From: Allobosea sp. BH3
GTDB lineage: Bacteria; Pseudomonadota; Alphaproteobacteria; Rhizobiales; Beijerinckiaceae
Direction: 5' to 3'
DNA length: 64,000 bases
Assembly: GCF_025499465.1 (NCBI RefSeq)
Contig: NZ_JAIMCA010000003.1
Location: forward strand, 496,001-560,000
Shown here: positions 1 to 64,000 of the stretch, one piece after another
Numbering within the stretch: position 1 is the stretch's first letter
Layout of the letters: each line of letters opens with the position of its first letter
Position numbers and translations under genes: made by a program
Notes under the pieces: model-generated
The model's input: the letters and a program-made list of their open reading frames with translations, nothing else
The model's database searches: none
Told to the model about the DNA's origin: nothing

Positions 1-8
1 CCAACGCC

Positions 9-917
9 ATGACAGATTACAACTCCCGTGGCGTCGTCGCCGACGCCGCAACCGGCCGCGCGTCCTCTGCCGTCTCTTGGGGAGCCATCTTAGGCGGCGC
101 GGTCGTCAGTGCCGCCGTCTCCCTGATGCTGCTCACCGCCGGTGCGGGGCTGGGCTTCACCTCGGTCTCTCCATGGAGCAACGCCGGCGTCACCGCCACG
201 ACCTTCGGAATCGCGGCCCTGGCGTGGCTCGCCATCGTTCATCTCATCGCGGCGGGTGCGGGTGGATACCTTGCGGGCCGCCTTCGCACCAAGCGGGTTG
301 GGCTCCACACCGACGAGGTCGCCTTCCGCGACACGGCACACGGCTTCATGACCTGGGCCGTCAGCGCGATCGTCAGCGTGATGCTGATCGCCTCGGCGAC
401 CTCGGCGATCGTCGGTGGCACCGCGCGTCTGGGCGCCAGCGCCGCATCGGGACTCGGCTCGGCCGTATCCGGCGCCGCGAGCCAGGCGGCCGGGCGCGTC
501 GACGTGTCGAACCTCGATCCGTCGGCCTACGTGACCGACACGCTGTTCCGGACGGACAAGCCTGCTCCCTCCCCGACCGATCCCGCGCCGGCGCGCGCCG
601 AGGTCGGCCGGATCGTCGCGATGAGCATCCGCAACGGCGAGATCGCGCCCGCCGACAAGACTTACGTGGCCAGTGTCATCGCCGCGCAGACTGGCATCAG
701 CCAGGCCGACGCCGAGAAGCGGATCGATGACGGCATCGCCAAGACCAAGGAGACCGCCGCCAAGGCCGAGCAGACCGCCCGCGAGGCGGCGGACACCGCG
801 CGCAAGGCAGCCGCTTCCTTCGCCCTGGCCTCCTTCATCGCGATGCTGATCGGAGCGCTTGCCTCCAGCTACGGCGCCACCCTCGGCGGCCGCGCCCGTG
901 ACAAGTTCGACACCTGA
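9..917 (+). CDS. PhnA-like integral membrane protein
   Basis: A 302-residue protein with hydrophobic segments near residues 22-50, 65-90 and 113-135, and a last one near 275-295. In between is a soluble Ala/Lys/Glu-rich stretch (about 185-270) that looks helical and may form a coiled coil. Glycine-rich small-residue packing (GAILGGAVVSA) resembles proteins that rhizobial genomes label PhnA-like; no biochemical function is established for these, and the label does not imply phosphonate metabolism. The gene lies 38 nt upstream of a DUF892 gene on the same strand and may be co-transcribed with it. Only 8 nt precede the ATG in the window, so its promoter is not visible. The family label is recognition from memory; the membrane topology is read from the sequence. 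Confidence 0.6.
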   Translation: MTDYNSRGVVADAATGRASSAVSWGAILGGAVVSAAVSLMLLTAGAGLGFTSVSPWSNAGVTATTFGIAALAWLAIVHLIAAGAGGYLAGRLRTKRVGLHTDEVAFRDTAHGFMTWAVSAIVSVMLIASATSAIVGGTARLGASAASGLGSAVSGAASQAAGRVDVSNLDPSAYVTDTLFRTDKPAPSPTDPAPARAEVGRIVAMSIRNGEIAPADKTYVASVIAAQTGISQADAEKRIDDGIAKTKETAAKAEQTAREAADTARKAAASFALASFIAMLIGALASSYGATLGGRARDKFDT

Positions 918-955
918 TTTTCAAACGACCACCACCCCGAACCCGGAGAGAAACC

Positions 956-1468
956 ATGGCCAGCAACACCCCGAAAGCCCTCGACGACCTGTTCCACGAC
1001 ATGCTCAAGGACGTCTATTACGCCGAGAAGCAGATCCTGAAGGCCCTGCCGAAGATGGCGAAGGCGGCCAGGTCGGCCGAACTGAAGAAGGCCTTCGAAA
1101 CCCATCGGGACGAGACCGAAGGGCATGTCGAACGTCTCGGCGACGTGTTCGAGGCGATCGGCAAGGCTCCTCGCGGCAAGACCTGCGACGCCATCCTCGG
1201 CATCCTCGAGGAAGGAAAGGCTGTGATGGAGGACTACGCCGATAGCCCAGCACTCGATGCGGGCCTCGTCGCCTCGGCGCAGGCCGTCGAGCACTATGAG
1301 ATGACCCGCTATGGCACGCTCAAGTCCTGGGCCCAACAGCTCGGTCACAAGGACGCGGTGACGCTCCTCGACGCGACGCTCGCCGAGGAAACCAAGACCG
1401 ACGAGCTGCTGACGAAGATCAGTGGCTCGACGAACTCCGCCGCGGTCGCGAAGGCGAAAGCCGCCTGA
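956..1468 (+). CDS. DUF892 (YciE/YciF-type) ferritin-like protein
   Basis: This 170-residue, all-helical protein opens with the family's typical LDDLFHDMLKDVYYAEKQIL block, and has Glu/His residues spaced as in four-helix di-iron bundles (ETEGHVERL near 45-55, AVEHYEMTRYG near 111-121, EETKTDELL near 144-152). DUF892 proteins are small ferritin-like stress proteins, often induced by osmotic or general stress in proteobacteria; their substrate is not settled. A GGAGAG ribosome-binding site sits 6 nt before the ATG. It follows the PhnA-like gene and ends just before a strong hairpin terminator, so the two probably form one transcript. The length matches the family, and the assignment is confident at family level only. 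Confidence 0.85.
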   Translation: MASNTPKALDDLFHDMLKDVYYAEKQILKALPKMAKAARSAELKKAFETHRDETEGHVERLGDVFEAIGKAPRGKTCDAILGILEEGKAVMEDYADSPALDAGLVASAQAVEHYEMTRYGTLKSWAQQLGHKDAVTLLDATLAEETKTDELLTKISGSTNSAAVAKAKAA

Positions 1469-1485
1469 TCGTCGCCGGCATGTCT

Positions 1486-1522
1486 GAGACCCGCTGGGCT
1501 CGGCTGGGCGGGTCTCGTCTTT
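1486..1522 (+). terminator. Rho-independent-type hairpin after the DUF892 gene
   Basis: A perfect 9-bp inverted repeat (GAGACCCGC ... GCGGGTCTC, arms 1486-1494 and 1508-1516) is followed by GTCTTTCC. It lies 18 nt after the DUF892 stop codon and before the response regulator. Confidence 0.7.
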
Positions 1523-1577
1523 CCTCAAACGGTGTCGCTCCGCGGGCCGCTGACCAGCCCGGCACCGAAAGCATGCA

Positions 1578-1934
1578 ATGCCAAAGCTCGTCGTACTGGT
1601 CGTTGAAGACGAGCCGCTCCTTCGCATGGACGCCGTTGATTTCATCGAAGAAGCGGGGTTCGAGGCGCTAGAGGCGGCACATGCCGATGACGCCATCGCG
1701 ATCCTGAATTCCCGTCGAGACGTGGCGGTGGTCTTCACCGATATCGAGATGCCTGGCTCGATGGACGGTATCAAGCTGGCTCACGTGGTCAGGAGCGGCT
1801 GGCCTCCCATTGTGATCGTGGTCGCGAGCGGTCGGGTGGTCCCGGCTCTTGGTGTGCTGCCGGACAATGTCCGCTTCCTCCGGAAGCCATATCGACCCGC
1901 CGAAGTGATCGAGGCTTTGCGGCAAGCGCCCTGA
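1578..1934 (+). CDS. Single-domain response regulator (CheY-like receiver)
   Basis: This 118-residue protein is a receiver domain alone. The acidic pocket (E10, D11, E12), the phosphoacceptor D55 in FTDIEMPG, and K103 in FLRKPY are all present. There is no output domain, so it should act by protein contact or as a phosphate sink. It converges directly on an HWE histidine kinase: the two stop codons abut with no spacer. The kinase is therefore a plausible partner, although convergent placement is unusual for a cognate pair. HWE kinases and single-domain receivers are common in alphaproteobacterial stress signalling; a direct link to the general stress response here is inference. Confidence 0.88.
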   Translation: MPKLVVLVVEDEPLLRMDAVDFIEEAGFEALEAAHADDAIAILNSRRDVAVVFTDIEMPGSMDGIKLAHVVRSGWPPIVIVVASGRVVPALGVLPDNVRFLRKPYRPAEVIEALRQAP

Positions 1935-2906
1935 TCAATCGGCCGTCAGTGCTTCGACGGGACCGCGAAGCGAGAACATCGCGCCAGTCGGGGCATAAGT
2001 CATCCCGGCCGTGCCATTGAAATAGCCCGCCAAGGCGCGTTCGATCATTCGCGAACCGAAGCCCCGTCGGGTAGGTGCCTCGACGACAGGGCCGCCGCTT
2101 TCTCGCCATTCGAAAATGAACTCTCCGCCCTCGATCGACCATGAGATGTCGATCCGTCCGGTATCGCGGCTGAGCGCACCATACTTGGTCGCGTTGGTCG
2201 CCAATTCGTGCAAGGCGAGCGCCATTGCCAAGGCCGTTCTGGACGACAGCTCGACAAGCGGCCCGTCGATCCGGAAGCTGGTCGGGCTGCCGTGACCCTT
2301 CAAGGCTTCCTCGACAAGGAATGCGAGGCTCGCCTTCGCCCATACCGTCTGGGTCAGGATATCTTGGGCGGATGCCATCGTATTGAGCCGGGCGACGAAA
2401 GTCTCCTTCACGGCGTCGACCTCGGGTCCACCGCGGATCGTCTGGTTCGCGATCGCCTGGATCATGGCGACGGTGTTCTTCATCCGGTGCTGGAGTTCGA
2501 GAGCGAGCAAGCGTTGGCGCTGCTCAGCTTCCTTTAGGCTGGTGATATCCCGGGATACCGACAGGATCGCCTCAGGCTTTCCATCCGGACCTATGATGGG
2601 AGTGATGTGGACATCCCAGAACCGCGGGTTGCCCGCTGCCGTATTTGCGGCCCCCTGGAAACGATAGCTGCGCCCGGCGCGCGCTTCCTCGATTGCGAAT
2701 TTCGCGTCGACGTTGCCCTGATCGGCCCAGAAATCCGGCCAGGGACACCCCTTGATCGCATTGAAGTCGCTGACCTCCATGACGCGCTTTCCACCTTCGC
2801 TCATGAAGGAAAGCTTTCCGTCCAGATCAATGACCTTGATGCAATCGTCGGACGCCGCAAGCAGGCTACGCATGAAGCGGGCGTCACGTAATTCCTGCGA
2901 TGTCAA
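1935..2906 (-). CDS. PAS-HWE family sensor histidine kinase
   Basis: The 323 residues carry one PAS domain (about 10-125, ending in the PAC-like SVSRDITSLKEAEQRQ) followed by an HWE kinase core. The phospho-accepting H140 lies in the ELQHRMKNT motif, the N-box reads HELATNATKYGA and the W-x-E signature is present as EWRES. There is no transmembrane segment, so it is a cytoplasmic sensor of an unknown internal signal or ligand. HWE kinases are largely alphaproteobacterial and several feed the PhyR-EcfG general stress pathway. No PhyR, NepR or EcfG gene is visible in the window, so that role is only suggested by the many EcfG-type promoters further on. Confidence 0.9.
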   Translation of the reverse strand: MTSQELRDARFMRSLLAASDDCIKVIDLDGKLSFMSEGGKRVMEVSDFNAIKGCPWPDFWADQGNVDAKFAIEEARAGRSYRFQGAANTAAGNPRFWDVHITPIIGPDGKPEAILSVSRDITSLKEAEQRQRLLALELQHRMKNTVAMIQAIANQTIRGGPEVDAVKETFVARLNTMASAQDILTQTVWAKASLAFLVEEALKGHGSPTSFRIDGPLVELSSRTALAMALALHELATNATKYGALSRDTGRIDISWSIEGGEFIFEWRESGGPVVEAPTRRGFGSRMIERALAGYFNGTAGMTYAPTGAMFSLRGPVEALTAD

Positions 2907-3145
2907 AACGGATCCGATCCTTCCCGGGACTGGGCCGTGCCCGGCATCACGGGTTTATGGCATACGGCACATGCGCGACCTAATCGAGACGCATGCCCGG
3001 GACAGCATCTCGACGTAGGGTACGCGTTCGCTCGCTGGGCAATGCCGTTAGCCAGGAAGACGTGACAATGCCTCCTCGGTAAAGGAATTCGAAGACGCGG
3101 ACGATCTAAGCACCGCCTTGAAACCTCATCAATGACATCCATATA

Positions 3146-3161
3146 CCATCCTCTTGGATGG
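3146..3161. promoter_or_regulatory. Candidate operator upstream of the RHH regulator
   Basis: A perfect 6-bp inverted repeat with a 4-nt spacer (CCATCC TCTT GGATGG) lies 14 nt before the RHH gene, and another GGATGG half-site follows at 3167-3172 overlapping the ribosome-binding region. This fits autorepression by the ribbon-helix-helix protein but is untested. Confidence 0.4.
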
Positions 3162-3175
3162 CTTGAGGATGGAAC

Positions 3176-3568
3176 ATGAAGGCACCGGACAGCGAGAAGC
3201 TGACGATCAATCTCGGCTTCGTCGATCTCGGCAGGATCGATCTGCTCGTCAGGGACGGCTTCTACTCGAACCGATCCGACTTCATCCGCACGGCTATCCG
3301 CAATCAACTCGTGACCCATGCCGATGTGGCTGCCCAGGCGACGAACCGCCTCTCGCTCGAACTAGGCCTGCGCACGTTCACCCGCGCCGACCTTGAGGCG
3401 GTGGCGGCAGCGAGCGAGCGCCTCGAAATCCGCGTCCTCGGGTTGGCGATCATTGCTGGCGACGTCACGCCCGAGCTGGCTCGTGAGGCGATCGCTTCGA
3501 TCACGGTCCTAGGCGCTTTCCATGCATCCCCCGAAGTCAAGGCCGCGCTGGCGGACCGCATCTCCTAA
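3176..3568 (+). CDS. Ribbon-helix-helix (CopG-like) regulator
   Basis: This 130-residue protein has an N-terminal RHH signature: a beta strand KLTINLGFVDLGRIDLLV, then the helix-turn-helix RSDFIRTAIRNQL at about residues 38-50. The C-terminal half is helical and of unknown function, perhaps an oligomerisation or ligand domain. The start is the ATG at 3176, preceded by GAGGA. The gene is 17 nt upstream of a PHB-depolymerase-type esterase and almost certainly in the same operon, so it probably regulates it through the inverted repeat just upstream. The 269 nt between it and the divergent kinase gene otherwise show nothing recognisable. Confidence 0.75.
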   Translation: MKAPDSEKLTINLGFVDLGRIDLLVRDGFYSNRSDFIRTAIRNQLVTHADVAAQATNRLSLELGLRTFTRADLEAVAAASERLEIRVLGLAIIAGDVTPELAREAIASITVLGAFHASPEVKAALADRIS

Positions 3569-3585
3569 CCGACGAGGACGACACG

Positions 3586-4668
3586 ATGACCTTCCGAATC
3601 CAGGATGCCGTCGCCGATGCGATGGCCCGCCTCAAGACGTCTGATGTCACCGGAGCCACCAGCGCGATCCGCGACGCGCTGATGGGTGACACCTCCTCGC
3701 AACGAGCGACGCCGGGCCATCCCTTGGGCCGCCCCGTGTCACGGCGGCTCGGAGACGTGCTGAACGCGCTCAAGTCCACCCGGGGTCAGTTCCAGTCCCC
3801 GATGTCCCGGCAAATCCGAAAGGCCGGCGAGGTCGACCCGCGCTTCACATCGCGCTCGCTGGACTCGGTGGCTGGGAAAATGGACTACAAGCTCTACGTC
3901 CCGGAGCATCGCGATCGTGAGTTGGCCCTCGTCCTGATGTTGCATGGCTGCACCCAGGATCCCGACGATTTTGCACGCGGGACGCAGATGAACCGGTTGG
4001 CCGACGAGTTCGGTCTCGTCGTCGCCTATCCCCATCAGCCGCGTTCCGCCAACGCCAACGGCTGCTGGAATTGGTTCGATCGTCGTCATCAGTCGGCCGG
4101 GTCCGGTGAACCCGCGATGCTCGCGGCGCTAGCCCGGGCGCTGTCCCAGGAATTTGGCATCCCTCCGGATCGCGTCTTCGCTGCCGGACTGTCGGCCGGA
4201 GCGGCGATGGTGGACGTTCTCGCCGAAACCCATCCCGAAACCTTCTCCCGGGTCGGCCTGCATTCCGGCCTGCCGCATCTCGCCGCTCATGATGTGATGT
4301 CGGCCTTTTCTGCCATGAAAGGCGATGGAAAGGCCGGACGCCGCGCATCTACCGGCCCAGCGAGCCGGAAGATCATTATTCATGGTTCTGCCGACCCGAC
4401 GGTCCATCCGTCCAACGGGGACGCGATCTTCGAGCACATGCGCGCGCGGCAACCGGGATCGTCGATCGTGCTGAGCGACGCAAAGACCGCTGGCCGCAAG
4501 GCGACACGCCAAATCCTACTTGGCCCATCAGGCGAGGCACTGGCCGAACACTTGCTGATCGAGGGCGCGGGTCACGCCTGGTCCGGCGGCGATGCCGGCG
4601 GAAGCTACACCGATCCGATGGGGCCCGATGCCTCGCGGGAGATCGTGGCGTTTTTCCTGCGATCCTAG
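3586..4668 (+). CDS. PHB-depolymerase-family esterase
   Basis: The 360-residue protein has a helical N-terminal region of about 90 residues, then an alpha/beta-hydrolase core beginning near MDYKLYVPEHRDRELALVLM. Visible motifs are the oxyanion strand LHGCTQDPDDFA, the WNWFD block typical of short-chain polyhydroxyalkanoate depolymerase and feruloyl-esterase relatives, the nucleophile elbow GLSAGAAM, a HGSADPTVHP segment that supplies the acid, and a terminal GAGHAWSGG with the catalytic histidine. No signal peptide is apparent, so it may act on intracellular granules or soluble esters. It forms a likely two-gene operon with the upstream RHH regulator. The substrate is not determined by the sequence. 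Confidence 0.82.
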   Translation: MTFRIQDAVADAMARLKTSDVTGATSAIRDALMGDTSSQRATPGHPLGRPVSRRLGDVLNALKSTRGQFQSPMSRQIRKAGEVDPRFTSRSLDSVAGKMDYKLYVPEHRDRELALVLMLHGCTQDPDDFARGTQMNRLADEFGLVVAYPHQPRSANANGCWNWFDRRHQSAGSGEPAMLAALARALSQEFGIPPDRVFAAGLSAGAAMVDVLAETHPETFSRVGLHSGLPHLAAHDVMSAFSAMKGDGKAGRRASTGPASRKIIIHGSADPTVHPSNGDAIFEHMRARQPGSSIVLSDAKTAGRKATRQILLGPSGEALAEHLLIEGAGHAWSGGDAGGSYTDPMGPDASREIVAFFLRS

Positions 4669-4703
4669 CTGCCTGCCTGCTTCGATAAGCGCCCGGGTCG
4701 GCT

Positions 4704-4728
4704 CGAACTTATTCGACGCGGATGCGTT
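4704..4728 (+). promoter_or_regulatory. Weak EcfG-type promoter candidate (CGAAC-N16-CGTT)
   Basis: CGAAC (4704-4708) and CGTT (4725-4728) are separated by 16 nt, one base off the GGAAC -35 consensus. It lies 63 nt before the GTG start proposed for the ABC transporter and would make the earlier TTG at 4729 an unlikely start. Confidence 0.35.
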
Positions 4729-4791
4729 TTGGGTGCGTTCTATCCCGCCATCGGCAGCTCCGGGCTTTGGCTGTCAAACGGAAGTCGATCC

Positions 4792-6564
4792 GTGCCAGCC
4801 AACCATTCGAATGCGCGCAAGTTCTTCAGGATGGCATGCGGGTTCTGGGCTGGTGACACGGCTCTCAACGCATGGCTGTTGACCGTATCCGTGGGAGCGT
4901 GTGTCGCCGCACAGATCAGCCTCGCCGTCTGGATCAACACCTGGAACAGGCAGTTCTTCGACGCTCTCGAAACACGTCATTCCCCGGCTATATGGGCGGT
5001 TGTCGCGTGGCTTCCCGCCCTCGTCTTGACGGCGGCGGTTGTCCTGTCGGCCTTGGTCATAAGCCGCATCGCCCTTCAGATCCGGTGGCGCCAGTTCGTC
5101 ACCACCAGGCTGGTCGGCCGATGGGTCTCAAGCCAGCGCTATTACCACCTTCAATTCTCGGCACCTGACTTGCCAGCACCCGAGTATCGGATCGCCGAGG
5201 ACGGCAGGCTTTCCGTCGAACCCCTCGTCGAATTCGTCATCGGATTGATCACCGCCGCGGTCAGTGCCCTGACCTTCGCGACCATCCTCTGGCGGGTGGC
5301 AGGATCGGCCAACTTCACGTTGGGTGGCACCGAGGTCGTGATCCCCAGTTACATGGCCCTGTCGGCGATCGTTTATGCCGCGGTGACATCCTACGCCGCC
5401 TACCTCGCTGGCTGGCCTCTCGTCAGACGGATCTCGGGGAAGAACGAGGCGGAGGCCCGCTTTAGAGCCGAGATGACGCGCTTGCGCGAGAATGCCGAAA
5501 GCATCGCGCTGATCCGCGGTGACGCCGACGAACGGAAGTCGGTAATGCTTAACTACGGGCGTGTGGTGTCGGTCTGGTTCCGCGTCATGCGCCAGCAGGG
5601 GATCGTCGCGCTGGTCCTGAATGCCAACAGCGCTCTGTTCCCGATCGTGCCGCTCCTGTTGATCGCGCCCAAATTCGTCTCCGGAGAGGTGACGCTCGGG
5701 GCGGTCATGCAGATCGTGGCGGCGTTCATGGCGGTGCAGGCCGCCCTGATCTGGTTCGTCGACAACTTCCTGCGTCTGGCGGAATGGTTCGCATCCGTGG
5801 CGCGCGTCGATGAACTGCAACAGGCTCTCGATCAACTCGACCATGCGGCAACGACCGTTCCGGAGCGGTCCTTAGAGCTGGTGCATCTCCCGGTCGACAC
5901 GATCGAACTGGTCGAGCTTTCACTTCATCATGCCAATGGAGCACCAGTTCTCGCGCCCTCCTGTCTGGTGATAGAGCGCGGCGAGCGGGTCCTCATCACC
6001 GGTGAGAGCGGCATCGGCAAGAGCACGCTGATCAGGTCCCTTGCCGGCTTATGGCCATGGGGAAGCGGGACGATCATCATGCCTGCCGGACGCTCGATGG
6101 CGTTCGTGCCGCAGAAGCCCTATCTGCCGATCGGCGACCTTCGAACAGTGCTTCTCTATCCTCATGCCGCAAGTTCGCCATCGGATGAGAGCCTCATGGC
6201 GATGATGCAGCGATGCGGGCTCGCCGCGATGAAGGCCCGACTTGACGAGACGGCACCGTGGGACCGCCTTCTCTCGGGTGGCGAACGACAACGCGTCGCC
6301 TTCGTGAGGCTGCTGGTCCAGATGCCGGACATCATCATCATGGACGAAGCGACGTCGGCACTGGACGAGACCAGCCAGTCATCTCTGCTCGCCCTGTTCA
6401 GCGACGAACTCAGCGCAGCGACGCTGTTGAGCGTCGGTCATCGTCCAAGCCTGGATGCATTCCATGATCGCAGGTTGACAATGACCAAGTCAGCCAACGG
6501 CGCGGTAATCGTATCCACGACTTTGAACTCGGAGGTTGGCATTCGAGAACTCGAGGCGCCATGA
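4792..6564 (+). CDS. SbmA/YddA-type ABC transporter, fused permease-ATPase
   Basis: About 590 residues: an N-terminal membrane domain with several hydrophobic segments and the family hallmark WINTWNRQFFDALETR, then a C-terminal ATPase. The nucleotide-binding motifs are complete: Walker A GESGIGKST, signature LSGGERQRVAF, Walker B IIIMDEATSALDE, and an H-loop SVGHRP. This family (ABC_membrane_2) exports or imports peptides, cobalamin or unknown amphipathic compounds; the substrate here is unknown. I chose GTG 4792 because GGAAG lies 7 nt upstream; an upstream TTG at 4729 is also in frame but overlaps a promoter-like element. The next gene, a glycosyltransferase, follows after about 290 nt in which only a poor GGAAC-N17-AGTT match (6721-6746) was seen. 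Confidence 0.88.
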   Translation: MPANHSNARKFFRMACGFWAGDTALNAWLLTVSVGACVAAQISLAVWINTWNRQFFDALETRHSPAIWAVVAWLPALVLTAAVVLSALVISRIALQIRWRQFVTTRLVGRWVSSQRYYHLQFSAPDLPAPEYRIAEDGRLSVEPLVEFVIGLITAAVSALTFATILWRVAGSANFTLGGTEVVIPSYMALSAIVYAAVTSYAAYLAGWPLVRRISGKNEAEARFRAEMTRLRENAESIALIRGDADERKSVMLNYGRVVSVWFRVMRQQGIVALVLNANSALFPIVPLLLIAPKFVSGEVTLGAVMQIVAAFMAVQAALIWFVDNFLRLAEWFASVARVDELQQALDQLDHAATTVPERSLELVHLPVDTIELVELSLHHANGAPVLAPSCLVIERGERVLITGESGIGKSTLIRSLAGLWPWGSGTIIMPAGRSMAFVPQKPYLPIGDLRTVLLYPHAASSPSDESLMAMMQRCGLAAMKARLDETAPWDRLLSGGERQRVAFVRLLVQMPDIIIMDEATSALDETSQSSLLALFSDELSAATLLSVGHRPSLDAFHDRRLTMTKSANGAVIVSTTLNSEVGIRELEAP

Positions 6565-6856
6565 CCCCGTGGCATTCCGGTCGTCGGCGTTCAAAACCGA
6601 GCGCTCCGACGCCCCTACGTCCGAGGCGAGCCAACCCGCACGCAATATCAAAAGACATCTCTCCCAAAATATTATCTCAGGAGATCGTGGTGTTTTATTT
6701 GCGAGATCAAAGATTTGGGCGGAACTAAAAGCATTCAAAACTAGTTCAAGTCACATCCCGCTCAGGCGGAACTTCCATAGGTCAGGCCAAGCTCGAAGCG
6801 ACGTCGCAGATCAGCGGCTCAGCGATGATGCACGCCCGAAATCACCGGAGCGGACG

Positions 6857-7933
6857 TTGCGTATCGGCATCATTGCACACCTCAAGCACGCCATCCGGGA
6901 GCCCTTCGCGGGCGGGTTGGAAATGCACACCTCGATGTTGCAGAGCGCTCTCCAGCGCCGCGGCCATGAGGTCACCGTGTTCGCGTCATCGCACTCCGAA
7001 CCGGAGGCTTGCGTCGAGGCGATCTGCGACGAGACATCTTTGACCGAGGTCGGATGTGACGAAGCCCCGGACAAGGTCTTCTTTCAGGAGCATCACGCGT
7101 ATCTGTCGTTGATGAACGGCCTGCGACATCGCGGCTTCGACGTGATCCACAATAATTCGCTGCACTATCTGCCCGTCGCGATGGCCGACGCGCTGCCGAC
7201 GCCGATGGTGACGACGCTCCACACCCCACCCTTCGCTTGGCTCGAAAGCGGGGTGCGGCTGTGCAAGGCGCCGCACGCAACCTTCGTCGCCGTTTCGGAG
7301 TCGATCCGCCGCACATGGAGCAAGGTCGCGCCGATAGACCACGTCATCATGAATGGCATCGACCTCGATCGCTTTTGTTTCAAAGCGCACCCCGCCGACG
7401 AGCCGTACTGGGTCTGGTGTGGACGCATCGTTCCGGAAAAGGGCCTCCACCATGCTATCGCGGCTGCCGGTCTGAGTGGAGCGACCTTGCTGATCGCGGG
7501 GCCCATCTCCGATCAGGACTATTTCGACCGTGAGATCGCCCCGCGGCTCGACGAACGGGTCAGGTATCTTGGACATCTTCCGCATTCCGAACTCGCCACA
7601 GTTATCGGGGGCGCACAGATCTTCCTGTGCACGCCGTGCTGGGAAGAGCCGTATGGCCTGGTCGTCGCTGAGGCGCTCGCCTGCGGGGTTCCCGTCGCTG
7701 CCTTTGCACGCGGCGCCATCCCCGAGCTGCTCGATACCGCCACTGGCGTCCTTGCCGTCCCGGATGACCCTGCTTCACTAGCGCAGGCGGGCATCGCCGC
7801 CCAGAAGCTCGACCGGCAGGCTTGTCGAACGCACGCCGAGCAGCGCTGCGACGCCTCGCGGATGATCGACGAATACGAGGCGCTCTACGCCAGCCTGATC
7901 GAGGCCTCCTCCGAGACGAAATTCGCCGCCTGA
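6857..7933 (+). CDS. GT4-family glycosyltransferase
   Basis: This 358-residue GT-B fold enzyme has the N-terminal donor-family motif GGLEMHTSMLQSALQRRGHEV. The C-terminal nucleotide-sugar-binding E-x7-E pattern is embedded in WEEPYGLVVAEALACGVPVAAF. The start is taken at TTG 6857, with GGAG 6 nt upstream; an open frame continues back to 6536 into the transporter gene but lacks coding character. GT4 enzymes transfer sugars from NDP- or lipid-linked donors with retention; acceptor and product cannot be read here. Only 30 nt separate it from the katE catalase, suggesting co-transcription, a pairing seen with stress-induced trehalose or glycan synthesis in other bacteria but unproven here. Confidence 0.82.
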   Translation: MRIGIIAHLKHAIREPFAGGLEMHTSMLQSALQRRGHEVTVFASSHSEPEACVEAICDETSLTEVGCDEAPDKVFFQEHHAYLSLMNGLRHRGFDVIHNNSLHYLPVAMADALPTPMVTTLHTPPFAWLESGVRLCKAPHATFVAVSESIRRTWSKVAPIDHVIMNGIDLDRFCFKAHPADEPYWVWCGRIVPEKGLHHAIAAAGLSGATLLIAGPISDQDYFDREIAPRLDERVRYLGHLPHSELATVIGGAQIFLCTPCWEEPYGLVVAEALACGVPVAAFARGAIPELLDTATGVLAVPDDPASLAQAGIAAQKLDRQACRTHAEQRCDASRMIDEYEALYASLIEASSETKFAA

Positions 7934-7963
7934 CCAGCCCCCAAGCCAAGGAAGGATTCTCCC

Positions 7964-10060
7964 ATGGCCCGTACTCCGCGAGACGACACGAAGGCACCAG
8001 ACGCTCAGCCCGGCAACGGTGGCGAGCTTCACCAGACTGCCTCGACACCTGAAACCCGCATCACGACCAATCACGGCGCGCCCGTCAGCGACAACCAGAA
8101 CTCGCTCAAGGCGGGCCTCCGTGGACCGACACTGCTCGAGGACTTCGTCCTCCGGGAGAAGATTCAGCATTTCGACCACGAACGCATCCCCGAGCGCATC
8201 GTCCATGCTCGTGGTTCGGCGGCGCATGGCTTCTTCGAACTGACGGATTCCCTGGAGGAGTTCTCGCGGGCGAAGATCCTTACCGAGGTCGGCGTCAAGA
8301 CCGAGGTGTTCACCCGCTTCTCGACCGTTGCCGGCGGCGCGGGCTCGATCGACACCCCGCGCGACGTGCGCGGCTTCGCGGTCAAGTTTTATACCAAGGA
8401 GGGCAATTGGGACCTCGTCGGCAACAACATCCCGGTCTTCTTCATCCAGGATGCGATCAAGTTTCCCGACCTGGTCCACGCGGTGAAGATGGAAGCGGAT
8501 CGCGGCTATCCCCAGGCCGCCAGCGCGCATGACACCTTCTGGGACTTCATCGGCCTGATGCCGGAATCGACCCACATGATCATGTGGGCGATGTCGGATC
8601 GCACGATCCCGCGCTCGCTTCGCATGATCGAGGGCTTCGGCGTCAACACGTTCCGCCTACTCAACGATGACGACGAGCCGACCTTCGTCAAGTTTCACTG
8701 GCGCCCGAAGCTCGGCACGCAGTCGACCTGCTGGGACGAGGCCGTGAAGATCGCCGGGGCGGACCCGGACTATCACCGTCGCGATCTCTTTGAGGCAATC
8801 GACAAGGGCGACTTCCCGGAATGGGAGTTCGGCGTGCAGTTGCTGAGCCAGGAGGAAGCCGATGCCCTGCCCTTCGACATCCTCGATGCCACCAAGCTGA
8901 TCCCGGAGGAGCTGGTGCCGATCCGCGTGATCGGCCGCATGGTGCTGAACCGGAACCCGGACAATTTCTTCGCCGAAACCGAACAGTCAGCCTTCCTGCC
9001 GACCAACATGCCGCCGGGCATCGACGTCTCCGAGGATCCGCTTCTGCAAGGCCGCTTGTTCTCCTACCAGGACACGCAGCTCTCACGGCTCGGGACGGTG
9101 AATTTCCACCAGTTGCCGATCAACAAGGCGAAGGGCTGTCCCTTCCAGAACTTCCAACGTGACGGACACATGCAGACCCAGGTGTTCAAGGGCCGCGCGA
9201 ACTACGAGCCCAACAGCCTTGCCGAGGCAGGCGAAGCCGGAGGGCCGCGCGAAGACCCGGTCGGCGGGTTCCGGACGACGGCCGTGCCGGTCGAGGAGCA
9301 CAAGGTGCGGCTGCGGCCGGAAAGCTTTGCGGACCACTACAGCCATGCACGGCTGTTCTTCCGCTCCCAGAGCGAGATCGAGCAGGCCCATCTCGCCAGC
9401 GCGCTCGTCTTTGAGCTCTCGAAGGTCACGCTCGAGCATGTCCGCACTCGCGTCATGGCCAACCTTCTCAATGTCGACGAGACGTTGGCTCAGCGCGTGG
9501 CGGACGGGCTCGCCATGCCATTGCCCAAGGCTTCTGCCGCAGCAGTCGAAGCCTCGGACATGGAGCCTTCCCCGGCGCTTCGCATCGTCGGCAAGTACCC
9601 CGAGACGCTGAAAGGGCGCGCGGTCGGTATCCTCGTCTCAGACGGGGCAGATGGAGCATTGGTCACTGCGCTCAAGACATCGGTCGAGGGCGAAGGCGGG
9701 ACGGTGAAGATCGTTGCGCCGAAGATCGGAGGCGTGAAGCTCAAGGACGGCAAGATGCTGAAGGCTGACGGCCAGCTCGCCGGAACGCCTTCCGTGATTT
9801 TCGACGCGGTGGCGATCATCCTCTCCGAGGACGGGTGCGCAATGCTGATGAAGGAAGGCGCGGCGGTCGATTTCGCCAAGCACGCTTTCGGCCATCTCAA
9901 GGCGATCGGCTACAACGCAGAGGCCAAGCCTTTGCTCGACAAGGCCGGCGTCGAGCCCGACGACGGCATCGTCGAACTCGGCAAGGAGAAAGAGGCTTTC
10001 CTCGCGCCGGCACGGACGCGGCAATGGGCTCGGGAGCCCAATGTTCGCATGCTCGCCTGA
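7964..10060 (+). CDS. katE: Large-subunit monofunctional catalase HPII (KatE)
   Basis: The protein has 698 residues, the size of clade-2 large-subunit catalases. The heme catalase core occupies roughly 40-520. The distal His lies in [13 protein letters not shown], the distal Asn in [13 protein letters not shown], and the proximal heme-ligating Tyr in [16 protein letters not shown]-terminal flavodoxin/DJ-1-like domain (from about [13 protein letters not shown]) is diagnostic of HPII. It decomposes hydrogen peroxide in the cytoplasm and is typically a stationary-phase or general-stress enzyme. The ribosome-binding site AAGGAAGGA precedes the ATG. It sits directly after the GT4 gene and just ahead of the six-gene sugar cluster, 2 nt before the proposed GTG of the first glycosyltransferase. 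Confidence 0.97.
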
Positions 10061-10062
10061 CA

Positions 10063-11070
10063 GTGGCGACACGCGCTACAGAAGGTATATCGGCGAGTCG
10101 GGGCGTTTTGCCTCGCCTCCCGTTCTGCGTCTGCGTCCCTGCCCGGAATGAGGAAGAGCGACTTCCGCTCTTGCTCAAGGCGCTGGCTGAGCAGGATGTC
10201 GAGAGTCCGATCCCGATCGCGATCTGCCTCAACAACACCACCGACCGGTCGACGGAAGTTATCGCGGCCGTCTCCAGGCGATATCGCGACCGACTGGCCA
10301 TTGCCCTGGAGGTCGCGACGTTCCCGCCCGAGCTGGCCCATGCAGGCTCGGCACGGGCCTCGGCGATGGCTGCCGGCATGGCGCGTCTCGAGCCGTCGGG
10401 CGGCGTGCTCATCACCACCGATGCCGACGCGCGTCCTCCAGCCCACTGGATCTCCGCCAATCTCGAAGCGATTGCGCAGGGCGCCGATATTGTCGGAGGT
10501 CGTCTGGTTCTCGACGAGGACGATGACATCCCTCCCGGCGTCGTCGCCAGCCGGGCGCTGTGGGATCGCTACTGGGCCGCGGTCCGGCAAATCGAGGACG
10601 AGATCGATCCCTGTCCCTGGGATCCGCCACCTCGCCATGGCGACCACACCGGCGGCAGCCTGGCGATCACCACCGAGATGTATCGCCGTTCGGGCGGCGT
10701 TCCCTTGATCGCCTCGGGCGAGGATCGAGCCTTCGTCGAGGCAGCCGTTGTTGCCGGTGGGCGCCTCGTCCATCCCCCGGAGGTCTGGACACGGGTCTCG
10801 GCCCGGCCGTTGGGTCGCGCGGCAGGTGGTATGGCCGAGATGATGCGGCGGATGAGCGATACGGCATCGAGCGGCGAGGCTGAGATGGCACCGGCGCTGC
10901 GCCACTGGCGCGAGCGTGCCCTGTGGCGTCGTGAGACGCGGCAGGATGTCTGCGGGGCGAGCCGCTTTATTGCGGCCGAGCATGCCCTGCCTCCGATGCC
11001 ACACGACGCGGTGTTGGCCGAAATCGATTGGACCGGAATCGCCGGATCCGACGCGGGCAGCGGCCGATGA
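10063..11070 (+). CDS. GT2-family glycosyltransferase, first gene of a six-gene cluster
   Basis: A GT-A glycosyltransferase of about 335 residues. The nucleotide-binding strand reads FCVCVPARNEEERLP, the metal-binding DxD equivalent is TTDADARPP, and the acceptor-side GEDRAFVEA resembles the ED-x(n) motif of inverting GT2 enzymes. The start is uncertain: GTG 10063 lies 2 nt after the catalase stop, and TTG 10108 is the alternative; neither has a strong ribosome-binding site. It overlaps the next gene by 4 nt. Acceptor and donor are unknown. The neighbours (deacetylase, methyltransferase, acyl-CoA-dehydrogenase-like) point to synthesis of a decorated aminosugar-containing molecule. Confidence 0.8.
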   Translation: MATRATEGISASRGVLPRLPFCVCVPARNEEERLPLLLKALAEQDVESPIPIAICLNNTTDRSTEVIAAVSRRYRDRLAIALEVATFPPELAHAGSARASAMAAGMARLEPSGGVLITTDADARPPAHWISANLEAIAQGADIVGGRLVLDEDDDIPPGVVASRALWDRYWAAVRQIEDEIDPCPWDPPPRHGDHTGGSLAITTEMYRRSGGVPLIASGEDRAFVEAAVVAGGRLVHPPEVWTRVSARPLGRAAGGMAEMMRRMSDTASSGEAEMAPALRHWRERALWRRETRQDVCGASRFIAAEHALPPMPHDAVLAEIDWTGIAGSDAGSGR

Positions 11071-12125
11071 TCGGGCCGATCGGATATTACGTCCATCACC
11101 ATGGCGATGGGCATCGACAGCGCGCTTTGGCGATCGCGAAATCGGCCCCGCATGGTAGGTTCACCTTGATCGGAACGGGACTCGCAGGTCGCACCGAGGG
11201 CCTTCCCTATCTCGACTTGGCCGATGACCGGCTGACCGACAATCGCGTCTTCGACGGGCGCGACGACACCGTCGACCGACCTCTCGCCCTGCATTATGCC
11301 CCTTCGCAACATGGTGGTATCCGCAGCCGTGCCGCGTTGCTGACAAGCTGGATCGCGCAAGAGCGGCCGTCGCTGATGGTGGTCGATGTTTCGGTCGAGA
11401 TCGCGATGCTGGCGCGACTGGCCGCTACGCCGACCGTCTATGTCCGGCTAAGCGGCCTGCGCGATGATCCCGCTCACCTCGAGGCGTTTCGGGGCGCCAG
11501 CGTGATCCTCTCCCCCTTCAATCGCGAGCTCGACGATCCCGGCATGCCGGACTGGGTGCGCGCCAAAACGCGCTTCTGCCCCGGGCTGACGTCTTCATCT
11601 CGGTCGAGCGAGCCTAATCGGCAGGACACCATCCTCGTCGTCTACGGCAGGGGCGGCACGGGCGGGGTTGGCGATGCGCTCGCCGCGGCTGCCCGCGCGG
11701 CGCCCGGATTCGACTGGCGCGTGATCGGTCCGGTTTCGCAGCCGCAGTCATGCCCCGACAACCTCTCCATCCTCGGCTGGGTGGAGGAAGCCGAGCGCGA
11801 GATTGCGCGCGCCGGCCTCGTCGTCGGCGCGGCTGGCGACGGCCTCGTCAACGCGGTGATCGCGACGGGTAGCCGCTTTATTTGCCTCCCAGAGCCGCGC
11901 CCCTTCGACGAGCAGCTCTCGAAGGCGCACCGTCTTGCCGCAATAGGCGCCGCGGTCGTGATCGAGCGCTGGCCCCAAGTCTCTGACTGGCCGGGGCTGA
12001 TCGCTGCCGCGCGCGACCTCGACCCCGGCGTTCTGAACAGGCTGCACGAACCCGACGGCGCCCGCCGCGCGGCCGACTTCCTCATTGCAACGGCCCGGGA
12101 GGGCATGCCCCGTGCATCAGCGTGA
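11067..12125 (+). CDS. GT28/MurG-like glycosyltransferase
   Basis: This 352-residue protein starts with a GT-B-like N-terminus (IGYYVHHHGDGHRQRALAI, similar to proteins that search glycan acceptors). Its C-terminal half has a MurG/UGT-like arrangement: ILVVYGRGGTGG, then LSILGWVEEAEREIARAGLVVGAAGDGLVNAVI, and the donor-recognition region CLPEPRPFDEQLSKAHRL. The ATG overlaps the preceding stop (ATGA), giving translational coupling. It probably acts in the same pathway as the GT2 proteins either side of it. The family assignment rests on motif order; the sugar is unknown. Confidence 0.7.
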   Translation: MIGPIGYYVHHHGDGHRQRALAIAKSAPHGRFTLIGTGLAGRTEGLPYLDLADDRLTDNRVFDGRDDTVDRPLALHYAPSQHGGIRSRAALLTSWIAQERPSLMVVDVSVEIAMLARLAATPTVYVRLSGLRDDPAHLEAFRGASVILSPFNRELDDPGMPDWVRAKTRFCPGLTSSSRSSEPNRQDTILVVYGRGGTGGVGDALAAAARAAPGFDWRVIGPVSQPQSCPDNLSILGWVEEAEREIARAGLVVGAAGDGLVNAVIATGSRFICLPEPRPFDEQLSKAHRLAAIGAAVVIERWPQVSDWPGLIAAARDLDPGVLNRLHEPDGARRAADFLIATAREGMPRASA

Positions 12126-13263
12126 TCGACAGATACCCGGAGAGGCGCCGTCTCCCGCTCCGTCGCAGCAGGATTTCAGGCCGCGCCTCCAAGCGGTGTT
12201 CCCGCATCTCGTCGCGTCCGGCGCACGCTACGACGCAGCACCGCTCTATCCGCAGGAAAGCGTCGAGACCCTGCGCAGCATCGGCCTGCACCGCCTTTTC
12301 GCTCCTCTGGAGAGCGGAGGCGAAAGCTTTGCCGATGCGCGAGCCGAGAACGCGTCACTGCTCGGCGTCCTCCGGATCATCGGTCGGGCTGACCTGAGCC
12401 TCGGTCGGATCTTCGAGGGCCATGTCAACGCGCTGAAGCTGTTCGCTTGGTTCGGCTCTGCCGAGCAGAAGGTGGAGCTAGCGTCGACGCTTAGAGATGG
12501 AGCGTTCTATGGCGTCTGGGCAACCGAGCCGCCGCCGGGCGTCACCCTCGGTCGCTCCGGCACGGACTGGCTCCTCACCGGCGCCAAGGCCTTCGCGACG
12601 GGGGCCGGCGGTCTGGCCTTCGCCGTCATCACCGCACGGGGCGAGGAAGACGGCACGCAGCTCGTCGTGGTCCCGGCGAATGTTGCGACCCGCGCCGATC
12701 TGTCGGCCTGGCGCGTGCGGGGCATGCGTGCGACCGGCAGCGGCAGTTACGATCTCACAGGCATGCAGCCGAGCGAGGACAAGCTCTTGGGCGCTCCCGG
12801 AGACTATACCCGCGAGCCCCGCTTCACTGCGGGTGCATGGCGTTTCCTTGCGGTCCAATTGGGTGGCGTCGAAGGCCTGCTTGCCGAAACACGCTCAGCG
12901 ATGTCGGAGATCGCCCGCAATGATGCTCTCCAGCGGGTCAAATTCGGCGAAGCAGTCGCCGCGACCCGAACGGCCTATCTCTGGGTGCGGGAGGCAGCGC
13001 AGCGTGCTGCCGATGACGCCGGGGATGCTCCGGATTTCGTGCGTATGACCCGCGGCATCGTCGAACGGGCGGCGCTCGATGTGATGGAGCTGTCGGCCCG
13101 GATCGTCGGCACGCGCAGCGCCTTCGACGGCCAGCGGATCGACAAGATCATCCGGGATCTGAGCCTTTATCTGCGTCAGGCCGGCCCGGACTATGCCCGC
13201 GATCAGGCAGCCATTGCTTGGCTCGACCATGATGTCTGGGGCGAGGATGACCGACTATGGTGA
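12112..13263 (+). CDS. Acyl-CoA-dehydrogenase-like flavoprotein
   Basis: The 383-residue protein follows acyl-CoA dehydrogenase architecture: an N-terminal helical domain, a middle beta domain starting near YGVWATEPPPG (in place of the usual TEPxAGSD), and a C-terminal helical bundle that binds FAD at dimer contacts. The GTG at 12112 is preceded by GGAGG and overlaps the upstream gene by 14 nt. In glycan clusters such homologues can act as dehydrogenases, oxidases or monooxygenases on non-CoA substrates. I could not confidently place the catalytic Glu, so the chemistry is open. It overlaps the PIG-L gene by 7 nt. Confidence 0.78.
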   Translation: MHQRDRQIPGEAPSPAPSQQDFRPRLQAVFPHLVASGARYDAAPLYPQESVETLRSIGLHRLFAPLESGGESFADARAENASLLGVLRIIGRADLSLGRIFEGHVNALKLFAWFGSAEQKVELASTLRDGAFYGVWATEPPPGVTLGRSGTDWLLTGAKAFATGAGGLAFAVITARGEEDGTQLVVVPANVATRADLSAWRVRGMRATGSGSYDLTGMQPSEDKLLGAPGDYTREPRFTAGAWRFLAVQLGGVEGLLAETRSAMSEIARNDALQRVKFGEAVAATRTAYLWVREAAQRAADDAGDAPDFVRMTRGIVERAALDVMELSARIVGTRSAFDGQRIDKIIRDLSLYLRQAGPDYARDQAAIAWLDHDVWGEDDRLW

Positions 13264-13982
13264 CGCGGCCGCTGTCAGCGCGATCGCTCGCGTCGAGTCC
13301 AACGGCGTCCGCTCGCTGGCTCGTGCTGGCGCCTCATGCCGACGACGAAACCCTCGGTTGCGGCGCGCTCATTGCCGACGCGGCCTCGCGGGGCGCGCTG
13401 GCGGGAATCGTCATTCTTACCGACGGGGTCGGCTCGCACAGCCACGACGGCCCGGCTTCGCGCGCTCGCCTTGTCGCAGCCCGCCGTCGGGAGGCGGCGC
13501 GCGCCGTCAGGGTGCTGGCCGGCCCGGCGCATCCGCCGCCGCTCTTCCTGGACTGGCCGGACGCGCGGCCCTTTGGGGCAGGCGAACCCGGCTTCGAACA
13601 GGCAAGGCGCCGGCTCACCGCTCTCTGCCGCCAGCGCCGGGTCGATGCGCTGGCTGTGACGGCGCGGCATGAGCCGCATTGCGATCACGAGGCCGCCTAT
13701 CGGCTGGCCAGCGCCGTTGCTTCGAGCGCCATGCGTCCCGTCACGGTCTTCGAGTACGTCGTCTGGGCGCCCGAGCCGCCCGACGAAGGCTACCGGGCGC
13801 TGCGCACGCCGCCGATTCCGATCGGCCTCCGCAACGCCGCGCTGGCGGCTCATGTCAGCCAGCTCACCCCGCAATTCGGCGAGGGCTTCAGGTTGCCGGC
13901 AGCGAAGCTGCGCATGCCCGCATCCGACCTGCTCTATGAAAGGACCGGGCTCAATGCGCGCGCGGAAAAGCCTGCCCCCTGA
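13257..13982 (+). CDS. PIG-L-type N-deacetylase (LmbE-like)
   Basis: This 241-residue zinc-dependent deacetylase carries both hallmark motifs: PHADDE at residues 26-31 (zinc-binding His and Asp pair) and HCDH at 141-144 (third ligand and catalytic His). The family removes acetyl groups from GlcNAc-containing lipids, pseudodisaccharides (MshB, BshB) or antibiotics. Here it probably unmasks an amine on a sugar, giving a substrate for the methyltransferase encoded next. It overlaps that gene by 29 nt and the acyl-CoA-dehydrogenase-like gene by 7 nt. Family assignment is firm; substrate is inference. Confidence 0.9.
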   Translation: MVTRPLSARSLASSPTASARWLVLAPHADDETLGCGALIADAASRGALAGIVILTDGVGSHSHDGPASRARLVAARRREAARAVRVLAGPAHPPPLFLDWPDARPFGAGEPGFEQARRRLTALCRQRRVDALAVTARHEPHCDHEAAYRLASAVASSAMRPVTVFEYVVWAPEPPDEGYRALRTPPIPIGLRNAALAAHVSQLTPQFGEGFRLPAAKLRMPASDLLYERTGLNARAEKPAP

Positions 13983-14544
13983 GTACTTTGAGCGGATGTT
14001 CGCGGGCACGCCCGACCCCTGGGGCTTCGAGACGAGCCCCTATGAGCGAGCCAAGTACGAACACAGCATCGCGGCACTGGGCGGCCGCCATTACCGCCGG
14101 GGCTTCGAGATCGGATGTGCTAACGGCGTTCTCACGCGTCAGTTGGCGCGGCATTGCGACGATTTGCTCGCCGTGGATGTCAGTGAGACGGCACTCGCCA
14201 GCGCGCGAGACCGGTGTTCCGAATTCCATGGAGTTCGCTTCGCCATCATGGGCTTTCCCGGCGAAGCGCCGACCGAGGCCGCATTCGACCTGATCGTCGT
14301 CTCTGAAGTCGCTTATTACTGGGACGACGCCGATCTCCGGCAAGCCGCCCGCCAACTGCATGGCCTGCTCGCGCCAGGCGGAGATCTGCTGCTCGTCCAC
14401 TGGACCGGAGAGACCGATTATCCCCAGAGCGGGGATGACGCCGTCGGAGCCCTGCAACAAGCGATGGCCTCCGACGTTCTGTCCGTTCTGCATGAGCGTC
14501 GGCCCGAATACCGGCTCGATCTCTGGCGCCGGAGCCCAGCGTGA
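13954..14544 (+). CDS. NodS-like SAM-dependent methyltransferase
   Basis: The 196-residue class I methyltransferase starts with the NodS-type block EYFERMFAGTPDPWGFETSPYERAKY. It continues with the SAM-binding motif I (FEIGCANGVLTRQLA), acidic residue in LLAVDVSE, and motif IV-like DLIVVSEVAYYW. Rhizobial NodS N-methylates the deacetylated glucosamine end of Nod factors. This protein is in the same family and directly follows a PIG-L deacetylase, so N-methylation of a deacetylated aminosugar is a reasonable hypothesis. No nodA, nodB or nodC is present, so it is not a Nod-factor operon. It overlaps the next gene by 4 nt (GTGA). Confidence 0.82.
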   Translation: MRARKSLPPEYFERMFAGTPDPWGFETSPYERAKYEHSIAALGGRHYRRGFEIGCANGVLTRQLARHCDDLLAVDVSETALASARDRCSEFHGVRFAIMGFPGEAPTEAAFDLIVVSEVAYYWDDADLRQAARQLHGLLAPGGDLLLVHWTGETDYPQSGDDAVGALQQAMASDVLSVLHERRPEYRLDLWRRSPA

Positions 14545-15389
14545 TCAGCGTCCTCACCTTGGTGAAGAACCGAGAGGCGCATCTGCGAAACCTCGTGGAA
14601 GGCTTGCGGCGCAGTGACATGGCGCCGGCCGAACTCGTCATCGTCGACATGAGCGACACGCCGGTCGCGCATCCCGCCGCGGATTTTCAGATCAGGCTCA
14701 TCCGCCTCGCGACCGAGGGTTTGCCCTTGGCGGAGGCCCGCAACCTTGCGGCCTCTCATGCCAGTTCGCCCTTCCTGTTGTTCCTCGACGTCGACTGTAT
14801 CCCTGGCCCGGGCCTGGTTTCCGCGATGGCCGATGCCTTGGATCAGCGCGATGCCCTGATCTGCGCAGAGATCCGCTACTTGACCGCGGGCGACGCCAAC
14901 GAAGGGCAATGGTCGGATGCCTCGCTCAGCGCAGCCGGCGTGTCGCATCCCGCGCGGCGGTTTCCACCATCCGGGGTGGCTGGGCAACGAAATTTCGGGC
15001 TGTTCTGGTCGCTCGCCTTCGGCGTGTCCGCCAGCGCCTTCAAACGCATCGGCGGTTTGGACGAGGCTTTCACTGGCTATGGCGCCGAGGATACCGACTT
15101 CGCCTTTCGCGCGAGGGAGACCGGCATAGATCTCCTCTTCCTTGGCGGCACGTGCGCCTATCACCAGCACCACGGCGTCTTCGACCCGCCTCTCCAACAT
15201 TTCGATGACATCGTGCGGAACGCTCGCGTCTTTCATGCCCGATGGGGGAAATGGCCGATGCTCGGATGGCTTGATGCTTTCGCAGATCGAGGCCTACTGA
15301 TCCGCAACGATGATCAACTCGAGATCACGCGTCAGCCGACCGTCGAGGACATTCGCCAGGCCGAGCGTCCACGCAGTCAGCCGTTCTGA
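14541..15389 (+). CDS. GT2-family glycosyltransferase, last gene of the cluster
   Basis: 282 residues with a GT-A core: ISVLTLVKNREAHL at the N-terminus, LFLDVDCIPGPG as the DxD region, and the galactosyltransferase-type C-terminal motif GGLDEAFTGYGAEDTDFAFRA that supplies the catalytic base and closes the active site. The GTG start overlaps the preceding stop codon. It is the second GT2 in the cluster and may add a different sugar from the first. About 80 nt separate its stop from the convergent SemiSWEET gene; I see no clear terminator there. Confidence 0.85.
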   Translation: MISVLTLVKNREAHLRNLVEGLRRSDMAPAELVIVDMSDTPVAHPAADFQIRLIRLATEGLPLAEARNLAASHASSPFLLFLDVDCIPGPGLVSAMADALDQRDALICAEIRYLTAGDANEGQWSDASLSAAGVSHPARRFPPSGVAGQRNFGLFWSLAFGVSASAFKRIGGLDEAFTGYGAEDTDFAFRARETGIDLLFLGGTCAYHQHHGVFDPPLQHFDDIVRNARVFHARWGKWPMLGWLDAFADRGLLIRNDDQLEITRQPTVEDIRQAERPRSQPF

Positions 15390-15466
15390 ACCCTAAGCTG
15401 GGGCGGATCGTCCATGAACCAGTATGCACTCTGGCGGAAGGAAAAACGGTCCCGAGGCGCCTCAGC

Positions 15467-15754
15467 TCACTTCAGCGCGTCCGCGATCTTGGCCTTCTGC
15501 TTCGACGACGCCAGCGTCATCGTCAGGATGAAGGCTGCCAGCACGAGGCAGATGCCATTGGTCAGGATCAGCGGCCATTGGCCCAGCATCCCGCCATAGA
15601 TCAGCCAGAGCAGGAAGCCGATCGTGTTGATCGCGTACATCGGGGCCGAGAGCGAGGACGTGTCGCGTGTCTTCACGATCCGCCAAGCCTGGGGCATGAA
15701 ACTGACCGTCGAGCAGAGCGCTGCACCGAAGCCGATGACGGTGATCCAGTTCAT
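15467..15754 (-). CDS. SemiSWEET family sugar transporter
   Basis: A 95-residue protein with three transmembrane segments and the PQ-loop signature FMPQAWRIVKTRDTSSLS in the first helix-loop. It matches the size and fold of bacterial SemiSWEETs, which dimerise to carry sugars by facilitated diffusion across the inner membrane. It lies 12 nt downstream of an SDR gene on the same strand and is probably transcribed with it from the EcfG-type promoter at 16775-16799. A stress-induced sugar exchange role is inference. Confidence 0.88.
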   Translation of the reverse strand: MNWITVIGFGAALCSTVSFMPQAWRIVKTRDTSSLSAPMYAINTIGFLLWLIYGGMLGQWPLILTNGICLVLAAFILTMTLASSKQKAKIADALK

Positions 15755-15766
15755 CCGCAGGGTTTC

Positions 15767-16624
15767 CTATAGGATTGGTTTGCCGCCGGTCACCGCGATC
15801 GTGGCGCCGGAGACATAACTGGATAACGGATCGGCCAGCATCACATACGCAGTGGCGAGTTCCGCCGGCTGCCCGGGTCGCTTCATCGGCACCTGCTTGC
15901 CGAAATTCGAGACACGCTCGGCATTCATCGTCGAGGGAATGAGCGGCGTCCAGATCGGCCCTGGGGCGACCGCATTCGCCCGGATCTCCTTCTCGGCCAG
16001 GAGTTGCGCCAACCCGGCGGTGAAGTTCTGGATCGCCCCCTTGGTCGTCGCGTAGGCAAGCAGGGTGGGGTTCGGCATGTCCGAGTTCACCGAGGCGGTG
16101 TTGATGATCGCGCTGCCGGCGGGCATGTGCGGCACCGCCGCCTTGGTCAGGTAAAACATCGAGTGGATGTTGACCCTGAACGTAAGCTCCCACTCCTCGT
16201 CCGAAATCTCGCCGATGTCGTCGAAGGTCGCCTGACGGGCGGCATTGTTGACCAGGATGTCGATCCCGCCCAGTTCCGCCATGGCCGTCTTGACGATCCC
16301 GCGGCAGTGGGCCGCCGACTGGATGTCCCCGGGTACGAGCACCGCCTTGCGGCCCGCCTCCTCGACCCAGCGTTTCGTCTCGGCCGCATCGTCCTCCTCA
16401 TCGAGATAGGAGATCAGGACATCGGCGCCTTCCCTGGCATAGGCGATCGCGACAGCCCGGCCGATGCCGCTGTCGCCGCCGGTAATGATTGCTCGTTTGC
16501 CCGCAAGACGGCCCGAGCCCCGGTAGGAGGTCTCGCCATGATCGGGGCGAGGCTCCATCTGGTCGGTCGAGCCTGGCATCTCTTGCTGCTGGTGAGGAAA
16601 CGGCGGCTTCGGGTGCTCGGTCAT
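15767..16624 (-). CDS. SDR-family oxidoreductase (YghA/YhxC-like)
   Basis: A 285-residue short-chain dehydrogenase with a hydrophilic N-terminal extension of about 40 residues typical of the YghA-like group. It has the cofactor motif TGGDSGIGRA, the structural LVNNAA, and the catalytic S...Y-x3-K arrangement (NTASVN, then YATTK). These enzymes are common stress proteins acting on aldehydes or sugars, with the true substrate rarely known. An EcfG-type promoter lies about 150 nt upstream and the gene appears to lead an operon with the SemiSWEET gene. Confidence 0.88.
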   Translation of the reverse strand: MTEHPKPPFPHQQQEMPGSTDQMEPRPDHGETSYRGSGRLAGKRAIITGGDSGIGRAVAIAYAREGADVLISYLDEEDDAAETKRWVEEAGRKAVLVPGDIQSAAHCRGIVKTAMAELGGIDILVNNAARQATFDDIGEISDEEWELTFRVNIHSMFYLTKAAVPHMPAGSAIINTASVNSDMPNPTLLAYATTKGAIQNFTAGLAQLLAEKEIRANAVAPGPIWTPLIPSTMNAERVSNFGKQVPMKRPGQPAELATAYVMLADPLSSYVSGATIAVTGGKPIL

Positions 16625-16774
16625 GGGCTTTCCTTCGGGGATCGGACTCTCGAGGACGTGTTGATGCTCGGCCCCGGACCTCTCGGAGCAGAACTGGCCG
16701 TGAAGCTCGGACGACTGCCGCTCTACATCTCGCGAATTCAGGAATGGAACCCGAGGGCTGGGTGATGATCAGCC

Positions 16775-16799
16775 AACCCCTCAAGGTCGTTGGCGTTCC
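16775..16799 (-). promoter_or_regulatory. EcfG-type promoter (GGAAC-N16-GGTT)
   Basis: Read on the minus strand, GGAAC (16799-16795) and GGTT (16778-16775) are 16 nt apart. It points toward the SDR-SemiSWEET pair and is back to back with a second match facing the ThDP enzyme. Confidence 0.6.
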
Positions 16800-16836
16800 G
16801 CGGCTTTAGCGAAATGACCGCAAGGGCGCCGGGACC

Positions 16837-16861
16837 GGAACATGGCGGCATGGCCCCCGTT
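16837..16861 (+). promoter_or_regulatory. EcfG-type promoter (GGAAC-N16-CGTT)
   Basis: A full consensus match: GGAAC at 16837-16841 and CGTT at 16858-16861 with a 16-nt spacer, 69 nt before the ThDP enzyme start. The element extends to GTTCC (16859-16863), making a GGAAC-N17-GTTCC palindrome. Confidence 0.75.
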
Positions 16862-16929
16862 CCCTCTCCACGAACCTTCGGTCCCGGGCGCTGATCGCTT
16901 CCTGCGTCGAATCCAGGAGCGCTGGCCGA

Positions 16930-18759
16930 ATGGAGGCAAGCGATCCCTTCTCATCTTCGGACATCATCATGGCCCGCACAGTCTCCGACTTCATCTGGAC
17001 GCGTCTTCACGACTGGGGAGTGAAACGCGTCTACGGCTATCCGGGTGACGGCATCGGCGGCCTGATCGCGGCCTTGCAACGACGCGAAGACGACCTCGAG
17101 TTCGTCCAGGTCAGGCATGAGGAAGCTGCGAGCCTGATGGCATCGGGCGAAACCCGATTTACGGGCGAGGTCGGCGTATGCATCGCCACCTCGGGACCCG
17201 GCGCGGTCCACCTGCTCAACGGCCTTTACGATGCGCGCCTCGATCACCGCCCGGTGGTCGCCATCGTCGGTCAGCAGGCGCGCTCGGCGATGGGCTCGCA
17301 CTACCAGCAGGATCTCGACCTGCAATCGCTCTTCAAGGATGTCGCCGGCGCCTATGTCGAAACGGCCTCCGTGCCGGCGCAGGTGCCACATCTGATCGAT
17401 CGCGCCTTCCGGATCGCCATCGCCGAGCGGCGCGTCACCTGTGTGATCCTGCCCAACGATCTCCAGCTCGAGGAGATGGTCGAGCCGTCTCAGGAACATG
17501 GCATGACGCACTCGGGTGTCGGCATCGAATTGTCGCCTGTGGTTCCTGCTGCGACCGCCCTCCAGCGTGCGGCAGACGTGCTCAATGCGGGCGAGAAGGT
17601 CGCCATCCTCGTCGGTGCCGGCGCGATCAAGGCGACCGACGCGGTACTCGCCACGGCAGAGAAGCTGAAGGCGGGAATTGCCAAGGCCCTCCTGGGCAAG
17701 GCTGCGGTGCCCGACGACGTGTCGTTCTGCACGGGCTCTATCGGTCTGCTCGGGACGAAGGCGAGCTGGGATCTGATGCAGGGCTGCGACACGCTGCTGA
17801 TGATCGGGTCGGGCTTCCCCTACACGGAATTCCTGCCGAAACCCGGACAGGCCCGCGGCGTCCAGATCGACATCGACGCCGGGATGCTCGGCCTGCGCTA
17901 CCCGATGGAAGTCAACCTCATCGGAGACGCTGCCGCGACGCTGGAAGCGCTTCTGCCGTTGCTGAAGCCCAAGACCGCCGACGATTGGCGGGCTACGATC
18001 GAAGCCAATGTCAGCGATGGCTGGCAGGAGGTGGCCGACAGCGCAATGGTCGAGGCATCTCCGATCAACCCGCAACGGGTCGCCTCCGAACTGTCCGAGC
18101 GCCTGCCGGAACGCTGCATCGTCACCGCCGACAGCGGCACGACAACGGTCTGGTATGCCCGTCATCTGCGCTTCCGGCGTGGCATGATGGGCTCCGTCTC
18201 GGGCACGCTGGCGACGATGGGCTGCGCCATCCCCTATGCCGTCGCAGCGAAGTTCGCGCATCCGGATCGTCCGGCCATCGCGCTGGTCGGCGACGGCGCG
18301 ATGCAGATGAACGGCATCACCGAGCTGGTGACGATCGCGAAATACTGGAAACGTTGGGCCGATCCCCGGCTCGTGATCATGGTGCTGAATAACCGCGAAC
18401 TCGCCTATGTAACCTGGGAGGAGCGGATCCAGGCCGGCGATCCGAAATGGCCGGCGAGCCAGGAGCTGCCGGACTTGCCCTACGCCGAGATCGCGAAGCT
18501 TATGGGACTTTCCGGGCGGCGGGTCGAGGATCCCGAACAGGTTGGGCCGGCCTGGGACGAGGCGCTCGCGTCCGATCGCCCCTTCGTCCTCGACATGGTG
18601 ACCGATCCGAACGTTCCCCCACTGCCGCCGCACATCACCTTCGCTCAGGCACGCGGACTCGCAGGCGCCTTGGCCGCGGGAGATCCCGATGCTGGGAGCG
18701 TCATCGCGAATACGGCGCGCTCACTCCTCGGCACGCTGCTGCCGACGCAAAAGCGCTGA
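16930..18759 (+). CDS. Thiamine-diphosphate enzyme, pyruvate oxidase/acetolactate synthase-like
   Basis: A 609-residue ThDP enzyme in three domains. The PYR domain contains YGYPGDGIGG and the catalytic Glu in VRHEEAASLMA, the middle domain runs from about 200 to 330, and the PP domain has the ThDP/Mg-binding GDGAMQMNGITELVTIAKY followed by LNNRELAYVTWE. It is closest in layout to PoxB-like thiamine-requiring proteins, which decarboxylate pyruvate or related 2-oxo acids, but the exact substrate is unclear. ATG 16930 has AGGAG 9 nt upstream; ATG 16969 is an alternative start. It leads a probable stress operon with the cysteine hydrolase, DUF6766 and glycosylase genes from the EcfG-type promoter upstream. 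Confidence 0.85.
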   Translation: MEASDPFSSSDIIMARTVSDFIWTRLHDWGVKRVYGYPGDGIGGLIAALQRREDDLEFVQVRHEEAASLMASGETRFTGEVGVCIATSGPGAVHLLNGLYDARLDHRPVVAIVGQQARSAMGSHYQQDLDLQSLFKDVAGAYVETASVPAQVPHLIDRAFRIAIAERRVTCVILPNDLQLEEMVEPSQEHGMTHSGVGIELSPVVPAATALQRAADVLNAGEKVAILVGAGAIKATDAVLATAEKLKAGIAKALLGKAAVPDDVSFCTGSIGLLGTKASWDLMQGCDTLLMIGSGFPYTEFLPKPGQARGVQIDIDAGMLGLRYPMEVNLIGDAAATLEALLPLLKPKTADDWRATIEANVSDGWQEVADSAMVEASPINPQRVASELSERLPERCIVTADSGTTTVWYARHLRFRRGMMGSVSGTLATMGCAIPYAVAAKFAHPDRPAIALVGDGAMQMNGITELVTIAKYWKRWADPRLVIMVLNNRELAYVTWEERIQAGDPKWPASQELPDLPYAEIAKLMGLSGRRVEDPEQVGPAWDEALASDRPFVLDMVTDPNVPPLPPHITFAQARGLAGALAAGDPDAGSVIANTARSLLGTLLPTQKR

Positions 18760-18787
18760 TCGCCGTTCGACAGGAAAGAACTTCCTC

Positions 18788-19396
18788 ATGATCGCCAAAG
18801 GACTTGAGCACGGCGGGATCGGCGGAAACGGCCTGCATCTGTGCGTGGACATGCAGCGCCTGTTCGACGTCGGGTCTCCCTGGGCCGTGGACTGGTTCGA
18901 GCGTGTGCTTTCTCCGATCGAAGAGCTATGCGGTTCCCATCCCCATCGGACCATCTTCACACGCTTCATCCCTGCGACCCGCCCCGGTGACGGGCGCGGG
19001 ACATGGGCGCGCTATTATCGGCGATGGGCCGACGTGACACTGGAACGGATCGGCGCCGACGCCATCCGGCTGGTCCCCGCCCTCGAGCGCTTCGTGCCGC
19101 CGGCTCGGGTGATCGACAAGCACGTCTATTCGCCATGGAACGAAGGCAATCTCGACGCTCTCCTCGCTGGATCCGGCATCGATACCGTCATCGTGACCGG
19201 AGGCGAAACCGATGTCTGCGTCCTCGCAACCGTCCTCGGGGCGGTCGATCGTGGCTTGCGAGTCATCTTAGCGACCGATGCGGTGTGCAGTTCGTCCGAT
19301 GCGACCCATGACGCGCTGATGGAACTCTACCTTTCGCGCTTCACCGAGCAGATCGAGGCGGTGAGCACCGCCGAGATCCTGCATGCGTGGCGATAG
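18788..19396 (+). CDS. Isochorismatase-like cysteine hydrolase
   Basis: The 202-residue protein has the catalytic triad of the family: D21 in CVDMQ, K111 in DKHVYS and C144 in TDVCVLAT, with the preceding VTGGETD loop. Members cleave amide or vinyl-ether bonds (nicotinamidase, isochorismatase, N-carbamoylsarcosine amidase); sequence does not decide among these. It lies 28 nt after the ThDP enzyme gene with AGGAAAG before the ATG, and is 12 nt ahead of the DUF6766 gene. Confidence 0.88.
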   Translation: MIAKGLEHGGIGGNGLHLCVDMQRLFDVGSPWAVDWFERVLSPIEELCGSHPHRTIFTRFIPATRPGDGRGTWARYYRRWADVTLERIGADAIRLVPALERFVPPARVIDKHVYSPWNEGNLDALLAGSGIDTVIVTGGETDVCVLATVLGAVDRGLRVILATDAVCSSSDATHDALMELYLSRFTEQIEAVSTAEILHAWR

Positions 19397-19408
19397 ACGG
19401 GGAGCTCG

Positions 19409-20041
19409 ATGAAACCGATCATGCGCAACAACGGACTGACCCTGGTACTGCTCGGAATGTTCCTGTTCTCGCTCGCGGGCATGGCGCTTACCGGCCTCGC
19501 CTCTCATAATGAAGAACTCATCCAGCATGGGCAGCGGGCTCTCCCATTCGGTGCTTACCTGACGAGCGGACCTTTCCTCTCGGCCCTCTTCGAGAATTGG
19601 GAGAGCGAGTTCCTTCAGATGGCGACCTATGTCGTCCTGACCGCGATGCTGTTCCAGCGAGGGTCGGCGGAGTCCCGCGATCCCGACGCTCCGGGGCGGG
19701 AGAACGATGACCTGCCCTGGCGGGCGCGCAATCCCAAGCTAGCGTGGCTCTATGAGCATTCGCTGGGCTTGGCGCTCGCCGTTCTTTTCATCGCCTCCTT
19801 CGCGCTGCACTGGTGGTTCAGCGCCATTGCCGCGAACCAGGAAGCGGAGGTCCACGGCCGCGAATTGAAGACCATGCTCGGCTATCTCGCAGACTCTCAG
19901 CTCTGGTTCGAATCCTTTCAGAACTGGCAGTCCGAATTTCTGTCCACCGCCGTCCTGGTCGTGCTGTCGATCTTCTTGCGCCAGCGAGGATCGCCCGAGT
20001 CCAAGCCGGTGGCGGCCGATCATTCCGAGACCGGGGCCTGA
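19409..20041 (+). CDS. DUF6766 family membrane protein
   Basis: A 210-residue protein with two hydrophobic segment pairs (about 10-30 and 68-86, then 112-132 and 178-195). The two halves look like an internal duplication, each ending in a W-x-SEFL block (NWESEFLQM and NWQSEFLST) followed by a hydrophobic segment and a QRGS motif. No function is known for the family. It probably belongs to the ThDP-enzyme operon, preceded by GGGGAG. The duplicated motif is directly visible; the family name is from memory. Confidence 0.7.
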   Translation: MKPIMRNNGLTLVLLGMFLFSLAGMALTGLASHNEELIQHGQRALPFGAYLTSGPFLSALFENWESEFLQMATYVVLTAMLFQRGSAESRDPDAPGRENDDLPWRARNPKLAWLYEHSLGLALAVLFIASFALHWWFSAIAANQEAEVHGRELKTMLGYLADSQLWFESFQNWQSEFLSTAVLVVLSIFLRQRGSPESKPVAADHSETGA

Positions 20042-20104
20042 TATTGCAGGAGTTCTATCAGCAGGGTTCGATCTGCTTCCCTCTTCGCCGCCGGATGAAT
20101 CCCC

Positions 20105-20689
20105 ATGGCCGATCATGTCATGCTCGAGCTTCCGCCACTCGCGGACAGCTTCTACCGAAGGCCGGTGGCGCTGGTGGCGCGAGAACTGATCGGCGCGACG
20201 CTGCTGTTCAGGGGCGCGGGCGGTCCGATCGTCGAAACCGAGGCCTATGACCATGAGGATCCGGCGTCGCACAGCGTGAAGGGACCGAATTCGCGGAACC
20301 GCAGCATGTTCGGCCCGCCCGGGCACGCCTACGTCTATCGCTCCTACGGACTTCACTGGTGCCTGAACGTGGTCTGTGGGCTGACGCCGGGTGCCGCCGT
20401 TCTCATTCGCGCGATCGAGCCGCTTGTCGGCATCGAGGAGATGAGAAGCCGGCGAGGCGACCTCCCCGATCGTCAACTCTGCTCGGGTCCCGGCCGCCTC
20501 TGCGCAGCTTTGGGCATCGAGGGTAGCTGCGATGGTCACGACCTCACGCGACCACCGTTCTCCTTCTCCTCAGGACCGTCCTGTTCCAAGGTCCTAATCG
20601 GAACGCGCATCGGTATATCGCAAGCGTCAGATGTTCCTGGGCGTTTCGGCCTCGCCGGCTCGGCGTTCCTCAGTCGGCCGTTCCGTTGA
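20105..20689 (+). CDS. mpg: DNA-3-methyladenine glycosylase (AAG/MPG type)
   Basis: This 194-residue base-excision repair enzyme belongs to the alkyladenine glycosylase family. It has the catalytic Glu in VETEAYDHEDPASHS, the Tyr that intercalates in the YVYRSYGLHWCLNVV block, and the GPGRLCAALGI signature. It excises alkylated or deaminated purines from DNA. The ATG at 20105 is weakly preceded by a ribosome-binding site, and 63 nt separate it from the DUF6766 gene. Placement among EcfG-type stress genes fits a DNA-damage role. Confidence 0.95.
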   Translation: MADHVMLELPPLADSFYRRPVALVARELIGATLLFRGAGGPIVETEAYDHEDPASHSVKGPNSRNRSMFGPPGHAYVYRSYGLHWCLNVVCGLTPGAAVLIRAIEPLVGIEEMRSRRGDLPDRQLCSGPGRLCAALGIEGSCDGHDLTRPPFSFSSGPSCSKVLIGTRIGISQASDVPGRFGLAGSAFLSRPFR

Positions 20690-20712
20690 AGGAGGGTTCT
20701 GGATCCTCCTTC
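20688..20712. terminator. Hairpin between convergent glycosylase and SDR genes
   Basis: An 8-bp perfect inverted repeat (GAAGGAGG ... CCTCCTTC) with a 9-nt loop overlaps the glycosylase stop. There is no strong T run, but the position between convergent genes fits a terminator. Confidence 0.5.
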
Positions 20713-20746
20713 CCGTCGGAGTGTTCAGTGGCACGACGCCATGTCG

Positions 20747-21541
20747 TCAACGATCAGCCGAGCCCGGCTCCGCCATCTTCCGGTGTTGCTTGGCGAGCGT
20801 CTCGGCCGGGGTCACGTTGGCAAGCGAGGACTGGAGCTTGTTTTTCCAGCCACTGACGACGTCGCCCTCTCCGGCGAGAACTGCGTCATAGCCTGCTTTC
20901 GCGACGTCGGCCGGATCGTCCTTTTCGTCCTGGCCGATCTTGGTATCGAGCAACCCCGCACGCTCGAAGAAGCGGGTCTCGGTCGCGCCCGGCATGAGGC
21001 AGGTGACGGTGACGCCCGTGTCCCGCAACTCCTCGCGGAGCGCGAAGGAGAAGGAATCGATGAACGCTTTCGTACCGTTGTAGACGGCCTGGAACGTCCC
21101 CGGCATGAATCCCGCGATCGAGCCGGTAATGAGGATGCGCCCCTCGCCCCGGTCGCGCATCTGAAGACCGACCTTCTTCAGCAGCAGCAGCGTGCCGACA
21201 ATGTTGGTGTCGATCACGCGCAGCCACTCGGTGTCGTCCTGATCGAGGAAGCCGTGCCCGAGACCTCGTCCTGCATTGGCGAAGAGCAGGTCGATCGGCC
21301 GCCCCGCTTTGGCGATTTCCCCGACGAGTTCTTCGACCCCCTCCTCGTCGCTCAGATCGGCGACGATCGAGACAACGTTGGCGCCCTCTGCCTTCAGTTT
21401 CGCCGCAGCGTCGTGGATGTCGGTTTCGTCGGCCGCAATGATCAAGTCGTAGCCGTCCGCCGAGGCAAGCTGGGCCAGCTCGAAGCCAATCCCGCTCGAA
21501 GCGCCTGTGACGACTGCGAGTTTCCCCGTTCCATTTGCCAT
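20747..21541 (-). CDS. SDR-family oxidoreductase (DltE-like)
   Basis: A 264-residue classical short-chain dehydrogenase. It has the cofactor-binding TGASSGIGFELA, the NAG motif variant LFANAGRG, and catalytic residues in ITGSIAGF and YNGTK. The substrate is unknown. ATG 21541 follows GAGGAGAA; a GTG at 21559 overlaps the preceding stop and is a possible alternative. It follows the zinc alcohol dehydrogenase and shares its EcfG-type promoter. Confidence 0.87.
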   Translation of the reverse strand: MANGTGKLAVVTGASSGIGFELAQLASADGYDLIIAADETDIHDAAAKLKAEGANVVSIVADLSDEEGVEELVGEIAKAGRPIDLLFANAGRGLGHGFLDQDDTEWLRVIDTNIVGTLLLLKKVGLQMRDRGEGRILITGSIAGFMPGTFQAVYNGTKAFIDSFSFALREELRDTGVTVTCLMPGATETRFFERAGLLDTKIGQDEKDDPADVAKAGYDAVLAGEGDVVSGWKNKLQSSLANVTPAETLAKQHRKMAEPGSADR

Positions 21542-21555
21542 GTCGTTCTCCTCGT

Positions 21556-22728
21556 TCACGGGGTAAGGACAACCTTGATGCAGCCGTCCTCCTTGTCGCG
21601 GAATGTCTGATAAAGCCCGGGCCCATCCTCAAGCCCCGCCCGGTGCGTGATGACGAAGGAAGGGTCGATCTCGCCGGACGTGATCTTTTCGAGAAGCGGC
21701 GCGAGATAGCGGTGCGTATGCGTCTGCCCCGTCTTTAGCGTCAGTCCCTTGTTCATGAAGGCGCCCATCGGGATCTTGTCGAGGAAACCGAAATAGACGC
21801 CGGGCATAGAGATCGTGCCGCCCTTGCGACAGCACATGATCGCCTCCCGGAGCGCATGCGGACGATCGGTTGCGAGGTAGGTCGCAGCCTTGATCTTGTC
21901 GATGACGGCATCGAACGAACCGCTGCCATGGGCCTCGGCGCCGACCGCGTCGATGCAGCGATCGGGGCCACGGCCCTTGGTCATCTCCATGAGGCGGTCG
22001 TAGACGCCGACATCGTCGAAATTGATCGTCTCAGCCCGCCCCTTGCTCGCCGCCAGCGCAAGCCGCTCAGGAACATTGTCGATCGCGATGACGCGACCCG
22101 CGCCGAACATCCAGGCCGACTGGATCGCGAACTGGCCGACCGGGCCGCAGCCCCAGACCGCGACCGTGTCGCCTTCCTCGATCTCCGCATTCTCCGCCGC
22201 CATGTACCCGGTCGGGAAGATGTCCGATAGGAACAGCACCTGCTCGTCCGGAATGCCGTTCGGGACCTTGATCGGTCCGACATCGGCATAGGGCACCCGC
22301 AGGTATTCGGCCTGCCCGCCCGGGAAGCCGCCGAGCATATGCGAATAGCCGAATAAGCCGGACGGCGACTGGCCCATCGCCTTCGTTGCCTGATCCGCGT
22401 TCGGATTAGAGCGGTCGCAGAGTGAGAAGAGCTGCTTGCGGCAGAAGAAGCAGTCGCCGCAGGCGATGTTGAACGGCACGACGACCCGATCGCCGACCTT
22501 GAGGTTCCGGACGTCGCGCCCGACCTCGACGACCTCCCCCATGGTCTCGTGTCCAAGTACGTCGCCTGCCTCCATCGTCGGCGTGTAGCCGTCATAGACG
22601 TGCAGGTCGGAGCCGCAGATCGCGCAGGCCGTAACCTTGATCACGACATCGCCGGCATCCTGGATTTGTGGATCGGGCACCGTTTCGCAGCGAATATCGC
22701 CCTTGCCGTGCCAGCAGAGTGCTTTCAT
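21556..22728 (-). CDS. Zinc-dependent alcohol dehydrogenase (formaldehyde-dehydrogenase-like)
   Basis: The 390-residue medium-chain dehydrogenase has catalytic zinc ligands in CAICGSD and GHETMGEV, four structural zinc cysteines in [19 protein letters not shown], and the NAD-binding motif [13 protein letters not shown]. The extended layout with the long segment near [13 protein letters not shown] matches glutathione-independent formaldehyde dehydrogenase relatives. It oxidises an alcohol or aldehyde, probably as a detoxification step. It is preceded by a perfect EcfG-type promoter and followed by an SDR gene. Confidence 0.9.
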
Positions 22729-22760
22729 GTCGTGGGTCCTTGATGACCCCCCACTCTGCG

Positions 22761-22785
22761 AACGCGCCCTGCCAGCGACCGTTCC
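22761..22785 (-). promoter_or_regulatory. EcfG-type promoter (GGAAC-N16-CGTT)
   Basis: On the minus strand GGAAC (22785-22781) and CGTT (22764-22761) are 16 nt apart, a full consensus match, 33 nt before the alcohol dehydrogenase ATG. Confidence 0.8.
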
Positions 22786-23050
22786 GTAAAAATATCCTTG
22801 CGACTCAATTATTTGTCGCTCGCCGTCTTGGTCAGAAACCGTGCCGCGAACACCGGGTTCGGCAGCCCAGTGTTCGGGCGCCTAATGCCCTCGAACTCGA
22901 TCGTCGGCCCTCGGTTCGGGATCACCGGATGGCAGCGTGCAGGAACGCCATGCCCTCCATTCTTTGACGTCCGCAAGCCTCCTTCGGTTATCGGCCCAGC
23001 GGCGCAACCCCTTCGTCCTTGTTGCGTTGCCTTCGAAAGGGAGCATCGAC
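22786..23050. other. Intergenic stretch without recognisable gene
   Basis: Between the alcohol dehydrogenase promoter and the small gene at 23051 I see no convincing reading frame, RNA fold or repeat. It contains a GGGAG ribosome-binding site at its end that serves the following gene. Confidence 0.4.
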
Positions 23051-23329
23051 ATGCCACATCCATCTTCGCCTACCGGACGTGAACTGGCGGTCGCCCTCGC
23101 GAGAAAATTTTCCGGTCAGGACTGGATAGCGCGGCTATCCGAACGCTCGGGGATGGATCGCGATACGGTCGAGTGGCACCTACAGGAAAATATTGCCCCA
23201 CCGGACGCGGTCATGAAAGCCGCCTCGGAAATGGACGGCGAGCCCGAGCAGCGCGGTGACGCCATGGCACGCGATGATCGCCCGCTCGTGGGCCTGCCCG
23301 GCAACCTCGGGAAGCTCCGCAAGGATTAG
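23051..23329 (+). CDS. Small hypothetical protein
   Basis: A 92-residue charged protein with no recognised domain. Its middle (WIARLSERSGMDRDTVEWHLQ) could be a short helix-turn-helix, but this is weak. The start is supported by GGGAG 10 nt upstream. It sits in tandem with another small gene 27 nt on, both on the strand leaving the stress block, and may be part of one transcript. No EcfG-type promoter was found for it. Confidence 0.5.
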   Translation: MPHPSSPTGRELAVALARKFSGQDWIARLSERSGMDRDTVEWHLQENIAPPDAVMKAASEMDGEPEQRGDAMARDDRPLVGLPGNLGKLRKD

Positions 23330-23356
23330 CACCTGCACCCATCTCTGGAGACGTTG

Positions 23357-23584
23357 ATGCCCAACCGTGGGAAAGAAGCTGAAAAACATCAAGCGGACGC
23401 CCTGACCTCCCAGAAGCCCGCAAAACGAGATGCCGCAGGTCAGTACGCCGCCTCACCGCGCACTTCTCCGAATCCCGACGGATTGGTGAGTGCTAACCCG
23501 GTCGTGCTCTCCGGCGACGGTGATGCGACGACGGGGAACGGGCACGGCCGAGACCGCGAACAGAAAGGGGCGAAGGCAGGCTAG
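23357..23584 (+). CDS. Small hydrophilic, probably disordered protein
   Basis: 75 residues, very rich in Lys, Asp, Gly, Ala and Pro with almost no hydrophobic core, as in small stress-associated disordered proteins. GGAG lies 6 nt before the ATG. It follows the small gene at 23051. No family recognised; a short low-complexity frame could be chance, so confidence is modest. Confidence 0.4.
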   Translation: MPNRGKEAEKHQADALTSQKPAKRDAAGQYAASPRTSPNPDGLVSANPVVLSGDGDATTGNGHGRDREQKGAKAG

Positions 23585-23622
23585 ACTGTCGAATTCCCAA
23601 GATAGCGATTGCGGTGTTGTGG

Positions 23623-24054
23623 TTAGCCACCTTTGGAAGAGTCTCCCTCTTCGGCTGCGCGACGGGCTTTGGAAGCGCGCTTGCAGAAATCACGCCGGAT
23701 CACGACGAGGTCTTCCTCGTCCAGCTCCTCGAGATCGAGGAGCTCTTCGCGCGCGCCTTCAAGCCTGATGATCAGTTCATCAAGCTTGATCTGCATCGCT
23801 GCGGTGTCGCGGTTTTGGCTGTTCTGGATGATGAAGACCATCAGGAAGGTGATGATGGTCGTCGAGGTGTTGATGACGAGCTGCCACGTGTCGTTGAAAC
23901 CGAAAACTGGACCTGAGGCGCCCCATACGAGGATCAGGCCAACCGCGACGAAGAATGTGATCGGTTTTCCAGTCCAACTAGCGACCGCCTGCGCAATACG
24001 GGTGAACAGCGACGCCTTGCTGCCCTTGTGGATGATGTGATCGTAACTCGACAT
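23623..24054 (-). CDS. Low-affinity iron permease family protein
   Basis: A 143-residue protein with two transmembrane segments (about 30-48 and 60-78). The loop sequence SGPVFGFNDTWQLVINTSTTIITFLMVFIIQNSQNRD is the family hallmark, and is followed by an acidic helical tail. Proteins of this group are named after yeast Fet4 similarity but bacterial members are short and of uncertain transport role. A weak EcfG-like element (GGAAC-N17-AGTT, 24102-24127 on the minus strand) precedes it. It is divergent from a smaller paralogue at 24153. Confidence 0.85.
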   Translation of the reverse strand: MSSYDHIIHKGSKASLFTRIAQAVASWTGKPITFFVAVGLILVWGASGPVFGFNDTWQLVINTSTTIITFLMVFIIQNSQNRDTAAMQIKLDELIIRLEGAREELLDLEELDEEDLVVIRRDFCKRASKARRAAEEGDSSKGG

Positions 24055-24152
24055 GGTGCACCTCGACCGCTGGACCGGCGGATTCGTCCGCGATCCAACT
24101 GAACTGTCCGCGCTCCAAGCCAGTTCCAGTGTTCTGGATCGGAGGGAATGAC

Positions 24153-24506
24153 ATGAAGTGGTTCGATGCGTTCTCCACCGGCTGCGCCCGCTTCGCCGGG
24201 CGACCTGCGATGCTGCTCATTGCTGGGGCCCTGTCGCTGGCCGGGGTCGTGGCCTTCGCTTCCGGGAGCGATCACTTCCTGGGAGGCGCCAGCCTGGCAA
24301 TCAGCACGGTCACCCTCTTGCTGCTGCCGATCCTCCAGGCCACCCAAAACCGGGATGGAGCAGCACTTCAGGCGAAGATCGACGAACTCATCCGTGCGCA
24401 GGAGGGCGCTCGGAATTCCTTGATTGGGGTCGAGTCCCATAGCGACGAAGAGATCGAAAAGGCACGACGATGCGAGGAACGGAATACCGACCCGCGCCGC
24501 GATTAG
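24153..24506 (+). CDS. Second low-affinity iron permease-like protein
   Basis: 117 residues with two transmembrane segments and the shared TLLLLPILQATQNRDGAALQAKIDELI block that aligns with QNSQNRDTAAMQIKLDELI of the divergent neighbour. The first half is more divergent and lacks the FNDTWQ loop. GGAGG lies 7 nt before the ATG. The two genes look like diverged paralogues arranged head to head, perhaps forming a hetero-oligomer. Confidence 0.7.
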   Translation: MKWFDAFSTGCARFAGRPAMLLIAGALSLAGVVAFASGSDHFLGGASLAISTVTLLLLPILQATQNRDGAALQAKIDELIRAQEGARNSLIGVESHSDEEIEKARRCEERNTDPRRD

Positions 24507-24897
24507 CGCGCGCATAGGTCTCGAGCGCTGGATGCCTCGCCTAGGGGTGAGCCTCCACGAAAAAGGCTGGGCACCTTCAATGTCGCGGATGCGCCTATTG
24601 CGGACAGAGGCGCTCTCTATCCTGAGTCGGTTGCCGCGTCCGCGGACGCCGACGACGACCTCCGCGATCAGCCCCCGGTCCCCCCGCAAAGATTCCGGAC
24701 TTTCCTCCATCCGCTACAGCATACCTCACCGTCGCGTGTCAGATTGCGTGGGAGGCGAACACTGACCGAGCCGCAGCTAATGCGAATCCTTCCTGGCCCG
24801 TCTTTCCCTCCCCACTTGCCGAGTGTTCAGGCCTCCGGCTCGAAACGACGAGCCAAGGACCCGGTTTCCCGCATCACCGTTTATACAAGGTGGAAGG
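24507..24897. other. 391-nt stretch with no assignable gene
   Basis: No reading frame here has a plausible start, ribosome-binding site and recognisable protein. The stretch leads into the ribosome-binding site AAGGTGGAAGG of the following hydrolase. No promoter of the EcfG type, hairpin or repeat was found. Confidence 0.4.
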
Positions 24898-25788
24898 ATG
24901 TTTCGCATGTTCGAGGGATTCAGCCTTGAGACGGTGGAAGTGGCCGACGGACCGATCCGGGTTCGTGTCGGAGGAAGCGGGCCGCCGATTCTGCTTCTCC
25001 ACGGACACCCGCGCACCCACACGACCTGGCATGCGGTCGCCGCGAATTTGCACACCCGGCACACCATCGTATGTCCCGATCTGCCGGGCTTCGGAGCTTC
25101 ATTCAAACCGCCTGACCGGCCCGACCATGCGAATTCGTCGAAGCGGGCGAAAGCTCGTGCCCTTGTCGAGCTGATGGACAGACTGGGACACGACACGTTT
25201 GGTGTCGCAGGCCATGACAGAGGCTCGTATGTCGCGTTCCGAATGGCGATGGATTATCCAGAACGTGTTCGGAAGCTAGCGGTCCTTGACGGTGTTCCGA
25301 TCCTGGAGGCACTCGACCGTTGTCGCGCGGATTTTGCCCAGCGCTGGTGGCATTGGTTTTTCTATGCCCAGCCTGAGAAGCCAGAGCGCGCGATCGGAGC
25401 CGACCCGCTGGCGTGGTACGGCGGTTCGCCTGAAGCGATGGGCGAGGAGAATTTCGCGGACTTCGTTCGCGCCATCTGCGACCCGCCCACGATTCACACG
25501 ATGATCGAAGATTACCGCGCGGGCTTGAGCGTTGATCCACAGCATGATCGCGAGGACCTTGCACAAGACCGCCGGATTCGGTGTCCACTGCTGGCTATCT
25601 GGTCGGAGCGAGACGATCTGCCGGGCCTTTACGGTGATGTCGTCGCAGTCTGGAAAAATTGGGCTGACGATGTTCGCGGTGCCTCGATCCCGAGCGGACA
25701 TCATATGGCGGAGGAAGCCCCCGCAGAACTGGCTCGGCTCCTCGACTGCTTCTTCCACGATTCCGAAGGAATGGAAGCCAGGAGGTGA
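24898..25788 (+). CDS. Alpha/beta-hydrolase, haloacetate dehalogenase/epoxide hydrolase-like
   Basis: A 296-residue alpha/beta-hydrolase. It has the oxyanion-hole LLLHGHPRTHTTWH, a nucleophile elbow GHDRGSYVAF with Asp as nucleophile (as in haloalkane dehalogenases, fluoroacetate dehalogenases and epoxide hydrolases rather than serine esterases), a cap domain with RWWHWFFYAQPEKPE, and the terminal catalytic His in SGHHMAEEAP. Substrate undetermined. ATG 24898 is chosen for the AAGG/GGAAGG upstream sequence. Confidence 0.85.
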   Translation: MFRMFEGFSLETVEVADGPIRVRVGGSGPPILLLHGHPRTHTTWHAVAANLHTRHTIVCPDLPGFGASFKPPDRPDHANSSKRAKARALVELMDRLGHDTFGVAGHDRGSYVAFRMAMDYPERVRKLAVLDGVPILEALDRCRADFAQRWWHWFFYAQPEKPERAIGADPLAWYGGSPEAMGEENFADFVRAICDPPTIHTMIEDYRAGLSVDPQHDREDLAQDRRIRCPLLAIWSERDDLPGLYGDVVAVWKNWADDVRGASIPSGHHMAEEAPAELARLLDCFFHDSEGMEARR

Positions 25789-25902
25789 TTTCTGCCAGAC
25801 GTCTTGCCTCCGTTCGCACGAAGCTAGGCAGTTCTCTCCACCGTTCTCGATCTCGGCAACATGCGAGCCACCACAAGGAACGGGGCATTCCCTTCAATCT
25901 GA

Positions 25903-25927
25903 GGAACCTCGCTACGTCGGCACGGTT
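25903..25927 (+). promoter_or_regulatory. EcfG-type promoter (GGAAC-N16-GGTT)
   Basis: GGAAC at 25903-25907 and GGTT at 25924-25927, 16 nt apart, 27 nt before the ROK-like gene start. Confidence 0.6.
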
Positions 25928-25953
25928 GAGTGTCTCGCAGCGGCGAGATTCAC

Positions 25954-27024
25954 ATGGCGAAGAATTCGAAATCGAAACCCGGCGACGGACCTCATGGAGC
26001 ATCGCAACTGCCCTCCGTCCTGGTGACGAGTTATAATCTTGAAGCTCGTGACGAGGAGGGTTTCGTCGGCGATAAGGCGAGGCGTGCGGCGATCTTCGAG
26101 CATCTGGAGGAGGTGCGCGCGGTCTTGCGTGAAAACGGCGACGATCCGCTGGAAGTGCCGAGCGAAGACCTGAAGAAGAAGGATCTCGACGCCCTGCTCA
26201 TCGAGGGTGCTCCGGAGGAAGCCGCACTGGTCCATACCGCTGTCGAGCGATACGCGGATTCTTTAGCGACGGTCGTTCGGCGTTTCTGCCGCGGCAAGGC
26301 CTGGGCTCAGATCGAACGGGTCGTCGTGGGGGGCGGATTTCGGCAGAGCCGCGTTGGGGAACTCGCGATCGCCAGAGCAGGCATCATACTGCGCACGCAA
26401 GGCCAGACAACTGAACTCCAACCTATCCGGAATCATCCCGACGAAGCAGGCCTCATCGGCAATGCTCACATCGCTCCGACATGGATGTTCGAGGCGTTCG
26501 ACAGTCTCGTTGCCGTTGACATCGGCGGTTCCAACATCCGCGTCGGAATCGTTGAGCTGCGCCAGGACAAGGCACCCGACCTTAGCAAGGCGAGGGTCTA
26601 CGAATTCGAACTCTGGCGTCATGCCGACGAAACCACCGATCGCGATCGGGCCGTCGAGCGAATGGGCGACATGATCCGAAGCCAGATCAACGCTGCCGAG
26701 CGCGGTGGCCTCCGGGTGGCGCCTTTCATCGGGATTGGATGCCCGGGGATCATTCAACCGGATGGCACCATCGATCGCGGTGCCCAGAATCTCCCGGGGA
26801 ACTGGGAAAGCAGCCGCTTCAATCTGATCGAGAACATTCGAGAAACGGTCCCGACGATCGGAAAGCACGACACCATGGTGACGATGCACAACGATGCCGT
26901 CATCCAGGGATTGAGCGAGATGCCGTTCATGCAAGATGTCCGGCATTGGGGTGTCCTGACGATCGGTACCGGTCTCGGCAATGCGAGCTACGAAAACCGA
27001 GCGCGGCCTAGCAAGCGGACTTGA
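25954..27024 (+). CDS. ROK-family protein with permuted motif order
   Basis: A 356-residue protein with sugar-kinase (ASKHA/ROK) motifs. The phosphate-1 motif VDIGGSNIRVG is at about 188-198, a catalytic-Asp NDA motif lies near 310, and the phosphate-2 motif TIGTGLGN is at 336-343, only 13 residues before the end. The adenosine-type GGG motif, normally C-terminal to these, occurs instead at 123-129 (VVVGGGF) in the N-terminal half. This arrangement suggests a circularly permuted ROK fold with an extra helical N-terminus. A sugar-kinase or sugar-sensing role is possible; activity is not proven. An EcfG-type promoter sits directly upstream. Confidence 0.75.
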   Translation: MAKNSKSKPGDGPHGASQLPSVLVTSYNLEARDEEGFVGDKARRAAIFEHLEEVRAVLRENGDDPLEVPSEDLKKKDLDALLIEGAPEEAALVHTAVERYADSLATVVRRFCRGKAWAQIERVVVGGGFRQSRVGELAIARAGIILRTQGQTTELQPIRNHPDEAGLIGNAHIAPTWMFEAFDSLVAVDIGGSNIRVGIVELRQDKAPDLSKARVYEFELWRHADETTDRDRAVERMGDMIRSQINAAERGGLRVAPFIGIGCPGIIQPDGTIDRGAQNLPGNWESSRFNLIENIRETVPTIGKHDTMVTMHNDAVIQGLSEMPFMQDVRHWGVLTIGTGLGNASYENRARPSKRT

Positions 27025-27189
27025 ACGCTTCTCCGTCTCCCGCATCGATCGGCTCTGACCAGCAGGTGCGCTTCTCATGGTTCGACTCTCGCGCTCGCGG
27101 AGATGTTCTCGCCTAGACGACGAGACGAGACCGGGAATGATGGACGCAGAGCTGGCGCACGAAACGGATGCGCGCGTGAAAGGCGAGCG

Positions 27190-28101
27190 ATGCCGGAAAC
27201 CTTGCACTGCCTGATAGTCGGAGGAGGACCTGCTGGTCTGACGGCAGCGATCTACCTGGCCCGCTTTCATCTCAAGGTCGCCGTTGCCGATGACGGGAAC
27301 AGCCGGGCACGGCAGATTCCCTGCACCCACAACCACGCCGGGTTTCCGGAAGGCATTGCGGGGACGGAACTGCTGGAACGGATGCGTCGCCAGGCGCTGA
27401 AATTCGGCGCCCGCTTCGTCGATACCCACGTTGACGGCTTGGCGATCATCCCCGGTGGGTTCGAAGCTGGCGGTTGCAACGGATTCGGTCCCGCGCGAAC
27501 GGTCCTTCTGGCGACTGGGGTGACCAACCGACGTCCGGCGATTCCGGAGCCGCTGCACGCCGACGCACTACGCACCGGCAGACTTCGCTATTGCCCGGTG
27601 TGCGACGGCTATGAAGTGACCGACCTGAACGTCGCCGTTATCGGCTGCGGCGCCCGAGCTGTCACGGAGTGCATCTTCCTCAGGTCCTACACCGCCCGGC
27701 TGACGCTGATACTCGACGAAGGCACCGAGTTGACCGAAGACGATGCTGCTCGGATCCATGCGAACGGCATCTGCATCGTTCGTGGAAGGCCCACGGACTT
27801 CATTCTCGATGAAACCGGAATCCACTTCGCAGTCAGCCAAGGACGGATGACTTTCGACACCGTTTATCCCGCCCTGGGTTCCGAGATCCATTCGGGGTTG
27901 GCAGCGTCGCTCGGCGCCGCCCTGACCGATGAGGGATGCATCAAGGTCGATGCCCATCAGCGCACGAATGTCCGGGGGCTCTACGCCGCCGGCGATGTCG
28001 TGGTGGGCTTGGACCAGATCAGCCATGCGATGGGCGAGGCCGGTGTCGCCGCCACGACGATCCGAAACGACCTCACAGCCTACGAGCCGATCCTGCGCTA
28101 A
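27190..28101 (+). CDS. Thioredoxin-reductase-like FAD/NAD(P) oxidoreductase
   Basis: 303 residues in the low-molecular-weight thioredoxin reductase layout. The FAD-binding GGGPAGLTAAIYLA is at the N-terminus, the redox dithiol CPVCDGYE follows in the central domain, an NAD(P)-binding segment reads VAVIGCGARAVTE, and the FAD-binding GLYAAGDVVVG is near the end. Whether its partner is thioredoxin or another carrier is unknown. The ATG at 27190 follows GAAAGG. It converges with the membrane-protein gene at 28098, overlapping by 4 nt. Confidence 0.88.
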   Translation: MPETLHCLIVGGGPAGLTAAIYLARFHLKVAVADDGNSRARQIPCTHNHAGFPEGIAGTELLERMRRQALKFGARFVDTHVDGLAIIPGGFEAGGCNGFGPARTVLLATGVTNRRPAIPEPLHADALRTGRLRYCPVCDGYEVTDLNVAVIGCGARAVTECIFLRSYTARLTLILDEGTELTEDDAARIHANGICIVRGRPTDFILDETGIHFAVSQGRMTFDTVYPALGSEIHSGLAASLGAALTDEGCIKVDAHQRTNVRGLYAAGDVVVGLDQISHAMGEAGVAATTIRNDLTAYEPILR

Positions 28102-28556
28102 GGGATGTCATGGCGGCGCGTAGGTTGGTCCGGACGGGAGTCTCCAGATCCAGAAGACCGCCTCAGGAACGCCAGCGTGACGACGGCCACGGCGCCAGCC
28201 AGAGCGCCCGCAGCAGCCGGAGCCAGTCTGCGCTTCGGCCGAGCCAGATATCTCGTCATCCGCGTAAGCTCCGGAGACGCTCCCAGTCGTTCGTAAAGCG
28301 ACTCGGGCCGCGTCCTTGATAGCAGATATCCCGCGACGGCCAGGCCGAGCGCGCAGGACAGCAGTCCTCCCGCCACGACGAGGCTGGCGGTGATAGGTCC
28401 CCAGCGGAACATCAGCGATGCGTGGAGTGCGTTCAGCGCGTAACCGGCGGCGAAGACCAGGAGCAGACCGCTGGCAGCCCAAAGGGCATAGACGATCACG
28501 CGGCGCTTGATCGCTGCCGTCGCCCCAGAGACGAACTGGGCGACCAGGGCGCCCAC
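28098..28556 (-). CDS. Small membrane protein, phage-holin-like superfamily
   Basis: 152 residues with two strong transmembrane segments (about 22-42 and 55-80) and a third hydrophobic stretch near 110-130, with a basic amphipathic middle. It resembles small envelope stress proteins encoded beside DUF883 proteins (YqjE/holin-superfamily-like). It starts 3 nt after the DUF883-like gene and is certainly co-transcribed with it. Function unknown. Confidence 0.65.
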   Translation of the reverse strand: MGALVAQFVSGATAAIKRRVIVYALWAASGLLLVFAAGYALNALHASLMFRWGPITASLVVAGGLLSCALGLAVAGYLLSRTRPESLYERLGASPELTRMTRYLARPKRRLAPAAAGALAGAVAVVTLAFLRRSSGSGDSRPDQPTRRHDIP

Positions 28557-28559
28557 GGC

Positions 28560-28796
28560 CTATTTCGCAGCCCAGAAGCCGATGACCACTCCGGCCGCCG
28601 CTGCCCACGCCAGGGCTCTGAGAGGCTGCGCCCTCACCTCTTCGATGAGCATTCTCTGCAACTCTCCGGCACGATCACCGGCCGCCTCCGTCATGCGGTC
28701 GGTGTCGATGCCGACAGATTTCAAATTCGACGTCACGTCGCTTGCTTTCTCTCCGGAGCGTGAACCAGAATTACCGAACTCATTCTCGTCTGCCAT
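28560..28796 (-). CDS. ElaB/YqjD/DUF883-like membrane-anchored protein
   Basis: 78 residues: a hydrophilic helical N-terminal part and one C-terminal transmembrane segment (LRALAWAAAAGVVIGFWAAK), the typical ElaB/YqjD layout. Family members bind ribosomes or sit at the inner membrane under stress in E. coli. AGGAG precedes the ATG at 28796. The EcfG-type promoter at 28840-28865 lies 44 nt upstream, and the membrane-protein gene follows. Confidence 0.75.
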   Translation of the reverse strand: MADENEFGNSGSRSGEKASDVTSNLKSVGIDTDRMTEAAGDRAGELQRMLIEEVRAQPLRALAWAAAAGVVIGFWAAK

Positions 28797-28839
28797 CTCG
28801 CGCTCCTGAGGTTCCAGCGAGGCTTCCCGATGAGGTTCC

Positions 28840-28865
28840 AACCGCCCGCACGCCACTCCGGTTCC
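28840..28865 (-). promoter_or_regulatory. EcfG-type promoter (GGAAC-N17-GGTT)
   Basis: On the minus strand GGAAC (28865-28861) and GGTT (28843-28840) are 17 nt apart, ahead of the DUF883-like gene and just downstream of the YihY gene stop. Confidence 0.55.
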
Positions 28866-28886
28866 TCGTTTTCGGCGGACCGGATC

Positions 28887-29996
28887 TCATCGTTCAGCGG
28901 AGCGGCTTTTTCCCGACTCGTCATCGGAACCCGACTTGTTGTCGGCGGCGTCGGCGCCGCGCAGTCCGATCGGCCGCGGGGGACCTTTCGTGGTGTCGCG
29001 CAGCGTCTGACGCTCCGCTTCGGAGTTCAGCTCCGCGCCGACCAGGATGATCGTGGCCGATAACCACATCCACATCAGGAGCGCGATCACAGCGCCGAGC
29101 GCACCATAGGTCTTGTTGTAGTCCTCGAAGCTGGCGAGGTACCACGAGAATAGGACCGACCCGAGTAGCCAGGCGACGCTCGCGAAGCCGGCGCCAGGAC
29201 TCACCCACGCCCACTTGGCGTCGTCACGGCTTGGTCCGAACCGGTAAAGTGCTGCGAGGCCGACCATGAGAATGACGACCAACGCGGGCCAGCGGCCGAG
29301 CCACAGAACCCATTCCGCCAAATCTCCGAGGTAGAGATGATCGAGGATCACCGGGATGGCGGCCACGGCCCCGATCGCCAAGACGGCAAAGACCAGAATG
29401 CCGAGCGTGAAGGTCAGAGAGGTCAGGTTCAGCCGAATAAAGCTTCGCTTCTCGTCCTCGCCATAAGCAACGTTGAGTGCATCAAAGACGGCCTTCACGC
29501 CCGCATTGGCGCTCCAAGCCGACAGTCCCAATCCGATGACGAAGGCGAACCCGAGCTTGGCCTCGTTGCCTGTCGTGATCCTCACGATCTGGTCGCGGAC
29601 CACTTCGATCGCGCCGCCCGGCAGCACGCCCTCCGCTGCCGATAGTTGCTCCGCGACCGTCCCCGGATCGGCCACGAGACCGTAGAGGGAGACGAAGGCG
29701 GTGATCGCCGGAAAGACCGCGAGCAGCCCGTAGAAGGTCACTCCCGCGGCGACAGCGAGAACCCTGTCTCTGCCGACCTCGCTATAGGTCCGCCAGAGGA
29801 TATCCCGCCAGCCGGACGGCGGGATCTCGGTCGGCCCGTTGGCATCGCCGCCCTCGGTAGCGTCTGAGTTGCCGTGTTCATGTGCGGTCCCGCGACCACC
29901 GATCATCAATGCGTAGGCCTGCGATGCGATCAACGACGTCGTAAGACCGGCCAGGATGGCGAGTGAGGCCTGTTTGACTATCAGAGGTATGCGCAC
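28887..29996 (-). CDS. YihY/BrkB-family inner membrane protein
   Basis: A 369-residue protein with an N-terminal hydrophobic segment, then about six transmembrane helices of the YihY/virulence factor BrkB family. The hallmark region near GVTFYGLLAVFPAITAFVSLYGL is followed by VFDALNVAYGEDEKRSF. Hydrophilic linker 35-60 and a charged C-terminal tail (about 335-369) are outside the core. Role unknown; members were once mislabelled RNase BN. It is monocistronic by appearance. Confidence 0.88.
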   Translation of the reverse strand: MRIPLIVKQASLAILAGLTTSLIASQAYALMIGGRGTAHEHGNSDATEGGDANGPTEIPPSGWRDILWRTYSEVGRDRVLAVAAGVTFYGLLAVFPAITAFVSLYGLVADPGTVAEQLSAAEGVLPGGAIEVVRDQIVRITTGNEAKLGFAFVIGLGLSAWSANAGVKAVFDALNVAYGEDEKRSFIRLNLTSLTFTLGILVFAVLAIGAVAAIPVILDHLYLGDLAEWVLWLGRWPALVVILMVGLAALYRFGPSRDDAKWAWVSPGAGFASVAWLLGSVLFSWYLASFEDYNKTYGALGAVIALLMWMWLSATIILVGAELNSEAERQTLRDTTKGPPRPIGLRGADAADNKSGSDDESGKSRSAER

Positions 29997-30084
29997 GTGA
30001 TCGCCCCAAAATCCCGCAACTTCGGGCGGTCAGAAAGGTTGCAGCAATTGCGCCAAGTCTGGCCTCTCTGCCGGTCGCCGGACG

Positions 30085-30699
30085 TCAACGCAGCAGCCCG
30101 TCGGCATCGAATTCGTCCCAGCCCCGGAGATCGGGCGGCTTGTCCGGCGCGACTGCTTTCGCAGCTTGCGCCGGTCGGGACTCGGCTCTTCGAGCCCCGG
30201 CGAGAGCGGCCTTAGCCGCTGCACGCCGGCGGTTCTCGGAGCTTCTGATTGCATCTTCTTCTCGCCAAATAGCAGGTAGGTCGCCGTCGAGGATTGTCTC
30301 GATATGTCGCGGCTCGAAAACGTGGAAGGTCACGGCCCGCGCGCGCCCCCGAAGTTTGACGGTGCGAGTCCCCGCGCTTTGCAGCCGTCCGTCTTCCAGC
30401 CATTTGTGGCGCTCGCGAGAGCAGATTGCCAGTACGTCTTCCACCTCGCTTGGAAGCAACGGCATTTCCGAGATGACTTCGATTGCGCTGGCAATTCGGC
30501 TTTCAAGCGGTTGAAGGTCGACGGGGTCAGCTACTTCGAGGATGACTTGCCTTCCCTCCACGTTCAGGCACTTGCGCATCGGCCAAGGAAGACGACGCCG
30601 CAGCTCGCGTTCAATGCCCTTTGCCCTGACGGATGAACCGAGCGTCGTGGAGGACGGAAGCTCCCACCTCGCAATCGATGGGGATGGAGAGGATTTCAT
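30085..30699 (-). CDS. Hypothetical protein with EcfG-type promoter
   Basis: 204 residues, no recognised domain. A basic Ala/Arg-rich tail (about 150-195) could bind nucleic acid, and an Arg-rich patch near 25-45 supports this. The middle (AIEVISEMPLLPSEVEDVLAICSRERHKWLEDGR) is helical and could be a small winged or helical DNA-binding fold. It lies in a DNA-repair neighbourhood (exonuclease, Ku). The promoter match is 44 nt upstream of the start. Confidence 0.6.
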   Translation of the reverse strand: MKSSPSPSIARWELPSSTTLGSSVRAKGIERELRRRLPWPMRKCLNVEGRQVILEVADPVDLQPLESRIASAIEVISEMPLLPSEVEDVLAICSRERHKWLEDGRLQSAGTRTVKLRGRARAVTFHVFEPRHIETILDGDLPAIWREEDAIRSSENRRRAAAKAALAGARRAESRPAQAAKAVAPDKPPDLRGWDEFDADGLLR

Positions 30700-30742
30700 G
30701 CCGGGACCTCTGTACCCAACTTCGGCTGCGGGTACTCGGATG

Positions 30743-30767
30743 AACCGTCAGGTGACGACCACGTTCC
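30743..30767 (-). promoter_or_regulatory. EcfG-type promoter (GGAAC-N16-GGTT)
   Basis: On the minus strand GGAAC (30767-30763) and GGTT (30746-30743), 16 nt apart, drives toward the gene starting at 30699 and lies between it and the exonuclease gene. Confidence 0.55.
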
Positions 30768-30785
30768 AGTCAGCCCTCGCGACAC

Positions 30786-31535
30786 TCAAAACAAGCTACG
30801 CTGAATGGGTGTCGATGGCTCCAGCATCGGAAACTCTCCTCGGCGTTTCAACTCGGTCTCGGCGCTGAAGCGAAGGTCGACGTCGCGATCCAACGCCAAG
30901 ACGCGTAACGCAACCTCGGAAACCTGATCCCAGCCCTTGCCGCGATCCGGGCCGGACGGGACTCGCGGCAGGAGCCCGGGCTCGCCACTCCATCGCAGCA
31001 ACTCATCCAGAGAGGCTGCATTCAGCATATCCCTCAGATGATGGGCGGTGACATAGGCGTCAGGCATCGCCTGCGCCGGAAGACCAATCTCGTGTACCAG
31101 TCCGTCCGGCATTCGCTGGTAGCGCAGCATCTGGTTCGAGAAGCGCTGGAGATGGGGCCATATCCTGAGTGCGCATTTCCAGGTACAAATCCAGCGCGCT
31201 CCCCCACTCAGCGCAGGAGTGCAGTACCGCATCTCGAAACCGGCGCGATGCGCCGCAAGCGCGATGACGCCGCCGCCTTCCGGACGCAATACCGATGGCG
31301 CAATCTGCTTCCAGAAAGGTGCTCCCACCACGTCGACATCCCTAATGTGGTGGATCGCCATCGTATCCGCGGAAATCGCGCGTCCCGGGTCGACCAGGTG
31401 TGCGCCCCGTTCGTCATCGAGGCGCCAGCTTCCGTCGGCGTCGCGCGTGACGTCCTGCCATCCGATCTCGCAGACTTCGTGTGGTCCGTTTCCCGCGGTT
31501 TCGAGGTCAATTACCCTGATGCGTTCTCTCGTCAT
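30786..31535 (-). CDS. DnaQ-like (DEDD) 3'-5' exonuclease
   Basis: The 249-residue protein begins with the Exo I motif VIDLETAG (D and E metal ligands). An Exo II-like segment is HRAGFEMRYC, and Exo III reads DAYVTAHHLRDML, with His and Asp in the right spacing. It may trim 3' ends during repair; proximity to two ku genes and ligD suggests an NHEJ-related nuclease, which is inference. No polymerase or helicase domain is fused. Confidence 0.8.
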   Translation of the reverse strand: MTRERIRVIDLETAGNGPHEVCEIGWQDVTRDADGSWRLDDERGAHLVDPGRAISADTMAIHHIRDVDVVGAPFWKQIAPSVLRPEGGGVIALAAHRAGFEMRYCTPALSGGARWICTWKCALRIWPHLQRFSNQMLRYQRMPDGLVHEIGLPAQAMPDAYVTAHHLRDMLNAASLDELLRWSGEPGLLPRVPSGPDRGKGWDQVSEVALRVLALDRDVDLRFSAETELKRRGEFPMLEPSTPIQRSLF

Positions 31536-31626
31536 GGGTGGGAGATCGGCATCCTCTTTGTCGAAACAAGTCAGGAATGCTTTGACTCGCGGTCTGAATC
31601 ACGGGCCGCGGAGGGCGATACCCCCC

Positions 31627-31932
31627 TCACTGCAACGTCTCGGCCTTTCTAGTCAGATCCGATTGGGCATCACGCCGCGCGGCGTTCAGGAGGATCATCA
31701 ACGCTTTTCGCACTGCCGCGGTGAGATCCGAATTCTCTCCGTCACCGGTCTCGCCCTTGAACGCGAGCCTACCGATCTCAGCCGTCAGGACTTTCATGAG
31801 CTCGTCCATTTTCCCCTCGTCACGCTCACTGCCGGCGGAGTGAACAAGTGCCCTGACGACGAGCCGTCGCAGCCCGGCATTGAGCCCCTTGGCGATGATC
31901 GCGTCATCCTGTGCCACGTCGGTCTTCCTCAT
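31627..31932 (-). CDS. Small hypothetical protein opposite ku
   Basis: 101 residues, helical, no known family: the segment RKALMILLNAARRDAQSDLTRKAE is amphipathic. The upstream in-frame ATG at 31956 would lie before the predicted EcfG start site, so ATG 31932 is preferred, although no ribosome-binding site is visible and translation may be near-leaderless. It diverges from ku and shares with it a symmetrical EcfG-type element. Confidence 0.45.
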   Translation of the reverse strand: MRKTDVAQDDAIIAKGLNAGLRRLVVRALVHSAGSERDEGKMDELMKVLTAEIGRLAFKGETGDGENSDLTAAVRKALMILLNAARRDAQSDLTRKAETLQ

Positions 31933-31945
31933 GTTGCGCGGAAGC

Positions 31946-31972
31946 GGAACCATCATGGTGCGTCACGGTTCC
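31946..31972. promoter_or_regulatory. Palindromic, bidirectional EcfG-type promoter
   Basis: GGAAC-N17-GTTCC reads as GGAAC-N16-GGTT on both strands (plus -35 at 31946-31950 and -10 at 31967-31970; minus -35 at 31972-31968 and -10 at 31951-31948). It could fire the right-hand ku gene and the divergent small gene from one element. Confidence 0.5.
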
Positions 31973-31998
31973 TGACCTCGTCGGACGGAGGAACTGCC

Positions 31999-32871
31999 AT
32001 GGCACCGCGGGCGATCTGGAAGGGCGTTTTGAAGGTCGCTGAATTGACCTGCCCCGTCGCGCTCTACACGGCTGCTTCGACCGCGGAGCGCATCTCGTTC
32101 CACACTCTGAACCGGAAGACCGGCAATCGGGTCCAAAGACAGTTCGTGGATGAGGTAACGGGCAAGCCGGTCGAGCACGACGATCAGGTCAAGGGTTATG
32201 ATCGCGGCGACGGCGACTACATTGTCCTCGAACCGGAGGAGATCGCGGCAGCTATTCCGGAAAGCGACAAGACGCTTGATGTCTCAACCTTCCTGCCCTG
32301 CGACGAGATCGATGACGTCTTCCTCGACCGCCCGTATTACATCGCACCTAGTAGCCAGATCGCATCAGAAGCGTTCGAGCTAATCCGAGAGACAATGGCG
32401 GAACAGAAATGCGCCGCGCTGGCCCGAACGGTGATCTTCAGACGGATGCGCTCGATCCTGATCCGGTCGCACGGCAAGGGTCTGATCGGTACGACCCTAA
32501 ATTTCGACTACGAGGTGCGCTCGGCTGAGGATGCGTTTAGCGACGTGCCGAAGATGAAGATCCAGGCCGAGATGCTCGATCTCGCGAAGCACATCATCGA
32601 GACGAAAGCGGGCGAATTCGATCCCAAGGCTTTCGACGATCGCTACGAGGCCGCCCTCGCCGAGTTGGTCAAGGCCAAGATCGAAGGTCGTAAGCTCAAG
32701 CCTAAGAAGCTGCCTGCGCCTGCGAAGGTCGTCGACTTGATGGAGGCGCTGCGGCAGAGCGCCAAGGGTACCGGCAAGGCGCCGGCGGCGGCAAAGTCCT
32801 CGACACGCAAAGCCGCCGCCAAGCCTCGCGGCAAAACGGGTCAGGAGGCAGAGCGGCGCAAGGCGAGCTGA
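31999..32871 (+). CDS. ku: Ku DNA end-binding protein (copy 1)
   Basis: 290 residues: the conserved bacterial Ku core (WKGVLKVAELTCPVALYTAAS at the start; HTLNRKTGNRVQRQFVDEVTGKPV; then PYYIAPSSQ) and a C-terminal Lys/Ala-rich tail after about 250 that probably aids DNA binding or LigD contact. Ku forms a dimeric ring on double-strand ends and recruits LigD for end joining. GGAGGAA precedes the ATG. It ends directly against the second ku gene on the other strand (stop codons abut at 32871/32872). Confidence 0.97.
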   Translation: MAPRAIWKGVLKVAELTCPVALYTAASTAERISFHTLNRKTGNRVQRQFVDEVTGKPVEHDDQVKGYDRGDGDYIVLEPEEIAAAIPESDKTLDVSTFLPCDEIDDVFLDRPYYIAPSSQIASEAFELIRETMAEQKCAALARTVIFRRMRSILIRSHGKGLIGTTLNFDYEVRSAEDAFSDVPKMKIQAEMLDLAKHIIETKAGEFDPKAFDDRYEAALAELVKAKIEGRKLKPKKLPAPAKVVDLMEALRQSAKGTGKAPAAAKSSTRKAAAKPRGKTGQEAERRKAS

Positions 32872-33660
32872 TCAGGATCGCCGCGGTTCGAGGCTCTTCT
32901 TCAGCGCATCCATGATGCTGACGACGTTGCCTTCGCTCTTCGGCGCCGGACGCGCCTGCGTCGCCTTCCTTCCCTTTTCCTTGGACTTGATGATCGACAG
33001 GAGCTCGTCCTGCACGGGATCCTCTGCCAGGTCGGGCGACCAGTCCTTGGTCCGCGACTTGATCAGCTTCTCCATCAGCGGCTTCATGTCCGCCTCTGGC
33101 TCCATCTTCTTGATCCCAGCGAAGTAAGGCTTTTCGTCGCGCACCTCGTCGCCGTAGCGCAGTGTCCAGAGCACGATCCCGTTGTCACGAGGCTCAAGCA
33201 GCACGGCCCGCTCGCGGCGATAGAGGACGACGCGCGAAATCCCCACGGTTTTCGTAGCCTTCATCGCTTCCCGGATGACAGAGAAGGCTTCCTCACCAAC
33301 CTTGCCTTCAGGTACCAAGTAGTGAGGCGCGTCGTACCAGATCCAACCAACCGATGAGCGCGGAGCGAACACCTCGATGTCGATGGTGCGGGTACTTTCA
33401 AGTGCCACGGAATCCAGTTCGTCCTCCTCCATCATGACGTACTCGTCGTCATCCTTAGGATAACCACGCACCTCGTCTTCGTCCGCCACTGGCTTGCCGG
33501 TGACGGCGTCGATGAAGCGGCTCTGGATCCGGTTCCCGGTCCTCCGGTTGAGCGTATGGAAGCGGACCTTTTCGCTTTGGGACCGCGCCGGCATCATCGC
33601 GACTGGACAGGTCACCAGCGACAGCTTGAGATAGCCCTTCCAGAACGTCCGTTGAGCCAT
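32872..33660 (-). CDS. ku: Ku DNA end-binding protein (copy 2)
   Basis: 262 residues with the same Ku core (WKGYLKLSLVTCPVAMMPA, HTLNRRTGNRIQSRFIDAVTGKPV) but a short, less basic tail. Two Ku paralogues can form homo- or heterodimers, as described in Sinorhizobium; which pair works with the LigD here is not known. It lies 51 nt downstream of ligD and has its own EcfG-type promoter at 33680-33705. GGAGG is 6 nt before the ATG. Confidence 0.97.
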   Translation of the reverse strand: MAQRTFWKGYLKLSLVTCPVAMMPARSQSEKVRFHTLNRRTGNRIQSRFIDAVTGKPVADEDEVRGYPKDDDEYVMMEEDELDSVALESTRTIDIEVFAPRSSVGWIWYDAPHYLVPEGKVGEEAFSVIREAMKATKTVGISRVVLYRRERAVLLEPRDNGIVLWTLRYGDEVRDEKPYFAGIKKMEPEADMKPLMEKLIKSRTKDWSPDLAEDPVQDELLSIIKSKEKGRKATQARPAPKSEGNVVSIMDALKKSLEPRRS

Positions 33661-33679
33661 GAAGCACCTCCGCGACGAT

Positions 33680-33705
33680 AACGGCAGCCATTGACGTTTC
33701 GTTCC
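33680..33705 (-). promoter_or_regulatory. EcfG-type promoter (GGAAC-N17-CGTT)
   Basis: On the minus strand GGAAC (33705-33701) and CGTT (33683-33680) with a 17-nt spacer, full consensus, 20 nt before the ku copy 2 ATG and inside the 51-nt gap after ligD. Confidence 0.8.
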
Positions 33706-33711
33706 TGCGCT

Positions 33712-36342
33712 CTACGCAGCCTTGCTGTCACGACCCAACCGCTTGATCGCCTCAATGAGCGGCACCCCGGCATCGGCATAGCCGTCCCAGGCCTTGCTCT
33801 TCGCAAGTAGGCCGGGGACTGTCCGAAGGGTGAACCGGGCCGGGTCGAGGCCCTTTTTCACCTGCGTCCATGGCACCGGCATCGAGACATGCGCGCCTGG
33901 CCTCGCCCGAGGTGACAGCGGCGCGACGGCCGTCGACATTCTGTCGTTGCGCAGATAGTCGAGGAAAATTCGGCCGTTCCGTAGCCGCTTGGCCATGTTG
34001 ATCACGTAGCGGGACGGCTCGTCCGAGGCCATCTCGGCGCATACCTGCCGGGCGAAGTCCTTGGCCGTCGGCCAATCCAATTTCTTGCGCCCGGCCGCCT
34101 TGAGTGGTGTGACGACGTGCAGTCCCTTGCCGCCGGTCGTTTTACAGAAGCTGTTCAGCCCGAGCGCCTCCAGCCTCTCCCTCATGCCGTTTGCCGCGGC
34201 GACCACGTCGTCGAACGCGATGCCAGGCCCAGGATCGAGGTCGAAGACGAGGCGACCAGGAACCTCCGGATCGCCCGGTTGACAGTTCCACGGGTGCAGT
34301 TCGATGCCGCCGATCTGGGCAGCGGCGATCAGGGCCTCCATGCGATCGATCTGGAGATAGGGCTTCTTGTCCCCGAAGACGTGGACCAGCTCGAATAGGT
34401 TGGACGTGCCGAGACCCGCGTGGCGTTGGAAGAAGGTCTCGCCGTCGATGCCGTCCGGAGTTCGAAGCAGCGAGCAGGGTCTGCCCTTGATGTGTGGGAT
34501 CATCCATTCGCCGACGGCGGAGAAGTAATTCGCCAGATCCAGCTTGGAAACGGGCCTGCCGTCCTCGGCATCGGGCCACAGCGCCTTGTCCGGATGCGAG
34601 AGGCTGACCCCGAGCACGTCTACCCTCCCGCCCTTCCGGCGCGGCGTCGCCGTCGTCGGCTTCGCGGGCTCGATGTCCTCGGGCGAGGCCGGGAGATCGG
34701 TCTCGACCTCTGCCGCTGGCTTGTCCTCGCGGAGGCCCTTGAACGCGGCCTGCCTAACCATGCCGTCGCCGGTCCAGCCTGCGAACTCGATCTCAGCGAC
34801 GAGCACGGGTTCGAGCCAGGTCACGCCCGGTGCGCGCCGCGGCGCATTAGCGCCGGTGAACGGGGATGCCTTCGTCGCATGCTTCTTCAGCCGCGGCAGC
34901 AAGGAAGCGACCTTCGCGGCGCCGTAGCCGGTGCCGACCCGGCCGATATAGACGAAGTGCGAGCCCCGGTTGACGCCGACCAGCAGCGAACGGAATTTCC
35001 CCTCCGTCGTTGCCCAGCCGCCGATCACGACCTCATGCCCGGCCCGGCATTTCGCCTTCATCCAGGTGTCGCTACGACCCGAGACGTAGGGCGCCTCCGT
35101 CGATTTTGACACGATGCCCTCAAGCGAGAGCTTGCAGGCTGATTTCAGAACAGCGTCGCCGCCGCTCTCGAAATGCTCGACATAGCGCAGGACAATGCCG
35201 TCGCCATGGAGCTCTACCAGTTCCTTCAGCCGAGCCTTTCGGGCCAGGAGCGGCTGGCGGCGCAGGTCCTCGTCCTCGATCCACGGCAGGTCGAAGGCGA
35301 AGTACACGAGGTCGTTGGTCTTGCTTTCCGACAGCGCGGCCTGGAGCGCGGCGAAATCAGGCGCGCCGCTTTCGTCCAGCGCCACCACCTCGCCGTCAAC
35401 AATGCTGTCCGGCCAGCCTCGCGCAGCATCAGCGATCACCCGGAACTTCTTCGTCCAATCCAATCCTTTACGCGTCTTTAGGGTGACCTCTCCGCCCTCG
35501 ACGCGAACCTGAACGCGATAGCCGTCGAACTTGATTTCATGGACCCATTCCGCGCCGGCCGGGGGCCGCTGGACCGAGGTACAGAGCTGGGGCGGCAGGA
35601 AATCAGGCATCGTTCCCGCCGCTGCGGTCTTGCTTCGCGAGTTGGCCTCTCGGGCCGGCGCGCGGCGTTCGGCAGCGGCGAGGCCAACGCGCGAATCCCA
35701 GACCGCATCCGCATCGACAGCATCCTTCGCGAGCAGGAATGGCGTCGGAGACCTGCCGTTTCCTGCGGCGATCGCAGCCATCGAGCGGCCCGAGGCAATC
35801 GACCTCTCATCGGCCAGGACTTTCTCGCCCTCGTCGTCCGACGCGTGCTCGTCGCGATGCTTGATCAAGAGCCAATTGGTCCGCTTGCCGCCGTCCCGAT
35901 CGCGTTTCATCCGCACGAGGACGAAGCTGCCCTGCAAACGTTGCCCATCGAGCGTGAACTTGAGGTCGCCTTTCTCGAGCTGACGCTGCGGGCTTAGCTT
36001 GCCCTCTGGCTCCCAATGACCTCGATCCCAAAGCATTACGGTGCCCCCGCCGTACTCACCCTTGGGGATCGTGCCTTCGAAGTCGCCATAGGCCAGCGGA
36101 TGATCCTCGACCTCGACGGCCAGCCGCTTGTCGTGGGGATCTAGGGAGGGACCCTTCGTCACTGCCCAAGACTTGAAGACGCCGTCGAGCTCGAGGCGCA
36201 GATCGTAGTGAAGCCGGGTTGCGTCATGCTTCTGGATCACGAAGCGGAGCCGTTTCGAAGGCGCCACGGCGGTCTCACCGCTCGGTTCCTTGGTCTTCTT
36301 GAAATCGCGCTTGGCCCGGTATCCTTGCAGCTTGCTCGACAT
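33712..36342 (-). CDS. ligD: Multifunctional NHEJ ligase LigD (PE-LIG-POL)
   Basis: 876 residues in the Pseudomonas-type order. The N-terminal 3'-phosphoesterase contains [19 protein letters not shown] and [20 protein letters not shown]. The central ATP-dependent ligase has the nucleotidyl lysine in EIKFDGYR. The C-terminal primase-polymerase domain runs from [17 protein letters not shown] to the end, with DLDPG as the metal-binding D-x-D. It fills, trims and seals broken ends with Ku. ATG 36342 is chosen because GGGAG lies just upstream and an EcfG-type promoter is 25 nt further; a longer frame upstream has no coding character. Confidence 0.97.
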
Positions 36343-36366
36343 CGACGACACTCCCGATGCATCGGC

Positions 36367-36391
36367 AACCGCGCTGTCTTGTGGCGGTTCC
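36367..36391 (-). promoter_or_regulatory. EcfG-type promoter (GGAAC-N16-GGTT) for ligD
   Basis: On the minus strand GGAAC (36391-36387) and GGTT (36370-36367), 16 nt apart, 25 nt before the ligD ATG. Confidence 0.65.
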
Positions 36392-36458
36392 GTAAACCGA
36401 GCCGAGAACCGTCCCGGGGACCTTGGTCCCGCCAATCGCATCGAAGCTTCGGAAACTC

Positions 36459-36483
36459 GGAACTTCGTCGGCCGGCTCCCGTT
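36459..36483 (+). promoter_or_regulatory. EcfG-type promoter (GGAAC-N16-CGTT)
   Basis: GGAAC at 36459-36463 and CGTT at 36480-36483, 16 nt apart, 35 nt before the DUF2171 gene. It is divergent from the ligD promoter in the same intergenic region. Confidence 0.8.
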
Positions 36484-36517
36484 GCCGCAACGAAGCATTT
36501 TGCAAGGGGAGTCCGTC

Positions 36518-36757
36518 ATGATGTTCGTCGAGCAGATCAAGGAGGGCCAACGCGTCATCGGCGCGGACGGCGGCCACGTCGGGACGATCGACGGCCTGAG
36601 CGGACAGCTCCTCAAGCTGAAGAAGAACGATCCCGAATCCGGTGGAGCGCACCATTATCTCGATATCGGCCTCGTCGTGGCCGTCGAGGGCGATACCCTC
36701 AAGCTTATCGTCCCGGCTGCCGAAGCGAAGGAACGCTGGTCCGAGGCGGCCGAATGA
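36518..36757 (+). CDS. DUF2171 (PRC-barrel-like) small protein
   Basis: 79 residues forming a PRC-barrel-like beta fold: [42 protein letters not shown]. Such DUF2171 proteins are frequent in alphaproteobacterial stress regulons and lack known activity. Two ATGs at 36518 and 36521 are possible; GGGGAG precedes the first. It overlaps the secreted hydrolase gene by 4 nt. Confidence 0.78.
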
Positions 36758-37422
36758 GAGGGATTGATCGTCGAACCCTGCTCGGTGCCGCCTGCATGGT
36801 TGGAACGGCCAAGCGTTCGAGTGCGGAAACGCGGATCGGCGTCGACAGGTTCGGTTCGTCGGGATCGGCCGTCTACCTGCTGCACGGCTCGGACGGGCTG
36901 AGCAATGCAGGGCGCTATCAATTCGCGGCGCAGACGATCGCCAACGCGGGTTACTCAGTGCTGCTGCCGCGCTATTTCGAAGCGACCGGCGACAGTCGAG
37001 CGCGCTATGGCGACATCCGGTCCAAATACGCGATCTGGCTGCGGACGCTTGAGGTCATCCTTGCGGAGCCTCCGCGCGGCACCGAGGCAGACCGCGTTGC
37101 GGTCGTTGGCTTCTCTCTGGGTGGCGCTCTTGCGCTCTCCCTCGCCTCGCGCTCATCACGGATTCGGGCTGTCGTCGATTTCTTCGGCTTCGAGCCTGAG
37201 AGCCTCGGCGCGGGACGCAGGCTCCCGCCGACACTGATCCTGCATGGCGACGCCGATCGCGTCGTCCCGGTGGCCAATGCGACGGCGATCGAACGCCTGA
37301 TAAGGTCGCAGGGCGGGACCGTCGAGAGCCGCATCTATCCCGGCGAGGGACATGGGCTGTCGCTTGCGACATTGCCGGATGCCATCGGAAGGACGCAGGA
37401 TTTCCTTCGGCAACATCTGTAA
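36754..37422 (+). CDS. Secreted dienelactone-hydrolase-like alpha/beta-hydrolase
   Basis: 222 residues beginning with a twin-arginine-like signal ([15 protein letters not shown], probable cleavage after SSA near residue 25). The core has [13 protein letters not shown] near the oxyanion hole, the nucleophile elbow [13 protein letters not shown] (Ser, where dienelactone hydrolases have Cys), [13 protein letters not shown] for the acid, and GEGHGLS for the catalytic His. It is translationally coupled to the DUF2171 gene (ATGA overlap) and likely shares its EcfG-type promoter. A periplasmic esterase or lipid-hydrolase role is inference. Confidence 0.78.
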
Positions 37423-37474
37423 CGGATCCGATGCCATGTTTCGTCTCGACTGATCGATCCGGTAGAATCCGACG

Positions 37475-38365
37475 ATGCCAGCTCAGCCGCCCGATCGGAT
37501 CGAAATCCGAGCTGCCGATGACGACGCGGGCGCGATCGTTGCCTTCCCCTATGATGCCGCGCTCGTGGAACGCTTCCGCGCTCGTTTTCCCGCAGCACGA
37601 TGGAGCGATCATGCCTGTGCCTGGTTCGTTCCCGGGACAACCGCGGAGCGCCGGGTTGCGGTCTGGCTTCAACGCGAGCTGCCCGAGCCCCTCGCGTTTG
37701 CCGACGAGCGCGGCCGGGATGCATTCTCATTCGATCCGATCGAGAGCGACTATCTTGAGGCGAACGGAGACGTGATCGTCAGGACACCGTATTCTCGCAC
37801 CGTCATCGACAACCTCCGCGGCGTTCCTTGGGCGGCGTGGGATCGCGAGGGGAAGGTCTGGCGCGTACCGTATCGATCTCTCGAGGCGTTGAGATCTTGC
37901 TGGCTCTCCATCGAGATCGCTGCACGGCGGGCGGAACCCAGCGAGCGCAAACGGCGCCGTGAGGAGCTGAAGCGCTCGCCGGAGTTCGCGGACATCAAGC
38001 AACGCGAAGCGGAGAGGCGGCGCAAGCGGCTGGCCGTTCCGACTTCGCAACTCCCACCCCCGGGTCGACCGGTGATGACGGTGAGGGGCATCGTCGTGGT
38101 GACCGGCAGTGATGGCGAGCTTGTGGATGTCGGTGGGGCGGACGGGGCTGAAGCCGCTGCCGTCACCGAGGATCATGTCTGGATCTTCTGGCGTTCGCCG
38201 ACCCTCGAGGAACTCATCCGGACCTGGCCGGCGCGACGGGAGCCCGATATGCCGGAACGAGCCAGGGGGTGGTGGCAGCCGACGCTCGAGGAACTGCGCG
38301 CGGCCCGGCGGAAAGCGAAGTCGATCGAACGCGCGGCGGCCACGCGGAGCGCTCGACTGGTATGA
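37475..38365 (+). CDS. Hypothetical protein with two HARP-like modules
   Basis: 296 residues. Two repeats resemble the SMARCAL1 HARP module: residues about 22-68 (FPYDAALVERFRARFPAARWSDHACAWFVP in outline) and 100-146 (TPYSRTVIDNLRGVPWAAWDREGKVWRVP). Both share the pattern P-Y-x5-V/I ... W-x-hydrophobic-P. HARP modules anneal or bind branched DNA; here no helicase follows. The rest is a charged Arg/Glu helix (about 150-190), a small beta region and a basic C-terminus. Its setting among NHEJ genes supports DNA binding. HARP similarity is by eye and uncertain. Confidence 0.55.
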   Translation: MPAQPPDRIEIRAADDDAGAIVAFPYDAALVERFRARFPAARWSDHACAWFVPGTTAERRVAVWLQRELPEPLAFADERGRDAFSFDPIESDYLEANGDVIVRTPYSRTVIDNLRGVPWAAWDREGKVWRVPYRSLEALRSCWLSIEIAARRAEPSERKRRREELKRSPEFADIKQREAERRRKRLAVPTSQLPPPGRPVMTVRGIVVVTGSDGELVDVGGADGAEAAAVTEDHVWIFWRSPTLEELIRTWPARREPDMPERARGWWQPTLEELRAARRKAKSIERAAATRSARLV

Positions 38366-38440
38366 GGGGCCTCTGCCGCAACCGCAGTTCGCATTGAACA
38401 CGCGCTGGGCTCAATGCCTGAAATCTCACCAAGCCCCTCA

Positions 38441-38465
38441 GGAACAGCGCCTTTCCTGCGGTGTT
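38441..38465 (+). promoter_or_regulatory. EcfG-type promoter candidate (GGAAC-N16-TGTT)
   Basis: GGAAC at 38441-38445 and TGTT at 38462-38465, 16 nt apart, 32 nt before the transglutaminase-like gene. The -10 element differs from consensus in its first base. Confidence 0.45.
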
Positions 38466-38496
38466 GGGCTCTCACGTTCAGCGACGAGATGAGAGC

Positions 38497-39330
38497 ATGG
38501 AAATCCGCGTCGGCTATCAGATCGAGATCACCACGGCGCAGCCTGTCTCGTGCATGACCCTGCTCGATCCGCACCCCAGCCGCGACGGTGACATGTTCAG
38601 CTTGCCGAGGCCCCGGGTGACCTCGCTAGCTGACGGGTCGAAAGTGCGGGTGCGTGAATACACTGATGGCTTCGGTAACCGGTGCCGACGGCTTCTCGTC
38701 CCCGCGGGGGGCGTCCTCTTCACCAGCGATTTGGTCGTTCGCGATGCAGGCATACCCGACCAGTGGGACAAGCAGGCACCCGAAATCCTGCCGGACGACC
38801 TGCCATCCGAGGTCATCGAGTACATGCTGTCGAGCCGCTATTGCGAGGTTGACGAGTTGTCGGCCACGGCGTGGAATCTGTTCGGCTCATTCGCTCCGGG
38901 TTGGAATCGTGTCCAGCAGATCTGCAATTACGTGAATGCGCAGATCCGGTTCGACTACCAGTTCGCCCGCAATACCCGCACCGCGGCCCAGGCGATGAAC
39001 GAGCGTGTGGGCGTCTGCCGGGACTTCACTCATCTCGCCATCGCGTTGTGCCGCGCCATGAATATCCCTGCCCGTTATTGCAACGGATTCCTCGGGGACA
39101 TCGGAGTGCCGCCGGATCCAGCGCCGATGGACTACAACGCTTGGTTCGAGGCCTATCTGGGCGGCAAATGGTACGCCTTCGACGCTCGCCACAACATGCC
39201 GCGCATCGGTCGCATCCTGGTGGCGCGGGGACGGGACGCGGCCGACGTCCCGATGATCCATACCTTCGGCCCCCACCTTCTCCAAAAATTTGAGATCGTT
39301 ACCGAGGAGGTGGCGGCCAACCGGGCTTGA
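38497..39330 (+). CDS. Transglutaminase-like family protein
   Basis: 277 residues. An N-terminal beta domain (to about 120) precedes a papain-like transglutaminase core with the catalytic Cys in GVCRDFTHLAIALCR, His in FDARHNMPR, and a downstream acid. Bacterial members are predicted cysteine peptidases or ligases of unknown target. No signal peptide is seen, so the target is intracellular. ATG 38497 sits 32 nt after an EcfG-like promoter. Confidence 0.85.
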   Translation: MEIRVGYQIEITTAQPVSCMTLLDPHPSRDGDMFSLPRPRVTSLADGSKVRVREYTDGFGNRCRRLLVPAGGVLFTSDLVVRDAGIPDQWDKQAPEILPDDLPSEVIEYMLSSRYCEVDELSATAWNLFGSFAPGWNRVQQICNYVNAQIRFDYQFARNTRTAAQAMNERVGVCRDFTHLAIALCRAMNIPARYCNGFLGDIGVPPDPAPMDYNAWFEAYLGGKWYAFDARHNMPRIGRILVARGRDAADVPMIHTFGPHLLQKFEIVTEEVAANRA

Positions 39331-39333
39331 AGC

Positions 39334-39359
39334 GGAACCTCACCCGGCCAGGACGCGTT
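39334..39359 (+). promoter_or_regulatory. EcfG-type promoter (GGAAC-N17-CGTT) for csbD-like gene
   Basis: GGAAC at 39334-39338 and CGTT at 39356-39359 with a 17-nt spacer, beginning 4 nt after the transglutaminase stop. Confidence 0.8.
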
Positions 39360-39407
39360 TTCCGCTCCGACGCCGCCCCAAGGCGGCACCGCAACAGGAG
39401 AAGCGCA

Positions 39408-39599
39408 ATGGGCAGCACCACGGACAAGATCAAGGGCATGGCAAACGAGGCCGCCGGCAACGTCAAGCAGGCCGCGGGCAAGGCGATGGACAAGCCCGGT
39501 CTTCAAGCCCAGGGCGTGGCGCAGGAACGCAAGGGCGAAGCCCAGCAGGCACTCGGCAAGGGCAAGGAAGCCGTCAAGAAAGTCGTCGATAAGGCGTGA
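39408..39599 (+). CDS. CsbD-family stress protein
   Basis: 63 residues, the highly charged helical CsbD type: DKIKGMANEAAGNVKQAAGKAMD, then a Gln/Ala/Lys/Glu-rich stretch. CsbD proteins are among the most abundant general stress proteins in many bacteria, with no defined activity. CAGGAGAAGC precedes the ATG. A full-consensus EcfG-type promoter lies upstream and a strong hairpin terminator downstream, so it is a single-gene stress unit. Confidence 0.9.
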   Translation: MGSTTDKIKGMANEAAGNVKQAAGKAMDKPGLQAQGVAQERKGEAQQALGKGKEAVKKVVDKA

Positions 39600-39620
39600 T
39601 AGGCCACGTTGACCAAATCG

Positions 39621-39655
39621 AACGGGCTGCCGAAAGGCGGCCCGTTTCGCTTTTC
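39621..39655 (+). terminator. Terminator of the csbD-like gene
   Basis: A stem AACGGGC ... GCCCGTT with an inner GCC-GAAA-GGC tetraloop hairpin, followed by TTCGCTTTTC, 21 nt after the stop codon. Confidence 0.8.
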
Positions 39656-39814
39656 ATGAAGGCGGCAACAGATTCCGGCGCCGTCCCGGTGTCGCGTGAA
39701 AGCCGCGGGAGCTTTGGTTCTGTGGTGATGGGTGTTGGGGCAACGGCGAGTGGCTGGTGGAACCCAGACAGACGTCGAGCGATGTCTTCTTCTCCAAGAG
39801 CGCATCCGCCCACC

Positions 39815-39840
39815 TGGAACTTTCATGGGCATTTTGCGGT
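39815..39840 (+). promoter_or_regulatory. EcfG-type promoter (GGAAC-N17-GGTT)
   Basis: GGAAC at 39815-39819 and GGTT at 39837-39840, 17 nt apart, 48 nt before the small secreted protein gene. Confidence 0.6.
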
Positions 39841-39887
39841 TGGATTGTGCATCGCGGCACGTGCCGCCCGCCTTGCAGGAGACCATC

Positions 39888-40187
39888 ATGAAGACGCTGC
39901 TCATCGCCACGCTGATCGCCTCCGCCACGTCCTTCGGTGCCATGGCTCAGACGTCGACGACGGCACCGACGCCTGCGCCGAATGCCGATGCTGATAAGAA
40001 CGCGCCGCTCCCGGGTGCCAACAGCTTCACCGAAGGCCAGGCCAAGAGCCGCCTGGAAGCCAACGGCTACTCTAACGTCGGCGCCCTCAAGAAGGACGAC
40101 AACGGCATCTGGAAGGGAACGGCCACGCACACCGGCGCGCAGGTGAACGTCTCGGTCGATTACCGCGGCAACATCACCCGCAACTGA
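39888..40187 (+). CDS. Small secreted PepSY-like protein
   Basis: 99 residues with a clear signal peptide (MKTLLIATLIASATSFGAMA, cleavage before QT), a Pro/Ala linker, then a compact domain with FTEGQAKSRLEANGYSNVGALKKDDNGIWKG resembling a PepSY fold. Likely periplasmic. CAGGAG precedes the ATG. It is followed after 36 nt by a glycine-rich stress protein gene and may be co-transcribed with it. Confidence 0.75.
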   Translation: MKTLLIATLIASATSFGAMAQTSTTAPTPAPNADADKNAPLPGANSFTEGQAKSRLEANGYSNVGALKKDDNGIWKGTATHTGAQVNVSVDYRGNITRN

Positions 40188-40223
40188 TCCGTGCCGCTCG
40201 CACCACGAACCCTGGAGACGAAT

Positions 40224-40757
40224 ATGACCCGCACCATCACGCGTTCCTACGATAACCATGAAACCGCGCGCTCCGTCGTCGACCAGCTCGAGGCTGCTGG
40301 CATTTCGAGCAGCGACATCAGCCTCGTCGGTCGCAACGGCGACGGCGAGACCAATGCCGCCGAGGGCGCAGGCATCGGCGCGGGCGTCGGCGGCGCCGCC
40401 GGGCTGCTCGCCGGCATCGGCCTGCTGGCCATCCCGGGCATCGGCCCCGTCGTAGCCGCAGGCTGGCTTGCGTCCACAGCGGCAGGCGCTGTCGCCGGCG
40501 CGGCCGCTGGTGGCCTGGTTGGCTCGTTCGTGAAGGAAGGCCACGATAAGGAAGAGGCCGAATACTACGCCGAGACGGTTCGCCGCGGAGGCTCCGTCGT
40601 CTCGGTCCGCACCGAGCCGGAGCATGAGGCCACCGTTGAAGCCATCCTGGACGGCGCTACCCCGATCGATCGCTCGTCTCGCGAGGCGGAGTATCGCGCC
40701 GGGGGTTGGGACCGCTTCGACGAGAACGCCGGCCCCTATCGCCCGCCGGTCGTCTGA
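40224..40757 (+). CDS. General stress protein 17M-like glycine-zipper protein
   Basis: 177 residues. The N-terminal general-stress 17M-like domain (about 1-45: SYDNHETARSVVDQLEAAGISSSDISLVGRN) is followed by a glycine-zipper membrane-active region (46-105) and a second small alpha/beta segment (SVVSVRTEPEHEATVEAIL). Such proteins sense or insert in membranes under stress. CTGGAGACG precedes the ATG. A hairpin terminator follows. Confidence 0.75.
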   Translation: MTRTITRSYDNHETARSVVDQLEAAGISSSDISLVGRNGDGETNAAEGAGIGAGVGGAAGLLAGIGLLAIPGIGPVVAAGWLASTAAGAVAGAAAGGLVGSFVKEGHDKEEAEYYAETVRRGGSVVSVRTEPEHEATVEAILDGATPIDRSSREAEYRAGGWDRFDENAGPYRPPVV

Positions 40758-40778
40758 TCGCATCGTTCAGGTGAAGGA

Positions 40779-40805
40779 CGGCCCCGGGAGTCCGGGGCCG
40801 TTTCC
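40779..40805 (+). terminator. Terminator after the 17M-like gene
   Basis: A 9-bp GC-rich inverted repeat (ACGGCCCCG ... CGGGGCCGT, loop GGAGTC) followed by TTTCC. Confidence 0.75.
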
Positions 40806-40992
40806 GTTGGCTCTCGTGCTTACGGGACACATGGAACGACCGCGCGAAGCAATGAGCCGAAGCGGCTTGGTTGGCCGTTAACGGGGCGCGAAGGTCGCTC
40901 TGGAGCTGCTCCGTGCATAGCTCTTTAACCCCGCCTCTGCCGTCCAGCACATCCTGATTGATCGCAGCCAAAATGGGGTCATGGACCCGCCA

Positions 40993-41802
40993 TTACGCTT
41001 TCGACGGCCTTCCCGATCCGGCGGTCGCGTGTTTCGAAAGTTCGATCCAAACCGGTGCGTGGTCGCTCGCCTTCTCCCAGCCGCGGACATCGGTGTCGAC
41101 GCCGGCGGATTTAAGCCGGCCGGCCAGTTGCGAGCTGAGCAGCAGGTGGTCGAGACGCAGGCCCGCGTTCCGACCCCAAGCGTTTCGGAGATAATCCCAG
41201 AAAGTATAGATGCGCTCACCCGGATGCAGTTCGCGCAGGGCATCGGTCCAGCCGGTTTCGACCAGGTGTCGATAGGCCTCGCGGACGTCGGGGCGGAACA
41301 GAGCGTCGCCTTCCCAGCGCTCGGGCTTGTAGACGTCGAGCGCGGTCGGGATGACGTTGAAATCGCCGACCAACGCGACGGGGATTTCATGCGCCAGCAG
41401 TTCGTCGGCATGGCTCTTTAGGCGCTCGAGCCAACGCAGCTTGTAGTCGAATTTCGGCCCCGAGGGGGGATTGCCGTTCGGGAGGTAGAGGCAGCCGATC
41501 AGGACGCCCTTCACGGCGGCCTCGATGTAGCGGCTCTGGTCGTCCTCCCCCTCGCCGGGCAGGCCGCGGCGGGTCTCAATCGGGTCGGCATTGCGGGCGA
41601 GGATCGCGACACCGTTCCAGCTCTTCTGGCCGTGCCAGACCGCTCCGTAGCCGGTGCTCCTCAACGCGGCTTCCGGGAAGTTCCGTTGAGACGCCTTCAG
41701 CTCCTGAAGGCAGACGATGTCGGGCTTCGTCTCGGCGAGCCAACGCAGCAGCACGGCAAGCCGACCGTTGATGCCGTTGATGTTGAAGGTCGCGATCCTC
41801 AC
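40993..41802 (-). CDS. xthA: Exodeoxyribonuclease III (XthA family)
   Basis: 269 residues, the usual exonuclease III/AP-endonuclease size. Motifs are complete: FNINGINGRL, CLQELKA with the metal-binding Glu, WNGVAIL, VGDFNVIP with Asp/Asn, LRLDHLLLS and SDHAPVW with the catalytic His. It nicks abasic sites and removes blocked 3' ends. Most alphaproteobacteria carry more than one copy; this one stands beside the mutasome operon but on the opposite strand. No EcfG-type or LexA-type element was found directly at its 5' end. Confidence 0.95.
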   Translation of the reverse strand: MRIATFNINGINGRLAVLLRWLAETKPDIVCLQELKASQRNFPEAALRSTGYGAVWHGQKSWNGVAILARNADPIETRRGLPGEGEDDQSRYIEAAVKGVLIGCLYLPNGNPPSGPKFDYKLRWLERLKSHADELLAHEIPVALVGDFNVIPTALDVYKPERWEGDALFRPDVREAYRHLVETGWTDALRELHPGERIYTFWDYLRNAWGRNAGLRLDHLLLSSQLAGRLKSAGVDTDVRGWEKASDHAPVWIELSKHATAGSGRPSKA

Positions 41803-41965
41803 CCGGCGGGCTCAGCGCTTGCGTTCGCCGCTGTCACGCTCTGTTCCCGCTCTGACATCGCTGGCTCCCTTCATCCACAGCCGATCCAACGCACGAAACC
41901 CCGTCCGGATCGGGGGCGGGCCGGACGGGCGCGCCCCGGGGCATTGCGCCGCGCTTGACTCCGAG

Positions 41966-41991
41966 GAACCAAACTAGAACAAAGAATGAAC
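41966..41991. promoter_or_regulatory. LexA-type SOS box array upstream of imuA
   Basis: Three GAAC half-sites spaced exactly 11 nt (41966-41969, 41977-41980, 41988-41991) give two overlapping copies of the alphaproteobacterial GAAC-N7-GAAC LexA box. It lies 10 nt before the TTG start of imuA, where it would block transcription until DNA damage. Confidence 0.85.
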
Positions 41992-42001
41992 ATAACACGC
42001 A

Positions 42002-42772
42002 TTGCAGGTCATCCCCATCGTGCGGCCCCAGCCCGCCCTTCAATCCTTGCGCGACCGGATCGAACGGATCGAGGGACGGCCCGCGCGCGAACGCAGCGTG
42101 CTTCCCTTCGGGATCGCCGCGGTCGATTCCCGTCTTCCCGGCGGCGGGTTGGCGCTCGGGGCCTTGCACGAGGTAGCGGGCGGCGGAGACGGCGCGATCG
42201 ACGGGGCTGCTGCGGCCTTGTTCGGGGCGGGCATCGCGGCGCGGACGCGGGGAAAGGTGCTGTGGTGCCTGACGCGCAGCGATCTCTTCGCCCCGGCTAT
42301 CGCGCAGGCAGGTCTGGGGCCCGACCGGGTGGTCCATGTCGAGGCCGGGGATGACGGAACGGTGCTGGCCTGCATGGAGGAAGGGCTTCGCCATGGCGGG
42401 CTCGGCTCCGTGGTCGGCGAGGTGGCGCGACTGTCGATGACGGCGTCTCGGCGCCTGCAACTGGCGGCCGAGGGCACCGGGACGCTGGGGATCGCGCTCA
42501 GGCGCTGGCGTCGCCAGGCGGAAGCCTCGGATTTCGGGCAGCCGACGGCGGCGATGACGCGCTGGCGGGTCTCGGTCCTGCCCTCGACGGCGTTGCCGGT
42601 GCCGGGCGTGGGTCGCCATCGCTGGCTGGTCGAGCTGATCCGGGCACGGGCGGGCGAGAGTGCGGATTTCGAACTGGAGGCCTGCGATGGCAAGGGTCGT
42701 CTCGGTCTTCCTGCCGAGCTGGTCGATCGATCGGTTTCGGCGCAAGGCTGGCGACGCGGCGCCTCCGGCTGA
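42002..42772 (+). CDS. imuA: ImuA, translesion mutasome component
   Basis: A 256-residue RecA/SulA-like protein. The typical start SLRDRIERIEGR is followed by VLPFGIAAVDSRLPGGGLALGALHEVAG, the ImuA hallmark, and by GKVLWCLTRSDLFAPAIAQAGL; a canonical Walker A lysine is not apparent. ImuA regulates or docks ImuB and DnaE2 during error-prone bypass. Start is TTG 42002 or GTG 42020, neither with a strong ribosome-binding site. It overlaps imuB by 86 nt and is under a LexA-type box array. Confidence 0.93.
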   Translation: MQVIPIVRPQPALQSLRDRIERIEGRPARERSVLPFGIAAVDSRLPGGGLALGALHEVAGGGDGAIDGAAAALFGAGIAARTRGKVLWCLTRSDLFAPAIAQAGLGPDRVVHVEAGDDGTVLACMEEGLRHGGLGSVVGEVARLSMTASRRLQLAAEGTGTLGIALRRWRRQAEASDFGQPTAAMTRWRVSVLPSTALPVPGVGRHRWLVELIRARAGESADFELEACDGKGRLGLPAELVDRSVSAQGWRRGASG

Positions 42773-44210
42773 GGTTCCGCTCGTCCTGATCGGCCGCGAC
42801 GGCGGCAGGCGGCAGGTTGCGGCGGCGAACGCCGTGGCGCTTGCCGCCGGCCTGCGTGTCGGCATGCCGGCGGCTAAGGCGCAGGCGCTCGTCCCCGGGC
42901 TCTCGGTGCTCGACGCCGACCCAGCGGCGGATGAGGACGAGCTCGTGCGCCTTGCGGCCTGGCTGCTCGCGCGCATCGCCCCGGTGGTCGCGACCGACCC
43001 GCCAGACGGCATCGTCATCGACACGACCGGCGCCGACCATCTGCATGGCGGCGAGGCGGCGATGCTCGAGGGCATCGTCGGCCGTCTCGCTCTGTCGGGC
43101 ATCGCAGCACGGGCGGCGGTCGCCGACACATGGGGGGCGGCGCATGCGCTCGCCCGCCATGTCGCCGCACCGACGCTGGTCGCATCCCAGGGCGAGGGGA
43201 TGGCGCGGATGGGGCCGCTGCCGCTGGAATGCCTGCGGATCCCGCCCATTCTGGCACGCGACCTGCGCGTCCTCGGTTTCGCGACGGTGGGCGATCTCGC
43301 CGTTCGGCCGCGCGCGCCGCTGGCGTTGCGTTTCGGTCCTGAGCTCGGGCGCCGGCTCGACGAGGCGCTCGGCCGTCTTCCCGAGCCGATCATCGCAATC
43401 CGCCCGCCCGACATGATCGAGGTCCGGCGCGCCTTCGCCGAGCCGATCGGTGCGGCCGAGACGATCGCGCGCAACATCGGCAAGCTGGTCGTGGCCCTGT
43501 GCGGGCGGCTCGAGGCGGCCGGGCTCGGCGGTCGTCGGCTGGATCTGGCCTGCCACCGCGTCGACGGTGGGGTGCAGGCGATCCGCATCTGCCTCGCGCG
43601 ACCCGTGCGCGACGCGAAGCGCCTGACCCGGCTCCTTTGCGACCGGATCGAGACCATCGAACCCGGGTTCGGCATCGAGATCATGACATTGGCAGCGGTT
43701 CTAGCCGAGCCGCTGGAGGAGCGACAGCTCGCCGGCGGGCTGATGCAGGAGGCCGAGCCGGACATCTCGGGGCTGATCGACACCCTGACCAACCGGGTCG
43801 GCGAGCGCGCGGTCTATCGCTTCGCCGCGGTCGCCAGCGACGTGCCGGAGCGCAGCGTCGCGCGGGTGCCGGCGCTGGCCCTCGAGACCGGAGCGATCTG
43901 GCCCGATCACTGGCCGCGGCCTGCCAGGCTGCTGCCCCGTCCGGAGCCGGTCGAGACGCTGGCGCTACTTCCCGACCATCCGCCGGTCTCGTTCACCTGG
44001 CGCGGCATCCGGCGGCGGGTGAAGCGGGCCGACGGCCCGGAGCGCGTCTTCGGAGAATGGTGGAAGCGCGAGGCGGAACTCGCTGCGGTCAGGGACTACT
44101 TTCGGGTCGAGGACGAGGCGGGCGAGCGCTTCTGGCTCTACCGTGCCGGCGACGGCGAGGACGCCGCGACGGGGTCGCATAGCTGGTTCCTGCACGGGGT
44201 GTTCGGATGA
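42687..44210 (+). CDS. imuB: ImuB, catalytically inactive Y-family polymerase homologue
   Basis: 507 residues with a Y-family palm/finger fold but without the usual metal-binding acidic triad ([14 protein letters not shown] stands where DinB has the D-E cluster). It acts as a hub that contacts the beta clamp and DnaE2. The C-terminal region (from about 380) is the ImuB-specific tail. GGAGG precedes ATG 42687. It overlaps imuA upstream and dnaE2 by 4 nt downstream. Confidence 0.95.
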
Positions 44211-47200
44211 GCGCGCGCTATGCCGAACTCCAGGTCACCAGCCATTTCAGCTTCCTGCGCGGCGCCTCCTCGGCCGAAGAGCTGTTCGCGCAGGCTGCCG
44301 CACTCGGGATCGAGGCGGTGGCGATCGCCGATCGCAATTCGCTGGCGGGTATCGTCCGGGCGCATGAGGCGGCGAAGATCACCGGGGTCAGGTTGATCGT
44401 CGGTTGCCGCCTCGATCTCGAGGACGGCACGGCGATCCTGGTATATCCGACTGACCGGGCAGCCTATTCGCGGCTGTGCCGGCTGCTCTCGATCGGCAAG
44501 AGGCGTGGCGGCAAGGCCAGATGCCGTCTCGACTGGCCGGACGTCGCCGAATATGCGGAGGGTCTGGTCGCCGTGCTGGTGCCGGACCTCGCCGACGGGG
44601 AGTGCGCCTTCCGGCTCAGGCGGCTGCGTGAGGCGTTCGGCGACCAAGCCCATCTGGCGCTGACCCTGCGGCGACGTCCTAACGATCGGCTGCGATTGCA
44701 CGAGCTTGCCAACCTGGCGGTGCGGATGCGGGTGGCGACGGTGGTCACCAACGACGTGCTCTTCCATGAACCGGCGCGGCGCATCCTTCAGGACGTGGTG
44801 ACCTGCATCCGGCACAACGTCACCATCGATGCGCTGGGGGAGCGGCGCGAGCGCCATGCCGACCGGTATCTCAAGCCGCCGGACGAGATGCACCGGCTGT
44901 TCGATCGCCATCCCGAGGCGCTGGCGCGCACTCTTGCGATCGCCAACCGCTGCCGGTTCTCACTCGACGAGCTCGCCTACCAGTATCCGGAGGAGCGCGA
45001 CGACCCGACGCTGACGCCGCAGGAGACCTTGGCGAAGCTCACCTGGGAGGGGGCGGAGGAACGCTATCCCGAAGGCGTGCCGGACAGCGTGCGCGCCAGC
45101 CTGGACCATGAGCTTACCTTGATCGAGAGGCTCGCCTTTGCGCCGTATTTCCTGACGGTGAATGCGATCGTGCGCTTCGCGAGGTCGAGGGACATCCTCT
45201 GCCAGGGCCGCGGCTCGGCGGCCAATTCGGCCGTCTGCTACGTGCTCGGCATCACCTCGATCGACCCCGGCCGCAACGACCTGCTGTTCGAGCGTTTCGT
45301 CTCTGAGGAACGCCGGGAGCCGCCCGACATCGATGTCGATTTTGAGCACGAGCGGCGCGAGATCGTCATGCAGTGGATCTTCGAGACCTATGGCCGCGAC
45401 CGGGCGGCCCTGTGTTCGACGGTGATCCGGTATCGGACCAAGGGGGCGCTGCGCGATGTCGGCAAGGCGCTAGGCCTGCCCGAGGATTTGATCGGTGCGC
45501 TGTCCTCGCAGGTCTGGGCCTGGTCGGAGGATGGCGTCGAGGACCAACAGGTCGAGGGGCTGAATCTCAATCTCTCCAATCGACGGCTGCGGTTGGCGCT
45601 CGATCTCGCGCGGCAGTTGCAGGGAGCGCCGCGGCATCTGTCGCAGCATCCCGGCGGCTTCGTACTGACCCATGACAGATTGGACGATCTCGTCCCCATC
45701 GAGCCCGCGGCGATGGCGGATCGCCAGGTGATCGAGTGGGACAAGGACGACATCGATGCGCTGAAGTTCATGAAGGTCGATGTGCTGGCGCTCGGCATGC
45801 TGAGCTGCATGAAGCGCGGCCTCGACCTGCTGGCCGATCACAAGGGCATCGATCTGGAGCTCGCGACGATCCCGCCGGAGGATCCGCGCACCTATGCGAT
45901 GATCAGAAAGGCCGACACGCTCGGCACCTTCCAGATCGAGAGCCGGGCGCAGATGTCGATGCTGCCCCGGCTCAAGCCCCGGACCTTCTACGATCTGGTG
46001 GTCCAGGTCGCGATTGTGCGCCCCGGGCCGATCCAGGGCGACATGGTCCATCCCTATCTACGGCGAAGGGAGGGACGCGAGCCGGTGCATTTCCCGACGC
46101 CGGAGCTGGAACGGGTGCTCGGCAAGACGCTGGGAGTTCCGCTGTTCCAGGAACAGGCAATGCGGGTCGCGATCGAGTGCGCGGGTTTCACTCCGGGCGA
46201 GGCCGACATGCTGCGCAAGTCGATGGCGACGTTCAAGTTCACCGGCGGCGTCTCGAAGTTCAAGGACAAGCTCGTCTCCGGGATGGTGGCGAAGGGCTAC
46301 GAGGCGGAGTTCGCCGAGCGGACCTTCCGGCAACTCGAGGGCTTCGGCAGCTACGGATTTCCGGAGAGCCACGCGGCCAGTTTCGCCCTGATCGCCTATG
46401 CCTCGAGCTGGTTGAAGTGCTGGCATCCGGACGTGTTCTGCGCGGCGCTGTTGAACAGTCAGCCCATGGGTTTCTACGCCCCGGCGCAGATCGTGCGGGA
46501 TGCGCGCGATCACGGCGTCGAGATCCGCCCGGTCTGCGCGAATGCCTCGCGCTGGGATTGCACGCTGGAGCCGACGCCGGACGAGGGTCGTTTCGCGGTC
46601 CGGCTGGGGCTTCGTCTGGTGAAGGGATTGGCCAATGCCCATGCGGCCGCGATCGTCACGGCACGGGCCGACCAGCCGTTCCGGTCCGTCGACGATCTCT
46701 GGCGTCGGGCGCGAGTTCCGGTCGCGACCCTGACCCAGCTTGCCGAGGCGGACGGGTTCCGGCCGTGTTTCGGGTTGGGGCGGCGGGAGGCGCTCTGGGC
46801 GATCCGGGGCCTGCGCGACGAGCCGCTGCCGCTCTTCGCCGCGGTCTCGAACCGATCCGAAGAGTTCATCCCGGAGCTCGACGAGCCGGCGCCCCTGCTG
46901 CGGCCGATGACGGCGGGCGGCGACGTCGTCGAGGATTATCGTCATGTCTCGCTGTCGCTGCGAGAGCATCCGGTCATGTTCCTGCGGGCTGATCTCAGGC
47001 GGCGGCGGATGGTCACTTGTCTCGAAGCGATGGAGTCCCGTGACGGGCGCTGGGTGGAGGCTGCGGGGATCGTGCTGGTGCGCCAGCGCCCGGGGTCGGC
47101 GAAGGGGGTGATGTTCATCACGCTGGAGGACGAGAGCGGCATCGCCAATCTGGTGGTCTGGACCAAGGTGTTCGAGGCCCATCGCCGCGTGATCCTATCG

Positions 47201-47476
47201 GCGGGGATGATCGCGGTCAGGGGCCGGATCCAGCGCGAGGGCGAGGTCGTGCATCTGGTGGCGCAGCGGTTGACCGACCTCTCGGCCGAGTTGGCGAGCG
47301 TCGGGGGTCGCGATGCGCCCTTCCCCGTTCCGCATGGCCGCGGCGACGAGTTCCATCACGGCTCGCCTGCGCCCGATCCACGCGGATTGCCGCCGAAGGG
47401 GCTGAAGACAAGGGACATCTATGTGCGCGATCTGCACATCGACACGATCAAGGTCGCGACGCGCGATTTCCGATGA
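44207..47476 (+). CDS. dnaE2: Error-prone DNA polymerase DnaE2 (ImuC)
   Basis: 1089 residues, the usual DnaE2 size. The N-terminal PHP domain starts at [22 protein letters not shown], the catalytic aspartates lie in [13 protein letters not shown] (about residue 373), and a C-terminal OB-fold follows near 985-1070. It lacks the C-terminal tau-binding segment of DnaE1. It performs SOS-induced lesion bypass with ImuA and ImuB. The ATG overlaps the imuB stop codon, completing the imuA-imuB-dnaE2 operon. Confidence 0.97.
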
Positions 47477-47708
47477 AGGTCAGCGCCCTGCTGGAGGCTG
47501 GCAGCGCGCCCTGATCGGCGCCTCGATCGCGAGAAGTCCAGACGCCGGAGGGAGGCGCTGGGTGGCTGAAACCAGCGCACGGGCGCGGCGTTCTGTTCCC
47601 GGCGGCGGCAGGCCTCGCCTGCCAGAAGAAGGCATGGATCATGAAAATCACGATGCGCTCAGCCAGGTACACGATACGGCTGGAGCTGATTCCCGTTGTG
47701 GGCCGGGC

Positions 47709-48044
47709 ATGAACGCGCGCGCTCACCCGACGACACCTGACGGTCGCTACTTCATGGTCGCGGGCCGTCTGTGGCGCTCGACCAACCCGGCGATCCCGGA
47801 AGAGCGTCGTCACCGCCTGGTCGTCGAGCTCATGCATGCTCGGCGGGCCGTCAAGGATGCCAAGCGCGGGAACGGCGACCTTCGGTTCGCCCGCGACCGC
47901 GTCGATGCCGCGAAGGTCGCATTGGGAGAACGTGGCCCCGTCTGGTGGGGCGACGGCGCGCCTGATCTGAACCGCCACATGGCCAAGAACACGCCCTATG
48001 CGGAATGGGCGGGAGCACTCAAAAAATGCGCGACCGAGCATTAG
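47709..48044 (+). CDS. Small hypothetical protein near the ligase
   Basis: 111 residues. The conserved-looking part is DGRYFMVAGRLWRSTNPAIPEE and the C-terminal GERGPVWWGDGAPDLNRHMAKNTPYAEW. I have seen this type beside DNA-ligase genes in rhizobial genomes but know no function. An alternative start at ATG 47634 adds 25 residues of low coding quality. The 232 nt after dnaE2 hold nothing else I can assign. Confidence 0.6.
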   Translation: MNARAHPTTPDGRYFMVAGRLWRSTNPAIPEERRHRLVVELMHARRAVKDAKRGNGDLRFARDRVDAAKVALGERGPVWWGDGAPDLNRHMAKNTPYAEWAGALKKCATEH

Positions 48045-48082
48045 ATTTAGCTGAGGCAGGGTCCAAGTCGCAGGATTCTTCC

Positions 48083-48334
48083 ATGTCGACACGACATGTG
48101 AACGTCACGACACGCGTCGGCACGGAGGGACCTTACCGGGTCGACCTGCCGCTCGATCCCGGCACGCTGAATGAGCGCCTGTTCGACATCGGGCTGTGGC
48201 TGGTCGAACGCGATATCCCTCATCAGGCTCGCATCCTGATGGAGCCCGAGCACGAGCGATTGAGGGTCAGCTTCCCTGATGTGGAGAACGCCGATGCGTT
48301 CCGGAAGCGCTTTGGATCGCGGCTGAATTCATAA
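48083..48334 (+). CDS. Small hypothetical protein upstream of LigD-type ligase
   Basis: 83 residues, alpha/beta, no recognised domain: LFDIGLWLVERDIPHQARILMEPEHERLRVSFPDVENADAFRKRF looks like a small ACT- or ferredoxin-like fold. It ends 1 nt before the EcfG-type promoter of the ligase. No strong ribosome-binding site. Confidence 0.55.
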   Translation: MSTRHVNVTTRVGTEGPYRVDLPLDPGTLNERLFDIGLWLVERDIPHQARILMEPEHERLRVSFPDVENADAFRKRFGSRLNS

Positions 48335-48335
48335 C

Positions 48336-48360
48336 GGAACGGAACCGTCGGCCCACCGTT
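48336..48360 (+). promoter_or_regulatory. EcfG-type promoter (GGAAC-N16-CGTT) for the ligase
   Basis: GGAAC at 48336-48340 and CGTT at 48357-48360, 16 nt apart, full consensus, 40 nt before the ligase ATG. Confidence 0.8.
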
Positions 48361-48399
48361 GACTCGGCGTTTCGTTGAGTCAGTTGGGTGGAGTACGGC

Positions 48400-49434
48400 A
48401 TGGCCAAGCGCATGCTGCGAGCCGGTACCGGCGGGGACATCGCACGGAGCCCCGTCGTCACAGGGCGCCCGAGCCGCCGGCAGGCTGTCCTTCGGTTCGA
48501 TCCGATGCCGGACCGCGTCGAACCATGCCTGGCACTGCTGTCGCCCAGGGCCCCGGTCGGACCGGAATGGGCCTTCGAGGTCAAATGGGACGGGTATCGA
48601 CTGGCCGTGCATATCGAACGCGGCAAGGTCCGCATCCTGACGCGCGGTGGCCACGACTGGACAAGCCGTTTCCCGACGATCGCTCATGATGCCTTGGAGA
48701 TGGGTCTGGACAGCGCCATCCTCGACGGCGAGGCGGTGGTGCTCGATGAGCGCGGGGCATCCGACTTCGGTGCCTTGCAACGGGCACTGGGTGGGCGTGG
48801 CGGGAAGAAGTCCGCCGCTGGGGCGATCCTTTATGCCTTCGACCTGCTCTACCTCGACGGTCGCGACCTGCGGGCGCTTACGCTCGACGAGCGGCGCGAC
48901 CTGTTGGTGGCCGCAATCAAGCCGCATGGCTCGATCAGGATGAGCGAGGAGCTCGACGCAGAGGGAGCCGCCTTCCTGAAGCTCGCCTGCGAGCTGGGCC
49001 TGGAAGGGATCATCGCCAAGCGCCGGGACGCGCCCTACCGATCCGGTCGGGGCGGTGACTGGCTCAAGATCAAGTGCGTCCAGTCGGAGACATTCCTGAT
49101 CCTGGGCTACGAACCATCGTCGGCGGCGTTGGGCGGGATCGGTCGCCTGCTGCTGGCGGCTCGTCGCGGCGACGGTCTGGCCCATGTGGGCAGCGTCGGC
49201 ACGGGTTTCACCACCAAGACGGCATCGGAACTCAAGAAGACGCTGCGGTCCCTGGAAATCGAGAAGCCCGCGATCCCGCTCAAGGCGAAGGGCATGGTTT
49301 GGGTGCAGCCCATCCTACCCGCCGAGATCGCCTTTCGCGGCTTGACCGACGACGGCAACCTGCGCCACGCCTCCTACAAGGGCCTGCGCGAGGATGCCGA
49401 TCAGTCGGAAGTCTTCCAGCTCGACGAGGACTAG
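48400..49434 (+). CDS. Stand-alone ATP-dependent DNA ligase (LigD ligase-domain type)
   Basis: 344 residues corresponding to the ligase domain of LigD without phosphoesterase or polymerase. The nucleotidyl lysine lies in EVKWDGYR, motif III is AILYAFDLLYLDG, motif IV LEGIIAKRRDAPYRSGR, motif V WLKIKC, and the C-terminal OB-fold ends near FRGLTDDGNLRHASYKGLRED. It seals nicks and may back up LigD. GGTGGAG is 7 nt before the ATG; a GTG at 48388 is an alternative. It carries its own full-consensus EcfG-type promoter. Confidence 0.93.
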   Translation: MAKRMLRAGTGGDIARSPVVTGRPSRRQAVLRFDPMPDRVEPCLALLSPRAPVGPEWAFEVKWDGYRLAVHIERGKVRILTRGGHDWTSRFPTIAHDALEMGLDSAILDGEAVVLDERGASDFGALQRALGGRGGKKSAAGAILYAFDLLYLDGRDLRALTLDERRDLLVAAIKPHGSIRMSEELDAEGAAFLKLACELGLEGIIAKRRDAPYRSGRGGDWLKIKCVQSETFLILGYEPSSAALGGIGRLLLAARRGDGLAHVGSVGTGFTTKTASELKKTLRSLEIEKPAIPLKAKGMVWVQPILPAEIAFRGLTDDGNLRHASYKGLREDADQSEVFQLDED

Positions 49435-49631
49435 CCCCCGCCCGCGCTCAGGGTCTGCTTCCGGAGTTCTTCCTCGACGGCGCTGGCCGACGACCCGACC
49501 TTGCGTACGACCTGTTCGAGCTGGGACTTCGAGATGCCCAGCTTGTCGGTCCAATACCGAACCTCGTAGTCCTCGCCGAGGCTAATGCGGGACCGATCCT
49601 GCGGGCCGCGGTTGCTCTTGTCGTCTGCCAT
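49431..49631 (-). CDS. DUF3606 family small protein
   Basis: 66 residues with the DUF3606 pattern DKSNRGPQDRSRISLGEDYEVRYWTDKLGISKSQLEQVVRKVG in outline. Members are small stress-associated proteins thought to bind DNA or proteins through a Lsr2-like helical motif, but none is characterised in detail. AGGAGG precedes ATG 49631. It overlaps the ligase stop codon by 4 nt on the opposite strand. A GGAAC-N16-GATT element (49656-49680, minus strand) may be a poor EcfG promoter. Confidence 0.82.
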   Translation of the reverse strand: MADDKSNRGPQDRSRISLGEDYEVRYWTDKLGISKSQLEQVVRKVGSSASAVEEELRKQTLSAGGG

Positions 49632-49680
49632 GGAAACCTCCTCTTCCCGAGAAGGAATCCCTCGGGTGCCCATTGGTTCC

Positions 49681-49896
49681 CTATCGCCAGCCCGTGGCAT
49701 CGTCGTGAGCCTGGTCCCACTTCATGATCGCATCGACAAGCGCCGCCAGTTCGCGTTCCTCTGAGGTGCTCTCGAAATGTCCCGCAAGTTCGGCGACACG
49801 GATGGTCGCTTTTTCGTAATCCTCGAGTGTCTCGATCTTGATCGCCGCGAGCGGCATCTCAGTCGGGATGCCCTCTGGTTCGATGTCGGTTCTCAT
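49681..49896 (-). CDS. Small hypothetical protein
   Basis: 71 residues, helical: IKIETLEDYEKATIRVAELAGHFESTSEERELAALVDAIMKWDQAH, which resembles the HTH-linked antitoxin-type domain seen upstream of HigA-like regulators, but no HTH follows. GGAGG precedes the ATG at 49896. A GGACC-N16-CGTT element (49918-49942, minus strand) is one base away from an EcfG promoter. Function unknown. Confidence 0.55.
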   Translation of the reverse strand: MRTDIEPEGIPTEMPLAAIKIETLEDYEKATIRVAELAGHFESTSEERELAALVDAIMKWDQAHDDATGWR

Positions 49897-49984
49897 GGCG
49901 CCCTCCGTGTCGACGATAACGTCGTTGCAGCGATCCGGGTCCCTCTTTGGGATGAAGGTGACCATGTATCGCCGGGGGCAATCC

Positions 49985-50224
49985 TCACGACACTGCGCGA
50001 AGCCAGGGCACCACCTTGGCGGCCGCTTGCAGCGCCTCGCTTTCCGTCGCGAAGGATAGGCCGCTGTAGTGATGAACCGGGACCCATCCGTCTTCATCGC
50101 GACGGAATTCCTCGAACCCGTGGGATCGATCCGGTCTGAGGATCAAATCGACGCAACGATCGTGCTCATCATTCTCGATGCTACGATAGATCGTCCAGGA
50201 TTTATCCAGGCGTCGCGTCATCAT
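49985..50224 (-). CDS. Small hypothetical protein
   Basis: 79 residues, soluble, with a beta-rich pattern (KSWTIYRSIENDEHDRCVDLILRPD ... HHYSGLSFATESEALQAAAKVVPW). The last helix is well conserved-looking. Two ATGs begin it at 50224. No family recognised and no promoter assigned. Confidence 0.5.
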   Translation of the reverse strand: MMTRRLDKSWTIYRSIENDEHDRCVDLILRPDRSHGFEEFRRDEDGWVPVHHYSGLSFATESEALQAAAKVVPWLRAVS

Positions 50225-50310
50225 CGGACCTAGCTTCGTCGCACCCAGTGACCGAGCAGACCCCGGCGCCGTCTTCCAAGCGTCCAGCCCGGGCTGTCGG
50301 GCAGCTTTCG

Positions 50311-50703
50311 CTACCTCACTTCGCCGCGCTCCAGCAACTCGATCCGGACGCCGTCGGGCGCACGGACGAAAGCGATTAGCAGACCCGGCCGCACGGTGGT
50401 GGGGCCCGAGATGATCTCGACGCCGCTCCCGGAAAGTTCCGACAGCGCATCTTCGAGCTTGTCGACGGTGAGCGCCAGATGGTCCATGCCGCGCACGGGT
50501 CCCTCGGGCCGGGTGACGGCTCCCTCAGCGGCACGATCAATGAAGATCGGTAGCCCGACGAGATCTACGGTCACGCGAAGCTGATCGCCGTTCTCGACTC
50601 GGGAAACGCGGATCGCGCCGAAGTGAGTCTCGTAGAATCCCGCCGCTGCATCCGGGTCATCGGACCGCAGGTGAATGTGATCCCACTTCGGCTTAATCGC
50701 CAT
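50311..50703 (-). CDS. VOC-family (glyoxalase/bleomycin-resistance-type) protein
   Basis: 130 residues forming paired beta-alpha-beta-beta-beta modules. Likely metal ligands are His in WDHIHLRS, His in MDHLALTV and Glu in GVRIELLE. VOC proteins bind metals to catalyse isomerisation or ring cleavage or sequester drugs; which one is unclear. ATG 50703 is chosen as the start of the conserved fold. It is the last gene before the defence-like region, with 261 nt of apparently empty sequence before the patatin gene. Confidence 0.83.
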   Translation of the reverse strand: MAIKPKWDHIHLRSDDPDAAAGFYETHFGAIRVSRVENGDQLRVTVDLVGLPIFIDRAAEGAVTRPEGPVRGMDHLALTVDKLEDALSELSGSGVEIISGPTTVRPGLLIAFVRAPDGVRIELLERGEVR

Positions 50704-50964
50704 TTCGGTCTCCGGTTCACTCGACCGGACGTGCCGGCGATCGTTGCAGGGTGCCGTCGGACCGGGGCACCGATTATGGGCGGATGGCATGCCCTTTCCG
50801 GGTATCCCAATCGGTGTCCGTTTGCCATGGCATTCGGTGTCGCCTTAGCCCCAAGCGGGGCTGCCCGATCGAATTTAGCCTGCAAGATCCGAAGGTACTG
50901 ACGATTGCGGGTTGCGGTTGCCGTACAGTTCGGGAGACAGCTTTCCTGATTCGCGGGATTGGCC

Positions 50965-51900
50965 ATGCCCGACTTCTCGGCCGAACGGCCGTGCCGCATT
51001 CTCAGCCTTGATGGCGGGGGCGCCAAGGGCTTCTACACGCTCGGGGTCCTCCGGGAGATCGAAGGACTCGTCGGCTGCCGCCTGCACGAGAAGTTCGACC
51101 TGATCTTCGGCACGAGCACCGGTGCCATCATCGCATCCTTGCTTGCGCTGGGGCACTCCGTCGAGGAGATCCACGTGGTGTACAAGCAGTACGTCCCCAC
51201 GATCATGAAGCAGAAGACGCCTGCCGAGAAATCGGCGGCCCTCGCCAGGCTTGCGGTCGAGGTCTTCGGGGATGCGAAGTTCGACGCGGTGAAGACCGGC
51301 GTGGGCGTCGTGACCACCAAGTGGGAGATCGAGCGGCCCATGATCTTCAAGGGCAATATCGCCCAGGCACATGGTCGGGTTGGCACCTTCGTGCCCGGCT
51401 TCGGCGTCACGATCGCTGAAGCCGTTCAAGCATCCTGCTCGGCCTACCCGTTCTTCGAGCGAAAGACCGTCACGACCGCGGCAGGCGATCACATCGAGCT
51501 CATCGACGGCGGTTATTGCGCGAACAATCCGACGCTCTACGCGATCGCGGATGCGATGATCGCTCTGAAGGTGCCGCGCGAGCACATCAGATGCGTGAGT
51601 GTCGGCGTCGGCGTTTATCCGGAGCCGAAACCGGGCCTGATGATGTGGCTCGCGAAGAAGTACCTGGTCAGCGTGCAACTCCTCCAGAAGACGCTGGAGA
51701 TCAACACGCAATCGATGGATCAGCTCCGCGACATCCTGTTCAAGGACATCGGCACGATCCGCATCAGCGACACGTTCGAGAAGCCCGAAATGTCGACGGA
51801 TCTGTTCGAGCACGATCTCAAGAAGCTCAATCTGCTGCGCCAGCGCGGCGCGGATTCCTATGCGGCACGCGAGGCGATGTTGAGGAATTATCTGGTCTAG
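50965..51900 (+). CDS. Patatin-like phospholipase, CBASS effector (CapV-like)
   Basis: 311 residues. The patatin signature is intact: oxyanion-hole DGGGAKG at 16-22, nucleophile S51 in GTSTG, and the dyad Asp D181 in LIDGGY. These enzymes hydrolyse membrane phospholipids; CapV-type members are switched on by a cyclic nucleotide made by the partner CD-NTase, killing the infected cell. The next gene, 8 nt on, encodes such a CD-NTase, which makes the effector assignment strong. No signal peptide or transmembrane segment. The start has only a weak ribosome-binding site (GGGATT). Confidence 0.92.
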   Translation: MPDFSAERPCRILSLDGGGAKGFYTLGVLREIEGLVGCRLHEKFDLIFGTSTGAIIASLLALGHSVEEIHVVYKQYVPTIMKQKTPAEKSAALARLAVEVFGDAKFDAVKTGVGVVTTKWEIERPMIFKGNIAQAHGRVGTFVPGFGVTIAEAVQASCSAYPFFERKTVTTAAGDHIELIDGGYCANNPTLYAIADAMIALKVPREHIRCVSVGVGVYPEPKPGLMMWLAKKYLVSVQLLQKTLEINTQSMDQLRDILFKDIGTIRISDTFEKPEMSTDLFEHDLKKLNLLRQRGADSYAAREAMLRNYLV

Positions 51901-51908
51901 GGGGAACG

Positions 51909-52796
51909 ATGGCGATTTCGGAGGCGCAGCTCGGAACCTGGTCGCATCAGGGGCCGACCGGGCAGTTCACGGCGACGTACGAGACCTTGCGGGGTGTCCT
52001 GAATGACAGCGGGTCGCCGTACTACCTGAAGGATTTCGAGATCTTCCTCCAGGGCTCTTACAAGAACACCACCAACGTCTATGGCGACAGCGACGTCGAT
52101 GTCGTGATCCGCCTGGATTCGATCCGTTATACGGACCTGGACTTTCTGAACGCCGAGGAAAAGGCGCGCTACAGCGCGCAGCGTAGCCCAGGGTCGTACA
52201 CGCTAACGGAGTTCAAGGCATCGGTCGTCGCGTGGCTCGTCCGGCATTACGGGAACTCGGTGAAGGTCGGAAAGAAGGCGGTCCTGATCCAGGGGAACGG
52301 CACGCGCCGGGACGCCGACGTGCTCGTCTGCGCGAAGCTGCGGCGCTACTACGCGTTCCCGGCCTATGGCGAACCGCGTTACGTCGACGGCATCTGCTTC
52401 TTCTTGCCCGATGGCACGCGGATCGAGAACTTCCCCGAGAAGCACAGCCTGAATTGCACCGCGAAGCATCAGGCGACGCGGGAATGGTTCAAGCATACCG
52501 TGCGCATCTTCAAGAATCTGCGGAACACGATGATCGAGCGACGGATCATCGCGGACGGCCTGGCGCCGTCGTATTTCATCGAAGGGTTGCTCTACAACGT
52601 TCCGGCCGACAAGTTCGGTGGCAGCGAGCAGCTCAATTTCAGGGACGTGCTGAACTGGCTGATGGCAGCGGATCGAAGCAGCTTCGTATGTGCGAATGAG
52701 CAGTTCAAGCTTCTCGGCAACGGGAATGTCACGTGGCCCGCGGCCAATTGCTCGGAATTCCTCGGTGCGGTGGTGGCGTTCGATCGGGCCGCATAG
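51909..52796 (+). CDS. CD-NTase (cGAS/DncV-like nucleotidyltransferase)
   Basis: 295 residues. The nucleotidyltransferase core has G49-S50 in FLQGSYKNTT, the metal-binding D62-x-D64 in YGDSDVDVV, and a third acid in RRDADVLV (D135 or D137). The C-terminal helical half is typical of SMODS-type synthases. It should make a cyclic di- or trinucleotide on phage infection and activate the patatin-like protein encoded 8 nt upstream. No Cap2/Cap3 (E1/E2, JAB), HORMA or TRIP13 genes follow, so this is a minimal type I-like CBASS. The product nucleotide cannot be deduced. Confidence 0.9.
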   Translation: MAISEAQLGTWSHQGPTGQFTATYETLRGVLNDSGSPYYLKDFEIFLQGSYKNTTNVYGDSDVDVVIRLDSIRYTDLDFLNAEEKARYSAQRSPGSYTLTEFKASVVAWLVRHYGNSVKVGKKAVLIQGNGTRRDADVLVCAKLRRYYAFPAYGEPRYVDGICFFLPDGTRIENFPEKHSLNCTAKHQATREWFKHTVRIFKNLRNTMIERRIIADGLAPSYFIEGLLYNVPADKFGGSEQLNFRDVLNWLMAADRSSFVCANEQFKLLGNGNVTWPAANCSEFLGAVVAFDRAA

Positions 52797-52980
52797 CGAG
52801 CCGGGAGGTTGACCACCGGCTGCGCCCGCTTCCATGCTATCGTCCGCACGCCCCTGTTGCCTCTGCCCGGTCTCGTCCGGTCATGCACCTGCGGTGAGCT
52901 TCAGAACCCGAGGTCAGGCTAACGCCGCATGGGGTTTGCACTTCCGCTATTGCGGCGCCCTTCGAGCCTTCAGCGCGCTT

Positions 52981-53841
52981 TCAGGCTCTCGAGACCGGAG
53001 GCAGCCCGAGTATCGTTCGAACGCGCGCCTCCAGCCTGGCCTGCAAGTCGGCCCGGCCCTCGCCATTGTTGTGATAGGTGACGACGCGCAAATGGCGAAG
53101 GTCGAAGGGGATGTCGTCGATATGCTGGGCGATAAGGATTACTTCACGCCCCAGCGCGTGTGCGATCCCGGCCTCATAGAACACGTTGGGGTTCTTGCCC
53201 GTGCAGTCGGCGATGATGATCCGCGAGCGGTCGATCAGCCTGACGATGTCCTGGATGATCGCGTGGTCGATCCAGATGTCGTCGGCACGATTGACCTGCA
53301 TTCCGACAGCCGCACCCACGCCCTGAATCGTCCGATAAACCTCCGTGAACGCCGGGTTGAACGGCATCATCGCTGACATCTGGTTGTCGTCAATCTGGGG
53401 TGGCTCGTTGATCTGGAACAACGTCGGGCGATTACGGCGCGCGGGAAGCGAGCGCACCATGACGCGAAACAGGTCGACCCTCTTGACCGCCCAATGGGTG
53501 CGCGTGAACTCGAAGTCCCCGATTTGGAGATCACGCTTCACGCGATCCAGCGCTCCGAGATCGATCGGCGGGACCTGCTGGTCGAAGGCATACTCGATAA
53601 GGACTTCGCCACGACCATGCGGTGTGACCCGCGTTATGTGGCCGATCCTCGCGATCTCCTCATCCGCACCGATCTCCGGCATGAAGAGGCAGGGATAGCG
53701 CATCAGCTTGTCGAAATCGATTTCGCCATCCCGGCGGTGAGCCGCGGCGACGGCGGCATCGGTATGCTCGAGGATACGACTGACGGTGAACGTGCTCTCG
53801 TGCTCGGGCCAGCCTAGCCCCATGACCAGTAGGTTGTACAA
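52981..53841 (-). CDS. TIR/deoxyribosyltransferase-like protein A
   Basis: 286 residues. The C-terminal domain (about 155-280) has a Rossmann-like pattern with MMPFN (158-162), RADDIW, D212 in IIADCTGKNPNVFYEAG, catalytic-type E223, then HALGREVILIAQ and DIPFDLRHLRVVTY. The layout matches nucleoside 2-deoxyribosyltransferase/TIR-like folds, in which the Glu attacks an N-glycosidic bond. The N-terminal half is unlike anything I recognise and may sense a signal. TTG 53841 with GGAG 6 nt upstream is the likely start; ATG 53823 lacks a ribosome-binding site. It is on the opposite strand to the CBASS pair and downstream of protein B. Confidence 0.65.
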   Translation of the reverse strand: MYNLLVMGLGWPEHESTFTVSRILEHTDAAVAAAHRRDGEIDFDKLMRYPCLFMPEIGADEEIARIGHITRVTPHGRGEVLIEYAFDQQVPPIDLGALDRVKRDLQIGDFEFTRTHWAVKRVDLFRVMVRSLPARRNRPTLFQINEPPQIDDNQMSAMMPFNPAFTEVYRTIQGVGAAVGMQVNRADDIWIDHAIIQDIVRLIDRSRIIIADCTGKNPNVFYEAGIAHALGREVILIAQHIDDIPFDLRHLRVVTYHNNGEGRADLQARLEARVRTILGLPPVSRA

Positions 53842-54114
53842 GCCGATCTCCCATCACTGTCGAGGATTGCTTATCGCGAGGGACGCCCAAATCCAACGGC
53901 TCGCCCCCGGACCGAATCCTTGTCGATCGGATCATCGCTCGAGCGTCGGAGGCCGTTCTCGTCCCGGAGCCGATCATCAGAGCAAGTCGAGATGAGTGCT
54001 CGCGGCCGAGTGCACGAACCGGACGGACCGGTAGAAGGCGTTCGCATACTCCGGGTGCAGGGCGGTGGTCAGGCCCAACTGCTTGCAGCCATCCCCGCCG
54101 AGCCATTGGTATAC

Positions 54115-54870
54115 TCAGCCGCGCCTCTCGCTGACGAAGTAGTTGAGTCGGGCGGCGACGTCCCGGTTCAGTGCCGCGATCCCCTCGTTGTTATTGAGAT
54201 AGCGAATGAAACGGTGGTGCCGCAGGTCGAACGGGATGTCTTCGGCGTTTTGGGTGATCGGGATGACATGCTTGCCGAGCGTATGCGCGATCCCGGCTTC
54301 GTAGAACACGTTCGGGTTGCGGCCGGTGAAGTCGCACACGACGACGAACGACCGGAAAATCAGACCAAAGATGTCCTGGATGATCGTCGAGTGCTCCCAG
54401 ATGTTGTCAGCCCGCAGGCAGTTCATGCCCGCAGATCTAGAGGCCTCCACGAGGGTCGCGTGCACCGGCGAGAACGACATGTCGAAGGGCATCATAACTG
54501 ACACGAGGTCCGGATCTGGGACTGCGTCGGGCACCTGGAACACCGTCGGCGCGAATACGATCCGGCGGCCGACAATCGGCGTACTGGATACGTTCTCTCC
54601 GCCGCCGAACTTGTCTTGTAGGTAATCCTCGATGACGGTGAGATTGTTCGGATCGGCCCTAACGAGCATCATGACCACGGACAGGACGTGTCCGCCGTAA
54701 TCGCTGTCCGCGAAGTCGAGACTGCGAAGCAGCCGAGGGTGGTTCTGGATCGCGTCGGGCCGATTGGTGAGCAGTCCGAGTTCGAGCCAATTGGATTGGT
54801 CGAACTCATTCTTGATCACCTCGACCAGACGCAGGATTTTCTTGTTTCTGTTCAGCTCTTCGTAGGCCAC
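54115..54870 (-). CDS. TIR/deoxyribosyltransferase-like protein B
   Basis: 251 residues. The C-terminal domain (124-250) is the same as in protein A: MMPFD (126-130), RADNIW, D180 in VVCDFTGRNPNVFYEAG, E191, HTLGKHVIPITQ and DIPFDLRHHRFIRY. The N-terminal 90 residues form a small helical domain (RLVEVIKNEFDQSNWLE ... LSVVMMLVRADPNNLTVIEDYL) that could be an effector-associated or death-like adaptor; this is a guess. It lies 273 nt upstream of protein A in the same orientation. An NAD- or nucleotide-cleaving effector role is plausible. Confidence 0.65.
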   Translation of the reverse strand: MAYEELNRNKKILRLVEVIKNEFDQSNWLELGLLTNRPDAIQNHPRLLRSLDFADSDYGGHVLSVVMMLVRADPNNLTVIEDYLQDKFGGGENVSSTPIVGRRIVFAPTVFQVPDAVPDPDLVSVMMPFDMSFSPVHATLVEASRSAGMNCLRADNIWEHSTIIQDIFGLIFRSFVVVCDFTGRNPNVFYEAGIAHTLGKHVIPITQNAEDIPFDLRHHRFIRYLNNNEGIAALNRDVAARLNYFVSERRG

Positions 54871-55100
54871 GCCCTACTCCCCCCGACCCGCATGCATAGG
54901 GTCAGCGCACCATAACCTTGGATCACGATTGATGCTCGGCGGACGTGGTCTTCTTCAACACCTGGCTTCTGGCGCGCGGGTCTAAGCGGCCTACGCCATA
55001 AGCGAGAGCATGCGCTCGCGACGCTCGAACCACCAGCCGAATTCTGGCGGTCGGGGGCGCGAAGCCCCAGTTCCGGGAGCTTAGCACGGGCGCGGGGCAC

Positions 55101-55226
55101 TCAATGCGAGTCGAGCAGCAGCTCGTCAACAAGGGCAACGAGGTCGGCAAGGCCGCGGGCGACAATCTCCTCCACGTGATGGAGGGCGGTGATCAGGCCG
55201 ACCGCCACGCTTACGAGGCCCGCCAT
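55101..55226 (-). CDS. 41-codon small protein, coupled to the membrane gene
   Basis: A 41-residue frame whose ATG overlaps the membrane-protein stop codon as TGATG, a strong translational-coupling signal. The first 16 residues (MAGLVSVAVGLITALH) are hydrophobic, followed by an acidic amphipathic end (ELLLDSH). Codon use is GC-rich like its neighbours. It may be a small membrane partner or inhibitor, or chance; comparative data would decide. Nothing else is recognisable in the 230 nt between it and protein B. Confidence 0.4.
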   Translation of the reverse strand: MAGLVSVAVGLITALHHVEEIVARGLADLVALVDELLLDSH

Positions 55227-56674
55227 CAGACAACGGCAAGGGATCGGAGCAGAGCGCAACCAGCCTCCCAGATCTGTACGAGCTTTGCTCCTGTCCATGT
55301 CATGACCAAGGATGGATCGACGTATCCTGCCTCGACCAGCGTCGCGAGCACGAGCAGCAGCACGACAATGGAGACAACGCGGCGCGCGCGGCGCTCGGTC
55401 ACCCGATAGTCTTCGATCGCGGCGGACAGCGGCGTCCCCGCGAGTTCACGGTAGTCGTCATCGTCGAGAAAAGCATAAAGCTTGGTCCGCCACGCGGCTC
55501 GGCTCTGTTCGAGCGAAGAGAGGAAGCGTCGGTTGATCGTGACTGTGAGCCAGAACGACGCAATGAAATAGGCCGCTACCAACAGGTAGATCGTCGAGAA
55601 GGCGAAGGAGGACGGCACCGTCTTGGCGGCGTCGAGACCGAAGCGCACCGCCATGACGCCGATGGCGACGGCAACATCGCGCCACACGGCGCTCGACAGG
55701 TCGCGCGCCTGCTGGACGAGCTTCTGGACGTCATCGGCCAATGTCTTCCGGAGATCAGCAAGGGCCTTCAGGGTGTCCTTGCTGCCAGCCCGGAGATGCG
55801 CCTTGTAGAGCAGTCGCGCGGAATCGAGCGATGACGCCAACTTGCCCGAAAGACCGCTTGAGAACGATTTGCGGGCGGGCCATTCCCGTGCCAACTCGGC
55901 CGAGAGAAAGGTATGGCGCACCTCGACGTCCGTCCCCTCCGTGTAGACCCAGCACGCCGCGTCTTGGAGGGCCGTGAACGGAACATCGCCATCGCTGAAT
56001 CGGCCGAGTTCGAGTCGCCGGGGTGGTTGCCCCACTAGACTGACCCGCTCCTCACCTGCTTCGACATAGAGCTCGTTAGGAAGCGATCGCGAAATCATTG
56101 CGCTGGCGACGTCTTCCCAAATCTCCCACGCCGTACCCTGGCTATTGTCCCCGTCCACCAGCCAAGGCTCGATCCGGGTCGGCGCCATCAGAACGGACGA
56201 TTGCGACCGGACCTGCCGTCTCGGACTGCTATCCCGTGGCGGCGGAGCGGCGAGCCCGACGGCAAGCACCCCTTCCCACGGGGCCACGTCGAAGGCGCGG
56301 GTTCGGAAACGCGCAGCGTCGAAGGCAAGCCGAACCGACGTTGCCGATGACACCCTTGCGTCCTCCAGAAGGAAGGATCGCCAACCCTCCCGGGTGAACA
56401 GATGGGGCATGTTCGCGTTCGACGCGAACGTGATGGTGATGCGGGCGCGCTCCCCCGCGATGGCGTCCCGGGGAAGGATCCGATCGTCCGCCGGGTCGAT
56501 GAAGGAGAACGACAGCCAGTCGGGAGCTTCGTCGGATACGGCTTGCCAGGCATCGAGCGCGGCGCGCGTCAGCGACCCCGCTAGGCTGAGCCTACCCGGA
56601 TCCTCGCCGATCCCGAGATCGGCGACCGCACGACTGGCCTCAACGGCGTCGTGTACCCGTGTCGCTATCGACAT
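55226..56674 (-). CDS. Membrane protein of an NdpA-like two/three-gene operon
   Basis: 482 residues. A large soluble N-terminal part (1-330) has no recognised family; a helical coiled region (about 275-335) leads to a C-terminal membrane block with hydrophobic segments near 345-360, 373-398 and 437-455 (VVSIVVLLLVLATLVEAGYV). The layout, big cytosolic sensor plus C-terminal membrane helices, resembles abortive-infection pore proteins, but homology is not seen. It overlaps the NdpA-like gene by 35 nt and the 41-codon frame by 1 nt, so all three are one operon. Confidence 0.6.
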   Translation of the reverse strand: MSIATRVHDAVEASRAVADLGIGEDPGRLSLAGSLTRAALDAWQAVSDEAPDWLSFSFIDPADDRILPRDAIAGERARITITFASNANMPHLFTREGWRSFLLEDARVSSATSVRLAFDAARFRTRAFDVAPWEGVLAVGLAAPPPRDSSPRRQVRSQSSVLMAPTRIEPWLVDGDNSQGTAWEIWEDVASAMISRSLPNELYVEAGEERVSLVGQPPRRLELGRFSDGDVPFTALQDAACWVYTEGTDVEVRHTFLSAELAREWPARKSFSSGLSGKLASSLDSARLLYKAHLRAGSKDTLKALADLRKTLADDVQKLVQQARDLSSAVWRDVAVAIGVMAVRFGLDAAKTVPSSFAFSTIYLLVAAYFIASFWLTVTINRRFLSSLEQSRAAWRTKLYAFLDDDDYRELAGTPLSAAIEDYRVTERRARRVVSIVVLLLVLATLVEAGYVDPSLVMTWTGAKLVQIWEAGCALLRSLAVV

Positions 56675-57686
56675 CGTCGCTCTTCACGCCGGTGGTGACG
56701 ATCACAATCTCCTTGCGGCCATCCGGCCGCGGCCGCACGCTGGGAGCGTGATCCTCGTCGTAGAGAATCTGCGTGCCCTCGTCGGTTTCAAGGCGCCGCC
56801 TGCGCGGCTTCTGCACCCTATCGGGATTGATGTCGAAGGTTTCCTCGGAAACCCCGTGCTGCTTGAGGTTGCGTGTCAGCGTCCTGCGAAGCGGCGCGTC
56901 CTCCGCGACCTGGCCGAAGATGGCCGTGAGAATCGGTTCGAGGTCCTCGGGATCGAAGCGGTGCCCTTGCCGCATGACCTCATAGATTCGGTTGACGCCG
57001 CTGCGCTGGATCTCTTCGGGTAAGCCGCCTTTGTGTTCCTTGAAGGTGGCCTTGAACGCCTCGACGAGCTTCCCGCTCATCTCGTCAGGCGAGTTGACGC
57101 GCCGGACCTTGAGGAAACGCTCGAAGTAATCGGAAATGTGGGCGGTGTTGCTGCGATCCCGGACCATCAGGTGACCGCCCGTTTCGGCGTCGAGGCGAAC
57201 CAAAGCGATCTTCTGCATGGCTTCGGGCTTGCGGACGAACGTCTCCTGGAATCGTTCGAGTCGCGGCGCCTGCGGCTCGTCCCCGTTCCTGAGGATGTAC
57301 CGGACCACGTCCTCGTTGTCATACTTGATCAGGGCATAGATCGGATCGGCTCCGCCGACGCCCAGTTCGAAGACGAAGAACACGCCGACGCTCGTCACCT
57401 TGGAATGCTGGTCCTGGAATGCCTGTGCCAATCCCTGACTCTGCTCCGCGAACGCATCGGCATTGCCCTTGATCTCCCGGAGCATGCGTTCGGCGTCCGA
57501 TCGGGGGCGGAACTCGAATAGATTCCCCCTCAGGGCGGATCTGACCCGATCGACGAAGAAATCGGCGTGTTGAGGCGGCGTGATCTCCGCTAACAGGATG
57601 GGATCCTCCAGCGTCTTGCCGACGACATGGAAGATCATTCGCCGGATCTGGAGTGCATCCTTTTCTTCGTCCGATAGAAAACCCAT
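56640..57686 (-). CDS. NdpA-like (37-kDa nucleoid-associated) protein
   Basis: 348 residues. The first 270 match the nucleoid-associated protein family by layout: RRMIFHVVGKT, an early F-F-V-D-R-V helix, then SVGVFFVFELGVGGADPIYALIKYDNE and DYFERFLKVRR. The remaining 80 residues carry a basic PRRRRLE patch and a C-terminal tail beyond the family core. E. coli NdpA/YejK binds DNA and inhibits gyrase; here a DNA-sensing role upstream of a membrane effector is tempting. ATG 57686 follows a GGGGGGA sequence. A LexA-type box lies 137 nt before the start. Confidence 0.7.
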   Translation of the reverse strand: MGFLSDEEKDALQIRRMIFHVVGKTLEDPILLAEITPPQHADFFVDRVRSALRGNLFEFRPRSDAERMLREIKGNADAFAEQSQGLAQAFQDQHSKVTSVGVFFVFELGVGGADPIYALIKYDNEDVVRYILRNGDEPQAPRLERFQETFVRKPEAMQKIALVRLDAETGGHLMVRDRSNTAHISDYFERFLKVRRVNSPDEMSGKLVEAFKATFKEHKGGLPEEIQRSGVNRIYEVMRQGHRFDPEDLEPILTAIFGQVAEDAPLRRTLTRNLKQHGVSEETFDINPDRVQKPRRRRLETDEGTQILYDEDHAPSVRPRPDGRKEIVIVTTGVKSDDVDSDTGTRRR

Positions 57687-58071
57687 GCCATCCCCCCGGC
57701 GAGCCCCTTGTCGGTGACTCTCACCCGTCCATCGATTTTTGCGCAGCTTCGGGCAGGGCTTAGCCTGACGCAATGGAAGGCCGGGCGCGTCGCAAATGAA
57801 GCTGTTGATCGCATGAGAGTTTGTTCTCTTTATGTTCCGTTCAATTGTCGAAAGGATGACCGAGTTGGACGGGTACGAGAATGGAGTCGATCGGGCTGAG
57901 CGCAATAGGCCGCGACGAAAGCGGCCACGACCTAGGACGGCCGAGGCGTATGACGGTCAGCACCGCCAGCGGTAAGGCTATCGCGTCCTGTTTCATGGCC
58001 TCCGCCCAACGTCTCGCCGTCTCGAACATCCAGACGCCATGCAGGACATCCGCGAATGCCGCAAAACGCCC
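57687..58071. other. 385-nt intergenic region containing a LexA-type box
   Basis: Contains no reading frame I can support. Around 57800-57850 it is more AT-rich than its surroundings and carries a GTTC-N7-GTTC element. It separates the NdpA-like operon from the orphan gene at 58072. Confidence 0.5.
57823..57837. promoter_or_regulatory. LexA-type box (GTTC-N7-GTTC) upstream of NdpA-like operon
   Basis: GTTC at 57823-57826 and 57834-57837 with the AT-rich spacer TCTTTAT, matching the alphaproteobacterial SOS box. It lies 137 nt upstream of the NdpA-like start. A single occurrence could be chance, but the AT-rich core and intergenic placement are supportive. Confidence 0.5.
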
Positions 58072-58785
58072 CTAGTCCGGATCCTTCGGCTTTTCCTGCC
58101 ACCACCGGGCACTGAAGTTGTTTAGGGAGCCCTGGGAATCGGTGACGGCCCTGAACGTCTTCGGGATCGTGCTCCCGTCACCACCGGCCTGGAAGTAGTC
58201 GCGAACGGTGTAGAGTGCCGTCTTGTAAAGATGCTTCCACTCGCGGGCGATTTCCTCCTGCAAGGCCGCCTCCCGCTTCGCTGCGCTTGGCTTCCGCTTG
58301 GGAGCGGAATCGCCGTATCGCGAACGTGCCCTGTAGGTGTGGCTGAATGTAATGGCCCCGTAAGTCCAGGCCTCGTCAACGGTCTTCCGCCAGCGGAACG
58401 AAACCTTGATGTCGATGTCCGGGTGATGATGATGCGGGCGGAAATTATCATCATCGACGTGAAACAACTCGTCGAAGCGCTCCTCGGTCTTCATCCGGTC
58501 GACCATGGCGGCGAAGGCGTTCGAGAGGGTGTATCCCGCGCGAACGGCGCTCTCGCGCGTCTCGGAGACCTTGCGGGCAGACTTCGCGTCCCGGTATCTC
58601 CGGATGGCGGTTTCGAACGCGCTCAACTTGCCCGCCACGTAAGGCCCGCAATCCGCCAGTCGCATCCGGTGAAAATCCGCCAGGGATTCCCCGTCGAGCG
58701 CCCGGTCGATCGTCTTGCCCAATGCGTTCCGATCGACGGATTTGAGGGCATCCTTCTCCCGGATGCTCAGATTGATCTCGCCCAT
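58072..58785 (-). CDS. Orphan hypothetical protein
   Basis: 237 residues, helical N-terminal half (LSIREKDALKSVDRNALGKTIDRALDG and a long charged helix near 65-110), then a His-rich turn (FRPHHHHPDIDIKV) followed by a beta-type segment (AITFSHTYRARSRYG). The last third is helical and basic. The His cluster could bind metal or be accidental. No family recognised. ATG 58785 is preceded by GGGGA about 9 nt upstream. Its neighbours are likely defence genes. Confidence 0.6.
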   Translation of the reverse strand: MGEINLSIREKDALKSVDRNALGKTIDRALDGESLADFHRMRLADCGPYVAGKLSAFETAIRRYRDAKSARKVSETRESAVRAGYTLSNAFAAMVDRMKTEERFDELFHVDDDNFRPHHHHPDIDIKVSFRWRKTVDEAWTYGAITFSHTYRARSRYGDSAPKRKPSAAKREAALQEEIAREWKHLYKTALYTVRDYFQAGGDGSTIPKTFRAVTDSQGSLNNFSARWWQEKPKDPD

Positions 58786-58974
58786 TTCGTCATTCCCCCC
58801 CGGTGGGAGTGTCAACAGGCAAGGGCTTCCTTGCAAGGGGAAGGATCCATTGCGGTGCGAGCCGCTCTTTCGACCGACGGTAATCAAAACGTCGCCACCG
58901 GTCGGCGGCGGCGAAACGAACCTCAGGCTTACGTCAAATAAACGATTCCTTGCCGCGCGACCGGCGTCACCCGA

Positions 58975-59478
58975 TCAGTTATCCGTCATCCGCAATCGAA
59001 ATCCCTCTCCTCTGACATCCGAGGGCGACAGGAATTCGATGCCGAGTGACTGAAGGGCATCCCGGACGGCCACGCTGGCGACAGTGGCCTCGGCGTTCGG
59101 CGCTCGGCTCTCGACTCGCGCGACGGTTCTGGGATGGACCCCGGCCCGAGCTGCCACCTCATCGAGGCTGAGTTGGAGAGCGAGCCTGGCGGGTTTTATC
59201 AGGGCGGCGAAAGCCAGCCTCGTAGGCCTTTGACCGCTTTCGCCCGCTTCCGGAGGCATGCGAAATCCGACCACCCGACCATCCGATGCTTTGAGGAATT
59301 CGATTCCCTTGGCTTCCAACGCCGCCTGCACCGCGACGGCACCGCGTGATGGGCGGGATTCCGCAGCCTCGATCCTACCTACCGTGCGGGCATGCAATGC
59401 CGCGTCGGCCGCGATCGTTTCCAGGCTCGCGCCCATCGCAATTCTCGCCGCTTTCAAGAGCTTAGCGCTGGCAAGCAT
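58975..59478 (-). CDS. Tandem helix-turn-helix (XRE-like) regulator
   Basis: 167 residues built from two copies of one module (about 8-74 and 95-163). Each has a helix-turn-helix (KAARIAMGASLETIAADAA and KPARLALQLSLDEVAARAG), a recognition helix starting HARTVGRIE or HPRTVARVE, and an end motif GIEFL...GFRM/GFRL. This is an internal duplication giving a covalent dimer. It faces away from the ParA-like gene across a region with three TATATA-type repeats and probably regulates that promoter. Start ATG 59478 lacks a good ribosome-binding site; an ATG at 59538 extends the frame. Confidence 0.8.
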   Translation of the reverse strand: MLASAKLLKAARIAMGASLETIAADAALHARTVGRIEAAESRPSRGAVAVQAALEAKGIEFLKASDGRVVGFRMPPEAGESGQRPTRLAFAALIKPARLALQLSLDEVAARAGVHPRTVARVESRAPNAEATVASVAVRDALQSLGIEFLSPSDVRGEGFRLRMTDN

Positions 59479-59547
59479 CCGGAGGGGATGACACGCACGA
59501 ATCCTGAAATCCAGAGCATCGATGGAATGCCCTCCCATCGGCTTGAA

Positions 59548-59597
59548 TGCCTATATGCGGACTCACTTGCCTATATATGGGCATCCGCTATATATCG
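59548..59597. promoter_or_regulatory. Triple TATATA-type operator array
   Basis: Three related elements lie in a GC-rich genome: TGCCTATATGCGG at 59548, TGCCTATATATGGGCA (imperfect palindrome) at 59568-59583, and CGCTATATATCG near 59586-59597. They are about 20 and 18 nt apart, near two helical turns, in the divergent promoter region of the tandem-HTH and ParA-like genes. Confidence 0.5.
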
Positions 59598-59663
59598 AAT
59601 CCTCGATCGGGCTGCGGCGCTCCGACGAATCGCTCGCCAGACAAGTGCCCGGAGACACGATCG

Positions 59664-60374
59664 ATGGAGATTTTCGCCCTTGCCGGATCGGGTGATCAGA
59701 TCGCGCGGACGAGTGTCAGCCTGGTGCTCGCTCTCGGCTTGGCCCGGCGCGGATTGAAGCCATTGCACATCCAGGTGCTGGACGACGAGGACGCCGCCCC
59801 CGTCCTATCGAGGCCCGAGCACGCCCCCTTCACGAGCCTCGCGCTGGCCCCTGGCGATGCCGGACCGACCGGCTCCGGTATACTTCAGCGGGCATTGGCC
59901 CATGGCGATCTCGGCCCGGTCGTCGTCGACCTGCCCGGTAGAGACGTTCCGACGAGGCTGCTCGGCCACCGGCACTGCAACCTCCTGCTGCCGATGGCGA
60001 CACATCGGCCCGAACTCAAGCGATCGGCCCAGGACTTCGCGTGGCTCGCGGCGAGACGGTCACCCTTCGGTAGCAGGAACGTCTTCGTCGTGCCGGTCGG
60101 ATGGCCGTCGGTCCTGAGACAGGCCGACTATCAGCGTCTGCTCAAGCGCGAGGCCGCTCGCGCTGCCGCAGCGATGTTGCCCGCGGCGCGGCACATTGTC
60201 CCGCGCGGGATATCGGACGTCATCCTGGGTCTCGGCCCGCTCCTCATCGACGGGGCGGTCAACTCGGAACGGCAACTGGCTCACGAAGCGGCGGTGATCG
60301 CGCAGGCCGTTCTCCGGTCGACGGGCAGTTCCTGGATCGAAAGCGATCCGACCCGAGACACATCCGGTTCCTGA
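59664..60374 (+). CDS. ParA/MinD-like protein with degenerate P-loop
   Basis: 236 residues aligning in outline with ParA-type ATPases: the N-terminal strand MEIFALAG, then GSGDQIARTSVSLVLALGLARRG where ParA has KGGxGKT, so both P-loop lysines and the threonine are absent; LHIQVLDDEDA, and a VVVDLPGRDVP strand in the Walker B position. It is probably a nucleotide-independent or degenerate ParA-like scaffold. GGAG lies 9 nt upstream of the ATG. It begins a three-gene run with a small protein and the FtsH-like protease. Confidence 0.6.
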   Translation: MEIFALAGSGDQIARTSVSLVLALGLARRGLKPLHIQVLDDEDAAPVLSRPEHAPFTSLALAPGDAGPTGSGILQRALAHGDLGPVVVDLPGRDVPTRLLGHRHCNLLLPMATHRPELKRSAQDFAWLAARRSPFGSRNVFVVPVGWPSVLRQADYQRLLKREAARAAAAMLPAARHIVPRGISDVILGLGPLLIDGAVNSERQLAHEAAVIAQAVLRSTGSSWIESDPTRDTSGS

Positions 60375-60431
60375 ATCCGAGCGGGTCAGCCGAGTGTTCG
60401 TAATCGCAACCGATCCTTGGGAAAGCATCGT

Positions 60432-60755
60432 ATGGACAAGAATATCATGGGCCAAATTCGTGCGGCCGTCCTTCGCGGTGACCGCAAAGCCACGCTGGCG
60501 GCCTTGCGTGAACTCGGCCGGGGAAAGGACCCTCACGACTCGGATGATGCCTCCGCCTCCGAGGGGGTGAACGTCACCCTGTCCTTGGCCGAGCTGATGG
60601 CCCTCATCGAGCTGGTCACCAAGCCGAAGTCGTTCGGCGAGGCCCTGGCGGAGATCGGGTTCGAACCGGTCAAGGGCGCGCGACTGGCGCCACGTGAACC
60701 TCATCCGATGCGGCGCGGGCCGCTGCCACGCCGCTCCGAGGATGACCAGACCTGA
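60432..60755 (+). CDS. Small hypothetical protein of the FtsH-like module
   Basis: 107 residues, helical N-terminal half (IRAAVLRGDRKATLAALRELG, VNVTLSLAELMALIELV), then a short basic Pro/Arg-rich tail. It lies 57 nt after the ParA-like gene and 66 nt before the AAA+ protease, probably one transcript. GGGAAAG precedes the ATG. It may be a substrate adaptor; no family recognised. Confidence 0.55.
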   Translation: MDKNIMGQIRAAVLRGDRKATLAALRELGRGKDPHDSDDASASEGVNVTLSLAELMALIELVTKPKSFGEALAEIGFEPVKGARLAPREPHPMRRGPLPRRSEDDQT

Positions 60756-60821
60756 CCCCGACATTCAGTCGGCCATCATCCTCGCACCGCTAACCGATCC
60801 GAAGACGGGACGTCGACAACC

Positions 60822-62741
60822 ATGAAATGGGGTTCCCTCGCCAAGCAGGAACGCAGGAAGCTCACGCGGTCCGTATCTCGTTTCCTGGCGTACTGCGATC
60901 TGATCCGGCATTGCCGACCCTATGTAGACTCCCATGGCTCGTTCGCGATCGTCGTCGTGCTGCCCCCGGAAGGGAACATCGACCAGTACAAGGAAGCTGC
61001 GCTGTTCGCTTTCGCGGAGCCTGAACCGCGGTCGCGCTTCGACTTCGAGAAGACGAACTATCTGATCGCTGACAAGGACTGGAGCCGCAAGGAACGGCTA
61101 ACCCTCGAAGGGTTGGTCAATTACGACCGCCTCGTCGTGCTCGCGAGGAACCGGTCGGACGTTCATGAGAAGGGCCTCGCGGTGGCGGATGCCGTCATCA
61201 CCCTCGGCCCGCCCGAGGTCGGTCACGTTGTGGCCGCGGCCCGTCTCTGCCTGAAGCAGCACATCGGCGAGAACCTGGCGCGCGAAGTCGCGGGCATGCC
61301 GCTCGACCTGATCGCGGCGACGGTTCGACGCGGTCGGCCCGTGGAACGGTCGGCCGAGATGGTCCGGATCATGATGCGTAAGCAGGAGAAGCCCGAGGCC
61401 GGTCAAGTCGGCGTCGAGGCCCTCCACGGTTTCGGCGAGGCGGCAACCTGGGCACGCGAGCTCGCCACCGACCTGAAGGATTGGCAAGCCGGCAGGATCG
61501 CATGGGGCGACGTCGACCGTGGCATCCTGCTAAGCGGCCCACCGGGTGTCGGGAAAACGACCTTTGCTATGGCCCTGGCCACGACCTGTGGAGCTCATCT
61601 CGTCGTCGGTTCGATCGCAAGGTGGCAAGCTCGCGGGCACCTCGGAGACATGTTGAAGGCCATGCGAGCCGCCTTCGAAGAGGCGAAGCAGCGCGCCCCC
61701 GCGATCGTGTTTATTGACGAGGTCGATGCCGTCGGCTCGCGGGAGGATTTCCGCGGCCACAGCGCGCAGTACAACACGGAGGTCGTGGCCGCTCTGTTGG
61801 AGTGCATCGACGGCGTCGACGGGCGTGACGGCGTCATCGTCGTCGGCGCCTGCAATCATCCTCACAAGCTCGACCCGGCCCTCGTCAGGCCCGGAAGGCT
61901 CGACAGGCATGTCAGGATCCCGCTGCCCGATGGCGCCGCCCGTGAAGGGATCATCCGGTTGCATCTCGCCGGGGACCTGGCCGATCACGATGTCAGCCAG
62001 GTCGTCCGGCGGACGGAGGGGTGGAGCGGCGCCGGCTTGGAGAAGCTGGTTCGCGAGGCCCGTCGCGTCGCCAGGCGCGGGCGTAGACCCGTGTCGTCAT
62101 CGGACCTGGAAGCGTCGCTGCCGAAGCGGATCGCCATTCCGGAAGAACTGCTGCGACGGGCCGCGATCCACGAGTGCGGTCACGCCATCGCGTTCCTCTC
62201 TTTCGGGCACCCGTTCGAGGCGCTGGAGCTGTACGACGTGTCGGAGGGAGCGGACGGCTACCAGCCGCTGGGGTTCATTCAGATGACAGGCATTGAGCCG
62301 CGGGCGTCGACCGCCGCCACGATTCGCGACGATATCTGCGGACTGCTCGGCGGCATGGCTGCGGAGGAAGTGTTGCTCGGCGCTCGATCATCGTCGGGCG
62401 GCGGCGCCCGGGATAGCGATCTGCATCGGGCCACCCTTGCCGCGGTTCGGCTCGAGGCGTCGTTCGGTCTCGGGGCCGGGATGTCGTTCATCGCGGAGGA
62501 TCGCGAGGCTGATCTGATGTCCGCTCTCCGACTGTCCGGCGACTTGCGGTCAAAGGTCGACAAGACCCTTGCGGGGGAGATGGCCAGAGCCTGCGCGATC
62601 ATCGAAGCCCGTCGGGGGCCCTTGCTGAAGGTCAGCAACGAGTTACTGGTGAGGCGGCGGCTTTCGAGTGACGAGTTTCGAGGAATGATCTCGAGCGATG
62701 AGCGCGCGGAAGGCGAAGGCCAGAATGCTTTCCCACACTAG
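60822..62741 (+). CDS. Soluble FtsH-like AAA+ zinc metalloprotease
   Basis: 639 residues. An N-terminal domain of about 200 residues has no transmembrane helix, unlike true FtsH. The AAA+ module has Walker A GPPGVGKT (about 239-246), Walker B IVFIDEVDAVG (about 294) and an arginine-finger region VRPGRLDRHVRIPLP. The M41-type peptidase has the zinc motif HECGH (450-454) and the third ligand Asp in GGARDSDLHRAT. All catalytic residues are present, so it is predicted to be active. It should degrade a specific cytosolic target, perhaps presented by the upstream ParA-like or 107-residue protein. ATG 60822. Confidence 0.8.
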   Translation: MKWGSLAKQERRKLTRSVSRFLAYCDLIRHCRPYVDSHGSFAIVVVLPPEGNIDQYKEAALFAFAEPEPRSRFDFEKTNYLIADKDWSRKERLTLEGLVNYDRLVVLARNRSDVHEKGLAVADAVITLGPPEVGHVVAAARLCLKQHIGENLAREVAGMPLDLIAATVRRGRPVERSAEMVRIMMRKQEKPEAGQVGVEALHGFGEAATWARELATDLKDWQAGRIAWGDVDRGILLSGPPGVGKTTFAMALATTCGAHLVVGSIARWQARGHLGDMLKAMRAAFEEAKQRAPAIVFIDEVDAVGSREDFRGHSAQYNTEVVAALLECIDGVDGRDGVIVVGACNHPHKLDPALVRPGRLDRHVRIPLPDGAAREGIIRLHLAGDLADHDVSQVVRRTEGWSGAGLEKLVREARRVARRGRRPVSSSDLEASLPKRIAIPEELLRRAAIHECGHAIAFLSFGHPFEALELYDVSEGADGYQPLGFIQMTGIEPRASTAATIRDDICGLLGGMAAEEVLLGARSSSGGGARDSDLHRATLAAVRLEASFGLGAGMSFIAEDREADLMSALRLSGDLRSKVDKTLAGEMARACAIIEARRGPLLKVSNELLVRRRLSSDEFRGMISSDERAEGEGQNAFPH

Positions 62742-62799
62742 CTGTACCACCCGCAGGAACGCGCGCCTGATGACGCCCTCGGGCATTTCCTTCTAATCC

Positions 62800-62868
62800 G
62801 GAGTTGCACACAGGCGGAGCGGCTACGGCGCTATTGAGGGGCGCGCCGCTCCGCCCATGCACAACTCC
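62800..62868. repeat. Long imperfect hairpin after the FtsH-like gene
   Basis: Arms 62800-62823 and 62845-62868 pair: 7 bp at the outer end (GGAGTTG/CAACTCC) and 11 bp at the inner end (GGCGGAGCGGC/GCCGCTCCGCC) around a 21-nt loop. It may terminate the FtsH-like transcript or be a small repeat element. Confidence 0.55.
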
Positions 62869-62960
62869 TATCCGCCGAGGCAAGCAGCGCACGCGCCGGG
62901 CCCGTTGCACGCGAATCCTAAACGCCGCTTCCAACCCGCCAAGCGGGAGACCTACTGCGC

Positions 62961-63036
62961 TTTTTTTACAAATGTGAGTTTTCCACACTGTCTAAAACGA
63001 GCGTTGATTGGCGCAACTCCATTTGTAAAGAAAAAA
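62961..63036. repeat. AT-rich inverted repeat next to ssb
   Basis: A 10-bp perfect inverted repeat (TTTACAAATG at 62965-62974, CATTTGTAAA at 63020-63029) flanked by a T7 run and an A-rich run, 76 nt overall. It is much poorer in GC than the rest of the window and sits exactly between the defence-like region and ssb. It could be a small mobile-element or integration scar. No transposase is present. Confidence 0.4.
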
Positions 63037-63057
63037 GGCGTTGTATAACAACGCCTT
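63035..63057 (-). terminator. Rho-independent terminator of ssb
   Basis: A 9-bp perfect stem (AAGGCGTTG/CAACGCCTT) with a 5-nt loop, followed on the minus strand by a T6 run, 37 nt after the ssb stop. Confidence 0.9.
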
Positions 63058-63094
63058 AAGGTCAATAACTTTACTATTGCGATGGAGGTCGTGC

Positions 63095-63655
63095 CTAGAA
63101 CGGAATATCGTCGTCGAGATGGCTGGACGAGGAGCGACCGCCGCCGCCACCGCTTCCACCGCCGCTGCCCGACATGGCCGGCTGGCGCGAGCCGCCGCCG
63201 CCCATCGCACCGGAGCGGCCGAAGGAAGAGCCGCCGCCGCCCGAGCGATCCTCGACATAGCCGCCGCCACCGCCGCCTTCGCTATATTCGTCACCGCCGC
63301 CCTGGCGGCTGTCGAGAATGGTGAGCTCGCCGCGGAAGCGCTGCAGCACGATTTCGGTCGTGTATTTCTCGACGCCCGACTGGTCCTGCCACTTCCGGGT
63401 CTGAAGCTGGCCCTCGATGTAGATCTTCGAGCCCTTCTTCAGATACTGCTCCGCCACCTTCGCCAGGTTCTCGTTGAAGATCACGACGGAGTGCCACTCG
63501 GTGCGCTCCTTGCGCTCGCCGCTCTGCTTGTCGCGCCAGGTCTCCGACGTGGCGATCCGCAGATTGACGACGGGCTCGCCGCTGCCGAGCCGGCGCACCT
63601 CGGGGTCCCGCCCCAGATTGCCGACCAGAATGACCTTGTTGACGCTGCCAGCCAT
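63095..63655 (-). CDS. ssb: Single-stranded DNA-binding protein
   Basis: 186 residues: OB-fold ([51 protein letters not shown]), a long Gly/Ser-rich linker, and the conserved C-terminal acidic tip LDDDIPF that recruits repair proteins. It is a core replication and repair protein. A LexA-type box lies 93 nt upstream, so it may be SOS-induced. It follows bioY on the same strand, a typical rhizobial context. Confidence 0.98.
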
Positions 63656-63747
63656 GAGAGGCTCCACTTCCTGCGCACTAAAAACACGAAACCCGGCCAC
63701 ATGACCGGAGCCGAACCCTATCGGCTTGCCCGGTCAATATCAATCAT

Positions 63748-63762
63748 GTTCCCGTTTTGTTC
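63748..63762. promoter_or_regulatory. LexA-type box upstream of ssb
   Basis: GTTC at 63748-63751 and 63759-63762 with the spacer CCGTTTT (GAAC-N7-GAAC on the coding strand of ssb), 93 nt before the ssb ATG. In many alphaproteobacteria the ssb region carries an SOS box. Confidence 0.6.
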
Positions 63763-63771
63763 AATAGGCTT

Positions 63772-63792
63772 CAACCGGGTTTTCCCCGGTTG
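63772..63792 (-). terminator. Candidate terminator downstream of bioY
   Basis: An 8-bp inverted repeat (CAACCGGG/CCCGGTTG) with a 5-nt loop, 51 nt after the bioY stop codon. The T run is lacking, so efficiency is uncertain. Confidence 0.45.
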
Positions 63793-63842
63793 ATTCGCGA
63801 GAGCAGAAGCGGCGGGCTTGCTTGCCGCTCCTTCTCTTAGGA

Positions 63843-64000
63843 TCAGCCTCGCGGCGCGAAGGCCTTCAGCGTCGCCGCCGCGAGGGCAGACTTCAGGATC
63901 GCGCCGAGGATGAAGGGCATAGCGCCGAGGGCGATGGCCTTCTCCACGCCGATGAAGGTCGCCAGCCAAGCCGTGCCGAGCACGAGGCAGAGACCGTTGC
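63843..64000 (-). CDS. bioY: BioY biotin transporter, 3' end (5' part outside window)
   Basis: The last 51 codons of a membrane protein, with the BioY family ending: LCLVLGTAWL, then KAIALGAMPFILGAILKSALAAATLKAF. BioY is the substrate-binding S component of an ECF-type biotin importer. The 5' end lies beyond position 64000, so the start and any riboswitch are not visible. ssb follows downstream on the same strand with its own LexA-type box between. Confidence 0.8.
   Translation of the reverse strand, partial: NGLCLVLGTAWLATFIGVEKAIALGAMPFILGAILKSALAAATLKAFAPRG

Follow-up and report, generated by a model that had tools for sequence, protein, structure and literature searches.

The four genes at 58975–62741 of the window, by which the whole analysed stretch of 64,000 nucleotides is meant, are real and kept together, and the largest of their products is not an FtsH minus its anchor but a metalloprotease from a separate family, which differs in its N-terminal domain and is met in several mobile contexts. 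The set comprises a divergently oriented XRE-type regulator, in which the HTH unit occurs twice in tandem, on the minus strand (58975–59538) and, on the plus strand, a degenerate ParA/MinD-like protein of 236 aa (59664–60374), a family-less small protein of 107 aa (60432–60755, ATG at 60432) and a soluble AAA+/M41 zinc metalloprotease of 639 aa (60822–62741). As the gene set is syntenic in other Bosea genomes and dN/dS is well below 1 for all four genes, the module represents more than a chance association. The co-occurrence proposed in the preliminary description is borne out, the protease adjoining 7/7 full-length ParA-like genes found in Bosea. We tentatively interpret the module as a mobile-element-borne, regulated cytosolic protease, repressed by the XRE protein and selective, with the ParA-like pseudo-ATPase as adaptor, an interpretation which falls somewhat short of even probability.

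The protease carries an AAA domain (PF00004, 114.5 bits) and a Peptidase_M41 domain (PF01434, 44.6 bits against a gathering cut-off of 29.9) with the catalytic residues present, and is thus a member of M41. According to the motif table, a predicted active AAA+ domain with Walker A, Walker B and Arg fingers (61413–62135) is followed by the protease domain (62139–62696) with an intact HECGH (62169–62183) and the ligand Asp533, which is invariant in 21/21 family members; the catalytic residues are likewise retained in all 21 aligned protease sequences. The protease shares Walker A/B, the second region of homology, HExxH and the Asp ligand with FtsH, and cytosolic FtsH structures are the top Foldseek matches of the protease, the AlphaFold model of which has a pLDDT of 80.1 and a pTM of 0.48. 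Judged by hydropathy, the protease is without an FtsH-type N-terminal membrane anchor: its maximal 19-residue Kyte-Doolittle mean is 1.24 within the first 200 residues and 1.61 overall, at residue 248 just past Walker A, and the first-200-residue maxima reach 1.6 in five of the 21 family members (highest 1.87) and range from 2.24 to 2.79 in 15 FtsH sequences. Descriptions of FtsH present it as a family of proteases anchored in the membrane (PMC9020784).

Against the FtsH equivalog TIGR01241 the protease scores 193.2 bits, below the cut-off of 600, and its pore loop reads W-Q-A-R-G-H-L-G where the FtsH equivalent is E-M-F-V-G. A 43-row tree, midpoint-rooted, with several long branches flagged and L043, L044, L056, L086, L088, L187, L193, L195 and L199–L203 not placed, splits the protease family from the five FtsH rows at 100/100 with a branch of 2.5. 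A housekeeping FtsH has been considered and rejected as the identity of the protease, as the genome's own FtsH is encoded at G000:C1 and the tree separates the families; the proposal of an accessory rather than a fixed core enzyme accordingly holds. Of the soluble FtsH-like protease first described, the Walker motifs, HECGH and the missing anchor stand, but not the derivation from an FtsH that lost its anchor.

According to profile comparisons, the N-terminal part of the protease (residues 16–195; 60867–61406, plus strand) probably derives from a second AAA+ domain that has decayed and stands in place of the FtsH membrane anchor. With 56 sequences, hhalign of this domain against the family's own AAA domain gave scores of 34.1 and 36.5 (E 9e-5 and 4e-5; probability 59 and 70%), compared with 18.1 for the reversed profile and a maximum of 18.0 in 60 column shuffles. 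With only 21 sequences the score was 24.6 (E 0.006), and against the FtsH AAA profile it was 19.7 with the register unchanged. On the other hand, the domain found nothing significant among PDB sequences (best 0.14) and no AAA match, a result that argues against a pseudo-AAA origin. The FtsH enzyme class would become broader by a soluble branch that is repeatedly associated with mobile DNA and has another N-terminal domain, possibly a pseudo-AAA+ one.

The open reading frame of the ParA-like protein opens at 59547, while its homologues align from the ATG at 59664. As the preliminary description had it, the protein is a degenerate ParA-like one that lost its P-loop: the P-loop lysine is replaced by arginine (GSGDQIARTS), as in 11/11 sequences shown, so that the deviant Walker A KGGxGK(T/S) of ParA/MinD ATPases is absent, and the first KGG lysine is retained in 4/11, the motif decaying in the series KGGAGRT, KGGSART, GSGDQIART. 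The protein has zero Pfam match and its single-sequence structure model reaches a pLDDT of 35; with the profile against the PDB, 8/10 matches are MinD, FleN, ParA-type or ArsA by name, MinD ranking first at a weak E of 0.025. Despite the lost lysine the protein is under purifying selection (dN/dS 0.20; 0.20–0.28 across three pairs).

An AAA+ machine adjoins the ParA-like gene in 12/13 intact loci, namely the M41 protease in the seven Bosea loci and, in another genus, a Lon-type AAA+ protein instead of the M41 protease in 5/5. An exchange of partners of this kind, with the gene set otherwise the same, would be expected of an adaptor that serves unfoldases. When the ParA-like profile was compared with the protease domains by hhalign, no match resulted. 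The protein is rare, with 10/298 genomes in the family and 3/297 in the order, including the window's own and one doubtful; a G605 match (E 9.9e-4, five stops) is excluded from the intact count. Two loci of the window's clade, G025 and G017, are without the gene, the G017 contig beginning 1.6 kb upstream. One tblastn against 72,556 plasmid records found no copy, and none of 45 pattern matches in viral contigs was confirmed. Since this conserved ParA-like pseudo-ATPase pairs with AAA+ machines of two unrelated kinds, a role as adaptor is open to direct testing.

Homologues of the small protein (dN/dS 0.28–0.29) adjoin the protease in 6/45 accessory loci among the matches listed, all of the window's clade; the small protein itself has no match in Pfam, PADLOC, NCBIfam or PHROGs. 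The regulator has been correctly described as a tandem-HTH protein, since HTH_3, HTH_31 and HTH_25 each match in two stretches (Pfam). The G037 homologue is built likewise, and the homologues shown from G057, G056, G050:C2 and L177 are proteins of 89–109 aa with a single HTH unit. A divergent HTH gene adjoins 11/13 intact ParA-like genes, the window included. The promoter region between regulator and operon (59539–59663) contains TGCCTATAT-type repeats, read by eye, which are the probable operator of the XRE protein; a search for exact palindromes with 7-nt arms found none in the window. Other loci possess their own repeats at the equivalent promoter position, including exact palindromes, for example in L177 and L041.

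We infer that the XRE protein would bind the shared-promoter repeats and keep the operon low until a signal such as DNA entry or loss of the repressor allows expression. A selected substrate, in all likelihood a protein bound to the DNA of a mobile element or phage, would then be delivered by the pseudo-ATPase and the small protein, as adaptors, to a hexamer of the pseudo-AAA/AAA+/M41 type for unfolding and degradation. The benefit most likely lies in conflict between mobile elements, with defence only in that broad sense. Going further, one family of mobile elements may encode its own double-AAA machine (pseudo-AAA plus AAA+) fused to M41 that dismantles transposon, plasmid or phage nucleoprotein complexes, with ParA-like pseudo-ATPases as interchangeable adaptors of M41 and Lon-type machines, a proposition which we regard as rather improbable.

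The module is located at the end of an approximately 78-kb island beside ssb, the empty site of which is visible in 7/29 fetched ssb loci; no tRNA was found as integration site in the window or in L065. By eye, the island also harbours Ku- and DnaE2-type repair genes.

The least unlikely alternative is an anti-phage system, in which infection triggers the protease and a phage protein or, by abortive infection, an essential host protein is degraded. A CBASS-type pair is encoded at 50959–52796, albeit as a separate locus 6–8 kb away and not next to the module as initially stated, a Lamassu set (LmuA/LmuB/LmuC) is found near one other locus of the window's clade, and Tn7-like transposons are known to carry defence cargo according to the excerpted source (PMC8649781). 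A complete known defence system is thus seen near 2/8 distinct neighbourhoods of the clade, but 6/8 are without one, and the lone PADLOC matches near loci of the clade (two proteins with mads_1, one with mads_3 and one with PDC-S10) do not suffice for a system. The module itself fits no PADLOC system model; the protease matches IetA and TRIP13 over its AAA part only, and the module genes resemble CBASS components only by HTH fold (capH, 5.2e-05) and AAA fold (TRIP13, 1.1e-10). That several relatives adjoin tns or Rep genes also counts against this alternative, and a defence role is no more than possible.

The wider protease family was surveyed in at least 45 accessory loci, picked from the matches listed as non-FtsH-orthologues, with the near-identical L042, L043 and L044 counted individually and L060 and L054 counted as one locus. 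Among the matches listed, Tn7-like tns genes adjoin the protease in 10/45 loci, and recurrent neighbours are HTH (19), DUF6634 (23), phosphoesterase (13) and Xre/MbcA/ParS proteins (13); all of these are found in 0/10 FtsH control loci. Because L039–L089 and L177–L184 served to seed and iterate the neighbour profiles, the first 20 loci helped train them; the 25 loci outside the training, among the matches listed, show TnsB in none, DUF6634 in 10, Xre/MbcA/ParS in nine, TnsA-like proteins in nine, and phosphoesterase and HTH in five each. The 'TnsA-like' protein, which is encoded upstream, is named solely by the iterated neighbour profile, and L084:9284–9913 and three others tested have zero Pfam match. 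As 9/45 loci among the matches listed have zero tracked neighbours, these are dispensable for the protease or can be replaced by other partners. Other relatives are located on rhizobial plasmids, beside Rep3 or phage genes, and on one phage-like plasmid.

These neighbours bear on a rather unlikely second alternative, a private ClpX-like remodeller that would remove the element's own transposase strand-transfer complex or replication initiator once it has done its work; the copy in the window would then descend from one that left an element of this kind. In 11/12 distinct Tn7-linked loci the protease gene precedes the tns genes by 0.2–3.3 kb and shares their strand, and in viral contigs a Rep3 initiator lies upstream of it, Rep3 being matched by 3/5 large upstream proteins tested, one of them below cut-off. 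In the excerpts of the sources used, ClpX disassembles MuA complexes (PMC5357137) and increased the integration achieved with the wild-type TnsB of a Tn7-like CAST, hypothetically through a disassembly step (PMC12326709). However, TnsB is found neither near loci of the window's clade nor, with a threshold of 1e-20, around the 25 more distant loci among the matches listed. The own genome G000 has no match with an 11-row TnsB profile, run on eight genomes, or with PF09299, which missed the TnsB of G038:C19. With TnsB absent also from the window and 60 kb on each side, Tn7-like cargo has been rejected as an explanation of the window copy. Moreover, G057, G056 and G017 encode strong TnsB genes by the same profile with none near a protease among the matches listed, and the transposase therefore does not need the protease. 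In seven Tn7-linked stretches searched for transposon ends, three 18-bp repeats beyond tniQ were seen in G055 alone, with no opposite copy within 79 kb.

A genetic switch, in which the protease degrades the adjoining XRE repressor to turn the element on, is distinctly improbable. ImmA acts on the repressor ImmR of ICEBs1 in this way, and the divergent HTH gene beside most intact ParA-like genes and the 19 HTH-bearing accessory loci fit such a switch, but 26/45 accessory loci among the matches listed lack such an HTH within 8 kb, an AAA+ ring would be a costly tool for a single repressor, and these bacteria abound in small XRE proteins of this kind. Least probable of all is a general enzyme of stress response or protein quality control, comparable to the second FtsH of Pseudomonas aeruginosa clone C, as the repair genes on the same island and the precedent of an island-borne FtsH, as given in the excerpted source (PMC6629908), are opposed by the lack of an FtsH-type anchor, the separate family, the dedicated partners and the AAA+ partner swap.

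Among known systems, FtsH/HflB (M41, TIGR01241) is closest in AAA+ core motifs, zinc site, Asp ligand and Foldseek matches, but the window protease differs in the predicted lack of membrane helices, N-terminal domain, pore loop, equivalog score, own clade and accessory nature. The ParA-like protein resembles ParA/MinD deviant Walker A ATPases in motif position and decay series, but is without P-loop lysine or Pfam match and has a weak profile score. The anti-phage system IetAS likewise combines an AAA ATPase with proteolysis, and the AAA domain of the protease matches IetA models. However, IetS is a separate subtilisin-like protein paired with IetA, while the peptidase of the module is a fused M41 domain, and Pfam finds no S8 peptidase among the four module genes. 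The PACGI-1 ftsH2 of P. aeruginosa clone C is also an additional M41 protease on a genomic island, but it is xenologous to the membrane-spanning FtsH and assembles with FtsH1 into hetero-oligomers, a ParA-like partner being unmentioned in the excerpt of that source (PMC6629908). By analogy with the tns-linked relatives, ClpX on Mu and Tn7-like transpososomes is an AAA+ unfoldase serving transposition (PMC5357137, PMC12326709, in excerpt), and host ClpX is thought to act in the remodelling step of Tn7-like CASTs (PMC12326709, in excerpt). ClpX is a host enzyme with no fused M41 domain, and a role of this kind is hypothetical for the module. For a remodelling of transposase or replication complexes by a factor that the element itself encodes, the protease family would be an obvious candidate.

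The four genes of the module, a divergent XRE-type HTH gene (58975-59538, minus strand), a ParA-like gene (59664-60374, plus strand), a small-protein gene (60432-60755, plus strand) and a gene for a 639-aa AAA+/M41 zinc metalloprotease (60822-62741, plus strand), are real as the preliminary description had read them. The protease, with AAA and M41 domains both above Pfam cut-offs, was also correctly described as devoid of an FtsH-type membrane anchor: the highest hydropathy mean within the first 200 residues is 1.02-1.87 in 21 family members (at least 1.6 in five of them) versus 2.24-2.79 in 15 FtsH sequences. That the protease is an ordinary housekeeping enzyme is contradicted by a separate FtsH encoded on contig C1 of the same genome, which shares 34% identity with it over residues 193-625. 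In a midpoint-rooted tree of 43 rows, in which the program flagged several long branches, a branch of 2.5 (100/100) divides the five FtsH rows from the protease family, and the window's clade, with its eight Bosea rows, groups at 100/99. Walker A, Walker B, the arginine fingers, HExxH and the third zinc ligand are kept in all 21 aligned family members. Judged by sequence, the protease belongs to a family distinct from FtsH.

The first 190 residues of the protease matched no Pfam family. A 56-sequence profile of residues 16-195 could be aligned to the AAA domain of the family itself over the segment between sensor 1 and the lid, with a score of 34.1 (E 9e-5, probability 59%) in one direction and 36.5 (E 4e-5, probability 70%) in the other; the reversed profile scored 18.1, the M41 domain 11.2 and column shuffles at most 18.0 (n=60). 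A profile of only 21 sequences scored 24.6 (E 0.006, probability 6%). Against an independent FtsH AAA profile (55 sequences) the N-terminal profile scored 19.7 in the same register, above the 10.8 to 17.3 of seven other families. Counting against an AAA origin, a comparison with PDB sequences gave no AAA match (best E 0.14). A decayed AAA+ domain is the probable identity of this region.

The start of the ParA-like gene is most likely ATG 59664 and not 59547, as the alignments of homologues begin there. Its P-loop can be followed through a series from KGGAGRT (in G568, a relative's genome) and KGGSART (at L177, a relative's locus) to GSGDQIART in the window; the P-loop lysine is replaced by arginine in all 11 sequences shown, and the first lysine of KGG is retained in four of them. 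By the Nei-Gojobori method, with dS partly saturated, three ParA-like pairs have a dN/dS of 0.20-0.28; the values are 0.13-0.23 for the protease, 0.14 for the HTH gene and 0.28-0.29 for the small protein. The ParA-like gene is predicted to encode a maintained pseudo-ATPase, whose putative place in the ParA/MinD class is based on where the motif lies and on a profile search that ranks MinD first at a weak E of 0.025.

That these genes belong together, as previously proposed, is borne out in Bosea, where the protease adjoins all seven full-length ParA-like genes (window, G037, G057, G056, G027, G024 and contig 12 of G050). Of two ParA-like fragments, that on contig C2 of G050 adjoins the protease and that on contig C34 of G038 has no protease within the 11 kb fetched. 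The small protein is present in seven of the 10 window-clade loci compared (the window and nine others). G025, with a window-clade protease locus, has no ParA-like match anywhere in its genome, and its module is truncated at a rearrangement breakpoint (L039, 8723-8832), where a match to window positions -93 to 22166 at 86-92% jumps to 60497-62689, splitting the module between ParA-like gene and small protein. A phosphoesterase and DUF6634 occur at the protease loci of G050 (C2) and G017; in the latter the contig extends just 1.6 kb upstream of the protease. Outside Bosea, in a second genus of its family, the ParA-like gene adjoins a 510-532 aa AAA+ protein in five of five cases; the one examined has Lon proteases as best solved relatives, for the AAA+ part only. 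G568 combines HTH, ParA-like and DUF6634 genes with neither an M41 nor a Lon-type machine. Few genomes have the ParA-like protein: 10 of 298 in the family and three of 297 in the order (one of the three doubtful), each count including the window's own, and no plasmid record gave a match. Several arrangements were observed besides. Locus L202 (4418-9951) unites HTH, DUF6634, a Lon-type AAA+ protein, an M41 protease divided between two frames that overlap, and part of a phosphoesterase, hence both AAA+ types; at L047 (7862-8522) phosphoesterase and protease are preceded by a ParA-like remnant that continues into a DUF6634 frame overlapping it; and at L183 (1116-3103) a shortened Bosea ParA-like gene adjoins, by eye, an IS21-type transposase-like gene.

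Within an island, the module occupies the end next to ssb. A match to ssb was found in 66 of 67 Bosea genomes. At a distance of 0.1-0.35 kb from the 3' end of ssb, seven of 29 fetched relatives have DNA whose match in the window's genome is some 15 kb to the left of the window; as these two places adjoin in those relatives, about 78 kb (about -14,870 to 63,094, negative positions lying left of the window start) separates them here. By eye, the island contains Ku- and DnaE2-type repair genes and three adjacent large recombinase-like genes (-6028 to -1091, L065). PADLOC gave no match at module level. The island also holds a CBASS-type pair (50959-52796), a patatin phospholipase and a nucleotidyltransferase above NCBIfam cut-offs for the anti-phage proteins DS2_1 and DS2_2. 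On the minus strand at 52981-54870, two neighbouring proteins look alike by eye, one with a weak deoxyribosyltransferase match and one with a PADLOC TIR-effector match. The 76 neighbour proteins taken from seven further loci of the window's clade include a single match each to Lamassu LmuA, LmuB and LmuC, to mads_3 and to PDC-S10, and two to mads_1. Gene size and order make L042 (12742-16222), adjoining the HTH gene, the probable site of the Lamassu set. A complete known defence system, the CBASS-type pair or the Lamassu set, is consequently found in two of eight distinct neighbourhoods.

Relatives of the protease reside in mobile contexts. Among the matches listed from 150 genomes searched, 45 accessory loci, that is, family protease genes other than the FtsH orthologue, were counted, and 10 of these had a Tn7-like TnsB within 8 kb versus none of 10 FtsH control loci; all ten belong to the 20 closer accessory loci, and the 25 more distant ones have none. 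Microvirga (L083) and Rhizobium (L084) add two more tns-linked loci, that of Rhizobium with TniB and TniQ above, Mu_transpos_C at and TnsA below the Pfam cut-off. In 11 of the 12 tns-linked loci, protease and tns genes share a strand, with the protease 0.2-3.3 kb upstream; in L052 it is divergent. Element ends were looked for and not found, which places the protease beside the tns genes only. Three exact 18-bp direct repeats just beyond tniQ in L051 (17179-17263) are possibly transposase sites at one element end. Recurrent neighbours of the 45 loci are DUF6634 (23), HTH (19), TnsA-like (19), phosphoesterase (13) and Xre/MbcA/ParS (13), with nine loci lacking any tracked neighbour. On viral contigs a Rep3 initiator adjoins protease relatives (three of five large upstream proteins checked, one under cut-off), and further relatives are found on rhizobial plasmids and on a linear plasmid that also carries terminase and portal genes. 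Near a relative on a viral contig, a CHAT-domain (caspase-like) protein is encoded (L189, 8670-10586). In the window's clade no TnsB is nearby; a TnsB profile of 11 rows has no match in the window's genome, and the strong TnsB genes that it finds in G017, G056 and G057 are all away from the protease genes among the matches listed.

With respect to mechanism, the promoters of the operon and of the divergent XRE gene are probably both repressed by the XRE protein; read by eye, the window's intergenic region has TGCCTATAT-type repeats, and other loci have different ones there. The ParA-like pseudo-ATPase and the small protein may best be read as substrate adaptors for an AAA+ machine, because one HTH/ParA-like set partners two unrelated AAA+ types. 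To judge from the neighbours of the relatives (transposases, replication initiators and phage genes), mobile-element proteins bound to DNA are the putative substrates.

In a search of mainly open literature, Tn7-like elements and FtsH appeared together in one paper, where FtsH stands only in a figure legend, and no paper combined FtsH-like, anti-phage, protease and defense system; no mention of DUF6634 was found in this literature. By term search, the paper of Benler et al. (2021) on cargo of Tn7-like elements has no 'protease', 'peptidase' or 'FtsH' in its main text, and in PMC10293859 'FtsH' is absent and 'protease' confined to the methods. Among known structures, cytosolic FtsH ranks first in Foldseek with the AlphaFold model of the protease, the domain placement of which is uncertain (mean pLDDT 80.1, pTM 0.48). 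The pore loop sets the two apart, reading W-Q-A-R-G-H-L-G in the window protease, whereas FtsH has E-M-F-V-G.
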